Shown here piece after piece: positions 1 through 50,770 of a DNA stretch of 50,770 bases; the first letter of the stretch is position 1, and the number at the start of each line of letters is the position of its first letter. The stretch spans positions 1-50,770 of the forward strand of contig NYSX01000068.1 of assembly GCA_002683345.1 (NCBI GenBank), given 5' to 3'. This stretch comes from Flavobacteriales bacterium (GTDB taxonomy: Bacteria; Bacteroidota; Bacteroidia; Flavobacteriales_D; Sanyastnellaceae). The notes below the pieces were generated by a model. It did no database searches and had not been told where the DNA came from. It saw only the letters and a list, made by a program, of their open reading frames with translations. The position numbers and the translations under genes were made by a program.

Positions 1-245
1 AACCATGCCTCGTCTGAATCGCCGGTGCGCCAACTGGCCACCCCGAGTAGTACATCGCCGGCCCCAAAAGCTCCCCAAGAACGTTGCTGGGTCAATCGGG
101 CGCCCCAATCGTCGTCGTCAAACGCCGCCCAAGCTTGCCGTTGTTCGCGGCTGTAGTGCGTGGCGTGCATGATGCTTTCTCGGCACAAGACCAAGGAGGC
201 CTCCATGTTCTCGTCTCGGAGGGATCGAACCTTGAGGTCACTCAC
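1..245 (-). CDS. GNAT family N-acetyltransferase (partial, cut by window start)
   Basis: This reading frame is missing from the ORF track because its end lies outside the window. Read on the minus strand it begins GTG-AGT-GAC and gives SDLKVRSLRDENMEASL, then a helix with HATHYSREQRQAWA and WGARL. That is the usual start of a GNAT acetyltransferase: a beta strand with R-x-L, an acidic loop, then the long first helix. The GTG start lies inside the last codons of the upstream permease, an 8-base overlap, so the two are probably co-translated. An ATG at 206 is an alternative but would cut off the first beta strand. The acetyl-CoA binding motif would lie beyond the window edge, so the substrate cannot be guessed. 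Confidence 0.72.
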   Translation of the reverse strand, partial: MSDLKVRSLRDENMEASLVLCRESIMHATHYSREQRQAWAAFDDDDWGARLTQQRSWGAFGAGDVLLGVASWRTGDSDEAW

Positions 246-1482
246 GGCCAAGGGCGACGATGGGGTCGAGTTTGGAGGCAAGCTGGGCGGGGTAGTAGCC
301 CGAGGCCAAACTGGTCAGAAAACACAGGATGACCCCCAAGGTCACCCATCCCCACGGGACCACGAAGGGCGTTTCGAAATAGGAGGCAATGAGGTTGCCT
401 ACCGCGAGGCCCAATCCAATCCCGACAACCCCTCCCAGTTGACCAATGACCATGACTTCCACCAGGAATTGCATGCGGATGGCCTGGCTCGACGCACCGA
501 GGCTCTTGCGTGTCCCAATTTCCCGGGTGCGCTCGCTTACGGAGATCAGCATGATGTTCATGAGGCCAATGCCCGCGCCAAGCAGGGTGATGAGGCCGAT
601 GAACACCGCGGCCAAGGTGATGCCATCGGTGGCCTCAAGCAGGGTGTCCACCAGCCGGTTGCTCTGGCGGATGCGAAAGGTGTTGGGGTCTCCCGGGGCA
701 TCGCCACGTACCATGCGCATCCATCCTGTGGCGGCATCCACCGCCTCCGGCAGGTCCTCTGCCTGGTCGACGGTGCAGGTCAAGTTGTAGCTCCTGCCTT
801 CGTCGGAGTACTGGCGACGCACGCCGAGCAAGGGCATGAGGATTTGGTTGTCTTGGGACATCCCAAACGTCGTCCCCCGCGCCTCCAACACACCGGCAAT
901 GGTGTACCGTTGCGCACCCACCAACACATGTTGTCCCACGGGATCTTCCCACGACTCAAACACGCGGTCCACCACGGACTGGCCCAAGAGCACTACGGCA
1001 TGGCCGTTGTCAATTTCGGCGGGAGTGAAGTTGCGGCCCTGCGCAATGCCAAGACCACTGACCGGCAGGTACAATTCATCCACGCCCTGCACCGTCACGT
1101 TGGGATCGGTGCGCAGGCTGCCGCGGGTGACTGTGGCTATGCTTGTGCCAAACACCGAGATGGCGACGTCAAAATCGGCCTCGGATTCGCGCTTGAACCG
1201 CATGGCTTCCCGGTAATCAATGGGCGGGCTTGGCATGGTGCGGCGGCCGTTGAACATGCCTCCGCTGCGCATTTGGTCGATGGAAAAGCTTTGGGTACCG
1301 AGCGAGGAAAACTCCTGTCTCACGTTGGCCTTCAGCGATTCGGTGGCCGTCACCATGGCAATGAGGGCCATGATGCCGATGCCAATGATTCCGATCGTCA
1401 AAGACGTGCGCAACACTTGGCCTCGGATGGACCGCAAGGCCACCGAAACCATGTCTCGCCACAACGTCGACGTGGATGCCAT
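238..1482 (-). CDS. MacB/FtsX-type ABC transporter permease
   Basis: A 414-aa inner-membrane permease of the MacB family. One transmembrane helix lies near residues 24-46 (LTIGIIGIGIMALIAMV), followed by a periplasmic MacB-type domain of about 230 residues. Three C-terminal helices follow (about 289-312, 341-364, 376-398), with the conserved cytoplasmic SERTREIGTRKSLGA loop that couples to the ATPase. Such permeases work with a MacB-like ATPase and often a membrane-fusion protein to export substrates or act on envelope components. No ATPase is encoded beside it here, so the partner must be elsewhere. It lies 26 bases downstream of acnB on the same strand and overlaps the next gene (GNAT). The substrate is unknown. 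Confidence 0.88.
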   Translation of the reverse strand: MASTSTLWRDMVSVALRSIRGQVLRTSLTIGIIGIGIMALIAMVTATESLKANVRQEFSSLGTQSFSIDQMRSGGMFNGRRTMPSPPIDYREAMRFKRESEADFDVAISVFGTSIATVTRGSLRTDPNVTVQGVDELYLPVSGLGIAQGRNFTPAEIDNGHAVVLLGQSVVDRVFESWEDPVGQHVLVGAQRYTIAGVLEARGTTFGMSQDNQILMPLLGVRRQYSDEGRSYNLTCTVDQAEDLPEAVDAATGWMRMVRGDAPGDPNTFRIRQSNRLVDTLLEATDGITLAAVFIGLITLLGAGIGLMNIMLISVSERTREIGTRKSLGASSQAIRMQFLVEVMVIGQLGGVVGIGLGLAVGNLIASYFETPFVVPWGWVTLGVILCFLTSLASGYYPAQLASKLDPIVALGRE

Positions 1483-1508
1483 GGCTGAAAGTTAGGGCTG
1501 TCCCGTGC

Positions 1509-4313
<2,805 letters not shown>

Positions 4314-4358
4314 CTTCTTCTGTTGGAATACGAGGTCTCGGCGGTGTTGGGCCGAATG

Positions 4359-4366
4359 CGAAAATA
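4359..4366 (-). promoter_or_regulatory. Probable -7 box upstream of acnB
   Basis: On the minus strand this reads TATTTTCG, one base from the Bacteroidota -7 consensus TAnnTTTG. The same TAnnTTCG variant precedes three other minus-strand genes in this window. No clear -33 TTG is visible. Confidence 0.4.
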
Positions 4367-4432
4367 AGCAATTCGAACAGGTCGTGTCCTTGGAAAGCGG
4401 ATTGGGGGGGTGAATTGACGGAAATTTGGAAC

Positions 4433-5161
4433 ATGACTCCTCCCGGTGCTGTGTCTTGGATGACGGGTGAACGCCAAATGTGGCTGTTGCCCCAAAAAGC
4501 CATCTGGTGGCCGTCCCAGTCGTTGCTCATGGTGAGCGACCTGCACCTCGCCAAAGCGGAGCACTTCCGTTCCAAGGGGTTGGCCGTGCCGCCCACCGTG
4601 GATTTTCAAACCTTGGGGGTCTTGACCTCGCTCCTCAACGATCTCCGGCCCGCGCAGTTGGTGATTCTTGGGGACTTGTTTCACAGCGCACCCAATCGCG
4701 CTTGGCAAGAGTTTGCAGCATGGCTTTCCGACGAGTTTGACAACGGGCTGCAGGACGCCATTTTGGTAAGGGGCAACCACGATCGAGCCCACGACGCGAC
4801 GTACGAAGACATGGGGCTGGTGGTGGTGGATTCATGGACGAATCACGGCGTGGTGTTGACCCACGAGCCCGACGACGAAATCCCCAAGGGAACGGCCATT
4901 CACTTGTGCGGCCACATTCACCCCGCGGTGCGCCTTCGGGGTGCCGGTCGTCAGAGCGTGGTGGTGCCGTGTTTTGTCCAAACCAGCACAGGATGTGAAG
5001 CCGGATTCCGACTCACGTTGCCCGCCTTTGGGGCCTTCACAGGGACGCACCTCGTCGAGCCCAAACGCGGAGTCGAGGCGTACCTGATTTCAGAATCGAG
5101 TGTGATGGGCCCCGTTCGGGCCACGCCGCATGCCGGGTTCAGTCGGCGAGGTCGAAGGTGA
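4433..5161 (+). CDS. pdeM: PdeM-type metallophosphoesterase (ligase-associated DNA damage response endonuclease)
   Basis: A calcineurin-like phosphoesterase of about 242 aa. Metal-binding motifs occur in order: SDLHLAKAEHFR, GDLFHS, RGNHDR, LTHEP and CGHIHPAVR. The SDLHxxKAxHFRxxGLAVP signature is typical of PdeM, which often accompanies LigD-type ligase and helicase genes in a presumed DNA repair set; no such partner is adjacent here. The ORF track begins at a TTG (4415). I prefer the ATG at 4433 because a near-consensus GAAATTTG sits just upstream, but this is not certain. It is divergent from acnB, and its 3' end overlaps the convergent lipoprotein gene by 23 bases. Confidence 0.85.
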   Translation: MTPPGAVSWMTGERQMWLLPQKAIWWPSQSLLMVSDLHLAKAEHFRSKGLAVPPTVDFQTLGVLTSLLNDLRPAQLVILGDLFHSAPNRAWQEFAAWLSDEFDNGLQDAILVRGNHDRAHDATYEDMGLVVVDSWTNHGVVLTHEPDDEIPKGTAIHLCGHIHPAVRLRGAGRQSVVVPCFVQTSTGCEAGFRLTLPAFGAFTGTHLVEPKRGVEAYLISESSVMGPVRATPHAGFSRRGRR

Positions 5162-5651
5162 TTTCGCCGGTGGCGTCAATCGTGTTGTTGCCACGGGTGG
5201 CCGACACGTTGGTCATCGTCATCACGTGGGCGTCGTCACTCACGGCGATGGACAACGAGGCCCCTGACATCGTCCAATCGACACCCAGTCCAGGAGACTC
5301 CACCTGCTGAACGGTCATTGCGTCGTCACCGGCCGGGAGGTTGAGCGTGGTGTTGGCGCCGTCGAGCGAAGTGGTCAAGGTGAACACCACGTCGCGAGGT
5401 TCGTCGCGCGCTTCGATTTCGGCCAGCGTCCGGACGTCCGCCACGATGTGGTAACGGTAGGTCTCGCTGTCAAGCTGCTCCACCTCGGCCATGCGCATGC
5501 CCAAATCCCGTCCGTCCCAAACCACATACCCGCAATCGCAATCGAACGATTCCCCGTCGTACGAATCGTATTTGGTGCATCCGGAAAGCAAGGTTCCCAG
5601 CAACATCAAAGCACCGAGTGTGGCGAAGGCCGAAGGGCGTGAAAAAATCAT
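5139..5651 (-). CDS. Small lipoprotein of unknown function
   Basis: The track ORF starts upstream, but the natural start is the ATG at 5651, giving 170 aa beginning MIFSRPSAFATLGALMLLGTLLSGC. This is a lipoprotein signal peptide with lipobox LLSGC. The mature protein is acidic, with a short CDCGYVVWDG segment and then a region with regular polar and hydrophobic alternation that suggests a beta-rich fold. I do not recognise a family. It follows the NamZ fusion gene by 38 bases on the same strand and is probably its operon partner, so a cell-envelope location is likely. The last 23 bases overlap the 3' end of pdeM on the opposite strand. Confidence 0.72.
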   Translation of the reverse strand: MIFSRPSAFATLGALMLLGTLLSGCTKYDSYDGESFDCDCGYVVWDGRDLGMRMAEVEQLDSETYRYHIVADVRTLAEIEARDEPRDVVFTLTTSLDGANTTLNLPAGDDAMTVQQVESPGLGVDWTMSGASLSIAVSDDAHVMTMTNVSATRGNNTIDATGEITFDLAD

Positions 5652-5689
5652 GTCAGCAGTGTTTTCAGGTCTAAAGATACAGCGCAGGG

Positions 5690-7354
5690 TCAACGTCCGG
5701 GCAGGGGAGCGTTCCAGCGATACAAGAGGTGCGGTCGGGCGGCCTCGTAGAACGCCGCGTGCTGTTCCGCCCACGTGGCCTCCAACTCAGTCAATGGTGT
5801 CCCCGCTTCCAGGGCCAATCGCAGGGCATCCGTGCCCGCGAGTTTGTCAAAAAAGGAAGGAGAAGTGATGAACCCGTCCAACGACCCCTTTTGCGACACC
5901 CATTGCCGGGCCCACCTCTCGAGCGGTTCCAGGGTGAATCCCGGTCGGGGATGGCCATGCGCGGCCAACGATTCGATGCGCCACGTGGTGGCGAGTTGTC
6001 CCAGGTGCTGACCCAGGCATGGGGCGTTTTCGTGTTTGGGATGGGGCGCCGCCCCGGGGGTGGAGACCGGGGTGAATGCAAAGGAGCCCAGTCCCATGTT
6101 CGGATGCCCGAGGCTCTCAAAAGGGTGCTCCGTTCCTCGGCCCACGCTGACCACCGTCGGTTCAAACAGGCACAGCGACGGGTACAAGTCGATCGAGGTC
6201 GCCGAGGGGAGATTGGGGCTGGGGCGAATGGTCAATTGAAAGTTGGTGCCGTGGCTCCAACCCTGGCAGGTCACGACCCGAGGCTGCCAAGACTCGGGAA
6301 CCTCAACCCAACCTTCGGCGCACCCCATCAAAGCCGCTTCCCCTAAGGTCAAGCCGTGCACCATGGGTGTGGGGATGTAGCCCACAAACGATTTGAAGGC
6401 CGGGTCGAGCATGGGGCCCTGCATGTGATGTCCATGCGGGTTGGGGCGGTCGAGGACCACGAGCGCGATGTCGGCCTCTGCGCACGCCTCCATGACCAAC
6501 ATCAAGGAGCTGATGTACGTGTAGAAACGGGCGCCGACGTCTTGGATGTCAAACACCACGATATCAATGTCTGCAAGCTGTTCAGGCTGCGGCTTGCGGT
6601 GCTTGCCATGCAAAGAGTAGACGGGGAGCCCTGTGGCCGCATCGGTGCCGTCGAGGATGTCAGCCCCGTTCGCCGCTTCACCGCGAAACCCGTGTTCGGG
6701 GGCAAACACATGACGGATGTCGATTCCTCGGGCGATGAGGGTGTCCACGAGGTGGACGTCGCCGACCACGCTGGTGTGGTTGCCGACCACGGCGACGCGC
6801 TTGGAGTGGAGCCAAGACAGGTAGACGTCCATTTGGGCGTTGCCGAGCACGATGTCTTGGCCGTGCGCTCCGGGAATCGCCAAGCAGAGAAGAAGCAAAG
6901 CCAAGCCCAGTTCGTTCATGAGTTTGAGGATGCGCTTGGCGATGGTGGCGTCGGTTTTGGCCGAGGCGATCTGATGGATGGCGTTTCTGCGCTTGCCAGG
7001 CAGCATGGCGTCAAAACGCTGCAACAACTCCGGATCGTCGTCCAGCATCTCCTGCAAGTCGGGCGGAACGGCCATGCCGTATTTGCTGTCGTCCACGCGA
7101 AAGTCGACGTGAACCCACCCGCCAAGCGCGGTTTGGGCTTGCTTCAACTTCTCTTTGGAGACCATCACAAACCAGCGGCCGTCGCCCGTGCCCAGGAGGC
7201 CACAATGCCAGGTCACCCCGTCGTTGACCGTGATGACAAAGCGCTTGGCCCCTTGGCCTCGAATCTCGCCGGCCAGCGCCTCGGGCAAGGCGAGAAAGTG
7301 CATGTGGCCCTCGCCTTCAAAGCGTTCGATTTGTGCGGAAAAGCTCCAGTTCAT
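5690..7354 (-). CDS. In-frame fusion: DUF1905/YdeI-like protein + NamZ-type (DUF1343) exo-N-acetylmuramidase
   Basis: One uninterrupted frame of 554 aa from ATG 7354, five bases after the permease stop. Residues 1-145 are a DUF1905 domain (MNWSFSAQIER..FVITVNDGVTWH) with a YdeI/OmpD-associated tail (PPDLQEMLDDDPELLQRF..KRRNAIHQIASAK..AKRILKLM). Immediately after comes MNELGLALLLLCLAIPGAHGQ, a perfect signal peptide, then a complete DUF1343/NamZ domain (VGNHTSVV, FAPEHGFRG, DIQDVGARFYTYISSL, VLDRPNPHG). NamZ enzymes remove terminal N-acetylmuramic acid from peptidoglycan fragments. The secreted enzyme could start at the internal ATG 6919 (409 aa). Either the upstream gene has lost its stop or both are translated; an internal signal peptide would be odd in a single chain. 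Confidence 0.85.
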   Translation of the reverse strand: MNWSFSAQIERFEGEGHMHFLALPEALAGEIRGQGAKRFVITVNDGVTWHCGLLGTGDGRWFVMVSKEKLKQAQTALGGWVHVDFRVDDSKYGMAVPPDLQEMLDDDPELLQRFDAMLPGKRRNAIHQIASAKTDATIAKRILKLMNELGLALLLLCLAIPGAHGQDIVLGNAQMDVYLSWLHSKRVAVVGNHTSVVGDVHLVDTLIARGIDIRHVFAPEHGFRGEAANGADILDGTDAATGLPVYSLHGKHRKPQPEQLADIDIVVFDIQDVGARFYTYISSLMLVMEACAEADIALVVLDRPNPHGHHMQGPMLDPAFKSFVGYIPTPMVHGLTLGEAALMGCAEGWVEVPESWQPRVVTCQGWSHGTNFQLTIRPSPNLPSATSIDLYPSLCLFEPTVVSVGRGTEHPFESLGHPNMGLGSFAFTPVSTPGAAPHPKHENAPCLGQHLGQLATTWRIESLAAHGHPRPGFTLEPLERWARQWVSQKGSLDGFITSPSFFDKLAGTDALRLALEAGTPLTELEATWAEQHAAFYEAARPHLLYRWNAPLPGR

Positions 7355-7359
7355 GGCGG

Positions 7360-8835
7360 TCAGTTCATTCTCAACGTCAGGGCAGGGCGAATTCGCGTGG
7401 ACCACAGTGCGGGCAGCACCATGGCGACCACGCAGAGCCCAAAGGCCACCACCTCCATGGTCACCAATCCAGGCGCATCCACCAAGATGGGGACGGCATT
7501 GACGTAGTACGCTGCGGGGTCCAGGGGCACAACTTTCCACGTGGCTTGGACCCACACGAGGCCCAATCCCACGAGGTTGCCCCAGGCGAATCCTTGACCC
7601 AAAATGCGCGCCGCGTGCCACAAGAACGCCTGGACCACGGCACCGTCACTCATGCCGAGGGCCTTGAGCAAGCCCACTTGGCTGCGTCGTTCCAAGATGA
7701 TGATGAGCAACGCACTGGTCATGTTGATGATGGAGATCAGAACCATCAAGCCCACAATCACATCCACATTCAAATCGAGCATGCCCAGCCAGCTGAACAT
7801 CTCCGGGTGCTGTTGGTCCACGCGCGCCGCCTGCCAATGGTAGGGGATGTGCTGGAACAGCTGCTCCTGAAGCCGGGGCATGTCGTCGAGGTTTTGGGCC
7901 CAAACGTCGTATCCGTCCACGACCTTGTGGTGGGTTCCTTCGGAGATGTTGGCCACCCATCCGTCCTCGCCATGGGACAAACGCACGGTGTCGGTCAAGG
8001 CGCCGGTGCCCACCAGCCAGAGGGGTTCTGCGTCGAGCGGCATGTTTTGCAGTGAAAGGGTCCGACGCCCTTGCCCGGCAACACCTTCGGGAAGCTGGTC
8101 CCATCGGCCGGTCCATGCGGCACCCCGCTCGTCACGGCCAAAGGCTTGTCCAACCGCCCGCACGCCGGTAGGGGTGGGTTCCAAGGTGATTTGGCCTTCT
8201 GCGCCTCGCCGGGCAGCGTCTTGAAGCACCCGGGCCGGAATCCACACGTGCCGTTGGTCAAACTCGAGCAGGCCCGTTTCGTAAATGCCGCACACCCGCA
8301 TGGGGCGGGGCCGAATGTCGTCGGGCCCCACCACCACATAGAGGGTCAGCCGGGATGCGGTGTCCAATTCCAGTTTTTGGGCCAGCGGTGCGCCAATCAA
8401 CACCTCCTTGGTGCTGCCCTCTGCAGGCAGCTGACCTCGAAGAAGACCTGTGGTGATGCGGGTCACTTGGGAGGTGGAGTCCAACCCGCGGATGACCACC
8501 CCTTGCAACGCCTCGGTGGTTTCCACCATGCCTGCCCGCTCGTGGCGCAAGGCGACGTGGGCCACATCTTCGACCTGAAGGAGGGTGTCGAGCATGCCCG
8601 CGCTCCACACGAGTCCCCGTGCACCGGGGTCGCTGGGCGCGACCTGGACGTGGCTGTCGAAGCCGACCACCAGGCTTTTGACTTCATGTTGGAAGCCCTG
8701 CACGACGGCAGAGGCCAAAATCATCAAGGCCACCCCCAACGTGACGCCCGAAGTGGCGATGCGCACCACCGGCCGGGAGTTCAATTCCCGGTTGCTGCGC
8801 GCCATGCGCTTGGCGATCAACCTTTCCACGTTCAC
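7360..8835 (-). CDS. LolC/LolE-type ABC transporter permease
   Basis: A 491-aa permease of the lipoprotein-releasing family. The N-terminus carries the LolC/E signature, IAKRMARSN..PVVRIATSGVTLGVALMILASAVVQGFQHEV, covering the first membrane helix (about 27-49). A large periplasmic domain and three C-terminal helices follow (one reads VDVIVGLMVLISIINMTSALLIIILERRSQVGLLKALGM). With a LolD ATPase this family moves lipoproteins from the inner membrane toward the outer membrane; no ATPase gene is present here. The start is a GTG (8835) with TACCTTTC six bases upstream. The DUF1905-NamZ gene follows by five bases. Whether it is a true Lol component or a relative cannot be settled from sequence alone. 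Confidence 0.87.
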   Translation of the reverse strand: MNVERLIAKRMARSNRELNSRPVVRIATSGVTLGVALMILASAVVQGFQHEVKSLVVGFDSHVQVAPSDPGARGLVWSAGMLDTLLQVEDVAHVALRHERAGMVETTEALQGVVIRGLDSTSQVTRITTGLLRGQLPAEGSTKEVLIGAPLAQKLELDTASRLTLYVVVGPDDIRPRPMRVCGIYETGLLEFDQRHVWIPARVLQDAARRGAEGQITLEPTPTGVRAVGQAFGRDERGAAWTGRWDQLPEGVAGQGRRTLSLQNMPLDAEPLWLVGTGALTDTVRLSHGEDGWVANISEGTHHKVVDGYDVWAQNLDDMPRLQEQLFQHIPYHWQAARVDQQHPEMFSWLGMLDLNVDVIVGLMVLISIINMTSALLIIILERRSQVGLLKALGMSDGAVVQAFLWHAARILGQGFAWGNLVGLGLVWVQATWKVVPLDPAAYYVNAVPILVDAPGLVTMEVVAFGLCVVAMVLPALWSTRIRPALTLRMN

Positions 8836-8840
8836 AGCCT

Positions 8841-8848
8841 GAAAGGTA
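8841..8848 (-). promoter_or_regulatory. Possible -7 box for the LolC/E-type permease
   Basis: The minus strand reads TACCTTTC, one mismatch from TAnnTTTG, six bases before the GTG start. The NUDIX gene has the same variant upstream. Support is modest. Confidence 0.3.
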
Positions 8849-8884
8849 AGGGGTGGAAAGGGTGGTGTGCGTGATGGGAGGCGC

Positions 8885-8892
8885 TACTTTTG
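8885..8892 (+). promoter_or_regulatory. -7 promoter box (TACTTTTG) for the cysteine synthase-type gene
   Basis: Exact match to the Bacteroidota -7 element TAnnTTTG, five bases before the preferred ATG at 8898. It supports that start rather than the track start at 8853 and implies a leaderless or nearly leaderless mRNA. Confidence 0.55.
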
Positions 8893-8897
8893 GACGC

Positions 8898-9878
8898 ATG
8901 AACGTGCACGACAACATCCTTGGAACCATTGGAAACACTCCGATGGTTCGGTTGAACGCCATTGCGGAGGAATTTCCCTGTCCGATTTGGGCCAAAGTGG
9001 AGTACTTCAACCCCGGCCACAGTGTGAAAGACCGCATGGCGTTGTCCATGATTGAGGCGGCCGAGGCGAGTGGCAAACTCAAACCCGGCGGGACAGTCAT
9101 CGAGTGCACCTCTGGCAACACCGGCATGGGCCTCGCGCTGGCATGCATCGTCAAAGGCTACAAGCTCATTTGCACCACCAACTGCAAGCAGAGCAAGGAG
9201 AAGGTCGATGTCCTGCGCGCGATGGGGGCGGAGGTGCATGTTTGTCCCACGGCTGTGGCGCCAGACCACCCGGACAGCTACTACAGCGTGGCGGAGAAAC
9301 TGCACAAGGAGATCCCCAACAGCGTGTGGTGCAACCAATACGACAACCTTGCCAACCGCGAGGCGCATTATCGTTCAACGGGCCCTGAGATTTGGAAGCA
9401 GACAGAGGGCAAAATCACGCACTTCGTGGTCGGCGTCGGCACCGGCGGTACGATCAGCGGCACTGCCAAGTACCTCAAGGAACAGAACCCGGACATCCAG
9501 ATTTGGGGCATCGACTCTTACGGTTCCGTGTTCAAGAAGTACCACGAAACTGGAGAGTTTGACGAAAACGAAATTTACTCGTACATCACCGAGGGCATTG
9601 GCGAAGACATCCTTCCAGCCAACGTCGATTTCAGCCTCATTGACCACTTTGAAAAGGTCACAGACGAGGCGGGCGCACACGCCGCACGCGAGCTGGCCAA
9701 GAAGGAAGGGCTGTTGATCGGATACAGCTGCGGCAGCGCGTTCCAAGGGTTGCGCCAATTGAAGGACCGCCTCAAGCCGACCGATGTGCCCGTCGTGCTC
9801 TTCCACGACCATGGCTCGCGCTACACGGCCAAGGTCTACAACGACGATTGGATGCGCGAGCAGGGCTGGCTCAAGTAA
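8898..9878 (+). CDS. PLP-dependent cysteine synthase / cystathionine beta-synthase family protein
   Basis: A 326-aa fold-type II PLP enzyme. It begins NILGTIGNTPMVRLN; the PLP lysine sits in NPGHSVKDRMAL (about residue 43), the substrate loop is SGNTGMGLA, and the phosphate-binding loop is GTGGTISGTAKYL. It makes cysteine or cystathionine from (acetyl)serine. The long insert after IWGIDSYGS (KKYHETGEFDENEIYSYITEGIGEDILP) resembles cystathionine beta-synthase more than CysK, but the C-terminal CBS regulatory domains of the eukaryotic enzyme are absent. I chose the ATG at 8898 because NVHDNILGTIGNTP is the usual N-terminus and a -7 box lies directly upstream. The exact substrate is not decidable. 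Confidence 0.9.
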   Translation: MNVHDNILGTIGNTPMVRLNAIAEEFPCPIWAKVEYFNPGHSVKDRMALSMIEAAEASGKLKPGGTVIECTSGNTGMGLALACIVKGYKLICTTNCKQSKEKVDVLRAMGAEVHVCPTAVAPDHPDSYYSVAEKLHKEIPNSVWCNQYDNLANREAHYRSTGPEIWKQTEGKITHFVVGVGTGGTISGTAKYLKEQNPDIQIWGIDSYGSVFKKYHETGEFDENEIYSYITEGIGEDILPANVDFSLIDHFEKVTDEAGAHAARELAKKEGLLIGYSCGSAFQGLRQLKDRLKPTDVPVVLFHDHGSRYTAKVYNDDWMREQGWLK

Positions 9879-9891
9879 GCCTCCTGCCCCA

Positions 9892-9910
9892 GACTTGCTT
9901 CAAGCAAGTC
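9892..9910. other. Inverted repeat between convergent genes
   Basis: GACTTGC-TTCAA-GCAAGTC is a perfect seven-base stem that can extend at the loop. It lies 13 bases after the cysteine synthase stop and touches the stop of the DUF2490 gene on the other strand. No T-run follows, so it may be a weak terminator or an RNA-end stabiliser for both genes. Confidence 0.4.
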
Positions 9911-10652
9911 AGTCCCTGAAGTCCAAATTGTGGCGCACGCCCACGAGCAACACGTGGTTGCGCTCGGCGGCCAAGCCGCTTCCTTTCCACAGGACCTGCT
10001 GCAGGTACCCGAGTTGCAAGGCCGTGCCGCCTTCGAGCTTGTGGTTCAACGCCACGGAAAGGCGGTTTTGCTGAAGCAAGTTGAGCACGGGGTTTTCCAG
10101 CGACCGCAAACCGATGAAGGCTTCTTCGTAAGCACTCACAGACCACGCGGGGTGGTTGGGGATGGGCCAAGTGACCTGCACAAAGTACCGGGCACGGTGC
10201 TGCCATGCGCTGCCTGATTCCCGCATCATGAGCCGCTGTTCGAGGCGGTAGCGGTGCATCCACTTGAGTGCCCCGGTTTGGGAATTCGTGATGAGCTGCT
10301 GCCAAATGCGGTGCTCGTCGAAGGTCTCTCCAATGGGTTGCTCGCCGTAGGGGAAGCTTCGGATCCATCCATAACCCCCAGTGATCACGTATTGGTCGTC
10401 ACGGTGCCAATCGAGGCCCACGCGCAACAGCGATTGCTGCCAATCGGCGCCAAAGCCCGTCCGACGGAACTGGTACTCCGTGTGCAATCCGAGGTCGTCG
10501 GTCAACCTATGGTTGCCAAACAGCATGTACCACGACATCTGCTGGTCCACCACGTCTCTCATGTCGTCCTGCGCCTGAACGGCAGAGCCCGCAAGAATGA
10601 GACCAAGGGTGGCGAAGACCCAACGAGGGAAAGAGCGCTTTTTCAGAATCAT
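9909..10652 (-). CDS. DUF2490 domain-containing outer-membrane-type protein
   Basis: The preferred start is ATG 10652, giving 247 aa that begin MILKKRSFPRWVFATLGLILAGSAVQAQ, a clear signal peptide ending A-Q-A-Q. The mature part matches the DUF2490 pattern: WYMLFGNHRLTDDLGLHTEYQFRR, repeated amphipathic strands and a final aromatic strand LLVGVRHNLDF. This suggests a small outer-membrane beta barrel. The function of DUF2490 is not established. A TATTTTCG box lies four bases upstream of the ATG. rocD lies upstream on the same strand after 91 bases, so separate transcription is plausible. The 99-residue upstream extension in the track has no support. Confidence 0.8.
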   Translation of the reverse strand: MILKKRSFPRWVFATLGLILAGSAVQAQDDMRDVVDQQMSWYMLFGNHRLTDDLGLHTEYQFRRTGFGADWQQSLLRVGLDWHRDDQYVITGGYGWIRSFPYGEQPIGETFDEHRIWQQLITNSQTGALKWMHRYRLEQRLMMRESGSAWQHRARYFVQVTWPIPNHPAWSVSAYEEAFIGLRSLENPVLNLLQQNRLSVALNHKLEGGTALQLGYLQQVLWKGSGLAAERNHVLLVGVRHNLDFRD

Positions 10653-10656
10653 GCCC

Positions 10657-10664
10657 CGAAAATA
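10657..10664 (-). promoter_or_regulatory. Probable -7 box for the DUF2490 gene
   Basis: The minus strand reads TATTTTCG (TAnnTTTG with one change), four bases before the ATG. The spacing matches the other start-proximal boxes in this window. Confidence 0.35.
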
Positions 10665-10743
10665 CGTGGCGCGCGATGCATGTGGGCGCAACCTTGGGCA
10701 CCGGACCATGTGACCCGGGGCCGTTCGCCTGTCCGGTCGCGGC

Positions 10744-11988
10744 TTATGCCTTGGCGAACTCCCGCACCGTCTTGGCGATGATTGCAATGCAGTCTTCAAG
10801 CTGCGCTGCTGTCATGACAAGGGGAGGGGCGAAGCGAATGATGTTGCCGTGGGTGGGCTTGGCGAGCAATCCGTTGTCCTTCAGCGCCACGCACAAATCC
10901 CATGCCGTGCTGCTGTCTGGCTTATCGTTGATGACAATCGCGTTCAACAGTCCTTTTCCGCGAACGGCGGACACAAGCTCGGTGGATTCAACGAGTTCCT
11001 GCATCGCTTCTCGAAATCTCATGCCGAGTTTGTTGGCGTTTGCCGCCAATTCCTCGTCGATGACCACTTCCAGTGCTGCTTGCGCAACGGCGCATGCCAG
11101 GGGGTTCCCTCCGAATGTTGAGCCGTGTTCCCCGGGTTTGAGGCACATCATGACTTCATTGTCTGCCAACACAGCCGAGACGGGGAACACACCGCCAGAA
11201 AGGGCTTTCCCCAAAACCAGCAAATCTGGGCGGGCGTCTTCGTAGTCGGTTGCAAGCAATCGCCCGGTGCGGGCAATGCCAGTCTGGACTTCATCTGCGA
11301 TGAACAACACATTGTATTTGGTACAAAGCCGTCGAACCCCAGCGAGATAACCTTCGTCCGGAACCACCACACCAGCCTCACCTTGGATGGGTTCGACCAT
11401 GAAGGCACAAACGTTGGGGTCTTTCAACTCGCGTTCCAATGCGTCCAAGTCGTTGTAGGGTATGAGATCGTATCCAGGCATGTAAGGCCCAAAATCCTTG
11501 TAGCTCAGTGGATCATCAGAACTTGAAATTGCGGCAAGCGTGCGACCCCAGAAATTGCCATGCGCAAACAAAATGCGGGCCTTGTTTTCCGGAATCCCTT
11601 TCTTCTGATATCCCCACTTTCGAGCAAGTTTGTTGGAAGTTTCACCACCTTCCACGCCGCTGTTCATGGGCAGGACCTTGTCATATCCGAACAGATCCGT
11701 CATGAATTTCTCAAAGGGCCCAAGGTTGCTGTTGCAAAAAGCCCTAGATGTCAGGGTCAGACGTTGGGATTGCCTTTGCAGCGCTCCCACAATATGGGGG
11801 TGGCAATGCCCTTGGTTTACGGCACTGTAGGCGCTCAGAAAGTCGAAGTATTTCTTGCCCTCTACATCCCACACATGCACGCCTTCACCGCGGTCAAGGA
11901 CAACGGGCAGAGGGTGGTAGTTGTGGGCGCCGTGGGCATCTTCGAGGGCCATCAAATCGGCCGAGCTGAGCGTAGCATTCGTATTCAT
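10744..11988 (-). CDS. rocD: Ornithine--oxo-acid aminotransferase
   Basis: 414 aa from ATG 11988, a class III aminotransferase. Features in order: [84 protein letters not shown] and the PLP lysine in [13 protein letters not shown]. It converts ornithine and a 2-oxo acid to glutamate semialdehyde, linking arginine and proline metabolism. The 150-residue N-terminal extension in the track runs antisense to ndk and is not real. GC appears clearly lower here (some 60-base stretches near 43-45%) than in the neighbours, which may mark transfer or relaxed codon choice. A consensus -7 box lies directly upstream. Confidence 0.95.
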
Positions 11989-11992
11989 GCCC

Positions 11993-12000
11993 CAAAAATA
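11993..12000 (-). promoter_or_regulatory. -7 promoter box (TATTTTTG) for rocD
   Basis: Exact TAnnTTTG on the minus strand, four bases before the rocD ATG. It supports the start at 11988 and implies a very short leader. Confidence 0.5.
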
Positions 12001-12045
12001 GGGCGGGACTTGGCCTCGCCCCGTCGACATCCGTGACTCTCGATG

Positions 12046-12053
12046 TACTTTTG
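12046..12053 (+). promoter_or_regulatory. -7 promoter box (TACTTTTG) for ndk
   Basis: Exact TAnnTTTG match 34 bases upstream of the ndk ATG. With the rocD box it forms a divergent promoter region about 60 bases long. Confidence 0.5.
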
Positions 12054-12087
12054 CACTCCAAAACCTCAGAAAACCAATCTTTTTCCC

Positions 12088-12507
12088 ATGGCGACCAACC
12101 GCACATTCACCATGATCAAGCCCGACGCAACGGGCGCTGGCAACACTGGCAAAATCATTGACCGCATCATCGGTGCTGGTTTCACCATCAAAGCGATGAA
12201 GTGGACCCAACTGAGCATGGACGATGCCGCTGCGTTCTACGCGGTGCACAAGGAGCGTCCTTTCTTCGGTGAACTCACCGAGTACATGACGTCTGCCCCC
12301 ATCGTGGCGGCCATCCTTGAAAAGGACAACGCCGTGGCGGACTTCCGCACCTTGATCGGCGCAACCAACCCCGCTGAAGCTGCTCCCGGTACCATCCGCG
12401 CAGACTTCGCAGAGAGCATCGCGGCCAACGCCGTGCACGGCTCAGACAGCGACGAAAACGCCGCCATCGAAGGTGCGTTCTTCTTCAGCACCCGCGAGCT
12501 CGCGTAA
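12088..12507 (+). CDS. ndk: Nucleoside diphosphate kinase
   Basis: 139 aa from ATG 12088 ([14 protein letters not shown]), the standard Ndk length. It transfers the gamma phosphate from ATP to nucleoside diphosphates through a phosphohistidine, seen in the active-site motif NAVHGSDS. The nucleotide-binding motif TMIKPDA and the Kpn-loop region [10 protein letters not shown] are present. The upstream 15 residues of the track ORF (MYFCTPKPQ..) cover the promoter and leader and should be dropped. It is monocistronic: divergent from rocD and followed by a strong hairpin terminator. Confidence 0.97.
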
Positions 12508-12528
12508 GCGCACTCGACACACAATTTG

Positions 12529-12561
12529 AAAAAAAAGGCTGCCCCCGGGCGGCCTTTTTTT
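12529..12561. terminator. Rho-independent terminator after ndk (bidirectional)
   Basis: A run of A, then GGCTGCCC-CC-GGGCGGCC (one T-G pair), then seven T. It can stop ndk transcription and, read from the other side, transcripts of the convergent helicase gene. Confidence 0.85.
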
Positions 12562-12599
12562 GTGGACGGCCCCCTCGAAAAGGTGACGGCTCCGAGGGG

Positions 12600-14069
12600 T
12601 CAGTCGAAGAAGATGTCCGCGAAGTTGAGGAGGTAGAGTTCGCTCTCTGCCCGCGTCAGGGCGGTGTACAACCACCGCAGCCATTCGAGGTCCACGCGTT
12701 CCTCTGTGATGTAGCCTTGATCGACCACCACGGCAGGCCATTGGCCACCCTGGCTTTTGTGGCAGGTGAGGGCATAGGCGAATTTGACTTGCAGCGCTTG
12801 GTAGCAAGGGTCGGAGTTGGTGGCCTCGTGGATTTTGGCCTTGCTCCCGAGGTGGGAGTGGTCGGCGCTGACGTCGTCGTACAAGGCCTTGCGCTCGGCC
12901 CGGGACTGCGACGCGCGCTCGGACGTCAGCACACTCAGGTTGATGTGCACGGAAAAACTGGGGTAGTCGGGCACGTCCGCCAACCGAACCTCGGCTTCCA
13001 CAAAGGGGGTGTCGTACCGCTCAAAGCGAGACAAAATGCGGTCTACGATGAGGGTGTCTCCATTCGCGATGAGGTTGGTCGCCAACTCTTCGTGGTCCGC
13101 CAGCCAGTGGTAGTTGTTGGCGACGACCATGAGGCGGTCCCCAGCGTTGAGGTCGTCCTCTTGCCACAGGACCCGCGCCCGGATTTGTTGGTTGAATTGC
13201 ACGGCCCGCTTGTTGGAGCGCGTGATGACCACGAGGTTGTCTTCGCCGTGTTTGGCGTGGAGGTCGACAAGCAGATCTTCCAGCTCTTGCCCAAACACCC
13301 GCTGCAGCCCAGGTCCCGGCTCAAAATGTGGCAAAGGCACGGCGTTGTGGACGTCGGTGACGGCCATGCGCATCCGCAGGTCGTGGGCGTTGCTCAAAAT
13401 GGCGCTGTCCAGTTCTTGGCGGACGACGTCGTTCAAGGTGACTTCGGCGAGGGTGAGGTCGAAGGCTTCACGCAGTTTGGGGCCCTGAAGGGCTGGACTT
13501 TCCGACGCGCCAACGGGCGGAAGCTGTGCGTCGTCGCCGATGAGCATGAGACGGCACCCATGACCTGAATAGACAAATTCCACGAGGTCGTCCAGCAGGC
13601 TGCGGTATTGAAAGCCTCCTGAGGGGAGCCCTCCACTTTCCCCAATCATGGACGCTTCGTCGACGATGAACAGCGTGTCCGTGCGTCGGTTGGGCATCAA
13701 GCCGTACGCCGTTCCGCCTTCGGGATTGCGCTTGGGACGGTAGATGTGCCGGTGAATGGTCGAGGCGTCTTGACCTGCATGGCCCGCAAGGACTTTGGCG
13801 GCGCGGCCCGTGGGGGCCAGAAGCACGCATTTTTGGCGGGCGTAGCGGAGCGTGCGAACGACTGCACCCACCGCGGTGGTTTTCCCGGTACCTGCATACC
13901 CGCGAAGCACGAGGGCGCAGCGCGGCTTTTCAGACACGATGAACCGCGACCACACGTGCGCAAAACGCTCCTGACTTTCCGTGGGGGTGAACGGGATCTG
14001 GCCCAGCAAGCGGGACTCAAATTCAGCCGCACGGGCGAGGTTGGACAGGGAGGGGGAGGAGCGGGGCAT
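12600..14069 (-). CDS. RecD/Dda-like SF1 ATP-dependent helicase
   Basis: 489 aa from the preferred ATG 14069 (MPRSSPSLSNLARA). SF1 helicase motifs occur in order: Walker A GYAGTGKTTAV (about residue 57), LAPTGRAAKVL, Walker B FIVDEASMI, motif III LIGDDAQLPPVG, and the UvrD-like C-terminal motifs YALTCHKSQGGQWPAVVV and YTALTRAESELYLL. This is the common short RecD-like helicase of Bacteroidota, presumed to act in DNA repair or recombination; the exact role is not established. No RecB/RecC partner lies nearby. It is divergent from the next gene; a TACCTTCG box lies 11 bases upstream. The longer N-terminus in the track lies over the promoter region. Confidence 0.87.
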   Translation of the reverse strand: MPRSSPSLSNLARAAEFESRLLGQIPFTPTESQERFAHVWSRFIVSEKPRCALVLRGYAGTGKTTAVGAVVRTLRYARQKCVLLAPTGRAAKVLAGHAGQDASTIHRHIYRPKRNPEGGTAYGLMPNRRTDTLFIVDEASMIGESGGLPSGGFQYRSLLDDLVEFVYSGHGCRLMLIGDDAQLPPVGASESPALQGPKLREAFDLTLAEVTLNDVVRQELDSAILSNAHDLRMRMAVTDVHNAVPLPHFEPGPGLQRVFGQELEDLLVDLHAKHGEDNLVVITRSNKRAVQFNQQIRARVLWQEDDLNAGDRLMVVANNYHWLADHEELATNLIANGDTLIVDRILSRFERYDTPFVEAEVRLADVPDYPSFSVHINLSVLTSERASQSRAERKALYDDVSADHSHLGSKAKIHEATNSDPCYQALQVKFAYALTCHKSQGGQWPAVVVDQGYITEERVDLEWLRWLYTALTRAESELYLLNFADIFFD

Positions 14070-14080
14070 GATTGGGCCTT

Positions 14081-14088
14081 CGAAGGTA
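14081..14088 (-). promoter_or_regulatory. Probable -7 box for the SF1 helicase gene
   Basis: The minus strand reads TACCTTCG, the TAnnTTCG variant, 11 bases before the ATG. Confidence 0.35.
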
Positions 14089-14103
14089 GGTCGCGAAGCG
14101 TTG

Positions 14104-14130
14104 CAGGGTGCGTCGCATGTTGTAGTTTTG
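14104..14130 (+). promoter_or_regulatory. Promoter with both boxes: TTG-N19-TAGTTTTG
   Basis: The best complete promoter in the window. A TTG lies exactly 19 bases before an exact -7 element TAGTTTTG (14123-14130), close to the known Bacteroidota layout. The gene's ATG is 24 bases downstream. Confidence 0.55.
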
Positions 14131-14154
14131 GGGCGCAAACACGCGATTCGCACC

Positions 14155-15036
14155 ATGGAAAAGTTCTTCAACGAAATCAACAAGTACGTCATCAGCATCT
14201 TGCTGTTCCTCGGAGGCTTCGGCTTTTTGGCCAAGTACTTGAGCGGCGATGCCCTGGAAAGCCAACCTGTGGCGATGCTCTACGCTTCACTCGCGATGAT
14301 TGCGGTGGGGATCGTGGCCATGCCCGTGGTGTTGGAGAAATTGAACCAGCAGGTGTACAAGGCGTTGCTCGCGGTGGGGGTCATCAGTGCCGCGGCGCTG
14401 GCCTACTCCGTGTTCTACTCTGTGGATGAGGAGATTGAGTTCCAAGCCACCCAAAAGGCGGTCAACGCCACCACCATACAACGCCTGAAAGACATCCGTT
14501 CCGCACAGGAGTCGCACTTGGCGGTCTACGGCACCTTTGCAGAGACGTTTGACAGCTTGTTGCGTTTTGTCCAGGCCCCTGTGGTGCCGGTGGAATTCAA
14601 CATGGGCTCTTTCCATGACACCTTGCCTGAAGCCCAAAGCCGCGAAGAAGGCTACGTGATCAAGCGTGCAGACATTGCGTTGATTGCGGAGGAGAAAGAC
14701 ATGACCGAGGAAGGCCTTTTGGACTTGATCATGGAGGACATGAGCCCGTACAAAGTGCGAGACACCTTGTACACTTCGTTCTACAATGAAAACTTCACCC
14801 CGGAAGCCCGTACGGCCCAGCGCCTGCCTCAAGTGAGCTTGGACTCCTTGCCGTTCAATCCCTACACCGGGGAACGCTTTGTCATGAAGACGGGTGCCGT
14901 CGAAGTGGGCCGCGTGTGGCAACCCACCATTTTGGTGCAAGACCCCACGCCCTTTGGCCGTGAGAAAGTGAAGAAGGACACCCTTCGCTTCGGTTCCTTG
15001 GCAGAGGCGCACCGCGACGGAAACTGGCGCAACTGA
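14155..15036 (+). CDS. Two-helix membrane protein of unknown function upstream of DUF3822
   Basis: 293 aa from ATG 14155 (MEKFFNEINKYVISILLFLGGFGFLAKYL). Helices lie near residues 10-28 and 40-57, and a third hydrophobic stretch near 66-83 (ALLAVGVISAAALAYSVFY). A large soluble domain follows with a coiled start (QATQKAVNATTIQRLKDIRSAQESHLAVYG) and a Tyr/Phe-rich end, probably periplasmic. The AQ..HLAVYGTFA pattern somewhat resembles the stalk of pilin-like or GldM-like proteins, but I cannot assign a family. It leads the run DUF3822-rsmD-coaD, with eight bases to the next gene and its own promoter. The 58 extra N-terminal residues in the track overlap the divergent helicase and are rejected. 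Confidence 0.8.
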   Translation: MEKFFNEINKYVISILLFLGGFGFLAKYLSGDALESQPVAMLYASLAMIAVGIVAMPVVLEKLNQQVYKALLAVGVISAAALAYSVFYSVDEEIEFQATQKAVNATTIQRLKDIRSAQESHLAVYGTFAETFDSLLRFVQAPVVPVEFNMGSFHDTLPEAQSREEGYVIKRADIALIAEEKDMTEEGLLDLIMEDMSPYKVRDTLYTSFYNENFTPEARTAQRLPQVSLDSLPFNPYTGERFVMKTGAVEVGRVWQPTILVQDPTPFGREKVKKDTLRFGSLAEAHRDGNWRN

Positions 15037-15043
15037 TTCGGCG

Positions 15044-15802
15044 ATGGGCCGACTTTCGCTTGTGTGGGATGCGCCGTGGTTGATCTGGACCACGGGACAG
15101 GCCCATGAAGTGAACCGCAGAGAAATTTCGAATCCAGACATGGTGGTGGAGGTGCTTCGCGCGCTCCGTCATCAAGTGGGCATTGGGGCCGAGGTGATCC
15201 ACGCCGAATGGGCCAAACCCGCCACCGTCGTGCCTTCCGCCGTGCTGCCCAACGACGTCACGGCAGCCCAGCTGGCTCCACTCCATCACATGCATCACGG
15301 CCCCCTGGGGGCCAATGCACGCCTGCACAGTCACCTGCTGGATGCCTTCGAGGACAGGCCTTGGTTGGCCGTGGAGGGCGATTCGGTCTGGGCCGAGGCC
15401 GTCCACAGCATGTTCCCCCAAGCCCAGCACCGTCCTTTGGTTCACGCCCTCATTCACGACGCCGTTCAATGGCACCGCGAGGCGCCCTGCGACGGGTGGT
15501 CGTTTCGGGTAGACCTCCGAGAATCGGGTGCGGTCATGGCCGCCACGGCGGGGGAATCACTGCAATGGGTGCACCACTTGGCAGGCGGCTCCACGGCGGA
15601 GGATGCGTTGTACGCCATGGTGAATGCCGCCCATCGAGGGGACATGGAGCCGCAACAATGCCGCGTGCGTTGGTCCGGAGAAGAAGCACTGACCCAAGGG
15701 TGGTCCCGATTCATGGAGGTCAGTCCTGCAGAAGTCGGTTCTGAAGAACGCCCTTCTTCAACGTGGTCGGCCTTGTTTCAAACCCTGGAATCATGCGGAT
15801 AA
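15044..15802 (+). CDS. DUF3822 family protein
   Basis: 252 aa. Position and length match the DUF3822 family, which in Bacteroidota commonly precedes rsmD and coaD, as here. Visible features are a Trp-rich start (LSLVWDAPWLIWTTG), a central HLLDAF segment and a late ESLQWVHHLAGGSTAEDALYAMVNAAHR segment. Members resemble the actin/ASKHA-like fold of type II secretion assembly factors, but the function is not established. The last 10 bases overlap rsmD, which suggests translational coupling. The family call rests partly on gene order. Confidence 0.75.
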   Translation: MGRLSLVWDAPWLIWTTGQAHEVNRREISNPDMVVEVLRALRHQVGIGAEVIHAEWAKPATVVPSAVLPNDVTAAQLAPLHHMHHGPLGANARLHSHLLDAFEDRPWLAVEGDSVWAEAVHSMFPQAQHRPLVHALIHDAVQWHREAPCDGWSFRVDLRESGAVMAATAGESLQWVHHLAGGSTAEDALYAMVNAAHRGDMEPQQCRVRWSGEEALTQGWSRFMEVSPAEVGSEERPSSTWSALFQTLESCG

Positions 15803-16329
15803 CAGGAGGAGCTTGGCGCGGACGTCGGTTGCCGGAACTCAAGGGGTTTCAAGGTCGTCCCACCACGGATTTTGGGCGCGAGGGGTTGTTCAATTTGCTG
15901 TCGTCTCGTGTCGACTTGGAAGGGGCCCAGGTCCTTGACTTGTTTGCGGGAACTGGCATGGTGTCCCTCGAGTTTTTGAGTCGCGGCGCAGGTTCTGTGA
16001 CTGCCGTGGAGCGGGCGCCCAAGGCGTGTCGATTTGCGACCCAGCAGGCGAGCCAATTGGGAAGCGACGACCTGCATACGGTGTGTGCCGATGTGTGGGG
16101 CTTTTTGAACAAGCCGCTCACCCAGTTTGACCTCGTCTTTGCGGATCCACCGTACGACATGCCCAAGTTGGACACGTTGCCCGATGTGGTGCGCGAGAGT
16201 GGAATTCTTGCCCAAGGGGGCTGGTTCATCCTGGAGCACGGCGAGCGCATGGACGTGTCGGACAAGTCAGGATATGTTCTTTCGAGGAAATACGGACACG
16301 TCCATTTCAGTTTGTTTACCTTCGAATGA
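15793..16329 (+). CDS. rsmD: 16S rRNA (guanine966-N2)-methyltransferase RsmD
   Basis: 178 aa from ATG 15793 (MRITGGAWRGRRLPELKG), the typical RsmD start; the track start lies further upstream inside DUF3822. It methylates G966 of 16S rRNA using S-adenosylmethionine. The N-terminal RPTTDFGREGLFNLL, SAM-binding loop DLFAGTGMVSLEFLSRGA (about residue 49) and catalytic motif ADPPYDMP (about 117) are all visible. It overlaps DUF3822 by 10 bases, and its TGA directly abuts the coaD ATG. Confidence 0.95.
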   Translation: MRITGGAWRGRRLPELKGFQGRPTTDFGREGLFNLLSSRVDLEGAQVLDLFAGTGMVSLEFLSRGAGSVTAVERAPKACRFATQQASQLGSDDLHTVCADVWGFLNKPLTQFDLVFADPPYDMPKLDTLPDVVRESGILAQGGWFILEHGERMDVSDKSGYVLSRKYGHVHFSLFTFE

Positions 16330-16803
16330 ATGCGCAGAGCTCTGTTTCCAGGGTCGTTTGACCCCGTCACCAAAGGCCACGAAAACGTGGTGATCCGTGC
16401 CACGGTCATGTTTGACGAAGTGGTGGTGGCCGTAGGACGTCATGGCTCCAAGAAGGGACTTTTCTCTGTCGAGGAGCGAGTGGCCATGTTGGAAGCCACC
16501 TTCGCGGCACATCCTTCCGTCAAGGTGGTGTCTTATGAGGGGCTGACGGCCGATTTCTGTCGAAGCCTCGGTGCCCAGTTTCAACTCCGGGGCGTGCGCA
16601 ATGCCGTGGATCTGAGCTACGAACAAACGCTGGCGCATATGACCCGAGCCATGCATCCCGATTTGGACACGGTCGTGCTGTTGACGGATCCGGAGTACGC
16701 ATCCATTCATTCCACCGTGGTGCGCGACGTCCATGCGCATGGCGGCGATGTTTCCCCATTCGTACCTGAAGCCATTTTGCCATGGTTCGCTGCCCAAGGG
16801 TGA
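16330..16803 (+). CDS. coaD: Pantetheine-phosphate adenylyltransferase
   Basis: 157 aa, the normal CoaD length. It joins AMP from ATP to 4'-phosphopantetheine in coenzyme A synthesis. The nucleotidyltransferase motif FPGSFDPVTKGHENVV carries the T-x-G-H signature; the substrate region RGVRNAVDLSYEQ and TDPEYASIHSTVVRDV follow, with the ISSS-type motif here reading HSTV. It starts immediately after the rsmD stop, and its TGA overlaps the next ATG (TGATG). Confidence 0.96.
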   Translation: MRRALFPGSFDPVTKGHENVVIRATVMFDEVVVAVGRHGSKKGLFSVEERVAMLEATFAAHPSVKVVSYEGLTADFCRSLGAQFQLRGVRNAVDLSYEQTLAHMTRAMHPDLDTVVLLTDPEYASIHSTVVRDVHAHGGDVSPFVPEAILPWFAAQG

Positions 16804-18224
16804 TGCGCTTGACGACGTTGTGCTGCGCACTGGCGTGGACCGGTACGCAAGGGCTGTGGGCCCAAACCGACGTGGTCGTCCAATGGATGGATGAAGAGGG
16901 GAGCCCCGCCTGCCAATTTCCCGACGCCGGTCACACGCTGCACGTCAGCGCGTGGATTGACGGCGTGACCCAAACGGCCATTCAAGCCGAAGATTTGGTG
17001 GTGGACAGCACAGGGACATGTCTGTGGCCCGATGCGGCCTCTGGCGTTTACACCTTGGAAGCGTTGCCGTGGTCGTGGACGATGGTGATTGAGCCTCAAG
17101 CGGAGGTGGACACGGTGACCTTGATTTGGCCAAGTCGTCCGTTCCAAAGGCTGCGCAAGAATCCGTCCAAAGTGCGGTATGCCGAAGGGCATCCAGGCGC
17201 AGCGGTGGACAGCCTTCAATTGTGGCTCAGCCAGCAACTCGATTCGCTCGACCTCGACCAGCTCATGGCCTCGGGCGCTGTGGGGGCCAACTCGGCTCAG
17301 AGCGCTGCGGCCCGGGAGGCGTTGGCCCGTGCCCTTGAGCGAGGCAATCAAGAAATTGCAGCGCGGTTGACGTTGGCGCCACACACGCTGTGGGGAGACC
17401 TCATGGCTTCCCTCGTGCGGGAGTGGCAGATGAGTTTGGGGGCCACAGAGGACCTTGCGGCGCTTCGCGCTTGGGAGGGCTCGGTGGAGGCGCGTTCGTG
17501 GAAAGACCGATTGGCTTCTCCGGGCTGGTGTTCCTCATGGGAATTGCAACACGACCAATGGTGGGATGTGCTTGAAGAGGCCCGCCGGCCGTGGCGTTCT
17601 TGGGTCGCAATGGGCGATGTGGACAGCTTGTGCCAGGCGACCGGCTGGACGTTGGATGAATTGCATGTGGCCATGTGGATGGGCCAAGGCCAAGCTTGGA
17701 GCCGATGGGCCGACTCGTGGTGGGATTTGCGTTGGAAGGACCAGTGTGACGTGGCAGGCATCCGTCGAGAATCTGACCAAGCCCGCCGCTACGTGTTGAC
17801 GGGCCAAGCGTGGGGAGACGTCATGTGGATGATGCCCAACGGAGACCTCGAGCCTGCATGGGCAGGGGAGGGCGACTGGCGCGTTTGGTTGATCACGCGT
17901 TCAGGCTCGGCGTCAGGCACACGTGAATGGTCCATTTTGCGCTCGTGGATGGCCAACCAAGCCCCGAAGGACGTGTCATGGGGGGTGCTTTCTGTCGATG
18001 CGAACGAAGAGGGGTGGTCCTCCACGTTGGCGCAGCGAGAACAAATTCGAGAGCGCATTCGCTGGGTCGGAAGGGACCCCGGTTGGTGGGACCGCTTGGA
18101 CGTGTCGCGGGTTCCACAAGTCGTGGTCGTTCGTCCGGACGGTGAGGTCCACACCCACCACGCCTCGCTTCCAAGCGAAGGGCTCTTTGCCGAGCTGAAG
18201 CGTTGGCGCCTCACGGTGCGCTGA
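16803..18224 (+). CDS. Trp-rich secreted protein with a degenerate thioredoxin-like C-terminus
   Basis: 473 aa from ATG 16803, which overlaps the coaD stop as TGATG. The first 20 residues (MRLTTLCCALAWTGTQGLWAQ) are a signal peptide. The middle is mostly helical and unusually rich in tryptophan (close to 40 W by my count, about 8%), for example DQWWDV, SRWADSWWDLRW and DPGWWDR. The last 130 residues look like a TlpA/thioredoxin fold: strand DWRVWLIT, helix, strand VSWGVLSVDA and the cis-Pro region VPQVVVVRPDG. The active-site CxxC is missing; the matching position reads SGSASGTREW. It is probably a periplasmic non-redox relative of TlpA-type proteins. The fold assignment is inference. Confidence 0.72.
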   Translation: MRLTTLCCALAWTGTQGLWAQTDVVVQWMDEEGSPACQFPDAGHTLHVSAWIDGVTQTAIQAEDLVVDSTGTCLWPDAASGVYTLEALPWSWTMVIEPQAEVDTVTLIWPSRPFQRLRKNPSKVRYAEGHPGAAVDSLQLWLSQQLDSLDLDQLMASGAVGANSAQSAAAREALARALERGNQEIAARLTLAPHTLWGDLMASLVREWQMSLGATEDLAALRAWEGSVEARSWKDRLASPGWCSSWELQHDQWWDVLEEARRPWRSWVAMGDVDSLCQATGWTLDELHVAMWMGQGQAWSRWADSWWDLRWKDQCDVAGIRRESDQARRYVLTGQAWGDVMWMMPNGDLEPAWAGEGDWRVWLITRSGSASGTREWSILRSWMANQAPKDVSWGVLSVDANEEGWSSTLAQREQIRERIRWVGRDPGWWDRLDVSRVPQVVVVRPDGEVHTHHASLPSEGLFAELKRWRLTVR

Positions 18225-18247
18225 TCCGCACTTCAGACGGGCCTCAC

Positions 18248-18910
18248 TCAGGCCGACTCACCTTGGTTTTCTGCAGGAAGGAGGGCGTCCAAGACGATGC
18301 GAATGCTGCCAAAGGTGTTGGACGTGACCTCCTCTGAAAAAGGTGGTCGAAGCCACGTCACGTCCGAGATGCCTTCGATGGCTTGGGGGATGCCTTTGGT
18401 TTGGGTTCCGGCATGACGCATGGGATACCAAAACGTGGTTTTCAGATGCACCACGCCGCCTGCCTCATACGTGTGGAAGGTGGTGAATGCATCCCCGGTC
18501 AAGGTCAAGTCGGTGATGCCCGTTTCTTCTTCAACCTCGCGCACGGCAGCTTCTTCCAAGCGCTCGCCTGGTTCGAGCTTGCCCTTCGGGAGGTCCCATT
18601 TTCCGTTGCGCTGAATCCAGAGAACATGACCCTCGTCGTCCCGCACCACGCCCCCTGCGGCCGCGAGCTCTTGGTAGCCTGCACAAAAGGTCATCCACAC
18701 GTGGTCCAAGTCGTTGGCGTAGACCTTCACCTCGTTCACTTCGGGGCTGCGCTTCAACATGGTGGGCAGGTCGCGAAGCATGCGTTCGGTTGGGTTCAGC
18801 AAGGTCATCGTGCCCTCGGAAGTGGACCCGGAGGGAGCCGACATTTCCTCAGGCATCGGGCGAAATTTCACCCGGCGATTCAGCATGAATACATCGTAGC
18901 TTTGTGACAT
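18248..18910 (-). CDS. NUDIX hydrolase
   Basis: 220 aa from ATG 18910 (MSQSYDVFMLNRRVKF). A perfect Nudix box, GKLEPGERLEEAAVREVEEETGI, matches GX5EX7REUXEEXGU at about residues 112-134, just after GKWDLPKG. NUDIX enzymes hydrolyse nucleoside diphosphates linked to another group; the substrate is not predictable. The start codon shares two bases with the pyrE start on the other strand (CATG at 18908-18911), so there is no intergenic DNA between them. Another ATG at 18916 would overlap pyrE even more. A TACCTTTC box for this gene sits inside pyrE coding sequence. Confidence 0.9.
   Translation of the reverse strand: MSQSYDVFMLNRRVKFRPMPEEMSAPSGSTSEGTMTLLNPTERMLRDLPTMLKRSPEVNEVKVYANDLDHVWMTFCAGYQELAAAGGVVRDDEGHVLWIQRNGKWDLPKGKLEPGERLEEAAVREVEEETGITDLTLTGDAFTTFHTYEAGGVVHLKTTFWYPMRHAGTQTKGIPQAIEGISDVTWLRPPFSEEVTSNTFGSIRIVLDALLPAENQGESA
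18897..18904 (+). promoter_or_regulatory. -7 promoter box (TAGCTTTG) for pyrE, inside NUDIX coding sequence
   Basis: Exact TAnnTTTG match four bases before the pyrE ATG. It lies over NUDIX codons 3-5 on the opposite strand. Confidence 0.5.
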
Positions 18911-19565
18911 GACCATTGCGTCCGACCAACGCCGAAAGGTAGCGGAATTCTTGCTCCGCATCAAAGCCATCCAGCTGCGTCCTTCCGACCCTTTTACGTG
19001 GGCGAGTGGACGTCTTTCACCCATCTATTGTGACAACCGAAAGCTGCTTTCTCATCCTGCCGTGCGCACGTTCGTCAGGCAGTTGTCGAGCGAGTTGATC
19101 GAGGAGCGCTACGGCAAGCCCGATGGGATTGCGGGGGTGGCCACGGGGGGCATCGCCTTGGGGGCCTTGGTCGCCCAAGAAATGGGCTTGCCATTTTGCT
19201 ACGTGCGGAGTTCGGCCAAATCACATGGCACCGGCCAGCAAGTGGAAGGGGACCTGGACACCATGCGCAACGTGGTGGTCATCGAAGACCTGATTTCCAC
19301 CGGCAAAAGCAGCTTGAACGCGGTGGCGGCGTTGCGTGAAGCCGACCTCGAAGTCAAAGGCCTTGTCGCCATCTTCTCCTATGGATTTTCGGATGCGGTG
19401 GCGCGTTTTGAGGAGGCCAAGTGCCCGATGGAAGTGCTCACCGATTACCCCACCATGTTGGAACAGGCTCAGGCGGAGGGCTACATCACGGAAGAACAAT
19501 CCAAGCTTCTCGCGGCGTGGTCTTCAGACCCGGTGGCGTGGAGTGACGAACGCCAAAAAGCATGA
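18909..19565 (+). CDS. pyrE: Orotate phosphoribosyltransferase
   Basis: 218 aa. It adds ribose phosphate from PRPP to orotate in pyrimidine synthesis. Signatures are LRPSDPFTWASGRLSPIYCDNRKLLSHP, the substrate loop RSSAKSHGTG and the PRPP-binding motif VVVIEDLISTGKSSLNAV. The start gives the N-terminus usual for Bacteroidota PyrE, so the head-to-head overlap with NUDIX is real rather than a start-calling artefact. Its stop overlaps the next ATG by four bases (ATGA). Confidence 0.96.
   Translation: MTIASDQRRKVAEFLLRIKAIQLRPSDPFTWASGRLSPIYCDNRKLLSHPAVRTFVRQLSSELIEERYGKPDGIAGVATGGIALGALVAQEMGLPFCYVRSSAKSHGTGQQVEGDLDTMRNVVVIEDLISTGKSSLNAVAALREADLEVKGLVAIFSYGFSDAVARFEEAKCPMEVLTDYPTMLEQAQAEGYITEEQSKLLAAWSSDPVAWSDERQKA
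18934..18941 (-). promoter_or_regulatory. Possible -7 box for NUDIX, inside pyrE coding sequence
   Basis: The minus strand reads TACCTTTC, one base from TAnnTTTG, 23 bases before the NUDIX ATG. With 18897-18904 it makes two interlocked divergent promoters. Confidence 0.3.
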
Positions 19566-19969
19566 CGCGCATTGAATCGCCTGTGGTCCGCGTGGCCGCA
19601 TCTCCTGCCAAGGTTTCGCAGGACTTCCAAGACTGGAACACCTTCGGGGAATTGCTCGCCGCAGGGCCCGTTTCAGACTTCAAGGCCGAAGGCGACAAAT
19701 GTTCGTTCAAGGTCACCGGCGGTGTCGCGGTGCATTTGGTCCGCACGTCTGATAACAGCGCCTCAGAGGGCACGGTGTTGACCCTTGCCACGGAGGCGCC
19801 CACGCCAGTGAAATTCACGCTCGACGTCGCCGTTCACGCCGACGGCGACGGTGCCACATGTCAGGTGGGGTGCGATGCGGATTTGAATCCTTTCACCAAG
19901 ATGATGGTGGAGCCTGCTTTGAAGGGCTTGTTCAGCCAAATGGCGGACACGCTCCAAGCACGTTACTAA
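19562..19969 (+). CDS. SRPBCC-family (polyketide cyclase-like) protein
   Basis: 135 aa. The layout fits the START/SRPBCC helix-grip fold: an N-terminal strand RIESPVVRVAASPAKVSQDFQDW, helix, repeated strands and a C-terminal helix PFTKMMVEPALKGLFSQMADTLQ. Small SRPBCC proteins bind hydrophobic ligands; the ligand here is unknown. The gene follows pyrE with a four-base ATGA overlap, a pairing I recall from other Bacteroidota. It is cytoplasmic, since no signal peptide is present. Confidence 0.75.
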   Translation: MTRIESPVVRVAASPAKVSQDFQDWNTFGELLAAGPVSDFKAEGDKCSFKVTGGVAVHLVRTSDNSASEGTVLTLATEAPTPVKFTLDVAVHADGDGATCQVGCDADLNPFTKMMVEPALKGLFSQMADTLQARY

Positions 19970-19988
19970 GAGGTCTTCAAGGCGGTGC

Positions 19989-20753
19989 TCACCAGCACCA
20001 TTGCACTTCGGAGGACGACAGCCACTCCGAAGGCGGGAGCGTTTCTGCTTCGCGCGGAGACGACCACTCAAAGCGTCCTTGCCCTTCGGCATTCACCCCT
20101 CGGAACATACCGTGCCAGGTTCGTTCGTGAACGACAAAGGTCCTCGGTTCTCCGAGCCCAAACAACGCGTCGTGGTAGTCCTCCATCAACCCGTCAACGC
20201 CGCCTTCAAGCCGCCGAACAATCCCCTCGGCAAGGGCGGTTGCAAGGTCTGAAGGTGTCAGCTCCTCGTGCCACGCTTCGGCCAAGCTCACCGCAGGGTA
20301 GCTCCGGCCAAGTCGGCTCGATCCAACGTTGATGCCCACGCCAATCACGGTGGTGGACCATTGGCTGCCACGCCACACATTTTCGACCAAAATCCCCGCA
20401 GCCTTTCTGTGTTCTCTGGCGTGCCATACCAGCACATCGTTGGGCCATTTCACGCGAATCGCACCTGGGGATTGGTTGGCGGGCAGGTGGTGGGAAAGGA
20501 GGTCTCGCACGGCCAAGGCCACGTGCATGTTGACCAAGGTGGGGTTCCAGTCGGCCTGCACGGGAATGGCCAAACTCAGACACAAATCGCGACCTGCTTC
20601 TGAGCTCCATCGGCGGTCCCGCTGACCGCGGCCTTGGGTTTGGTGATCCGTGGTGAACAACACCGGTCCCTGCGGGAGGGTGTGCCTCAACCACTCCATG
20701 GCCCATTGGTTGGTGCTCGGAACGGAAGGAAGGTGGTGATGTTGCCAGATCAT
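19989..20753 (-). CDS. birA: Biotin--[acetyl-CoA carboxylase] ligase
   Basis: 254 aa from ATG 20753 (MIWQHHHLPSVPSTNQWAMEWL). It attaches biotin to the carrier lysine of biotin-dependent carboxylases. Biotinyl-AMP motifs are visible: QTQGRGQRDRRWSSEAGRDLCLS, KWPNDVLVW, KAAGILVEN and IGVGINVG. The N-terminal DNA-binding domain of E. coli BirA is absent, so this is the non-repressor class. The track version adds 154 residues upstream that run through rsfS and is wrong. The gene is divergent from rsfS with adjoining promoters. Confidence 0.93.
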   Translation of the reverse strand: MIWQHHHLPSVPSTNQWAMEWLRHTLPQGPVLFTTDHQTQGRGQRDRRWSSEAGRDLCLSLAIPVQADWNPTLVNMHVALAVRDLLSHHLPANQSPGAIRVKWPNDVLVWHAREHRKAAGILVENVWRGSQWSTTVIGVGINVGSSRLGRSYPAVSLAEAWHEELTPSDLATALAEGIVRRLEGGVDGLMEDYHDALFGLGEPRTFVVHERTWHGMFRGVNAEGQGRFEWSSPREAETLPPSEWLSSSEVQWCW

Positions 20754-20806
20754 GGTTTGGCATTCCTTGGCAGGGTCCTTCGCAGACTTGCCGGCAAGAT
20801 GCCCTC

Positions 20807-20814
20807 CAAAAGTA
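20807..20814 (-). promoter_or_regulatory. -7 promoter box (TACTTTTG) for birA
   Basis: Exact TAnnTTTG on the minus strand, 53 bases before the birA ATG and only one base from the rsfS -7 box on the plus strand. Confidence 0.45.
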
Positions 20815-20815
20815 G

Positions 20816-20823
20816 TACCTTTG
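20816..20823 (+). promoter_or_regulatory. -7 promoter box (TACCTTTG) for rsfS-ftsH
   Basis: Exact TAnnTTTG match 17 bases before the rsfS ATG. It supports the start at 20841 and likely drives the rsfS-ftsH-DUF2007-cdsA-psd run. Confidence 0.5.
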
Positions 20824-20840
20824 AGACTGCGGAAGCACGG

Positions 20841-21212
20841 ATGAATTCGATCACACCTCCCCCTACAGAAGCCCTCGCCCACGTGGTGGTCCAGGGCTTG
20901 GAAGCCGTCAAGGCCCAAGACATTGTCTCGCTGGATTTGCGTCCCTTGACGCATGCCATCGCGTCCACCTTCATCGTGGCCTCGGCGTCCAGCCGAACCC
21001 AGGTTGAAGCGCTGGCCCGGTCGGTGGAACAAGCAACTTCTGAGACGTTGAATGAACGTCCATGGGGGGTTCATGGTTTGAGAGGTGGGGAATGGGTCAT
21101 TCTCGACTACAGCGATGTGGTCGTGCACATCTTCCACAACGAAGCCCGCGCGCATTATGCGTTGGAAGAATTGTGGGGAGATGCCCCCGTTCAACACCAC
21201 ACCTCGAACTGA
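20841..21212 (+). CDS. rsfS: Ribosome silencing factor RsfS
   Basis: 123 aa from ATG 20841. It binds ribosomal protein L14 and blocks subunit joining when nutrients are short. Family signatures are VVQGLEAVKAQDIVSLDLRPL, FIVASASSRTQVEALARSVE and GGEWVILDYSDVVVHIF near the end. Length is normal. The 69 extra N-terminal residues of the track overlap the divergent birA and its promoter. It is followed by ftsH after five bases, as in many Bacteroidota. Confidence 0.94.
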   Translation: MNSITPPPTEALAHVVVQGLEAVKAQDIVSLDLRPLTHAIASTFIVASASSRTQVEALARSVEQATSETLNERPWGVHGLRGGEWVILDYSDVVVHIFHNEARAHYALEELWGDAPVQHHTSN

Positions 21213-21217
21213 CAACC

Positions 21218-23275
21218 ATGGACAAGAAATCTTCCAAAGCCAAGAACCCCGGCAACGACAAATCTGGACAGCCCGGCGGCAAGCCTGGCCGTCAGATTAA
21301 CTTCTACTGGGTGTATGCCATTGTGGCCGTGCTCTTGCTGACCACCATTATGCTGGGAGAATCCAGCGGGCAGAAGAAGGTGCAGTGGCCCGAGTTCAAG
21401 GAAATGGCGGAAGCCGGTCAAATCGCCCGGGTGACCCACAACGGCCACACGGCCAACCTGTTCTTCACCAAGGAGGTGCGGGACAGTTTGCTCGGAGAGA
21501 AGTCCGATCCGCAGCTTTTGCAGGCCCTGTACGCTGGCGCGGATGCGTCGATGAACATTCCCGACGGAGAGGCGTACCAGACCGACTTGAAGGAATTGCA
21601 GGAGGCGCACGGATTTGACCTGCGCTACGATCCGCCCAACGAATGGGGCGGCCAAATCCTGTCTTGGGTCATTTTCCTCGGCCTGATGGTCGTGGTGTGG
21701 ATGTTCCTGATGCGTCGCCTCGGAGGTGGTGCGCCGGGCGGAGGCCAAATCTTCAACATCGGCAAATCCAAAGCCCAAGTCTTCGAAAAGGGGGAGGGCA
21801 CCGACGTGACCTTCAACAACGTGGCGGGCGTGGATGGCGCGAAGGAAGAACTCCAGGAAATCGTGGACTTCCTCAAGCACCCCGATAAGTACACCGAACT
21901 CGGGGCGAAAATCCCCAAGGGCGCCCTTCTCGTGGGCCCTCCGGGCACGGGAAAGACCTTGCTCGCCAAGGCGGTTGCCGGTGAAGCCCAAGTGCCTTTC
22001 TTCAGCTTGAGTGGATCGGATTTTGTCGAGATGTTCGTGGGGGTCGGCGCGTCGCGCGTTCGTGACCTTTTCAAGCAGGCCAAAGAGAAGTCGCCGGCCA
22101 TCATCTTCATCGACGAGATTGACGCCATTGGCCGTGCGCGCGGCAAGAACGCGAACTTCGGATCCAACGACGAGCGTGAAAACACCCTGAACCAGCTCCT
22201 GACCGAGATGGACGGATTTGGAACGAACAGTGGCGTGATCATCCTCGCGGCGACAAACCGCGCCGACATTTTGGACAAGGCCTTGATGCGTGCCGGTCGT
22301 TTTGACCGCCAGATCTACGTCGACATGCCGGACGTCAATGAGCGCAAGGCCATCTTCGACGTGCACCTGCGTCCCATCAAAACCGACAACTCGGTCGACA
22401 TCGACTTCCTGTCAAAGCAAACGCCAGGATTCAGCGGTGCCGACATCGCCAACGTGTGCAACGAAGCGGCCTTGTTCGCCGCACGGAAGGACCGCAAACT
22501 CGTTGCGCATCAGGACTTCTTGGATGCGGTGGACCGCATCATCGGCGGCTTGGAAAAGCGCACCAAGGTCATCACGGAAAACGAGAAGAACACCATCGCG
22601 TTCCACGAAGCGGGACATGCTGTGGTGAGCTGGTTGGTCGAGTTTGCCTCGCCGCTTGTGAAGGTCAGCATTGTTCCTCGAGGCCAAAGCCTCGGTGCCG
22701 CATGGTACCTCCCTGAAGAACGCGCCATCACCACCACCGAGCAGATCTTCGATGAAATGTGCGCAGCGTTGGGCGGACGTGCAGCGGAGGAAATCATGTT
22801 TGGCAAGATTTCCACAGGGGCGCTGAGTGACCTCGAGAAGGTGACCAAGCAGGCTTACTCCATGGTGTCGATTTACGGATTGAACGAACGCATCGGCAAC
22901 CGCAGCTACTACGACAGCCGCGGCGAAAACTCGTTCACCAAGCCGTACAGCGAAGAGACTGCCCGCATCATCGACGAAGAAGTCAGCGCGGTGATTGAAA
23001 AGGCCTACGACCGGGCCAAGGACATCTTGGCGACCAACCGCGACAAGCTGGAATCCCTGGCCCAATCGCTGTTGGACAACGAGGTGATCTTCAAGGAAGA
23101 TGTCGAGCGCATTTTGGGGGCGCGTCCCTTCGCTTCTGCCGCCCCGGCATTGGCTGAGCCCGCTGCGGCGCCAGCCACCGAGCCCGCCACCGAGCCTGAA
23201 AAGCCAACCGCGGACACGCCCGAAAGCACGGAAGCGTCGGACAGCACACCTGAAAGCCCCAAGGAGGACGCATGA
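21218..23275 (+). CDS. ftsH: ATP-dependent zinc metalloprotease FtsH
   Basis: 685 aa from ATG 21218 ([12 protein letters not shown]). It degrades membrane and short-lived cytoplasmic proteins. Membrane helices lie near residues 28-48 and 147-168, flanking a periplasmic domain. The AAA module has Walker [10 protein letters not shown] (about 239), Walker [12 protein letters not shown] and the SRH region [19 protein letters not shown]. The M41 protease zinc site is HEAGH (about 462), with the third ligand region [13 protein letters not shown]. The C-terminal tail is a low-complexity Ala/Pro/Glu stretch. The gene overlaps DUF2007 by four bases. Confidence 0.97.
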
Positions 23276-23487
23276 AGGGATGGGTGCTTGTGACGCGGTG
23301 TCCTGACGCCACCATGGCGCCACTCATTCAAGGCGGACTCGAGGCCGAAGGCATCCCCTGTGTGGTCATGAACAAGCAAGACTCGAGCTACGTCGGCATG
23401 TGCTTCGCGGTGCGGCCCGTGGAGATTTGGGTTCAGGAGGCACACGCGGCTGCCGCGAAAGCCTGGCTCAACGCCAAGGAAGAATGA
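23272..23487 (+). CDS. DUF2007 domain-containing small protein
   Basis: 71 aa. The pattern GWVLVTRCPDATMAPLIQGGLEAEGIPCVVMNKQDSSYV fits DUF2007, a ferredoxin-like fold found as a stand-alone protein in Bacteroidota and related to the PII-like 'putative signal transducing protein' group. Function is not established. It overlaps ftsH by four bases and cdsA by four bases, so it is translated in a coupled run with a protease and a lipid enzyme. Confidence 0.82.
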   Translation: MKGWVLVTRCPDATMAPLIQGGLEAEGIPCVVMNKQDSSYVGMCFAVRPVEIWVQEAHAAAAKAWLNAKEE

Positions 23488-24119
23488 CAGCGGTCCACCG
23501 GAACGAGACTGTCACACGGGCCCTCACCGGGGTGGTGTTTGTGACCGTCGTGATGGGAGCCGTGGCGTGGTCGGCGTGGAGCAATGCCTTGTTGTGGGCA
23601 GTTGTGGCTTTTCTGGCTTGGGCCGAGTGGTTCAAGGCGCCCGAGGGACCTCCCACGTCGTGGCCCAAACCCTTGCTTTTTCTCTTCCCAGTGCCTGCCC
23701 TCGCCGCCTTGGTGTGGATGGGGGAGGCCGAGCCCTACGACCCGTGGCCGATTCTGAGTTTTTTGTGGATGATTTGGGCCAACGACACGGGGGCCTATGT
23801 GGTGGGCAAGCCTTTTGGGAAACGCAGGCTTTGGCCTGCGGTGTCGCCGGGCAAATCGTGGGAAGGCACCCTCGGAGGGGTGGCCGCAGCGGCGGGTGTG
23901 GCGTGGGCCGCACTCGGTTTGGAGTGGCTCTGGCTTGGAGGGTTGATGGGCGCCTTGTCCACGGCGGGCGATTTGACCCAAAGCGCGTGGAAGCGCCGTC
24001 GCCACATGAAGGACTCGGGGAATTTGCTGCCCGGACATGGTGGCATCATGGACAGGTTTGACGGATTTTTCTACGCGGCCCCGGTCTATGTCGTGATTTG
24101 GTGCATTTTCGCACCCTAA
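23484..24119 (+). CDS. cdsA: Phosphatidate cytidylyltransferase (short CdsA-type)
   Basis: 211 aa from ATG 23484, which overlaps the DUF2007 stop (ATGA). CdsA makes CDP-diacylglycerol from phosphatidate and CTP. The catalytic region is intact: WANDTGAYVVGKPFGKRRLWPAVSPGKSWEGTLGG, and the CDS signature GDLTQSAWKRRRHMKDSGNLLPGHGGIMDRFDG. It is shorter than the usual 260-290 aa, lacking part of the N-terminal membrane region; about six helices remain. psd follows in the next gene, so both belong to phosphatidylethanolamine synthesis. The first 28 residues of the track ORF are out of place, lying over DUF2007. Confidence 0.92.
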   Translation: MTAVHRNETVTRALTGVVFVTVVMGAVAWSAWSNALLWAVVAFLAWAEWFKAPEGPPTSWPKPLLFLFPVPALAALVWMGEAEPYDPWPILSFLWMIWANDTGAYVVGKPFGKRRLWPAVSPGKSWEGTLGGVAAAAGVAWAALGLEWLWLGGLMGALSTAGDLTQSAWKRRRHMKDSGNLLPGHGGIMDRFDGFFYAAPVYVVIWCIFAP

Positions 24120-24131
24120 AACACCGATCAC

Positions 24132-24788
24132 ATGACGTTGCACAGAGAAGGATATGGGCTGATTGCGTTGGCAGTGGCCAGCGGTGCCACCTTGGTGGGG
24201 ATTCCGTTGTGGTTTGAGTCGCCGAGTTGGCTTGTGCAGTTGATGGGGTTCCTTGCAGTTGTGGACGTCGTGCTGGTGGCGCAGTTCTTCCGAATTCCCA
24301 AGCGCGTGCCTGTCGCAGCCGAAGGCCAAATCCTCTGTCCCAGCGACGGCAAAGTCGTGGTCATCGAGGAAGTGGAGGAACCTGAGGTGTTTGGCGACAA
24401 GCGCATCCAAGTCAGCATTTTCATGAGCCCGCTCAATGTCCATGCCCAGTGGGCCCCCATGGCAGGCGAGGTCACCCATGCGAATTACCACCCCGGCAAA
24501 TACCTCGTGGCGTGGCATCCCAAGAGCAGCACGGAAAACGAACGCACGACGCTCGTGATCAACAGCGACCGTGGACCCGTGCTGTTCCGTCAGATTGCGG
24601 GCGCAGTCGCACGACGCATCCGCTGGTACATCGAGCCAGGACAGCGCGTCGAGCTCGGGGAAGAAGTGGGCTTCATCAAGTTTGGTTCACGCATCGACGT
24701 CTTTCTGCCCTTGGGTTCGGAGGTCCACGTCGGGCTCGAGCAGAAGGTGAAGGGCCGCGAGACTGTGCTGGCCACCTTGCCGAAGTAA
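24132..24788 (+). CDS. psd: Phosphatidylserine decarboxylase (short PSD-A type)
   Basis: 218 aa, the length of the short bacterial proenzyme. It forms phosphatidylethanolamine from phosphatidylserine. Two membrane helices lie near the N-terminus (about 8-30 and 33-52). The catalytic part has CPSDGKVVVIEE, IFMSPLNVHAQWAP and ENERTTLVI. The self-cleavage site that makes the pyruvoyl group is KFGSRIDVFLP near residue 180, where Gly-Ser replaces the LGST-type site, as usual for this class. The gene lies 12 bases after cdsA. An imperfect hairpin follows the stop. Confidence 0.94.
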   Translation: MTLHREGYGLIALAVASGATLVGIPLWFESPSWLVQLMGFLAVVDVVLVAQFFRIPKRVPVAAEGQILCPSDGKVVVIEEVEEPEVFGDKRIQVSIFMSPLNVHAQWAPMAGEVTHANYHPGKYLVAWHPKSSTENERTTLVINSDRGPVLFRQIAGAVARRIRWYIEPGQRVELGEEVGFIKFGSRIDVFLPLGSEVHVGLEQKVKGRETVLATLPK

Positions 24789-24789
24789 A

Positions 24790-24834
24790 GGGTTTGGTCT
24801 TCCCCTTTGTGAGAATTACTTTGGGGACCAAATC
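24790..24834 (+). other. Imperfect hairpin between psd and the T9SS protein gene
   Basis: GGTTTGGTC-tt-CCCC, a 17-base loop, then GGGGACCAAATCC. The stem is long with a TT bulge and one mismatch. It ends nine bases before the next ATG and is not followed by a proper T-run, so it could be a weak terminator for psd or a 5' leader structure. Confidence 0.4.
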
Positions 24835-24842
24835 CACTTTTG

Positions 24843-26750
24843 ATGAAACAATTTGTCTTTCTCGCGCTCGGTCTGTTGGCCGCTGCGCCCATGTTTGCCC
24901 AAAAGCACGCGCTCGAGCAAACCCCGCAAGTCGCCCTCTCTGCACGAGTGAAGGCGCCCATGCCCACCCACGCGGTGTTGGACATCGACCACCGTCCTGA
25001 AACGCCGGTGAACACCCAAAACCTCGCCAGCGCAGACCACATTCAGTCTCGCGACCTCGTCATCGAGCGTCAGGTGTTGGGCTTGACCCAGTACGATCTC
25101 CAATCCAACGCCGCCATCGACGACCGCATGGCGGGCAACGAAGCTGCGGTCAGCGCCGCATGGATCATGAGCTTGGACGTCAGCCCCTTTGAGGACCGCG
25201 GCTCCGGCTACAACTTCTTTGACGGCAGCGTGTGGGGCGAGCAGCCCTACGAGCGTGTGGAAGACGTCCGCATCGGTTGGCCTTCCATCAACCACATGGG
25301 CGACGGCCGTGAAGTGATCATCAGCCACGCGGGCATTGAAACAGGACTCCACATGGTGCGCCGCGATGCAGGCACCGGGTCTTGGGAAGATTCTGACCTC
25401 CCCAACTACGCTTACCTTGAAGACAGCACCACCGTGGGCAACCTTTGGCCTCGTGCCGCAGTGGGTGGCTTGAACGACGAAATCATCCACGTCATTTGCA
25501 TCACCACGCCGGTGGCGAACGGCGGTTTGGAGTACCAAGGCCAAGATGGGGCTTTGCTGTACTACCGCTCGCTGGACTACGGAGACACATGGGAAATGCA
25601 AACCTTCCCGCAACTGGACACGTCCAACTTCATCAACATGAGCGCCGACGCCTACGCCATCCATGCCGATGGTGGAACCGTGGCTTTCGCGGTTTTCAAT
25701 GACCTGCAGGACAGCTTCATCATGATTTCGGAGGACGCAGGCGAGAACTGGGAATACCATATCCTCGCGGACTTCCCGGTCGACATGTACCAAATCGACA
25801 GCGGCTTGCCCGACAGCCTCGGCTACGACTTTGATGGCGACGGCATCTTTGCCGAGTACTTGAACTCCGACGGGGCAGGGGATGTGCACGTGGATGAATT
25901 TGGGACGGTGCACTGTGTGTTTGGGGCGATGTACTACGCGGATGCCGACACGACAGACGCCAACTTCAGCTTCTTCCCAGGCACCAATGGTCTGCAGTAC
26001 TGGCGCGAAGACTTCGGCAACGACAGCAGTGTGACCATTGCGTACGCCTACGACATCGACGAAAGTGGTGGACTCGATTTGGACGACGACATTGCCGCCT
26101 ACTTCGTGAACCTCGCAGGCATCCCCAGCATGGGGTCTGACGAGGACGGCAACCTTTACGTCAGCTACAGCGCCATCATGGAGAACTACAGCTCCGGCAC
26201 CCAAAACTACCGTCACGTGTACCTCGTGAATTCTCAAGACAACGGGGACACGTGGAACAGCGACGACGCATGCGACTTGACGCCAGACATCGATTTTGAT
26301 GGTTACGAGTCTGTGTTTGCGTCCATCAGCCCTCGTTTGACCGACCACGTGGAATTGATCTACCAACGCGACTTCGAGCCTGGATTGCACATCCGCGGCG
26401 ACGAAGACCCCATGGATGTCAATGAAATCGTGCACATCCGCGTGCCCATCGCGGACCTCGGCGAGTGTGCCGAAATTGACTTCGAAGACTGGGTGGGCGT
26501 GGCTGAAGCCTTCCAGCCCGGTCAGGTTCAGTTGTTCCCCAACCCTGCAAACGCGCAGGTGGAATTGATCATCGACCGTCCAGGGGCGCACGACGTGCGC
26601 GTGTTGGACATCGAAGGCCGTCAGCACATGGCTTGGACCACCACGGGATTGGTCGAGCGTATGGATGTGCGGGCGCTGACCTCAGGCATGTACTTCGTCG
26701 AATTGACCCAAGGAACGCAACGCACGGTGGTGCGCCTCGCGGTCCAGTGA
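24843..26750 (+). CDS. Secreted BNR-repeat protein with a type IX secretion sorting domain
   Basis: 635 aa from ATG 24843; the track starts one codon earlier at a TTG. The signal peptide is MKQFVFLALGLLAAAPMFAQ. The body looks like a sialidase-type beta propeller: Asp-box (BNR) motifs S-x-D-x-G-x-T-W occur as SLDYGDTW, SEDAGENW and SQDNGDTW. Acidic Ca-binding-like loops include DFDGDGIFAEYLNSDG and DIDESGGLDLDDD. The C-terminus is a type A T9SS domain (QVQLFPNPANAQVELII..GMYFVELTQGTQRTVVRLAVQ), so it should cross the outer membrane and be anchored or released. No glycosidase active site is evident, so enzymatic activity is not claimed. Confidence 0.88.
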   Translation: MKQFVFLALGLLAAAPMFAQKHALEQTPQVALSARVKAPMPTHAVLDIDHRPETPVNTQNLASADHIQSRDLVIERQVLGLTQYDLQSNAAIDDRMAGNEAAVSAAWIMSLDVSPFEDRGSGYNFFDGSVWGEQPYERVEDVRIGWPSINHMGDGREVIISHAGIETGLHMVRRDAGTGSWEDSDLPNYAYLEDSTTVGNLWPRAAVGGLNDEIIHVICITTPVANGGLEYQGQDGALLYYRSLDYGDTWEMQTFPQLDTSNFINMSADAYAIHADGGTVAFAVFNDLQDSFIMISEDAGENWEYHILADFPVDMYQIDSGLPDSLGYDFDGDGIFAEYLNSDGAGDVHVDEFGTVHCVFGAMYYADADTTDANFSFFPGTNGLQYWREDFGNDSSVTIAYAYDIDESGGLDLDDDIAAYFVNLAGIPSMGSDEDGNLYVSYSAIMENYSSGTQNYRHVYLVNSQDNGDTWNSDDACDLTPDIDFDGYESVFASISPRLTDHVELIYQRDFEPGLHIRGDEDPMDVNEIVHIRVPIADLGECAEIDFEDWVGVAEAFQPGQVQLFPNPANAQVELIIDRPGAHDVRVLDIEGRQHMAWTTTGLVERMDVRALTSGMYFVELTQGTQRTVVRLAVQ

Positions 26751-26773
26751 GTCCAAGGCTTTAGACTTCGAGA

Positions 26774-26800
26774 AAGCGGCACTTCGGTGCCGCTTTTTTT
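26774..26800 (+). terminator. Rho-independent terminator after the T9SS protein gene
   Basis: AAGCGGCAC-TTCG-GTGCCGCTT followed by T residues: a nine-base perfect stem with a stable TTCG loop, 24 bases after the stop codon. It ends the rsfS-to-T9SS run. Confidence 0.92.
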
Positions 26801-26823
26801 GTGCCCCAACCCATCTTTGCGCC

Positions 26824-28125
26824 ATGAACGTCCACTTGCTTTCCATCGGCGATGAGCTGCTCATTGGCCAAACCGTCAACACCAACGCTGCCTGGATGGG
26901 CAAGCGGTTGACTGAAGATGGATGGCGGGTGTCTCGCGTGGTCACACTGTCAGACGACCCGGAAACGATTCGCCAAGAATTGGACCGGGCGCTGGAGGCG
27001 GCGGATGCCGTGCTTTTGACCGGCGGACTGGGGCCCACCAAAGACGACTTGACCAAGCATGTGCTGGCCGAGCATTTTGGGACGGAGCTCGTGATGCATG
27101 AAGACATCGCAGCCCAAATCCAAGCGTGGTTCGAGTCGCGCAATGTGCCGTTTCTCGAGGTGAATCGCCTTCAGGCCATGTTGCCCCGCGCATGCACGGT
27201 GCTGCCCAACCCATTGGGCACGGCCTCGGGCATGTGGTTTGAGCGACCTTCGGGCAAGGTGGTGGTGAGCATGCCTGGTGTGCCCTACGAGATGGAGGGG
27301 TTGATGGACAACGAGGTCCTTCCTCGCTTGCGCACCCACTTCAAGCTGCCGACGACGTTGTACGAAACCGTAGTCACCGCAGGCATCGGTGAGTCTTCGT
27401 TGGCCGCGTTGGTGGCCGATTGGGAGGAGGCCCTGCCTGCAAAAGGGGTGTCTCTGGCGTACCTGCCTTCGCCAGGGCAGGTGAAGGTCCGCTTGGGCGT
27501 GCAAGGACCTGCCGAAGACCGCACATCGCTTACCCAACTCTTGAAATCCGAAACCGACGCTTTTGTGGCCCTGGCAGCAGACCATGTCATTGGTCGGGGC
27601 CATTCGGGACTGCCTGAGGCCGTGCTCGGCATGCTTCAGAAACGAGGCCAAACCGTCTGCACCGCGGAATCGTGCACGGGTGGGCGCATCGCGTCCATGC
27701 TCACCTCGGTGCCTGGCGCCAGTGCTTCGATGTGGGGTGGGGTGGTGGCTTACGACAACAGCGTCAAGCAAGAGATCCTTGGCGTGTCCCCCGAAGCCCT
27801 TGCCGAGCACGGTGCCGTCAGTGAGGTCGTGGTGAAAGCCATGGCAAGAGGTGCCCGAAAGCAACTGGGCACGGATTGGGCGGTCGCCACGTCGGGCGTG
27901 GCAGGTCCGAGCGGAGGAACGGAAGAAAAGCCCGTGGGCATGGTGTGGATGGCCGTGGCCGGACCGGAGGGAGAACGGGCGTGGTGCCATCGGTTTGGTT
28001 CGCAGCGAGAGCGCATTGTCCAGCGGGCGTCACGCCGAATTTTGACCCATCTTCACGAAGCCTTGCGAGAAGGTGGGAGTGAAGGTTGGATGAATGGCGA
28101 AAAAGTTGTTTCTTTGCAGTCCTAA
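26824..28125 (+). CDS. cinA: CinA: nicotinamide-nucleotide amidohydrolase / competence-damage protein
   Basis: 433 aa with the full two-domain CinA structure. The N-terminal MoaB-like (COG1058) domain starts [23 protein letters not shown] and contains [12 protein letters not shown]. The C-terminal PncC amidase domain starts near residue 260, with its catalytic-serine motif [21 protein letters not shown] (about 281) and [16 protein letters not shown]. It deamidates nicotinamide mononucleotide in pyridine nucleotide salvage. CATCTTTG, one base from the -7 consensus, lies shortly before the ATG. rpmB starts 12 bases after its stop. Confidence 0.95.
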
Positions 28126-28136
28126 AAATTAGAGCC

Positions 28137-28379
28137 ATGAGCCGCGTCTGTGAAATTACTGGGAAGAAAGTGATGGTGGGAAACAACGTTTCGCACTCTC
28201 AGCGTAAGACAAAGCGTCGTTTCTACCCCAACCTTCAACGCAAGCGCTTCTACATTCCAGAAGAAGACCGTTGGGTGACCTTGCGCGTGTCTGCCAAGGC
28301 CATTCGCACCATCAGCAAGATTGGTGTGCTCGCAGCCATGAAACGTGGCGAAGAGCTCGGCGTCCTCCAGGCGAAGTAA
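28137..28379 (+). CDS. rpmB: Ribosomal protein L28
   Basis: 80 aa from ATG 28137 ([34 protein letters not shown]), the standard L28 start; the upstream part of the track ORF lies inside cinA. It is a component of the large ribosomal subunit. The single N-terminal Cys and the VSHSxxKTKR core are typical. Most Bacteroidota follow rpmB with rpmG and a DUF4295 gene; neither is present here. Two hairpins lie downstream, the second a good terminator. Confidence 0.97.
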
Positions 28380-28416
28380 TCTTCTCGGACCTCTGGAGGG
28401 AAGTCCTCCTTGCACA

Positions 28417-28443
28417 ACGACCTGCCCCTGAGGCGGGTCGTTT
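28417..28443 (+). other. Ten-base hairpin downstream of rpmB
   Basis: ACGACCTGCC-CCTGA-GGCGGGTCGT with a single T-G pair, followed by TTTGCGTTTG. It is a strong stem without a clean T-run. It may be a pause, attenuation or processing element ahead of the proper terminator. The 184-base gap 28380-28563 holds this, the terminator and a small GACCC-GCAA-GGGTC stem at 28543-28556, but no gene that I can see. Confidence 0.5.
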
Positions 28444-28484
28444 GCGTTTGCGCACGTTTCCAGAACCCCTCGGTACGCAGGGAC

Positions 28485-28514
28485 AAAAAAAGACGCCTCG
28501 AAGGCGTCTTTTTT
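28485..28514. terminator. Bidirectional terminator between rpmB and the prohibitin gene
   Basis: A-run, GACGCCT-CGA-AGGCGTC, T-run. The symmetric A and T runs allow it to stop both rpmB and the convergent prohibitin transcript. Confidence 0.88.
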
Positions 28515-28563
28515 CATGAAGGCCCTTAGGCCTGGGCCGGCCGACCCGCAAGGGTCAGGGCAC

Positions 28564-29403
28564 TCAGTTGTTGCCCAAAATCAACGGCAACCCGTCGTCG
28601 CCGCCGCCCACAACCACAATCTTGGTGTTGTTGCTCTTGGCGATTTCTTTGGTGGCTTCAATGCCTTTCCACTTGAGCAGCTTTTCGCTCAAGCCCTTGG
28701 AAATGATTTCTTCAAAATCCCGGATGCCTGCCGCTTCGATGCGAAGGCGGTCGGCTTCTTTTTGGGCTTTCTCCAGGCGGAACTCGTATTCCAACGATTC
28801 TTGCTCCTGTTGCAGCTTGCGCTCGATGGCCTGCTCCAACGTGGTGGGGAGGGTGATGTTCCGGATCAAGACGTCGTTGAGCTGGATGTAGTTCTCGGCG
28901 AGTTTGTCGGCGAGTTGGTTCTTGATCTCCAACTGGATTTGCTCACGCTTGGTCGTGTTGAATTCCTCGGGGAGGTACTTGGCGATGACCTCGCGCGCGA
29001 CGGAACGCATGGCAGGGCGAATCACCTTCTCTTCGTAGTTGCGTCCCCGCTCGATTTCCAGGCGGCCCAGGTTCTCGTACTGTGGCTGGGTGAAGACCGT
29101 CATGTCCATGTTGATCTTGAGCAGGTTGGAGCTCAGGACCTCCAGGGCTTCCATTTGTTCGGTTTGACGGATCTCGTATTCATAAACCTTGTTCCAAGGT
29201 GCTTTGAAGTGGAAGCCGCTCTTCAATGGGGCTTCGTCGGGATCAACACCTTCGCCAAACGTGTGGAAGGTCAAACCGGCATAGCCGGAGGGCACGGTGA
29301 CCGTCAGGGAGCCCCACAACATCACGACGGGGAGGAAAACGATCAGGGCAACGAGGATGCCGCGCAAGCGTCGACGGTCCTCAGGGGAAGCAGACATGTT
29401 CAT
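28564..29403 (-). CDS. Prohibitin / SPFH-domain membrane protein
   Basis: 279 aa. A single N-terminal helix (about 15-35, LRGILVALIVFLPVVMLWGSL) is followed by the SPFH domain (VPSGYAGLTFHTFGEGVDPDEAPLKSGFHFKAPWNKVYEYEIRQ) and a long charged coiled coil (RKLQQEQESLEYEFRLEKAQKEADRLRIEAAG). Prohibitins form ring-like membrane scaffolds and often regulate FtsH proteases in bacteria and mitochondria; ftsH is in this window but not adjacent. The C-terminus ends in a Gly-rich VVVGGGDDGLPLILGNN. An ATG two codons later (29397) is also possible. This is probably the last gene of a long minus-strand unit. Confidence 0.92.
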   Translation of the reverse strand: MNMSASPEDRRRLRGILVALIVFLPVVMLWGSLTVTVPSGYAGLTFHTFGEGVDPDEAPLKSGFHFKAPWNKVYEYEIRQTEQMEALEVLSSNLLKINMDMTVFTQPQYENLGRLEIERGRNYEEKVIRPAMRSVAREVIAKYLPEEFNTTKREQIQLEIKNQLADKLAENYIQLNDVLIRNITLPTTLEQAIERKLQQEQESLEYEFRLEKAQKEADRLRIEAAGIRDFEEIISKGLSEKLLKWKGIEATKEIAKSNNTKIVVVGGGDDGLPLILGNN

Positions 29404-29464
29404 GCGGGAAAGATAGTTTGGGGATGGACGAAGTCACAAGGTTTGTCGCCCACGTTCACCGGCT

Positions 29465-31588
29465 TTAACGGCCGCCTCCGGCGCGGCGAATGGCCCACTC
29501 GGCCGTCAGCAAAACCAACAGGGCCACCAGCAGCCAAAGCTGGGCGTGCAAGGGCAGACGTTCCGAGGACGTGTGGACGATGTCCTGGCTTGGTGTGCGA
29601 TTCGCGAAAGCTGCCCACGCTTGCCGAATGCCCTCCAAGTCTTGGGATTCGTCCAACGTCCCCAGGTATTCCCCTTCCGTGCGAAGGGCGAGCCTCTTGA
29701 GCAGGCCGTGGTTCGCAGGCGTGAGGCTGGCCTCGGCTTGGACCGCGTTGACAACAAGGCTGCCTTTTTCAGTGAGCGTCTCTCCATTTTGGACACACGA
29801 GGCCACCCAGTTGTAGACCCCCGGCAAGAGCATGCCAAGGTCCAAGTTGAAATCGGTGCCCCGAGGATTCTCCACAAAGCGGTGGACGGTGGGCTGTCCA
29901 TTTTGCTTGGTCAGTTCGAGGGTCACTTCGACGTCCACCGTGGGGGAGAGGGAGGCGTCGTAGACCTCGGCCACCCATTCGCACCGGAGGTCCTCGTCGA
30001 GCCGTTCCGGGACGCGAACGCGAAGGCGTTTGACGTCGTCTCGGCTGCTGAGGTATTGCAGGGTGCGATTCACCAAATCGTCAAAAGCGACGCTCTCTCC
30101 GTCGTGACGGACGAGGTCCTGCATGCGCCATCTCCACAGTCCTTCGCCCAAGGTGACAGCGACGCGGCGTGCGTCGCCTTCGCGCACCGCCCACAGTGGC
30201 CAATCCGTGCTCACAGGTCCCACTTGCTGCGTCAAGGCGGACACAAGCGCAGGGGTGGTGCTGTATTCGCCCGTGGGGCAGGCCAGCGGCGGCCACATGG
30301 CGAGCATCCGGTCCAATTCGGAAGGAAGTGGGAACGATTCGAACGCCGCGGTGGTTTGGCCTTGCGCTTCAGTGACCAAGGGCTCAGGCGCGTGTTGGAA
30401 GCCCACCACATTGAGATCCCAGTCGTTCCAAGTGGTGGAGGCGCCCCCCATGACCCAAATCGCCCGTCCCTCTTGAACGGCGTCCTTGACGGCAGAGGGC
30501 AGGAGAGAAGGCGTCAAGTGATGGAGCACCAAGACGTCGTGGTCAGGCAAGGGCGAGCCAGCATCAAGCTCGGAGGCCCAAATCACCTCGGTCTCCTGGT
30601 GGACGTTGGTTTCTGCGGCGCTGCGAAGGGCGGCGAGGTCGGGGTGTGGAGCCGCGGCGACAAAGAGGATTTTTCGGCGGCTTTCCAAAATGTCTATGGT
30701 GGCGCGCTTCCGGTTGTTGCGCGTGGTGACTTCGTTGCCGCTCCAGGACGCCGTGGGCGAAATGGACGCTTGCAGCGTCATGGTGCCCGCCTTCTCTGCA
30801 TCGACTTGGAGGGTCCATCGGGTGCTGCTGAAGCTGTGGTTGGGGGTCCACGTTGTGGTGCCTAACGTCGTGCCTCCCGAACTCAGTCGCAGCATCATGG
30901 GGACGTCTTCGGCGCCACGCGCTTGGGCCGTCACCTCCACGGGGAAAGCGTTGCCGAGGTAGGCGACTTCGTTGAGACGAAGCTTGGAAACTTCGAGGTC
31001 GGTGACGAGCGAGGTGTCGCCCGTGCCCACGAACACGTGGGGAACGTCCAGCCGAGCCGCTGTGAATTCAGGATCGGGGCCGCGGTTTGCCCGGCCATCT
31101 GTTACGACAACCACGGCAGGGACATTGCGGTGAACGTAGCGGTCGCGGATGGCCTCGAGTGCCGAACCCAAGTCCGTCCGTTTTCCTGTGGGGTTCCAAG
31201 TCTCGATTTCCTTCACCTCACGGTCGAAGGCAAACAGATCGACGCCCCACTGCGCTTCCTGTCCCCAAGATGTAACGTCGGCCACGAGTGCGCCCAAAGC
31301 TTCCTTTCTCTCCACGCTGTCTTGCCCCATCCATTGTGAGGCGGTGGCGTCCACCAACACAGGAAGCACTGGGGCTTCACGCGTTTCGGTGGTGCTCCGC
31401 AACATGGGGCTGAGCAGCAGGAACCCGAGGGTACCCAGCACGGCGGTACGCAGGAGCGCGAGAAGCCAAGACGGTTTGGGACGGTCCTCTCCCCAGCCAT
31501 AGAGCAGGGCGGTCAACCCCACAGCCATGCCTGCCAAGGCAATCCATTGCCATGTCTGGGCCTGAACGATGAGGTTGGAGAAATCCAT
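29465..31588 (-). CDS. VWA-domain membrane protein
   Basis: 707 aa. Two N-terminal helices (about 14-32 and 42-61) lead into a von Willebrand A-like domain (VLPVLVDATASQWMGQDSVERKEAL..VVVVTDGRANRG). The MIDAS first motif, usually DxSxS, is DATAS here and so lacks the first Ser. Beta-rich modules and a glutamine amidotransferase-like region (HDVLVLHHLTPSLLPSAVKDAVQEGRAIWVMGG) follow, then a C-terminal helix (LWLLVALLVLLTAEWAI). The topology resembles membrane proteins encoded near MoxR/BatA clusters, though no MoxR ATPase is nearby. It lies 22 bases after fabG. Function is unknown; an envelope role is likely. Confidence 0.82.
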   Translation of the reverse strand: MDFSNLIVQAQTWQWIALAGMAVGLTALLYGWGEDRPKPSWLLALLRTAVLGTLGFLLLSPMLRSTTETREAPVLPVLVDATASQWMGQDSVERKEALGALVADVTSWGQEAQWGVDLFAFDREVKEIETWNPTGKRTDLGSALEAIRDRYVHRNVPAVVVVTDGRANRGPDPEFTAARLDVPHVFVGTGDTSLVTDLEVSKLRLNEVAYLGNAFPVEVTAQARGAEDVPMMLRLSSGGTTLGTTTWTPNHSFSSTRWTLQVDAEKAGTMTLQASISPTASWSGNEVTTRNNRKRATIDILESRRKILFVAAAPHPDLAALRSAAETNVHQETEVIWASELDAGSPLPDHDVLVLHHLTPSLLPSAVKDAVQEGRAIWVMGGASTTWNDWDLNVVGFQHAPEPLVTEAQGQTTAAFESFPLPSELDRMLAMWPPLACPTGEYSTTPALVSALTQQVGPVSTDWPLWAVREGDARRVAVTLGEGLWRWRMQDLVRHDGESVAFDDLVNRTLQYLSSRDDVKRLRVRVPERLDEDLRCEWVAEVYDASLSPTVDVEVTLELTKQNGQPTVHRFVENPRGTDFNLDLGMLLPGVYNWVASCVQNGETLTEKGSLVVNAVQAEASLTPANHGLLKRLALRTEGEYLGTLDESQDLEGIRQAWAAFANRTPSQDIVHTSSERLPLHAQLWLLVALLVLLTAEWAIRRAGGGR

Positions 31589-31610
31589 GGCGAAGTGGAG
31601 AGGCGTACCG

Positions 31611-32357
31611 TCAGGCGGTGATCATGCCGCCGTCCACGTTCAGGGTTTGGCCTGTGATGTAGGCGCTCATGTCGCTGGCCAAGAAGACGCACAAGTTGGC
31701 CACATCTTCAGGGGTGCCACCGCGCTTCAGTGGAATGGCGTCGCGCCATCCTTGCACGGTGTCGGCATCGAGCTTGGCGGTCATTTCCGTTTCAATGAAT
31801 CCAGGGGCAATGGCGTTGCAGCGGATGTTGCGGCTCCCGAGTTCGAGGGCCACAGACTTGGTGAAGCCCAGGATGCCCGCCTTGGAGGCTGCGTAGTTTG
31901 CCTGGCCGGCGTTGCCTTGCACGCCCACGACAGAGGAGATGTTGACAATGGAGCCAGAACGCGCTTTGAGCATGGTGCGCATCACCGCCTTGGTCAGGTT
32001 GAAGCAGCTCTTCAAATTGACGCTGATGACACGGTCCCACTGCTCTTCGGTCATGCGCATGAGCAGGGTGTCGTCCGTGATGCCCGCGTTGTTGATGACG
32101 ATGTCGACCGTACCAAAGGCTTCAACCACTTCGCCTACGAGACGCTCGGCGTCGGTCATGCTTGCGGCATCGGACTGGAAGCCCTTGACGGTGCCTCCCT
32201 CGGCGCTGAGTTCCTTCTCGAGGGCCGCTGCGGCTTCGGCCGAGCTGCGGTACGTGAACGCCACTTTGGCGCCTTGGGCAATGAATTGTTGCGCGATGGC
32301 TTTTCCGATGCCACGTGACGCTCCGGTCACAATGGCCACTTTTCCTTCAAGGAGCAT
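31611..32357 (-). CDS. fabG: 3-oxoacyl-[acyl-carrier-protein] reductase
   Basis: 248 aa from ATG 32357 (MLLEGKVAIVTGASRGIG), exactly the usual FabG length; the seven extra track residues are not needed. It is an SDR that reduces 3-oxoacyl-ACP with NADPH in fatty acid synthesis. The cofactor loop TGASRGIG, NNAGIT, catalytic Ser in VNISSVVG, Tyr/Lys in YAASKAG and the PGFIETEMT loop are all visible. It sits within the minus-strand unit between the CCG-domain protein and the VWA protein. Confidence 0.96.
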   Translation of the reverse strand: MLLEGKVAIVTGASRGIGKAIAQQFIAQGAKVAFTYRSSAEAAAALEKELSAEGGTVKGFQSDAASMTDAERLVGEVVEAFGTVDIVINNAGITDDTLLMRMTEEQWDRVISVNLKSCFNLTKAVMRTMLKARSGSIVNISSVVGVQGNAGQANYAASKAGILGFTKSVALELGSRNIRCNAIAPGFIETEMTAKLDADTVQGWRDAIPLKRGGTPEDVANLCVFLASDMSAYITGQTLNVDGGMITA

Positions 32358-32406
32358 AGAATGTAGGTGTTGGTTCAATCAGGGTTCAGGTCAATAGGGG
32401 CGTTCC

Positions 32407-33210
32407 TCAGTTGGAAGGAACGAGGTCTGCAGCTTCGGCGATGAGTTCGGCAATATCCTTCACGTCGATGGACGACTCGCGCTCGGCGTTTTTCACGCCG
32501 TCGGTCATCATCGTGTTGCAGAAGGGGCAGCCTGTCGCCACGATGGCGGGGTTGGCGTCGAGGACGTCGTCGGTGCGTTTGTGGTTGACTTCGCGGTTGC
32601 CTTTCTCGGCTTCCTTGAACATCTGGGCGCCGCCGGCGCCACAGCAGAGACCGTTTTGCTTGCAGCGTCGCATCTCCACGAGCTCGGCATCGAGGGTGGA
32701 CAGAACGTCACGTGGCGCCGCGTATTCCCCGTTTCCTCGGCCGAGGTAGCAGGGATCGTGGAAGGTGATGCGACGGCCCTTGAACGGGTTGCCGTCGGCC
32801 ACCTTGAGACGGCCTTGGTCGATGAGGTCGCGGATGAACTGCGTGTGGTGCATCACCTCGTAATTGCCTCCAAGTTCTGGGTACTCGTTCTTGAGGACGT
32901 TGAAGCAGTGGGGGCAACCCGTCACAATGCGCTTGACTTCATAGCCGTTGAGCACGGCGATGTTTTGGGCAGCCTGCATTTGGAACAGGAATTCGTTGCC
33001 GGCACGCTTGGCGGGATCGCCCGTGCAGCTTTCCTCCGCGCCGAGCACCGCAAAAGGCACTTCACAGTGGTGCAGGATGCGTGCAATGGCTTTGGTGATG
33101 CGCTTGGCGCGGTCGTCGAAACTGCCTGCGCATCCCACCCAAAACAACACTTCTGGGGTCTTGCCCTGGGCGGTCATGTCCGCCAACGTAGGAACTTGAA
33201 ACGTGCTCAT
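32407..33210 (-). CDS. CCG-domain (Fe-S)-binding oxidoreductase subunit
   Basis: 267 aa. It has two cysteine-rich CCG-type regions as in heterodisulfide reductase HdrB and glycolate oxidase GlcF. The first contains VGCAGSFDDRA, ESCTGDPAKRAG and GCPHCFNVLKNEYPELGG. The second contains HDPCYLGRGNGEYAAPR, CKQNGLCCGAGGAQMF and GCPFCNTMMTDG. Such modules bind [4Fe-4S] or unusual [Fe-S] clusters and pass electrons to or from a partner. The partner is evidently the upstream membrane Fe-S protein (three-base gap). The pair is widespread in Bacteroidota, but its substrate is not established. Confidence 0.9.
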   Translation of the reverse strand: MSTFQVPTLADMTAQGKTPEVLFWVGCAGSFDDRAKRITKAIARILHHCEVPFAVLGAEESCTGDPAKRAGNEFLFQMQAAQNIAVLNGYEVKRIVTGCPHCFNVLKNEYPELGGNYEVMHHTQFIRDLIDQGRLKVADGNPFKGRRITFHDPCYLGRGNGEYAAPRDVLSTLDAELVEMRRCKQNGLCCGAGGAQMFKEAEKGNREVNHKRTDDVLDANPAIVATGCPFCNTMMTDGVKNAERESSIDVKDIAELIAEAADLVPSN

Positions 33211-33213
33211 GGT

Positions 33214-34536
33214 TCAGGATTCTTGGGTCCAATCTCCACGGCTGGCTGCGGGGAAGGCCCACGGCGCACCGTTGTTTTCAATGTTGTTGAACATGGACGT
33301 GATGGACTCTGGCGATTTGCTGTCCTCCATGATCAAGCTGCGACGCATGTCGAGCACGATGCCCATGGGGGAGATGTTGACGGGGCACGCTTGCACACAT
33401 GCTTGGCAGGACGTGCATGCCCAAAGTTCTTCTTCGGTGATGTAGCTCCCGAGCAACGTTTTGCCATCGCCTTCCCACGTTCCGCCATTCGCGTCCCGCT
33501 GCTCGCCGATCTCTTCGATGCGGTCGCGGGTGTCCATCATGATTTTGCGAGGGGAGAGGAGCTTGCCAGTTTGGTTGGCGGGGCACTCGCTGGTGCAGCG
33601 TCCGCACTCGGTGCAGGTGTACGCTTCCATCAACTGCTTCCAGCTCAAATCGGGGGCGTCCTTGGCCCCAAACTTGACGGGCGCCGCATCGGCGTCCGGT
33701 GCAGGCGCGGCAAAAGGGTCCGCGTTCGGGTCCATCATCAAATCCACCTCCTTTTTCACGGCGGCCATGTTGTCCATGGCCCCTTGCGCGGTCAAGTCGC
33801 TGTAGTACGTGTTGGGGAAGGCCAGCAGAATGTGGAAGTGCTTCGAATACGTGACGTACACCAGGAAAGTGAGGATGCCCAAAATGTGAAACCACCACAT
33901 CCCGCGCTCCACGGCCACCACCCCAGCGTCGGTCATGCCCTCGTACAGGGGCACGAGGAATTGGCTGATGGGGAACGAGCCGGCCACGATGTAGTGGTCC
34001 AAGCCTCGGACCTGCGCAATGCTGTCGGCCGCGTTCATGCTGAGGAACGCGAACATCAACACCACTTCCGCAATCAAAATCAAATTGGCGTCCAGCGTCG
34101 GCCAGCCTCCCATTTCGGGCGACTTGAACCGGGCCAAAGCCATGCCATTGCGCCGCACAAAGAACACAACACAGGCGAGCAAAACCAGCGCGGCCAGCAC
34201 CTCAAACGTGCCAATCAACACGTCGTACAATCCGCCCAATCCGGCGAAGGCGCGGTGGGTGCCAAACAAGCCGTCGATGACGATCTCCAGCAATTCGATG
34301 TTGATGACCACAAACCCCACGTAAATGAGGATGTGCATGATGCCTGCCACGGGGCGGGCGACCATTTTGCCTTGGCCCAAGGCCACACGGGCCATCACCT
34401 TCCAGCGGTCGGCGGGTCGGTCAAAGCGGTCCACGTCTTGGCCCATCAAGATGTTCTTTCGGATGAATGCCACCCGGCGGGCGAAGAGACCTGCACCTGC
34501 GGCGACACACACCGCGAAAAGAAGTTGCGCAATCAT
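33214..34536 (-). CDS. Membrane-bound 4Fe-4S oxidoreductase subunit
   Basis: 440 aa. The N-terminal half has about five membrane helices (for example AGIMHILIYVGFVVINIELLEIVI and FEVLAALVLLACVVFFV) of the nitrate reductase gamma/HdrE type. The C-terminal half is a cytoplasmic ferredoxin-like domain with two complete 4Fe-4S motifs: CTECGRCTSECP (about residue 306) and CTSCQACVQACP (about 372). It should carry electrons between the quinone pool and the following CCG subunit. Histidines inside the helices (MHILIY, FHILGIL) could bind haem, but this is inference. It lies five bases from the MCE gene upstream. Confidence 0.9.
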   Translation of the reverse strand: MIAQLLFAVCVAAGAGLFARRVAFIRKNILMGQDVDRFDRPADRWKVMARVALGQGKMVARPVAGIMHILIYVGFVVINIELLEIVIDGLFGTHRAFAGLGGLYDVLIGTFEVLAALVLLACVVFFVRRNGMALARFKSPEMGGWPTLDANLILIAEVVLMFAFLSMNAADSIAQVRGLDHYIVAGSFPISQFLVPLYEGMTDAGVVAVERGMWWFHILGILTFLVYVTYSKHFHILLAFPNTYYSDLTAQGAMDNMAAVKKEVDLMMDPNADPFAAPAPDADAAPVKFGAKDAPDLSWKQLMEAYTCTECGRCTSECPANQTGKLLSPRKIMMDTRDRIEEIGEQRDANGGTWEGDGKTLLGSYITEEELWACTSCQACVQACPVNISPMGIVLDMRRSLIMEDSKSPESITSMFNNIENNGAPWAFPAASRGDWTQES

Positions 34537-34541
34537 GGATC

Positions 34542-35600
34542 TCAGTCGTTGGAAGAGGAACCATCCTCTTGGCCTTCAAGTTCGTCAGCAATGATGTCTC
34601 GAAGGCGCATGAGGTCCTTCTTTGAAAATTCGGACTTCTGCTTGCGTCCAATCAAGTTGACCTGAACGTATTTCCAAGGGTGCATTTGGAGGTCGTCGAG
34701 CAACAGCTGGAGCTCGAGGTTGGTGGCCACCAAACCGTCGTGGAGGCTGTCGCTTTGGACGAGTTTGCCCAAAGAGCCTTCGCCGGCGGCGATTTGGCCT
34801 GTGATGGCACTCACATCCTCCAGCGTTTGGTTGGCCTTGGCCATGGTCGCTGCAAATTCAATGCGCGACAGCGAATCGCTCAGCGTGCTGAAGTTCGAAA
34901 TGGCGTTCGTCAGGTCCCCGCTGCTCGCATTCAAGGTGGAGGTGAGGGACCGAACGTTGGACATCACGCGCTTGAAGTTGCTGCGGTTTTCCGCAACCGT
35001 GCTGTCGAGGTTGGCCGCAGTGGTTTCCAACGACTCCACGGTGCGTTGCACGCTTTCGAGCGCAGCCGGAAGTTGGCTGGTGGCCTCGCTGCTGAACACG
35101 CTTTCAATGTCCAAAATCACCTTCTCCACCGATTTGATGAGGTCGGTGGTCTTCCGCTGCAGGGGTTCGATTTGCTTGGCAACTTGCGCGGCGATGTCGT
35201 CTTCCACGTTGTCGAGCAAGGTGTCTCCTGACGCGGCGGACACAGGAGAGTCTCCGCGGTCGATTCGGATGGCCTTGGTGCCAAACAAGTCCGAGCTGTG
35301 GATCATGGCCACGGAGTTGGAGGGGAAAAAGAGCTTGGGATGTTCCACCCCAAATTCCACGAGCAATTCACCCTGGCCCCCTTCCACAAACTCGATGCGT
35401 CGCACCTGCCCCACTTGGTAGCCATTGATGAGTACGGGGTTGCTGACCGCCAATCCAGCCACGTCGTCGTAAACGGCGTAGTAGGTGTTGCTTCGCGCGA
35501 AAGGGTTGAAGCCTTTCAGGTAGTTGACCCCCAACACCAGCAGGACGATGCCCGCGACGACGAGCACCCCAATTTTGAATTCTGACCGAAGTGTGTTCAC
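34542..35600 (-). CDS. MlaD/MCE family lipid-transport protein
   Basis: 352 aa. One N-terminal helix (FKIGVLVVAGIVLLVLGVNYL, about 8-28) anchors a single MCE domain (about 37-115, YYAVYDDVAGLAVSNPVLINGYQVGQVRRIEF). A long helical region follows (about 125-300), ending in a charged tail (FSKKDLMRLRDIIADELEGQ). MCE proteins bind phospholipids and bridge the membranes together with an MlaE/MlaF ABC transporter; neither partner is encoded here. Its ATG overlaps the amidase stop by four bases, so the two are coupled. The amidase-MCE pair is common in Bacteroidota. Confidence 0.92.
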   Translation of the reverse strand: MNTLRSEFKIGVLVVAGIVLLVLGVNYLKGFNPFARSNTYYAVYDDVAGLAVSNPVLINGYQVGQVRRIEFVEGGQGELLVEFGVEHPKLFFPSNSVAMIHSSDLFGTKAIRIDRGDSPVSAASGDTLLDNVEDDIAAQVAKQIEPLQRKTTDLIKSVEKVILDIESVFSSEATSQLPAALESVQRTVESLETTAANLDSTVAENRSNFKRVMSNVRSLTSTLNASSGDLTNAISNFSTLSDSLSRIEFAATMAKANQTLEDVSAITGQIAAGEGSLGKLVQSDSLHDGLVATNLELQLLLDDLQMHPWKYVQVNLIGRKQKSEFSKKDLMRLRDIIADELEGQEDGSSSND

Positions 35601-36832
35601 TGCATTGGGAGGTTGAGCATGGTTCGGGCACGAGACATGGGGATTTGGGTCTTCCCGTCAAACGCCACCACAAACGCCCCTTCAAATCCTTCCGCGCGTA
35701 GGGCCTTCTTGGCTTCATGCGCTTGGTCGGGGTGGGCGTGGTGGCCCGTCACATACTTGTACAATCCATGACGAATGTAAGGTTTGGCCTCGGAGTGCCC
35801 GCGCAAATCTGGAGAATCTGGGGGCAAGGCCGATTCCGCAGTCAGGATCTGCACGCCAAACCACACCTCGGAGCCCAAGGTGGGGGCGGTTTCGAGGGGG
35901 GCGTTCTCTGCGCTCGCGGTGTCGTCTGCGATTGAAGCATGGCCTTCGACCTGGGCGTTTTCCTCAGTGGGCGCGTGTTCCGAGTTCTCGGTCTCTGCCG
36001 CTTGGCTGTTCGGGTCCGCGGGGGCGACCTGCTCAAGGTCTGAGCGCGAGGCGAGGTAGGTGTCGCGGAAGGCGCGGTAGATGGCCGAGGCCATGTAGGC
36101 TTTGCCGTTTTCGGATTGCAAGAAATCTTCTTCCTCAGGGTTGGTCAAAAAGCCCAATTCCACCAGCGTGCTCGGCATGGTGGTGTAGGAGATGACGTAG
36201 AATCCGGCCTGCTTCACGCCCCGGTCTCGTCTTCCCACGCGCTCCTTGAACTGCTGTTGAATCGCCGCCCCCAGCGTCAAGCTGGCGTCGAGGTTGACGT
36301 TTTGGCGCAGCGAGAGGGCGATGTAGGTGTCGGGGTCATTGGGGTCAAACCCGTCGTAGTTGCGCTCGTAGCCTTCTTCCTTGAACATGGATGCATTCTC
36401 CCGCATCGCTACGCGAAGGCTTTCTTCGCTCTTGTGCATGCCCATGACGTACGTGCTCGAGCCCCGGGCGCCGGCGTTGTCGAAGGCGTCGCAGTGGATG
36501 GACACAAACAAGTCGGCTTGGGCTTCGTTGGCAATCCGAACACGCTCGCGCAGGGCGGGGAAGCTGTCGTCTTTGCGGGTGTAAATGACCTTGACTTCGG
36601 GCAGGTTTTCTTCGATGTAAGCCCCGAGTTGCAGGGTCACATCCAAGGTGATGTCCTTCTCCGTGGTGGTGTAGCGACCCGTTCCGAGATTCCCAGGATC
36701 CTTGCCGCCGTGTCCGGCATCGAGCACCAAGGTCAAGACAGGCGGGGCAGGGGCAAACGCAGCACAGGCGGTCACCAGGGCAACACACGCTGCCATGACG
36801 CGTTGTTTGGCTACTTTTGGACGCTGCTTCAT
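35597..36832 (-). CDS. N-acetylmuramoyl-L-alanine amidase with SPOR-like C-terminus
   Basis: 411 aa from ATG 36832 (MKQRPKVAKQRVMAACVALVTACAAFAP), a signal peptide. The Amidase_3 zinc enzyme covers about 32-245: LVLDAGHGGKDPGN (zinc His), SIHCDAFD (zinc His) and the catalytic Glu in STLVELGFLTNPEEE. A low-complexity Glu/Ala linker follows, then a SPOR-like module (VWFGVQILTAES..GLYKYVTGHHAHPDQAHEAKKALRAEGFEGAFVVAF). It cleaves stem peptides from peptidoglycan. The 59 extra track residues upstream run antisense to lptD. Its start codon shares bases with the earliest possible lptD start (CATG at 36830-36833). Confidence 0.93.
   Translation of the reverse strand: MKQRPKVAKQRVMAACVALVTACAAFAPAPPVLTLVLDAGHGGKDPGNLGTGRYTTTEKDITLDVTLQLGAYIEENLPEVKVIYTRKDDSFPALRERVRIANEAQADLFVSIHCDAFDNAGARGSSTYVMGMHKSEESLRVAMRENASMFKEEGYERNYDGFDPNDPDTYIALSLRQNVNLDASLTLGAAIQQQFKERVGRRDRGVKQAGFYVISYTTMPSTLVELGFLTNPEEEDFLQSENGKAYMASAIYRAFRDTYLASRSDLEQVAPADPNSQAAETENSEHAPTEENAQVEGHASIADDTASAENAPLETAPTLGSEVWFGVQILTAESALPPDSPDLRGHSEAKPYIRHGLYKYVTGHHAHPDQAHEAKKALRAEGFEGAFVVAFDGKTQIPMSRARTMLNLPMQ
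36812..36819 (+). promoter_or_regulatory. -7 promoter box (TACTTTTG) for lptD, inside amidase coding sequence
   Basis: Exact TAnnTTTG match on the plus strand, 11 bases before ATG 36831 or 53 bases before ATG 36873. It lies over early codons of the amidase on the other strand. Confidence 0.45.
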
Positions 36833-36841
36833 GCCGGTTCT

Positions 36842-36849
36842 CAAACATA
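36842..36849 (-). promoter_or_regulatory. -7 promoter box (TATGTTTG) for the amidase operon
   Basis: Exact TAnnTTTG on the minus strand, nine bases before the amidase ATG. It probably drives the seven-gene minus-strand unit. Confidence 0.5.
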
Positions 36850-36872
36850 CCGCACACCCCTGTGGACGCGCG

Positions 36873-39290
36873 ATGCGGGCAGGTTCGATTATCCTTTTTT
36901 GGATGTTGATAAGCCCCGTGTTTTGGGCCCAAACGACCGCACCCGATTCCACCCAAACCGACGACGTGGTCGCCCCGGGGGAGGTGGTGGAATACGACGC
37001 CCAAGACATCTATTTCGCGGTGGACAGCGGGCTGGCGTACCTGACCGGGGAGGCCCAAGTGGTCAGCGGCACGATGACGCTGCGCGCCCACCGCATCGTG
37101 TTGGACCTTGAGGTGGGGGAGGTGTGTGCCTACGGGACGCGAGACAGCACGGGCGCTTGGGTGGGGCGGCCGGAGTTCAAGGATGGTCCCCAATCCTTCA
37201 GCCAGGATCAGCTTTGCTACAACTTCGAAACGGGCAAAGGCCTGAGTCGTCACGCGGTCACCACCGAGCAGGACATCGTTTTCCACGCCGACCGGGCCAA
37301 ACGTCAACCCGACGAAACGGTTCACGTCCGGGACGGAAAGTTCACCACCTGCGACGCCGACAACCCCCACTTTCACTTCCACCTGACCAAGGCCATCATG
37401 GTGCCCAACGAGAAGGTGGTGAGCGGTCCGTTGTACCTGAAATTCCGCAAGATCCCGACGCCGCTGGCCCTGCCTTTTGGGTGGTTCCCATTGCAGCGCG
37501 AGAAGCAGAGTCAAGGGGTTCTCCTTCCGGGCTACGGGGACGGCGGCGACTTGGGCTTCTTCTTGAAGGACCTCGGGTACTACATGCCGCTTGGGGACCA
37601 TTGGGATGCCAAACTCTTGACCGACATCTACACCGGCGGGAGTTGGGCCGCCCGGGTGACCTCGAATTACAACTACCGCTACCGGAGCACTGGATCGTTC
37701 AGCGTGAGTTACCAGCGCCAGCGGGAGGGGTTTGCAGGCACGCCGGGCTTTGGGTTGTCCAACAACTTCTTCGTGCGCTGGAGCCACAGCCAAGACCCTC
37801 GGGCGCGTCCCAACTCGCGCTTCAATGCCTCGGTGAATTTTGGGTCGTCGGGCAACTTCCAGCAAAACTTGAACAGCACCCAAGAGGAGTATTTGTCCAA
37901 CACCTTCCAGTCGAGTTTGCAGTGGACAGCCAAGGTGCCGAGGACGCCTTTTTCGACCAACATCAGTGCGCGGCACAACCAAAATTCGCTGACGGGAAAT
38001 GTGACCTTGACCGTGCCCTCGCTTTCCTTGAACATGCAGCGGACAAGCCTGTCCAAACTCGTGGGATTGGATGCCGGAAAGTCGGCACTCTTGGATGGGG
38101 TGGCCGTCACGTACAGCACCCAAATGGAGAACACCATTCAGGGAGCCGACAGCGCGTTTGGCGCGCAGGATTGGTCAAGTTTGAAAATACGCAATGGACT
38201 GAAGCACAAGTTAAAATTGACTTCCAGTTCAAGTGTTGGTTTTGTTTCTCTGTCTCCATCGTTCACCTACGACCAGTACGATTCCTTCCAGTCATTGGAC
38301 GTGTCGGAGGTGCAGGTGACGGAGGACTCTACGGCCTTTGTGAACGACACGCTTCGGGGATTTCAATCGGCCAATGAATGGCGTTTGGGGGTGACGGCGA
38401 GCACACGCTTTTACGGCACGTTCAACATCCCTGGGGAAGGCCGTGTGAAAGCCGTGCGTCACGTCTTGGCCCCGAGTCTGGGGGTAAGCTACAACCCCGA
38501 GCGAATGCGCGAGCAAAGCTTGGTCACCGATGCGGGGGAGGTGGGGTGGAATCCCTATGCCCTGGGCCGGTACGTGCCCAACGATCTTCGTGAAGCGGGT
38601 TCCTTGAATTTTGGGTTGAGCCAAAACATCGAAGCCAAGGTCGCCGACCGCGAAACGGGGGAGTTGAGGAAGGTGAAGATTTTGGACAACCTGAGCACCT
38701 CGGGGAATTTCAACTTCGTGGCGGATTCCCTGAAGCTTTCGGACTTTCAAACTCGGGCATTCACCAGCCTGTTCAACCGGGTGAATGTCAATGTCAACGC
38801 GACCCACACGGCCTATGCACGCGACACGCTGACGGGCCAGGTCATCGACACCTTCTTGGCGTCTCAAGGCCAAGGATTGGTCCGGTTGAAGCGCGTCACG
38901 GGGGCCATGGGAACAAGCTTCAAGTCTGCCCAGGATGCGGGCACGCCTTGGAACGCGCGGTTGGACTACAACGTCAACTTGTCCCGTCAGTGGGCCTCAG
39001 AGCTGCAAAGGGACACGAGCGTGGTGACGCATGCCTTGAGTGCCCGAGGGAGCGTGAATGTGTTGAAGCGCTACAAATTGGATGTCACCACGGGGTACGA
39101 CTTGGCCCGACGCGAGTTCACGCCGACCAATTTGAACTTCTACGTGGATTTGCATTGCTGGGAGCTGTCGTTCAACTGGATTCCCTTTGGGGTCCGGCAG
39201 AGTTTCTCTCTGCGTTTGAACGTGAAATCGGCCTTGTTGCGCGACCTCAAATTGGAGGCACGAGGGTCCGACGGAAAGCTGCTGTTCTAA
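36873..39290 (+). CDS. lptD: LPS-assembly protein LptD (OstA-like outer-membrane barrel)
   Basis: 805 aa from ATG 36873 (MRAGSIILFWMLISPVFWAQ, a compact signal peptide). ATG 36831 is an alternative that adds 14 residues. The N-terminal OstA-like part (EYDAQDIYFAVDSGLAYLTGEAQVVSGTMTLRAHRIVLDL, then KFTTCDADNPHFHF) is followed by a large barrel of repeated amphipathic strands (YNYRYRSTGSFSVSYQRQ, GSSGNFQQNLNSTQEEYLSNTF). LptD inserts lipopolysaccharide into the outer leaflet. The domain order and the FTTCDxDxPHFHF block match the Bacteroidota LptD group. The gene is divergent from the amidase with interlocked promoters. Confidence 0.9.
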   Translation: MRAGSIILFWMLISPVFWAQTTAPDSTQTDDVVAPGEVVEYDAQDIYFAVDSGLAYLTGEAQVVSGTMTLRAHRIVLDLEVGEVCAYGTRDSTGAWVGRPEFKDGPQSFSQDQLCYNFETGKGLSRHAVTTEQDIVFHADRAKRQPDETVHVRDGKFTTCDADNPHFHFHLTKAIMVPNEKVVSGPLYLKFRKIPTPLALPFGWFPLQREKQSQGVLLPGYGDGGDLGFFLKDLGYYMPLGDHWDAKLLTDIYTGGSWAARVTSNYNYRYRSTGSFSVSYQRQREGFAGTPGFGLSNNFFVRWSHSQDPRARPNSRFNASVNFGSSGNFQQNLNSTQEEYLSNTFQSSLQWTAKVPRTPFSTNISARHNQNSLTGNVTLTVPSLSLNMQRTSLSKLVGLDAGKSALLDGVAVTYSTQMENTIQGADSAFGAQDWSSLKIRNGLKHKLKLTSSSSVGFVSLSPSFTYDQYDSFQSLDVSEVQVTEDSTAFVNDTLRGFQSANEWRLGVTASTRFYGTFNIPGEGRVKAVRHVLAPSLGVSYNPERMREQSLVTDAGEVGWNPYALGRYVPNDLREAGSLNFGLSQNIEAKVADRETGELRKVKILDNLSTSGNFNFVADSLKLSDFQTRAFTSLFNRVNVNVNATHTAYARDTLTGQVIDTFLASQGQGLVRLKRVTGAMGTSFKSAQDAGTPWNARLDYNVNLSRQWASELQRDTSVVTHALSARGSVNVLKRYKLDVTTGYDLARREFTPTNLNFYVDLHCWELSFNWIPFGVRQSFSLRLNVKSALLRDLKLEARGSDGKLLF

Positions 39291-39304
39291 CGAGGGAAGA
39301 CGTT

Positions 39305-39472
39305 TTACGAGCGGACGTACCAGCGGTACAGCATCACCGCAAGACACACCAGAAAGGCGAAGAAACTGATTTTGTTGATGCCGTGCATCATGCGAAGATT
39401 CAACCCTGAGTCCGTGTCCTTTTTGAACAAGTTGAGAGGGTTTAGGTAGTATAGGAACTTCTTGAAAAACAT
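39305..39472 (-). CDS. DUF6728-like 55-aa membrane micro-protein
   Basis: Too short for the ORF track. The minus strand from ATG 39472 reads MFFKKFLYYLNPLNLFKK, then a short polar stretch, NLRMMHGINKISFFAF, LVCLAVMLYRWYVRS and TAA, 55 aa. The charged N-terminus, the NLRxMHGIN motif and the single C-terminal helix match small conserved proteins of Bacteroidota that I recall as DUF6728. Function is unknown; it should sit in the inner membrane. It follows ridA by 18 bases on the same strand and is probably co-transcribed. Its stop is 14 bases from the convergent lptD stop. Confidence 0.75.
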   Translation of the reverse strand: MFFKKFLYYLNPLNLFKKDTDSGLNLRMMHGINKISFFAFLVCLAVMLYRWYVRS

Positions 39473-39490
39473 GATGTTGTGGTTGTTTGT

Positions 39491-39871
39491 TTAACCCTTT
39501 TGTGCAATCATCGAAATTTCGACGCGGGCGCCTTTGGGCAGGGCCAACACCGCCACCGCTTCCCGGGCTGGAAAGGGCATGGGCATGGCTTCCCTGTACG
39601 CGGCATCCATCTCTGCATAGTCGTCCATCGTGGTCAAAAAAACAGAAGCCTTGACGACGTTGTTCAAGTCCAGACCCGCGGCTTGAAGGATGGCTTGGGC
39701 ATTGGCGATGCAGCGTGCCGTGGCGGCTTTCATGTCTGCGGAGATCAGCTCGCCTGAAGCGGGGTCCAAGGGGATTTGTCCGCTGACGAACACCAAATCG
39801 CCCGCTTCCACAGCTTGGCTGTAGGCGGCGACGGGTTGTGCGGCGTCTGAGGTGTCGATGCGTGAAGACAT
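39491..39871 (-). CDS. ridA: RidA family reactive enamine/imine deaminase
   Basis: 126 aa from ATG 39871 (MSSRIDTSDAAQPVAAYSQAVEAGDLVFVSGQIPLDP), the normal RidA length. It hydrolyses reactive 2-aminoacrylate-type imines made by PLP enzymes. Signatures are AAYSQAV, FVSGQIPLDPASGE, the carboxylate-binding Arg near ATARCIANAQAIL, and VVKASVFLTTMDDYAEMDAAYREAMP followed by PAREAVAVLALPKGARVEISMIA. A consensus -7 box lies 23 bases upstream. The DUF6728-like gene follows. Confidence 0.93.
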   Translation of the reverse strand: MSSRIDTSDAAQPVAAYSQAVEAGDLVFVSGQIPLDPASGELISADMKAATARCIANAQAILQAAGLDLNNVVKASVFLTTMDDYAEMDAAYREAMPMPFPAREAVAVLALPKGARVEISMIAQKG

Positions 39872-39894
39872 GAGAGTATGTTTGTGTGAGCGTT

Positions 39895-39902
39895 CAAATC
39901 TA
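39895..39902 (-). promoter_or_regulatory. -7 promoter box (TAGATTTG) for ridA
   Basis: Exact TAnnTTTG on the minus strand, 23 bases before the ridA ATG, in the 37-base gap to the divergent amidotransferase gene. Confidence 0.45.
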
Positions 39903-39908
39903 CGCCCG

Positions 39909-40547
39909 ATGCGCATCACCCTCTTCGACAACCACGATTCCTTCACGTGGAACCTTGCCCACGATTTGGGGAGGTTTGGCTGGACGGTGAATGTCGTTCG
40001 AGAAGGCGCGTGGACCGCAGATCACTGGGTCCAAACCGATGCGCTTGTGCTGTCCCCCGGCCCAGGGTTGCCTGAAGAGCACGCCCAATTGATGGACGTC
40101 ACGGCAGAGGCGCTCCGCAGGGGCGTACCGACGTTGGGGGTCTGTTTGGGCATGCAAGCACTCGCAGTGCATGCAGGAGGAACCTTGCGCAACCTCGAGG
40201 CCCCTTTGCACGGCCGTCGATCGGCGATGACCGTGGATGCTGCTGCCGCCACGTGCGGTCCTTTGGGGACCATGTGGGAAGGCTTGGGGCCGTCCATGGA
40301 GGTTGGCCACTACCACAGCTGGGTGGTGGAGGAGGAGTCCCTTCCAGCGGGCTGGCATGTGAACGCCCGCAGCAGTCAGGGTGTGCCCATGGCCATGGGC
40401 CATGAATCCCTTCCCGTTGCGGGCGTCCAATTTCATCCCGAGTCCGTCTTGACGCCCCAAGGGCGTGACTTGCTGCGCGGATGGGGTGAGGCAGCTCAGC
40501 GTTGCTTGGCCATCTCGGCCTCGAACGTCTCCTTGAACTTCTCGTAG
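39909..40547 (+). CDS. Glutamine amidotransferase, anthranilate/aminodeoxychorismate synthase component II (TrpG/PabA type)
   Basis: 212 aa from ATG 39909 (MRITLFDNHDSFTWNLAHDLGRFG). It is a class I glutamine amidotransferase that feeds ammonia to a chorismate-using partner. Motifs are the oxyanion loop LSPGPGLPEE, catalytic Cys in GVCLGMQALAVHAGG, and the His/Glu pair in GVQFHPESVLTPQG. TrpG and PabA cannot be told apart here because no component I gene is adjacent. The expected 'NVSPGP' reads VLSPGPG. The last 52 bases overlap the convergent lipoprotein gene, unusually long for this window. Confidence 0.88.
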   Translation: MRITLFDNHDSFTWNLAHDLGRFGWTVNVVREGAWTADHWVQTDALVLSPGPGLPEEHAQLMDVTAEALRRGVPTLGVCLGMQALAVHAGGTLRNLEAPLHGRRSAMTVDAAAATCGPLGTMWEGLGPSMEVGHYHSWVVEEESLPAGWHVNARSSQGVPMAMGHESLPVAGVQFHPESVLTPQGRDLLRGWGEAAQRCLAISASNVSLNFS

Positions 40548-41059
40548 TTGTACTCAGCCTTGATGCGCTCGTCTTGCGACAGGCGCTCGTTGTACTTGCC
40601 GACCAAATCGGTGGCGGACAACTCCACAGCCATGTAGCTGACAAAGGTGCCGTCGGTTTTTTGGGTCAAACGCTGGCAGGCGGTGATGGCGCCGGACAGG
40701 AGCTGGTCCACCACGGTGCGTGCCAAATCGTTGAAGGTCTCGGTGACCTCCTCCACGTTGTTGAACTTGGTGCTGTTCACGTAGTTGTCGGTCACAATTT
40801 CAATGGTGGCGTTGATGGAACGGGCAAGCTTGGCTTCGGCATTGGATCGCGCCATTTTCTTGGCAGTTTCCCGGCTCATGCTCTGGCCTGTGGCCGAAGC
40901 GCGGAAGTGGTTCTTGTCGCTCTTGTACTCGTCGCTGGCACAGTACTCGAGGATTTCGATCTCACCGGCCTGCTTGGGGGTCATGCTCTTGTTGCTGCAG
41001 CCTGTCATGGCTGCGGTGGCCACAATCAAGGCCAAAGGAAGGGTGATGCGAAGGTTCAT
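40496..41059 (-). CDS. LPP20-like lipoprotein (small)
   Basis: 187 aa. The signal peptide MNLRITLPLALIVATAAMTGCSN carries lipobox MTGC. The mature part follows the LPP20/FlgP pattern: FRASATGQSMSRETAKKMARSNAEAKLARSINATIEIVTDNYVN, then TFNDLARTVVDQLLSGAITACQRLTQ and VSYMAVELS. It is the third gene of a three-lipoprotein run after the CsgG/TPR and larger LPP20 genes. A TACTTTTC box 18 bases upstream hints at an extra promoter. It is probably anchored to the outer membrane. Function is unknown. The 3' end overlaps the amidotransferase gene by 52 bases. Confidence 0.78.
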   Translation of the reverse strand: MNLRITLPLALIVATAAMTGCSNKSMTPKQAGEIEILEYCASDEYKSDKNHFRASATGQSMSRETAKKMARSNAEAKLARSINATIEIVTDNYVNSTKFNNVEEVTETFNDLARTVVDQLLSGAITACQRLTQKTDGTFVSYMAVELSATDLVGKYNERLSQDERIKAEYNYEKFKETFEAEMAKQR

Positions 41060-41077
41060 GGAGGTGGGGTTTGTGTC

Positions 41078-41085
41078 GAAAAGTA
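41078..41085 (-). promoter_or_regulatory. Possible internal -7 box for the small LPP20 gene
   Basis: The minus strand reads TACTTTTC, one change from TAnnTTTG, 18 bases before the ATG and within the 45-base gap of the lipoprotein run. Confidence 0.25.
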
Positions 41086-41104
41086 AAGATTTTCTCAGTC
41101 AGTT

Positions 41105-42475
41105 TCAGAAACCGTGCCAAAGTCGAATCAAGGCAGGGACAAAGTCGGAGGTGATTTCCTCAGAAGCCTTGCTGTACGCAGCGTCCGTGGCCCGAGGCAA
41201 GTCGAGTTGGATGCCTTTGATGCGGGTCAGGGTTTGGGTGAAAAGGACCTCACCTTCACGGTTGGTGACCGTGCCCACCACGTCGGTGTACACGGTGGTG
41301 AATCCCTGTCCGCTGCCGCCGGGCCGGGCGTCGGCTTCCACAGTCAAAATCATGTCGGCATCGGCATCTGTCGCTAGGAGAGAGACGTTGGCCGATTGGA
41401 GGGCTTGTTGGATGGCAGGCGCAAGCATCGCTTGGTCGCGTTTCTTCCCAAACGCCCGCTCTTCGATGCGCAATGACACTTCAATGGGGGCCAAGGTTAC
41501 CTCCACGCGAAGGGGGACGCTTTGCAGTCCCTCCGCGGCTTGTCGGAAGGGGTGCATGAGGGGAAGTCCTTGCACAAAAGCCTTGGGCTCCACGCGAACT
41601 TCGAGGGCCGTGCCACGCTTCCCAGGTTCAAATTTCTCGAGCGTGATGGTCGCCTCGCCCTGGGCGTTGGTGACGGCCTCGCCCCGCGTGGGGAACTCGC
41701 CCCGGTTGTAGCGGTACGACAACGTCACGTTGGGGGCGGGCTTGCCGTCGAGCAGCGCCGTCACGACCACGTCGCCGCGGAAGGCGTCCCTCACGTTCAA
41801 CGTGACGGAAGAGTCGGCGCTCGCCAATTGAAGTCCGGCCACACAATCGTCGAGCAAGCCGACCAATTCGAGGGGGACGGAAGTCTCCGTTCCGTCTGCC
41901 CCCACGTGAACCAGAGGCTTGTCTAAGAAGGGGCGGAGTGCGTCCAACCCACGGACTGCTGCATCCACGACTTGTTGCACTTGCGCAAGGCCACGTGCGG
42001 CGCGCGCCGTTTCAAGGTGCTCCATCGACAGGGCCAGTGCGGCTTGTCTTTTGGCCTCTTGGATGCGTGCGTGCTCGGCCTTGCTCAGCTGGTAGTACAC
42101 CATGACCTCGGTTTCCGTGGCGTACGTGTCCACCAAGGTGAAGCCCTCCAAATCTTCCTTGGTGGTGCTTTCAGACGAAAAATTGAACGACTCTGAGAGC
42201 CAATCGTTGACCTGAAGGGTCTTGGTGGTCGAGGTGGACTTCACCTGCACCCGAATCTCGCGAGAGAGGTTGTCCAAGGCTTGTTGTTTGGCCACGGCGT
42301 CTGCGTCCAGCGGGTGGACAAGCTTCGAGGCCGAGCCGATGCCGATGTAGTACCCTGCCTTGACTGGGGACTCAAAGGTCCAGCTTGGTGCAGGCGCCAC
42401 CGCCGTGCGGGAACCCGCACATCCGGCCAACGTCGCCAAACACAAAACACCAGCAAAGAGGGATGTCAATCGCAT
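41105..42475 (-). CDS. LPP20-family lipoprotein (large, multi-domain)
   Basis: 456 aa. Lipoprotein signal MRLTSLFAGVLCLATLAGCAGS with lipobox LAGC. Residues 30-150 are the LPP20-like module (GYYIGIGSASKLVHPLDADAVAKQQALDNLSREIRVQVKSTSTTK). Residues about 215-290 look like a carboxypeptidase-regulatory or Ig-like beta domain (VVTALLDGKPAPNVTLSYRYN..TRGEAVTNAQGEATITL). The last part (DADADMILTVEADARPGG..VYTDVVGTVTNREGEVLF) recalls the FlgO/CsgG-type fold. It follows the CsgG/TPR gene by four bases, so the two are translated together. Domain assignments beyond LPP20 are inference. Confidence 0.75.
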   Translation of the reverse strand: MRLTSLFAGVLCLATLAGCAGSRTAVAPAPSWTFESPVKAGYYIGIGSASKLVHPLDADAVAKQQALDNLSREIRVQVKSTSTTKTLQVNDWLSESFNFSSESTTKEDLEGFTLVDTYATETEVMVYYQLSKAEHARIQEAKRQAALALSMEHLETARAARGLAQVQQVVDAAVRGLDALRPFLDKPLVHVGADGTETSVPLELVGLLDDCVAGLQLASADSSVTLNVRDAFRGDVVVTALLDGKPAPNVTLSYRYNRGEFPTRGEAVTNAQGEATITLEKFEPGKRGTALEVRVEPKAFVQGLPLMHPFRQAAEGLQSVPLRVEVTLAPIEVSLRIEERAFGKKRDQAMLAPAIQQALQSANVSLLATDADADMILTVEADARPGGSGQGFTTVYTDVVGTVTNREGEVLFTQTLTRIKGIQLDLPRATDAAYSKASEEITSDFVPALIRLWHGF

Positions 42476-42479
42476 GAAA

Positions 42480-43883
42480 TCAGGGGACGAGGGTGAGCAA
42501 TTCTTGTTCGATGGCGCGTTGGATTTGCGACGCCAAGGCCAGGCCGGCTTCGTCGGTCAACGCGTCGGCACTGCGGATGGCTTGGCGTGCGGACAGCAAG
42601 CGATCTCGGTCTGCACGGCCTGAAGAGCCGGTGCGCGCACCGGAGTGACCGCCGAGGTAGAATTTGTTGCGGTTGCCGCCGTACGTGATGTAGCGGATGT
42701 TGTCTGAGGCCCGACCGTAGAGGGTGTTGGAGGACACCACTTCCCCCGTGGTGGTGGAAATGAACTTGAAGGTGCAGGTGATGTCGATGGACGCGTCTTG
42801 CGAGAACTCGCGGTACTGCACTTGACGGTATTTGGTCTCGTAGTACTTCTTGCCCTCTTCGTTCACGCGCTCCACTTTGTATTGCTCGTAGCCCGTTTGG
42901 TAGCTCGACATCAAGCGCGTCTGACGGTGGTCGCAGGTGGTGATGGTGGCCTTGAGCAAGGCCTTGGCGCCAAGCATGTTGCCGATTTCCACGTCGCCGC
43001 CAGAAGTTAGGCCGCTCATGCCCATGCTTTGTTCTTGGAGGATCAAGGCCAAACTCTCCCGGTCCACCACCTTCAAGAAGGGGTCTTCCGAGCCCATCAG
43101 CGCTTGCTCAACAAGGGACTGGATTTTGACATCGAGGTTCAAACGGCTCGAACCGTTTTTGAAGTCCACGAGTGCCACAGTGAAGCGTCCTTCTTCCAGC
43201 ACGTCACTCAGGCGCTGGCTTGCGTCCTTGTAATCGGGGTCCGTGTTGGTCAATTCGGAAAGCGCAGCGTGGGCCTCGCGGTAACGTTCGCCCTCTTGGG
43301 CCTTCACGCCTGCGCGGTAGCGGGGCTCGCAGAAGGCCACGTTGCGCAGGGCAGGGGCGTCCTGGTACGTGGGGTCCAATTGGAGGATGGCGTCAAATTC
43401 GGCCAGCGCCTCGTCGAACATCTCCTGTTCGAGCAAGATGTTGGCTTGACGGTAGGATTCGTCGAGGTGGGCGTTTTTGACCGTCTCGTACATCGCACGC
43501 TTGGCTTCAGGGAAGGCCAAATCCACGCCGACCGCCTCGAGTTTGGCGTCCCACGCTTCGGCGTCGTGCCACGCGTCCAGCGCGGTTTCGCGCATGTTGT
43601 ACGCCACGGCTTCGTCAAAGGCGGCGATGTGCTGACCCAAAACGACCTGTCCGGTGCGCTTCAGTCCGACCATCGCATCGATGTTGGAGGGCTTCTTCAC
43701 CACCGCGGTGTAGTAGAGGTTGGCCGCTTGGGGCATCATGCCCGCTTCTTCCATTTTGGCACCGCGTTTCACAAAGGCTTTGGAACCGTTGCAAGCGGGG
43801 AGTGCACCTAGGAGGATCAACGCGAGAAGGCCGAGGGCAAATCGGCGGAGTGTGGGGTGAATGAATGTGGTCATGACATGCAT
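42480..43883 (-). CDS. CsgG/HfaB-like lipoprotein with N-terminal TPR-type repeats
   Basis: 467 aa. The signal MHVMTTFIHPTLRRFALGLLALILLGALPACNG has lipobox LPAC (ATG 43874 is an alternative). Residues about 35-225 are helical TPR-like repeats (KMEEAGMMPQAANLYYTAVVKKP, MFDEALAEFDAILQLDPTYQDA, ERYREAHAALSELTNTDPDYKDA). Residues about 235-410 are a CsgG domain (FTVALVDFKNGSS, FLKVVDRESLALILQEQSMGMSGL, IGNMLGAKALLKATITTCD). CsgG proteins form secretion rings in the outer membrane. A Gly/Ser/Arg-rich loop (YLGGHSGARTGSSGRADRD) lies near the end. It is the first gene of the three-lipoprotein run, with a TACCTTCG box upstream. Confidence 0.8.
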   Translation of the reverse strand: MHVMTTFIHPTLRRFALGLLALILLGALPACNGSKAFVKRGAKMEEAGMMPQAANLYYTAVVKKPSNIDAMVGLKRTGQVVLGQHIAAFDEAVAYNMRETALDAWHDAEAWDAKLEAVGVDLAFPEAKRAMYETVKNAHLDESYRQANILLEQEMFDEALAEFDAILQLDPTYQDAPALRNVAFCEPRYRAGVKAQEGERYREAHAALSELTNTDPDYKDASQRLSDVLEEGRFTVALVDFKNGSSRLNLDVKIQSLVEQALMGSEDPFLKVVDRESLALILQEQSMGMSGLTSGGDVEIGNMLGAKALLKATITTCDHRQTRLMSSYQTGYEQYKVERVNEEGKKYYETKYRQVQYREFSQDASIDITCTFKFISTTTGEVVSSNTLYGRASDNIRYITYGGNRNKFYLGGHSGARTGSSGRADRDRLLSARQAIRSADALTDEAGLALASQIQRAIEQELLTLVP

Positions 43884-43894
43884 GGGTTGAGCCT

Positions 43895-43902
43895 CGAAGG
43901 TA
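43895..43902 (-). promoter_or_regulatory. Probable -7 box for the CsgG/LPP20 run
   Basis: The minus strand reads TACCTTCG, identical to the box before the SF1 helicase gene, 11 bases before the ATG. Confidence 0.35.
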
Positions 43903-43959
43903 GGGATTATCCCTGCGGGGCAAAGCCCGTGCCAAACCTTGTCGTGCTACCTTGCATGC

Positions 43960-45306
43960 ATGGCAGACAGCAAGGTGATTTTGGTCCTCGGTGCAGGGCG
44001 CAGCAGTTCTTCTTTGATCGCGCATTTGCTCGGTCAGGCAGACCAAGAGGGGTGGGAGATTCACGTGGGCGATTTGAGCTTGAATGCGGCCCAATCCAAG
44101 GTGGGCGATCATCCTCGAGGCCATGCGTTTCAGCTGGCGTCCGACGGCGTTGCAGACCGCAATGCCCGCATCGCCCAGGCCGACCTTGTCATCAGCATGC
44201 TGCCGGCCTTCATGCACGTGGACGTGGCCAAGGTGGCCATCGAGGCAGGGGTCAACGTGATCACCCCGAGCTATGTCTCGCCGGAGATGAAAGCGTTGGA
44301 CGGCGCGGCGCGGGAGGCCGGGGTGTTGGTCTTGAACGAGCTCGGCTTGGATCCGGGCATCGACCACATGAGCGCCATGCAAGTCATCGACGAGATCCGG
44401 GCGGAAGGAGGACGCATGCTCGGTTTTCAATCTTACTGCGGCGGATTGGTGGCCCCGGATTCCGACGACAACCCCTGGCATTACAAGCTGAGCTGGAACC
44501 CTCGTAACGTGGTGCTCGCTGGCCAAGGAGGGACCGCGACCTTCCTCGATCAGGGCCGCGTGCGGGTTGTGCCGCCTCACCGCACCTTCCAAACGTTGAC
44601 GTCCATCGATGTGGATGGGCGCCCCTACGACGGCTACCCCAACCGCGATTCGCTCGGCTACCGAGAGTTATACGGCTTGGCAGAGGTGGAGACCCTCGTT
44701 CGAGGCACGCTCCGCAGCGCAGGTTTCAGCCAGTCTTGGGACCTCTTGGTGCAGTTGGGCATGGTGCGGGACGACGCGAGCTTGACCTGGCCTCAAGGCG
44801 TGTCTTGGGCGGACTGGACAAGGTCGTTCTTGCCCGCCGAAGCCGAGCATGGCCGCGACGTCAGGGAAGCGGTCCAGCACGTGACGGGCGCCACGGACGA
44901 GGCCTTGGAGCGGTTGGCTTGGTTGGGTCTGTTTGACGGAGCGTCTGGACCTGCAAACCCTTCCGGAACCCCGGCCCAAATCATCGAGGCCCTCGTCACC
45001 GACAAGTGGGTCTTGCGGCCAGAAGACCGGGACATGATTGTCATGTGGCACCGGTTTGACTACGAAATGAACGGCGTGCGAAAAGCACGCACGAGCAGCC
45101 TCAGCTTGGAGGGCAAGGACAGCGTGTTCACAGCCATGAGCGACACCGTGGGCTTGCCCATGGCGCTGGCGGTGAAGCCGCTGATGGCGGGAACGTTTGG
45201 CACCACAGGGGTGGACGTGCCCATGTCCAAGACGTATTACGACCCCTTGCTCAAAGGGCTCGCCGAACTGGGCATTCGCTTTGTGGAAACCGAATTGACG
45301 CTCTGA
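43960..45306 (+). CDS. Saccharopine dehydrogenase family protein (saccharopine reductase-type)
   Basis: 448 aa from ATG 43960 (MADSKVILVLGAGRSSSSLIAHLLG). The N-terminal Rossmann fold has GAGRSSSSLI, and the catalytic domain has NELGLDPGIDHMSAM and FQSYCGGLVAPDSDDNPWHYKLSW, the hallmark of the glutamate-forming saccharopine reductase. The enzyme interconverts saccharopine with aminoadipate semialdehyde plus glutamate; in Bacteroidota it is usually linked to lysine degradation. The C-terminus (GTFGTTGVDVPMSKTYYDPLLKGLAELGIRFVE) also fits. The seven extra track residues are not needed. A small unknown gene follows by three bases. Confidence 0.92.
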   Translation: MADSKVILVLGAGRSSSSLIAHLLGQADQEGWEIHVGDLSLNAAQSKVGDHPRGHAFQLASDGVADRNARIAQADLVISMLPAFMHVDVAKVAIEAGVNVITPSYVSPEMKALDGAAREAGVLVLNELGLDPGIDHMSAMQVIDEIRAEGGRMLGFQSYCGGLVAPDSDDNPWHYKLSWNPRNVVLAGQGGTATFLDQGRVRVVPPHRTFQTLTSIDVDGRPYDGYPNRDSLGYRELYGLAEVETLVRGTLRSAGFSQSWDLLVQLGMVRDDASLTWPQGVSWADWTRSFLPAEAEHGRDVREAVQHVTGATDEALERLAWLGLFDGASGPANPSGTPAQIIEALVTDKWVLRPEDRDMIVMWHRFDYEMNGVRKARTSSLSLEGKDSVFTAMSDTVGLPMALAVKPLMAGTFGTTGVDVPMSKTYYDPLLKGLAELGIRFVETELTL

Positions 45307-45309
45307 GTC

Positions 45310-45762
45310 ATGCACGTTGCTGCGCTGTTGCTTTGGGGTCCGTGGTGCTGGACGTGTTGGACGTGCGCGGGTGCGCCGGATTGGCCAGCCCAAGGTGAGG
45401 CCCATGCCCGTTGGGTTCGCCAGGCGATTGAGTGGCGCATGAACATTGGGTTGAACGACTGCACGGACATCGTGCCTGCACTCGATGCCTGGACCCTCGA
45501 GTGGCTCAGTGAATCGGACCAAATCCACGTCGAGGTGAACACCGCAGACTGGCCGTTTCTCGCTTACGTCCCTGAATTGCAGTCGGTGCTCATACAGCGC
45601 CTCGCCTACGACCAGTTGAGTTTCCAAACCTCGACCCAGGCGGACATCGTCCGAGACGTGCGTTTTGTGGCGAAGCGGAGCGAGGGATTGTGGGACGATG
45701 CCTTGAAACGCGCGTTTGACAATGCCGAGGGGTTGGCCAAGCGACGCGACAGCGCCCGTTGA
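45310..45762 (+). CDS. Small protein of unknown function with Cys/Trp-rich N-terminus
   Basis: 150 aa, three bases after the saccharopine reductase stop. The start MHVAALLLWGPWCWTCWTCAGAPDWPAQ is hydrophobic and unusually rich in Trp and Cys (WCWTCWTC). It might be a signal peptide or a short anchor. The rest is a mixed helical domain with a single further Cys (NDCTDIVPALDAWTLEWL). I do not recognise a family. Base composition and spacing resemble the neighbours, which supports a real gene, but confidence in the start is modest. Confidence 0.6.
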   Translation: MHVAALLLWGPWCWTCWTCAGAPDWPAQGEAHARWVRQAIEWRMNIGLNDCTDIVPALDAWTLEWLSESDQIHVEVNTADWPFLAYVPELQSVLIQRLAYDQLSFQTSTQADIVRDVRFVAKRSEGLWDDALKRAFDNAEGLAKRRDSAR

Positions 45763-45771
45763 GTTTGGGGC

Positions 45772-45798
45772 AAAAAAAAAGGAGGCCGAAGCCTCCTT
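45772..45798 (-). terminator. Terminator-like hairpin pointing along the minus strand
   Basis: Plus strand: nine A, GGAGGC-CGAA-GCCTCC, then only TT. Read on the minus strand this is a perfect stem with a TTCG loop followed by nine T, an ideal terminator, but there is no minus-strand gene upstream of it. On the plus strand it would be a weak terminator for the small gene ending at 45762. Confidence 0.65.
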
Positions 45799-45930
45799 GC
45801 AGGTCCCTTCTACGCGGAGGACGAGTCCCACGCGCATTTTCCATCCGGGCATGTGTTTCAATGTGAATTGTTCCGAAGAACTTGGTGAAATGAACGTTTG
45901 TCTTCTTGAAAAGGTTGCGATGGGGTAAGG

Positions 45931-45938
45931 TATTTTTG
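45931..45938 (+). promoter_or_regulatory. -7 promoter box (TATTTTTG) for ispH
   Basis: Exact TAnnTTTG match six bases before ATG 45945. It supports this start over the track start at 45906. The 182 bases from 45763 to here hold the reversed terminator and no evident gene. Confidence 0.55.
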
Positions 45939-45944
45939 AGCCAC

Positions 45945-47174
45945 ATGCGCAGCTTCGACATCCCCGAGTTTTACCGCAGCCCCATCATTTCCCGGGTGAA
46001 GGCCAAACGCAAAGCCTTGGACCCCAGGAAACAAGACTTCACGCCGACCGAGCTGGACTTTGGTGCAGTGCACATCCGTTTGGCGCGTCATTTTGGGTTC
46101 TGTTTTGGGGTGGAAAACGCCATCGAGATCAGTTACAAGGCGGTGGATGAGAACCCGGGCAAGCGGATTTTCCTGCTCAGTCAAATGATTCACAACCCCG
46201 AAGTCAATGCCGACCTCCAAAGCCGCGGCGTGCAATTCCTGCACGACACCCTCGGCAAGGAACTCGTGTCTCTGGACACGCTGACGGCCGACGATGTGGT
46301 CATTGTGCCGGCGTTTGGAGCCACTGTTGAACTCGAGCAGCGCATGCGCGACCTCGGGGTGGACGTGCAGAAGTACAACACGACGTGTCCGTTTGTCGAG
46401 AAGGTCTGGAAGCGCTCTGCACAGCTTGGCGGCAAAGACTTCACCGTGGTCATTCACGGCAAACCCAAGCACGAGGAAACCCGTGCCACCTTCTCACACG
46501 CTGCAGAAACGGGGCACGCCCTCGTAGTCAAGGACGAGGAGGAAACCGAATTCTTGGCCCAATGGATGGAGGCGGGCCGGACGGATGCAGAGGCGTTTTG
46601 GTCGCGTTTTGAAGGCCGGACCACGGAAGGGTTTGATCCCGCACGTGACCTTCGACGGGTGGGTGTGGTCAACCAAACCACCATGCTTGCCTCGGACACC
46701 CAGGCCATCGCCGACCGCATCAAGCAGGCGGTCGACGCCAATCCCGAAGGGGAATTCGCCAACACCCGCGACACCCTCTGTTACGCCACCAACGACAACC
46801 AAAGCGCCACGCGCGGGGCGTTGTTGGCCGGGGGAGCCGATGTGGCCCTGGTCGTGGGCGGATACAACAGCAGCAACACTTCGCATTTGGTCGAGCTCTG
46901 CGAGGAGCACATGCCGACCTTTTTCGTGCGCAACGAATTGGAGTGGAAGGAAGACGGGGTGCACCACTTTGACATGCACTCAGGCCAAATGAAGGTCACC
47001 GCCCAACCCTTGCCAGATGCCGTAACCGCGGACGACGTCCCGACCGTGTTGATCACGTCGGGGGCCTCGTGTCCCGACGCGAGTGTGGAGCGCGTGTTGC
47101 GCAAAGTGCTCGCCCATTACGGTGGAGGAGATGTGGAATCCGTGTTAACGGAATTTGAGCGGACGCAGGCCTGA
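45945..47174 (+). CDS. ispH: 4-hydroxy-3-methylbut-2-enyl diphosphate reductase (long form)
   Basis: 409 aa from ATG 45945. It makes IPP and DMAPP in the last step of the MEP isoprenoid pathway. The three cluster cysteines are in FGFCFGVENA (about 51), NTTCPFVEKVW (about 146) and TSGASCPDASVERVL (about 371). The active-site HGKPKHEETRAT and the GYNSSNTSHLVEL loop are present. It is longer than E. coli IspH (316 aa), with an N-terminal extension and an insert (ESRATFSH-to-RRVGVVNQTTM region), as in the cyanobacterial/plant and many Bacteroidota enzymes. A -7 box lies directly upstream. Confidence 0.95.
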   Translation: MRSFDIPEFYRSPIISRVKAKRKALDPRKQDFTPTELDFGAVHIRLARHFGFCFGVENAIEISYKAVDENPGKRIFLLSQMIHNPEVNADLQSRGVQFLHDTLGKELVSLDTLTADDVVIVPAFGATVELEQRMRDLGVDVQKYNTTCPFVEKVWKRSAQLGGKDFTVVIHGKPKHEETRATFSHAAETGHALVVKDEEETEFLAQWMEAGRTDAEAFWSRFEGRTTEGFDPARDLRRVGVVNQTTMLASDTQAIADRIKQAVDANPEGEFANTRDTLCYATNDNQSATRGALLAGGADVALVVGGYNSSNTSHLVELCEEHMPTFFVRNELEWKEDGVHHFDMHSGQMKVTAQPLPDAVTADDVPTVLITSGASCPDASVERVLRKVLAHYGGGDVESVLTEFERTQA

Positions 47175-47194
47175 CCACCCGTACCTTCGAGTTC

Positions 47195-47554
47195 ATGAAA
47201 GCGCCCAAACTTCGCGGCCCTTTTCGGAACGTGCGCACCGAACCCCGCACCTTCACATTCAAGTCCCGGCACCTGCCTGATTCTCGCCCCGAATGGGAGG
47301 AACGCAAGCGCCGTGTGGAGGAGGAGGTGAACGGTGCCTCGGATGCGCCACGTCCCATCAAATTCAGGCAGGGTGGCCGAAGTGCGGAAGGTCGTGCTGC
47401 GCGCCGCGCCGCATCCATTCGCGCCAGCCGCATGGCGGCGCTTCGCGCAGGAGGGGTGGCCCTCGTGCTCGTGTACCTGACCTACCGTGCCATCCTTTGG
47501 GTGGAAACCCAGGACTACGGCCAGTTTCTCAACTTCATGCATTCGAACGGATGA
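47195..47554 (+). CDS. Small basic membrane protein upstream of mutL
   Basis: 119 aa. A long charged cytoplasmic part (FRNVRTEPRTFTFKSRHLPDSRPEWEERKRRVEEEV) ends in one transmembrane helix (about 88-104, GGVALVLVYLTYRAILWV). Small proteins of this layout sit before mutL in many Bacteroidota and are sometimes mislabelled as riboflavin synthase subunits; no such activity is supported. Function is unknown. It overlaps mutL by four bases (ATGA), pointing to translational coupling with a mismatch repair protein. Confidence 0.75.
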   Translation: MKAPKLRGPFRNVRTEPRTFTFKSRHLPDSRPEWEERKRRVEEEVNGASDAPRPIKFRQGGRSAEGRAARRAASIRASRMAALRAGGVALVLVYLTYRAILWVETQDYGQFLNFMHSNG

Positions 47555-49434
47555 GCCAAACCATTCACGTTCTGCCCGACCACGTCGCCAACCAGATTGC
47601 GGCTGGCGAAGTCATCCAACGACCCGCTTCGGTCGTGAAGGAGCTCGTGGAGAACGCTGTCGATGCTGGCGCGACCTCCATTGAGGTGCACGTCGTGGAT
47701 GCCGGTCGCACGTCCATTCAAGTGGTGGACAACGGGGCAGGCATGAGCGCGGAGGACGCGCGGGTGTGTTTTGAACGCCACGCCACCTCCAAACTCCAAA
47801 CGGCCGACGATTTGTTTGCCCTGGCGACCAAAGGTTTTCGCGGAGAGGCCCTCGCCTCGATTGCGGCCATTGCCCACGTGGAAGTGACGACGTGCCAAGA
47901 AGGGGCCGAGGTTGGAACCGTGCTTCGCTGCCACGGCTCGGAAATCGTTGGGGAGGAGCCCAAGGCCCGGGCCGCGGGCACGACGTTTCACGTCAAGAAC
48001 CTGTTCTACAATGTGCCGGCGCGTCGGAACTTTCTCAAGTCCGACGCGGTGGAGATGCGTCATGTGGTCGACGAATTTCAGCGGGTGGCGTTTGCACACC
48101 CGGGCATTTCGTTTGTGCTGACCCACCAAGGGGCGAGTCTTTTTCAGCTCAAGCCAGGGACGCTTCGCCAACGGATTGTCGGCATCATGGGCCCCAAGCA
48201 CGACGAGCGTTTGGTGCCTGTGCAGGAAGACACCGACGTCGTGGCCATCGAAGGGTTTGTCGGCAAGCCGGATTCTGCGAGAAAGACGCGCGGCGAACAG
48301 TTCCTGTTTGTCAATGGGCGTTTTGTGAAGCACGGCCTGCTGCATCGCGCGGTGATTCGTGCGTACGAAGGGCTCATTGGGGATGGACATCACCCGCTGT
48401 ACGCCCTGTACCTCACGGTAGACCCTGCGCGTGTCGACGTGAACATTCACCCGACCAAGATTGAGGTCAAATTCGACGAAGAGCAGCCCATCATCGCCAT
48501 TTTGAAATCGGCCGTCAAGCGCGGATTGGGTGCACACAATGTGGCACCGACCATCGATTTCGATGCGGAGGTGGGGTTGAACATTCCCGACTTGAAGGCG
48601 GGCATGGACGTCCAAGAGCCCACCGTGCGGATCAACCCCCAATACAATCCCTTCGACGCCCCCAGCGCGCCAACCTCACCATCAGGCGGCCATGCGGGGT
48701 CGGGCACGCGGTCGTCGGGCCCGTCTTTGGGACAAGCCCATGGAGGGTGGTCCAAATCGGCCGGTTGGAAGGATTTGTACCAAGTCATGGAGGAGCCCGC
48801 AGCCCGTCCGGCTGCAGAGACGCCTCCCGCGGAAGCGGAGGTGCGCGAAGAGGCGGCATCCACAGAGGGACTTGACATCCTGCAGTGGCGCGGGAAGTAC
48901 TTGATGGTGCCCGTGGAAGAAGGCGTGGCGGTGGTGCACATCCGGCGCGCCCACCTGCGGATCTTGTTCGAGCGCTTCATGGCGCGATTGCGTGCAGGGG
49001 AAGCGGCTGCCGTGGCCTCCCAAACGCTCTTGATTCCAGAAGACATCACCTTGACGCAGCCCGAGGTGATGGCCTTGACCGACGCCAGGGAGGCGTTGTT
49101 GGCCATGGGCATGGATTTGGCCCAAGTCGACGACCAAACCGTGCAGCTCCGCGCGGTGCCGGCAGACATGACGGCCCACGTGCGCGAGGCGCTGGATGCG
49201 GTGTTGGAAACCTACCACGACGGCCAGTGGACCGACCACGAAGCGCGTCAAGCCCAATGGGCGAAGGCGTGGGCAAGCCGCGCGGCCGTGACCGGTGAGG
49301 CGCCCATGCCTCTGGAGGCGCGGCGTCGTTTGGTGGCCGACCTTTGGGCCTGTGATCACCCCAACGTGGATCCAGATGGACGGCAGGCGCTGTCGATTTG
49401 GGCTGCAGAGGACCTTGAAAACCCTTTCCGCTGA
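47551..49434 (+). CDS. mutL: DNA mismatch repair protein MutL
   Basis: 627 aa from ATG 47551 (MSQTIHVLPDHVANQIAAGEVIQRPASVVKELVENAVDAGAT), the classical start; the 86 extra track residues overlap the previous gene in another frame. The GHKL ATPase motifs are VVDNGAGM, TKGFRGEALASIAAI and RAAGTTFHVKNLFYNVPARRNFLK. A Pro/Ala-rich linker (about 360-430) joins the C-terminal dimerisation domain. The endonuclease motif DQHA-x2-E-x4-E is not recognisable; the aligned stretch reads HIRRAHLRILFE. MutL couples MutS recognition to strand removal. Confidence 0.95.
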   Translation: MSQTIHVLPDHVANQIAAGEVIQRPASVVKELVENAVDAGATSIEVHVVDAGRTSIQVVDNGAGMSAEDARVCFERHATSKLQTADDLFALATKGFRGEALASIAAIAHVEVTTCQEGAEVGTVLRCHGSEIVGEEPKARAAGTTFHVKNLFYNVPARRNFLKSDAVEMRHVVDEFQRVAFAHPGISFVLTHQGASLFQLKPGTLRQRIVGIMGPKHDERLVPVQEDTDVVAIEGFVGKPDSARKTRGEQFLFVNGRFVKHGLLHRAVIRAYEGLIGDGHHPLYALYLTVDPARVDVNIHPTKIEVKFDEEQPIIAILKSAVKRGLGAHNVAPTIDFDAEVGLNIPDLKAGMDVQEPTVRINPQYNPFDAPSAPTSPSGGHAGSGTRSSGPSLGQAHGGWSKSAGWKDLYQVMEEPAARPAAETPPAEAEVREEAASTEGLDILQWRGKYLMVPVEEGVAVVHIRRAHLRILFERFMARLRAGEAAAVASQTLLIPEDITLTQPEVMALTDAREALLAMGMDLAQVDDQTVQLRAVPADMTAHVREALDAVLETYHDGQWTDHEARQAQWAKAWASRAAVTGEAPMPLEARRRLVADLWACDHPNVDPDGRQALSIWAAEDLENPFR

Positions 49435-50123
49435 TGTTGCAGAACACCCCTCAAGTCGTCAAAAACCTGATCATCCTTAACGTACTCATGTACCTGGGGT
49501 CGGGCCTTATCGGCGATTCTGTGGCCGTGCCGCTGTTGGCGGGCACGTACCCCGGTTCGCCGTTCTTTCAGCCGTGGCAAATCATCACCCACATGTTCAT
49601 GCACGGGGATTTGGGGCACATCTTCTTCAACATGTTCGCGCTGTTCATGTTTGGGTCGCAACTCGAGCGGGTGTGGGGTCCTCAGCGCTTCCTGACCTAC
49701 TACATGGTCTGTGGCCTCGGCGCCTTTGCCCTGCATGAATTGGTGGTGGGCTTGCAGTTCTACAGCGAACTCGGCACCTTCTTTCCGGCCGCCGAGCAGT
49801 TCATTTCCCCCAACGCCAGTCCCCTCCAGCGCGCACGCGTGCTTGAAATGGTGTACGGTCGCGTGGTGGGGGCCAGTGGGGCGGTGTTTGGCTTGCTCTT
49901 GGCGTTTGGGATGCTCTTTCCCAACACCCAACTGATGTTGCTGTTTCCGCCCATTCCCATCCGCGCCAAGTATTTCGTGATGGGCTACGGCGCGATTGAA
50001 TTGATGTTGGCGTTCCAGAACAGCCCCGGCGACAACGTGGCGCACTTTGCGCACCTCGGCGGGATGATTTTTGGCTATTTCTTGCTCAAGCGGTGGCAAC
50101 AGGACCGCGGTCATTTTTATTGA
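49434..50123 (+). CDS. Rhomboid family intramembrane serine protease (first copy)
   Basis: 229 aa, starting on the last base of the mutL stop. About six membrane helices. Catalytic Ser in VGASGAVFGLLLAF and catalytic His in NVAHFAHLGGMIFGYFL; the early HMFMHGDLGHIFFNMFALFMFG motif lines the active site. A polar insert (FYSELGTFFPAAEQFISPNASPLQR) lies between helices. It cleaves transmembrane substrates, which are not known here. A second rhomboid follows after three bases. Confidence 0.93.
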   Translation: MLQNTPQVVKNLIILNVLMYLGSGLIGDSVAVPLLAGTYPGSPFFQPWQIITHMFMHGDLGHIFFNMFALFMFGSQLERVWGPQRFLTYYMVCGLGAFALHELVVGLQFYSELGTFFPAAEQFISPNASPLQRARVLEMVYGRVVGASGAVFGLLLAFGMLFPNTQLMLLFPPIPIRAKYFVMGYGAIELMLAFQNSPGDNVAHFAHLGGMIFGYFLLKRWQQDRGHFY

Positions 50124-50126
50124 ATC

Positions 50127-50770
50127 ATGTGGGAGAATCTGAAAGCGATGTGGCGTGACGGCGGCATGCTGACCCGCCTGGTGTGGGTGAATGCGGCGGT
50201 GTTTGTCGTGCTCATGACGCTGGATGTGGTGGATCAACTCGGAGGTGGGGTGGTCTCGGCGGTGTTGCCCGCAGAGGGAGCCCGAACCTTGGCCACGTCT
50301 TGGCGTCTCGAGGTCTTGGCGAAGCGCCCGTGGAGTGTGCTAACCCACATGTTCACACACCAAGGCGTATGGCACGTGGGCATGAACATGTTGCTCTTGT
50401 TTTGGATGGGCCGGGTGTACCGGGGGGAAGTGGGGTCGCGGCGGTTGCTGAGCACCTACCTCGCAGGAGGGCTTGCGGGATTTGCCGCCTACTTTTTCCT
50501 GACCAACGGGTTCAAACCCCTTCAAACGGGCACCTACGCTTTGGGGGCTTCGGCTTCGGTGATGGCCATTTTTGGGGCGATTGCCACGCTGCGTCCCGAG
50601 CTCAAATTCAACTTGATTTTGTTTGGCCCGGTGTCGCTGAAGCACCTGTTTTGGGGCTACGTGGTGTTGGACTATTTCGGATTGAGCCGTGGCGTGAATG
50701 CCGGTGGCAACGTGGCGCACTTGGGCGGGGCATTGTTTGGGGTGTTGCTCGTCATGCAAGACCGCAAGGG
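50127..50770 (+). CDS. Rhomboid family intramembrane serine protease (second copy, cut by window end)
   Basis: Absent from the track because it has no stop in the window. From ATG 50127 it reads MWENLKAMWRDGGMLTRLVWVNAAVFVVLM, then THMFTHQGVWHVGMNMLLLFWMG, the catalytic Ser motif YALGASASVMAIFGA and the His motif GGNVAHLGGALFGVLL. At least 214 residues are present. It differs clearly from the first copy, so the pair is an old duplication rather than a recent one. Many Bacteroidota carry this tandem pair after mutL, the second with a longer C-terminal extension that would lie beyond the window. Confidence 0.9.
   Translation, partial: MWENLKAMWRDGGMLTRLVWVNAAVFVVLMTLDVVDQLGGGVVSAVLPAEGARTLATSWRLEVLAKRPWSVLTHMFTHQGVWHVGMNMLLLFWMGRVYRGEVGSRRLLSTYLAGGLAGFAAYFFLTNGFKPLQTGTYALGASASVMAIFGAIATLRPELKFNLILFGPVSLKHLFWGYVVLDYFGLSRGVNAGGNVAHLGGALFGVLLVMQDRK

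Follow-up and report, generated by a model that had tools for sequence, protein, structure and literature searches.

A DUF1905-OmdA protein joined in frame to NamZ through a predicted internal signal peptide in a genus of the Flavobacteriales

A stretch of 50,770 nucleotides from an uncultured Flavobacteriales bacterium (contig NYSX01000068.1), which we refer to as the window, contains a reading frame in which a DUF1905-OmdA protein (the "head") runs into a NamZ-type peptidoglycan enzyme through a signal-like hydrophobic segment. To our knowledge, bacterial genes with a complete non-exported protein ahead of a cleavable internal signal are unusual, and the locus raises the questions of whether the two proteins are made as one chain and whether that chain remains whole at the membrane. 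Sequence evidence at this locus also allows a judgement on the usual first guess for such an arrangement, a lost stop codon with translation from two starts. As argued below, the join is real and kept by selection, and the chain is most likely cut apart at the membrane.

Composition and surroundings of the fused gene

Translation of the fused gene gives a single open frame with no internal stops, in which DUF1905, OmdA, a hydrophobic signal, NamZ_N and NamZ_C follow one another (Pfam; Table 1). All four Pfam matches exceed their curated cut-offs; a search of NCBIfam with the fused protein returned no match. The initial annotation had described one frame joining a DUF1905/YdeI-type protein to NamZ, with a signal-like hydrophobic stretch at the OmdA/NamZ join, and was right on both counts and in its coordinates. 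The hydrophobic stretch reads LGLALLLLCLAI and is followed by PGAHG/Q; the full linker from OmdA to NamZ is LGLALLLLCLAIPGAHG/Q, and the predicted mature NamZ would begin at Q166, as pyroglutamate, and continue with DIVLGNAQMDVYLSWLHSK.

Table 1. Features of the fused gene and its neighbours in the window
Feature	Residues	Positions	Strand	Basis or remark
FtsX/MacB-like ABC permease, upstream gene		7360..8835	-	Pfam FtsX and MacB_PCD
Fused gene	554 aa + stop	5690..7354	-	ORF, translation
DUF1905 domain	5-83	7106..7342	-	Pfam E 3.6e-9; fold like PDB 2D9R
OmdA domain	95-149	6908..7072	-	Pfam E 1.9e-14
OmdA C-terminal helix AKRILKLM	139-146	6917..6940	-	would give the basic n-region
M146, the ATG named by the initial annotation	146	6919-6917	-	within the OmdA C-terminal helix
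Internal signal: h-region L149-I160 and c-region PGAHG	to 165	6860..6910	-	sequence
Predicted signal peptidase I site AHG/Q	G165/Q166	6857..6862	-	sequence; Bacteroidetes Q-rule, PMC5837995
Predicted mature NamZ	166-554	5693..6859	-	Pfam; PDB 4jja
NamZ_N	187-385			Pfam
NamZ_C	390-545			Pfam
Lipoprotein-like gene LSGCTKYDSYDGESFDCDCG, downstream of the fused gene		5142-5651	-	no Pfam family

We regard the assignment of the second half to NamZ as firm on the basis of sequence and fold. NamZ_N scores 244.2 bits (cut-off 26.9) and NamZ_C 79 bits (cut-off 25) in Pfam, the best match by both sequence and fold is PDB 4jja (E 1.3e-90 by sequence, TM 0.93 on the target), and the PEHGFRG block aligns with that structure. 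We take the family to be Pfam PF07075/PF20732, with structures 4JJA and 4K05. It is an exo-beta-N-acetylmuramidase family (Mueller et al. 2021, J Biol Chem 296:100519, as cited in PMC10936207), and exo-lytic activity is predicted for the fused gene. Unfused NamZ relatives have both NamZ domains, as the fused gene does, but those inspected carry an N-terminal signal of their own and no upstream DUF1905-OmdA. The fused gene of G001 ends in a NamZ C-terminal tail rich in Asp, Pro, Glu and Ser (KADPESDPESNPKPDPAQD; L007:3208-3294) that is found in none of the other fused genes.

The barrel of the head matches 2d9r in a fold search (E 7.3e-4, TM 0.72 on the target); when PDB sequences were searched with a profile of the head, 2d9r came up only at E 0.72. 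2D9R is a protein of unknown function, and our search of the literature found neither an established function for DUF1905-OmdA proteins nor an experiment on a protein of this architecture, the link to "bacteriocin-protection" and OmpD being a Pfam name only. Stand-alone DUF1905-OmdA (YdeI-like) proteins, exemplified by that of G098 (L100) and by tandem copies in G001 and G008, have the same two domains in the same order with the same C-terminal helix and are 48-57% identical to the fused head; they stop a few residues past the helix, whereas the fused gene continues into the signal. The tandem copies (G001, L085:1731-2213; G008, L086:1526-2008) are second, stand-alone DUF1905-OmdA genes lying between the permease and the fused gene, and are 48-49% identical to the window's head.

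The permease stop codon lies 5 bases before the ATG of the head in the window, and the two abutting signals overlap as ATGA in G004, G009 and G002, a junction that would fit operon-coupled translation beginning at the head. On the other side, the small lipoprotein-like gene adjoins NamZ in most genomes of the genus and at two outgroup loci (35-38% identity).

The fusion point and the internal signal

The signal was initially described as beginning at the ATG where the secreted enzyme normally starts, that is, at M146, a residue that instead belongs to OmdA and has its counterpart in stand-alone relatives. The latter stop just past the same helix, with the endings AKRIAALMNELKLT in G001, AKRIAALMDELNMT in G008 and AKRIMKLMEFLGV in G098 (57% identity, from another genus), each followed directly by a stop codon; their C-termini read LMNELKLT, LMDELNMT and LMEFLGV, with LM at the place of M146. 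Since these proteins end right after the helix, M146 is to be read as a native OmdA residue within the last helix and not as NamZ's own start, with the join a few residues beyond it. The charge of the adjoining residues points the same way. A hypothetical signal starting at M146 would read MNEL, MQEL or MTDL; in each of the eight sequences compared (the six intact fusions of the genus together with G005 and G002, in which the head carries a deletion), its n-region would lack Lys and Arg altogether and carry a net charge of -1. An acidic start of this kind occurs in none of the 54 unfused NamZ genes in which a Met and a hydrophobic core could be identified, by a simple hydrophobicity rule and not a trained predictor: two of them have an n-region with a net charge of 0, and in the other 52 it is +1 or more. 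NamZ's own n-region is gone from the fused genes, and the OmdA helix, with K140, R141 and K144 in the window, takes its place.

The same observations bear on the possibility that two overlapping products are made, the head from the long frame and NamZ mainly from M146 (position 6919), as the remnant of a lost stop. The codon for M146 is ATG in 8/8 sequences and NamZ persists where the head is deleted or absent (G002, G003, G007), both of which would be expected under such a scheme. We nevertheless consider it unlikely, in view of a Met that is native to OmdA, with LM at that place in close stand-alone relatives, and of the acidic n-region that the short form would carry. Codon conservation just upstream of M146 is unexceptional (0.647, versus 0.552 in the remaining head, a level reached in 25 of 133 head windows) and offers no clear hint of an internal start. 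Moreover, making the head always makes the fused chain too: the OmdA match extends to residue 149 and no stop follows, which forces any ribosome that completes the head on into NamZ. Some internal initiation may occur at M146, and it can coexist with a processed precursor.

All the parts of a signal peptide are present at the join, namely the basic n-region (K140, R141, K144), a short h-region of ~12 residues and a cleavage motif. Signal peptidase I of Bacteroidetes usually exposes a glutamine (the Q-rule; PMC5837995), and putative sites of this type are found in six of the eight sequences (AHG/Q in G000 and G005, THA/Q in G010, AHA/Q in G004, AQA/Q in G009 and TQA/Q in G002), while in the remaining two, G008 and G001, the lipobox LSG/C replaces the Q-rule site. 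That a motif of the same kind should persist while the peptidase it addresses has changed is difficult to account for if NamZ is not actually cut free, and it is this that favours a processed precursor.

A membrane-tethered fusion had been put forward in the initial annotation; the fusion stands, and a permanent tether fares poorly. In a stable tether the hydrophobic stretch would act as a signal anchor that is never cut, holding a periplasmic NamZ and a cytoplasmic head together in one protein that might tie turnover of the wall to sensing in the cytoplasm. Its attractions are a single frame under selection in six genomes, basic residues ahead of the hydrophobic stretch that match an N-in topology, and an AlphaFold model in which one continuous helix (residues 126-157; 119-135 at low confidence) is predicted to span the join. 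The layout resembles that of the CadC/ToxR one-pass regulators, which have an N-terminal cytoplasmic domain of ~150 residues, one hydrophobic segment and a periplasmic domain, but the fused gene has no winged-helix domain, and a cleavage site comes after its short hydrophobic segment. Twelve or so residues are few for an anchor, and a Q+1 or lipobox site is found in 8/8 sequences even though the signal segment evolves fast, with whole-codon indels. The short h-region and the retention of the site in every lineage argue for cleavage, and a lasting tether seems to us distinctly improbable.

Occurrence of the fusion and selection on its halves

The intact four-domain fusion is found in 6/11 genomes of the genus (G000, G010, G004, G009, G008 and G001), four of them on public contigs whose source isolates or bins bear different names; the five other proteins are 67-74% identical to that of the window. 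The fusion in G006 is cut by a contig end within the head. NamZ directly follows the permease, with the head absent, in G003 and G007, where the interval between the permease stop and the NamZ start gave only short chance nucleotide matches to the head. G005 and G002 have deletions within the head, joined at short matches; one keeps the frame and lies at a contig edge, the other disrupts the frame, and NamZ and the signal are retained in both. Head and NamZ as adjacent genes split by a stop, which had been envisaged near position 6915, were found in none of the 11 genomes. With the frame common to six genomes and no genome having the two as separate neighbours, the proposal that a sequencing or assembly error had removed a stop was rejected as unsupported, and its counterpart, a genuine in-frame fusion, is supported.

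Beyond the genus, in a search of 395 Bacteroidia genomes, NamZ is unfused at every one of the first 150 or so places listed, and a rare fusion elsewhere in the class may exist; six places whose match had a long N-terminal part or contained a stop were inspected individually, and no DUF1905-OmdA head is present at any of them. In a four-gene concatenated tree G003 stands beside G000 and G005 (SH-aLRT 99-100, bootstrap 73-75), a position that suggests that G003 lost its head; the position of G007 is not settled in this tree, and a NamZ-only tree did not separate the relationships within the genus. The simplest reading of these data would be one gain of the fusion followed by two or more losses.

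Damage to DUF1905-OmdA coding sequences was also noted as such. Three separate internal deletions, in L037 (G002), L032:7-120 (G005) and the stand-alone L113:1489-1755 (G108), each leave early and late parts of the head and might represent erosion or assembler collapse. A DUF1905-OmdA frame in G013 (L107:83-469) matches over residues 100-149 only (70%) and is probably frameshifted.

Both halves of the fusion are, as judged from Nei-Gojobori dN/dS values computed separately for head and NamZ over pairs within the genus, under purifying selection. The two least diverged pairs give 0.060 (G004-G009) and 0.064 (G008-G001) for the head, the remaining pairs give about 0.09-0.26 with synonymous sites near saturation, and the values for NamZ are 0.06-0.23. 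A neutral read-through fusion or assembly artefact with a functionless head, to which heads missing or damaged in 4/11 genomes might seem to point, is very hard to credit when the same frame recurs in six genomes, the head dN/dS is well below 1 and no DUF1905 other than the fused head was found in G000 or in G004. That several members of the genus have lost the head marks it as accessory to NamZ and not essential for it.

A possible route from one chain to two proteins

Based on these results, we think it probable that the gene specifies one precursor, which signal peptidase would cut into an exported NamZ and a cytoplasmic head. The fused gene would be translated as one chain whose DUF1905-OmdA portion folds in the cytoplasm, and the last OmdA helix would serve a second purpose, its K140, R141 and K144 providing the positively charged n-region of an internal Sec signal by which NamZ crosses the inner membrane. 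Cleavage at the conserved site would follow, by signal peptidase I or, in the G001/G008 lineage, by lipoprotein signal peptidase, and NamZ would be freed to the periplasm or outer membrane, where it might trim MurNAc from peptidoglycan fragments, while the head would stay on the cytoplasmic side with a short hydrophobic tail. The single modelled helix across the join is also in keeping with this route. Against it stands the dispensability of the head in the genus: with the head deleted or absent in G002, G005, G003 and G007, the fusion is not needed for NamZ export in those genomes.

There are known precedents for such processing. The Bradyrhizobium cytochrome b/c1 protein FbcH is a polyprotein split by signal peptidase at an internal signal. 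According to PMC5402940, the same is true of core-E1 of hepatitis C virus. Both share with the fused gene the order of a non-exported domain, an internal signal and an exported domain that cleavage at the signal releases; they are unrelated to it as proteins, and cleavage in the present case is predicted from motifs.

As to what the head contributes, our guess is a small-ligand or regulatory role in step with expression of the operon, and not an activity on peptidoglycan. A more speculative thought, to which we attach little weight, is that cleavage yields a membrane-tailed head fragment (or, if export stalls, an uncleaved sensor) that would report the state of export to the cytoplasm, with one gene coupling the regulator 1:1 to NamZ export.

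Signal-peptide predictors that consider only the N-terminus would probably misplace the fused NamZ in the cytoplasm. Through the fusion, a DUF1905-OmdA protein is genetically tied to peptidoglycan recycling, within an operon that also includes an ABC permease, and this offers a testable lead on the DUF1905-OmdA family.

Follow-up and report, generated by a model that had tools for sequence, protein, structure and literature searches.

A co-inherited operon of CsgG- and LPP20-type lipoprotein genes in Flavobacteriales, found apart from curli and flagellar genes

Three adjacent lipoprotein genes are under purifying selection

The window analyzed here, a 50,770-base contig from a 1.85 Mb draft genome that is 73% complete, carries three genes on the minus strand between positions 40496 and 43883, which we call P1, P2 and P3 and which are separated by intergenic gaps of 4 and 45 bp (Table 1). 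The signal peptides of the encoded proteins end at a lipobox-type cysteine (C31, C19 and C21, respectively), which is invariant in the alignment of the respective family. The open reading frames, their spacing and the lipobox cysteines confirm the three tightly spaced lipoprotein genes described in a first-pass annotation of the sequence. All three genes are under purifying selection, with dN/dS values (Nei-Gojobori, against two relatives) of 0.10 and 0.15 for P1, 0.10 and 0.14 for P2, and 0.06 and 0.14 for P3. Values of 0.06-0.15 mark the three as functional genes, in contrast to the chance ORFs of GC-rich DNA that are numerous on the opposite strand.

Table 1. Genes, predicted domains and conserved cysteine codons of the operon, with positions in the window.
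Feature	Position	Strand	Description and evidence
P1	42480..43883	-	467-aa TPR-CsgG-domain lipoprotein; Pfam CsgG and TPR, AlphaFold, Foldseek, dN/dS
P1 helical TPR solenoid, residues 34-231	43191..43784	-	Predicted helices H34-46 to H221-231; TPR_19 and TPR_2 matches
P1 CsgG-type α/β domain, residues 234-465	42489..43184	-	Pfam, AlphaFold, Foldseek; aligned with low probability to residues 80-190 of E. coli CsgG
P1 very long β-hairpin, residues 308-376	42756..42962	-	Predicted strands 308-321, 325-340 and 346-376; place of the CsgG TM1 hairpin; distal half polar
P2	41105..42475	-	456-aa three-domain LPP20 lipoprotein; Pfam LPP20, AlphaFold
P2 LPP20 domain, residues 30-130	42086..42388	-	Pfam; profile match to HP1454 (4kzs), E=5e-4
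P2 Ig/macroglobulin-like domain, about residues 223-295	41591..41809	-	Sub-threshold bMG3/Big_1 matches, β strands, C5 MG4 match
P2 C-terminal α/β domain, about residues 322-453	41117..41512	-	LptE/GNA1162-like fold; secondary structure, Foldseek
P3	40496..41059	-	187-aa short LPP20-like lipoprotein, best conserved of the trio
P3 Cys40 codon	40940..40942	-	Likely disulphide partner; invariant in 19 orthologues, lost jointly with Cys128 in paralogues
P3 Cys128 codon	40676..40678	-	Likely disulphide partner; invariant in orthologues, lost jointly with Cys40 in paralogues

P1 combines a TPR solenoid with a predicted CsgG-type domain

The Pfam CsgG model matched P1 above its gathering cut-off (E=2.6e-8) and TPR models matched as well, in line with the TPR-CsgG protein named in the first-pass annotation. 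CsgG also matched all 21 P1 homologues, 11 of which were additionally matched by LpoB. The AlphaFold model of P1 has a mean pLDDT of 90.5, and its top Foldseek matches were CsgG (4uv2, 1.5e-5), with HpaA, GNA1162, CT253, FlgT (3w1e), one chain of an LPHT ring of the Vibrio type (8z5n) and PelC at lower ranks; TM-scores of the CsgG-type matches were moderate (target-normalised about 0.3-0.57). The C-terminal half of P1 is thus predicted with good confidence to belong to the CsgG/PelC/GNA1162/FlgT fold group. A CsgG fold in the 467-aa protein had been set beforehand as a check, which the confident prediction passes, and a likeness to FlgO/FlgP/FlgT had been suggested, to which the FlgT and LPHT-ring matches lend support. 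Single-sequence hhalign comparisons of P1 with E. coli CsgG and LpoB gave low probabilities, and the CsgG assignment is made because of the Pfam and fold searches. Direct sequence searches of PDB chains with P1, P3 and a set of distant P3 sequences returned TPR or chance matches only.

The long hairpin of the CsgG-type domain allowed a comparison with the membrane-spanning parts of the curli pore. Columns in its distal half are 17-43% charged and both of its faces are 36-40% apolar. In the transmembrane segments of E. coli CsgG, the limits of which we take from general knowledge, the more apolar face reaches 73-77%. A distal hairpin that is charged and without an apolar face makes a curli-type channel unlikely, and the earlier idea that the operon might encode a channel is weakened, as a hairpin this polar seems unsuited to crossing a membrane. 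From its sequence, we read it as probably staying in the aqueous periplasm, comparable to the hairpin insert of FlgP rings or to PelC. In FlgP rings, the hairpin insert makes a continuous β-sheet (PMC12222027).

Phylum-wide, P1 is rare at E<=1e-10, with 17 of 297 genomes giving matches, most of them partial. A second family of TPR-CsgG lipoproteins, ~25% identical to P1, occurs without P2 or P3 (L071 5979-7343, L216 5621-7054, L225 5925-7340 and L226 5822-7165) and in several members adjoins a conserved coaE-like gene.

P2 is an LPP20 protein and P3 is LPP20-like

LPP20 (PF02169) matched P2 at E=8.5e-10 (39.4 bits versus a gathering score of 25.9) as well as all 21 P2 homologues, which bears out its earlier description as a multi-domain LPP20 protein. 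The AlphaFold model of P2 (pLDDT 86.6) comprises the LPP20 part, a strand-rich middle and a C-terminal α/β domain, an overall fold that is predicted with good confidence. LptE chains were on top of the Foldseek matches, which also included Cj1090c, HP1454 and GNA1162; judging from alignment length and topology, the LptE, Cj1090c and GNA1162 matches probably fall on the C-terminal domain. Segment 78-105 of P2, modelled with low confidence, follows the SHS2 helix and precedes the second strand, and P3 appears from the alignment to carry a comparable segment. In the FlgP family, ring formation has been linked to an insertion at this place (PMC12222027). A P2-like protein of 636 aa found elsewhere (L223 5818-7725, G020:C22; E=1e-72) has a C-terminal half foreign to the P2 family.

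For P3, the description as a short LPP20 protein held in part. The window copy itself had no Pfam LPP20 match, while 11 of 19 P3 homologues were matched weakly (best 1.7e-3) and distant relatives at up to 2.9e-8. In profile-profile comparison, P3 aligned to the LPP20 region of P2 with 95-97% probability, in an alignment that takes in the signal peptides. The label LPP20-like, as applied to P3, therefore reflects its relatives and not a direct match of the window copy. Because C40 and C128 are invariant in P3 orthologues and absent together in paralogues, they probably form a disulphide. One such paralogue, 24% identical to P3 and without the cysteine pair, lies on another contig of the window's own genome (L198 6876-7427, G000:C62), and most operon-bearing relatives have a second P3 copy.

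The three genes are inherited together

In a set of 60 related genomes, P1 was found in 45, P2 in 45 and P3 in 46. The genomes concerned were the same for each gene, with the sole exception of G006, where a contig edge holds part of P3. All three genes were present in 32 and absent from 12 of the 44 genomes that are near-complete and clean. An exact match of two such sets has a probability of ~5e-11 if the genomes are taken as independent, and kinship makes the true figure much less extreme. The order P1-P2-P3 was constant wherever all were present (40 larger loci), the genes adjoin one another in nearly all loci, and P1 and P2 overlap by 1 bp in many relatives. P1, P2 and P3 are strictly co-inherited across a large Flavobacteriales group, and the co-occurrence of the genes in relatives, also set beforehand as a check, proved to be all-or-none in near-complete genomes.

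Searching the GTDB species genomes for P3 gave 371 relatives, the best 80 of which were compared. Nearly all of these 80 are titled as Flavobacteriales, Crocinitomicaceae, Cryomorphaceae or Bacteroidetes MAGs, together with several 'Chryseobacterium gleum' entries, a name that we take as a placeholder. The full trio was present in 64 of the 80 loci, and 11 of the remaining 16 are cut by contig ends, as read from coordinates. P3 was found without P1 or P2 within the available sequence in L143, L145, L149 and L150, and P2 was altered in L146. In L121, L124 and L128, P3 is inverted yet still adjoins P2-P1. Two genomes of another family of the class (G106 and G203) have P2 and P3 together, with P1 missing. 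Some relatives thus have P3 alone or a P2-P3 pair but no P1, so that the full set is not required in every case.

Genes beside the operon

In 17 compared loci, the gene immediately upstream of P1, on its strand, encodes a protein that ends in DUF4476 (cluster c7), and of the 64 complete GTDB loci 29 have this gene upstream, as identified by Pfam. It is missing from this place in the window's genus, although a DUF4476 protein is encoded at another site of the window's genome (G000:C32). In L146 (2235-3788), a P2-type LPP20 protein that adjoins P3 ends in DUF4476, which replaces the usual C-terminal domain. This fusion suggests that DUF4476 works together with P2. The upstream flank, with saccharopine dehydrogenase and IspH, is conserved too in many loci, and part of the synteny of the operon is therefore regional.

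On the other side, an LptD-like outer membrane protein is encoded at 36702-39290 of the window (LptD_2, 4e-123), 1.2 kb from P3; the LptD gene cluster (c8) occurs in 13 compared sequences, and in most other loci LptD does not adjoin the operon. Among the compared loci, neither a recurrent substrate gene nor a conserved peptidoglycan gene was found beside the operon, and no conserved PelB-like barrel gene was noticed there. In one distant relative (L217 6171-8742), a P3-like gene and a weakly P2-like gene are followed by a lytic transglycosylase gene (SLT, with an MltC N-terminal match), which could hint at a connection with peptidoglycan.

Relation to characterized envelope systems

CsgF, curlin repeats (Curlin_rpt) and flagellin (Flagellin_N) were not found in any of the 60 relatives, including the window's genome as a 73%-complete draft, consistent with the earlier statement that flagellar and curli genes are lacking. 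We rejected curli (type VIII) secretion, for which the CsgG domain is present but CsgF and curlin repeats gave no match in the 60 genomes. Hairpins of the curli membrane-spanning type were also set aside as improbable on sequence grounds, given that a long hairpin is present in P1 but its distal half is polar on both faces. P1 shares with E. coli CsgG the α/β domain, the lipoprotein anchor and a hairpin at the TM1 position; it differs in having an N-terminal TPR solenoid and in the length and polarity of the hairpin. PF03783 is a broad superfamily, in which true curli CsgG made up 171 of 601 matches in one survey (PMC3521004).

PF13036 (LpoB) matches are seen in half of the P1 homologues (11 of 21) but not in the window copy, and LpoB has no TPR or long hairpin. 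UB2H is the domain of PBP1b that LpoB binds. In the 60 relatives, UB2H gave no match over the cut-off, with sub-threshold matches in nine genomes, and an LpoB with a UB2H partner synthase was rejected on these grounds. P2 as the LptE of its genome was rejected as well: P2 has no PF04390 match, and a separate PF04390 protein is encoded at G000:C78. LptE (PF04390) is a separate protein in 57 of the 60 relatives, operon-less genomes included.

The flagellar ring proper, that is the H-ring of FlgO, FlgP and FlgT, was discarded, as Flagellin_N gave no match in the 60 genomes. The operon resembles the H-ring and basal disk in encoding several envelope proteins with predicted CsgG/TolB-like and LPP20/SHS2 folds, but P1, P2 and P3 add TPR, Ig-like and LptE-like domains and no flagellin was found in the 60 relatives. 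PelC is a lipoprotein that assembles into a periplasmic ring of 12 subunits at the outer membrane, and this ring holds PelB by its TPR domains (PMC12141448). P1 matches PelC in Foldseek through a CsgG-like fold, but carries its TPR on the same polypeptide as the CsgG-type domain. The HP1454/HP1456 (Lpp20) operon of H. pylori resembles the present one in pairing a short LPP20 protein with one of several domains (4kzs), to which P2 gave a match, but in H. pylori these proteins bind accessories of the flagellum (PMC11756786). HP1456, which is structurally near FlgP and FlgT, was found not to be the outer disk, and its deletion had no effect on motility, on resistance to bacitracin or on the outer disk of the flagellum (PMC11756786), so LPP20 proteins are not always ring formers. 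As far as sequence comparison can tell, the operon encodes neither a curli system, a flagellar ring nor the LPS translocon, and probably no LpoB pair, and it shares folds with all of these.

Discussion

We tentatively propose, as the best of the explanations weighed, that P1, P2 and P3 make up a periplasmic complex tethered to the outer membrane, a scaffold that would probably be a ring or patch and not a curli-type pore. The CsgG/PelC/FlgT-type domain of P1, with its long polar hairpin, would probably oligomerise and the TPR solenoid of P1 would dock a client, while P2 and P3 would contribute LPP20 (SHS2-like) domains, the kind that builds FlgP and FlgT rings. The scaffold could then stabilise the outer membrane itself or some envelope machine at that site. 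We infer that the three proteins bind one another, form a ring and face the periplasm, and the same holds for any function of the complex. A more specific version, in which a lipoprotein ring independent of flagellum and curli sits at the Flavobacteriales outer membrane as a stand-alone relative of the H-ring or basal disk and holds an envelope machine or the outer membrane-peptidoglycan interface, strikes us as rather doubtful.

Several other explanations were weighed. One is that P1 works as a secretion channel of the CsgG type in the outer membrane, assisted by the lipoproteins P2 and P3 and serving a substrate other than curlin. CsgG chains are the best Foldseek matches of P1 and the hairpin occupies the TM1 position, but the charge and missing apolar face of its distal half, the finding of CsgF and curlin repeats in 0 of 60 genomes and the lack of a candidate substrate gene recurring beside the operon make such a channel improbable. 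That P1 is an LpoB-like regulator which, with P2 and P3 as its co-factors, activates a synthase on the far side of the peptidoglycan, would fit the LpoB matches in 11 of 21 homologues (best 9.8e-7), the lytic transglycosylase gene beside the P3-like and weakly P2-like genes of the distant relative and the reported action of TPR lipoproteins such as NlpI on peptidoglycan enzymes (PMC7049810). We nevertheless give this explanation a low probability, with only sub-threshold UB2H matches in nine of the 60 relatives, no TPRs or long hairpin in E. coli LpoB and no peptidoglycan gene conserved beside the operon.

A part for P2 in LPS export, to which its LptE-like C-terminal fold and the nearby LptD-family gene, with cluster c8 in 13 compared sequences, could point, appears very unlikely: a separate LptE is present in nearly all relatives even where the operon is absent, LptD is not beside the operon in most other loci, and the α/β fold of P2 is common to many lipoproteins. 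The proteins might also be functionally separate, their genes kept together by slow operon turnover alone. The conserved saccharopine dehydrogenase/IspH flank fits with this explanation, but the all-or-none presence (32 of 44 near-complete genomes) holds where flanks differ and an inverted P3 still adjoins P2-P1 in three loci, and we think it improbable.

No published description of the operon was found in the literature searched, and the designation as an undescribed system in the first-pass annotation stands to that extent; the domains are already known, and their combination and setting are new. Should the three proteins form no ring, the operon is still a strictly co-inherited envelope gene set, for which the literature searched gave no published role. 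If the proposed scaffold is indeed a ring, parts of the H-ring, the basal disk and the curli pore would be shown to function on their own, too, in bacteria lacking both organelles. This would bear on how such rings were recruited to flagella, and would give a function to a lipoprotein operon of much of the uncultured Flavobacteriales.
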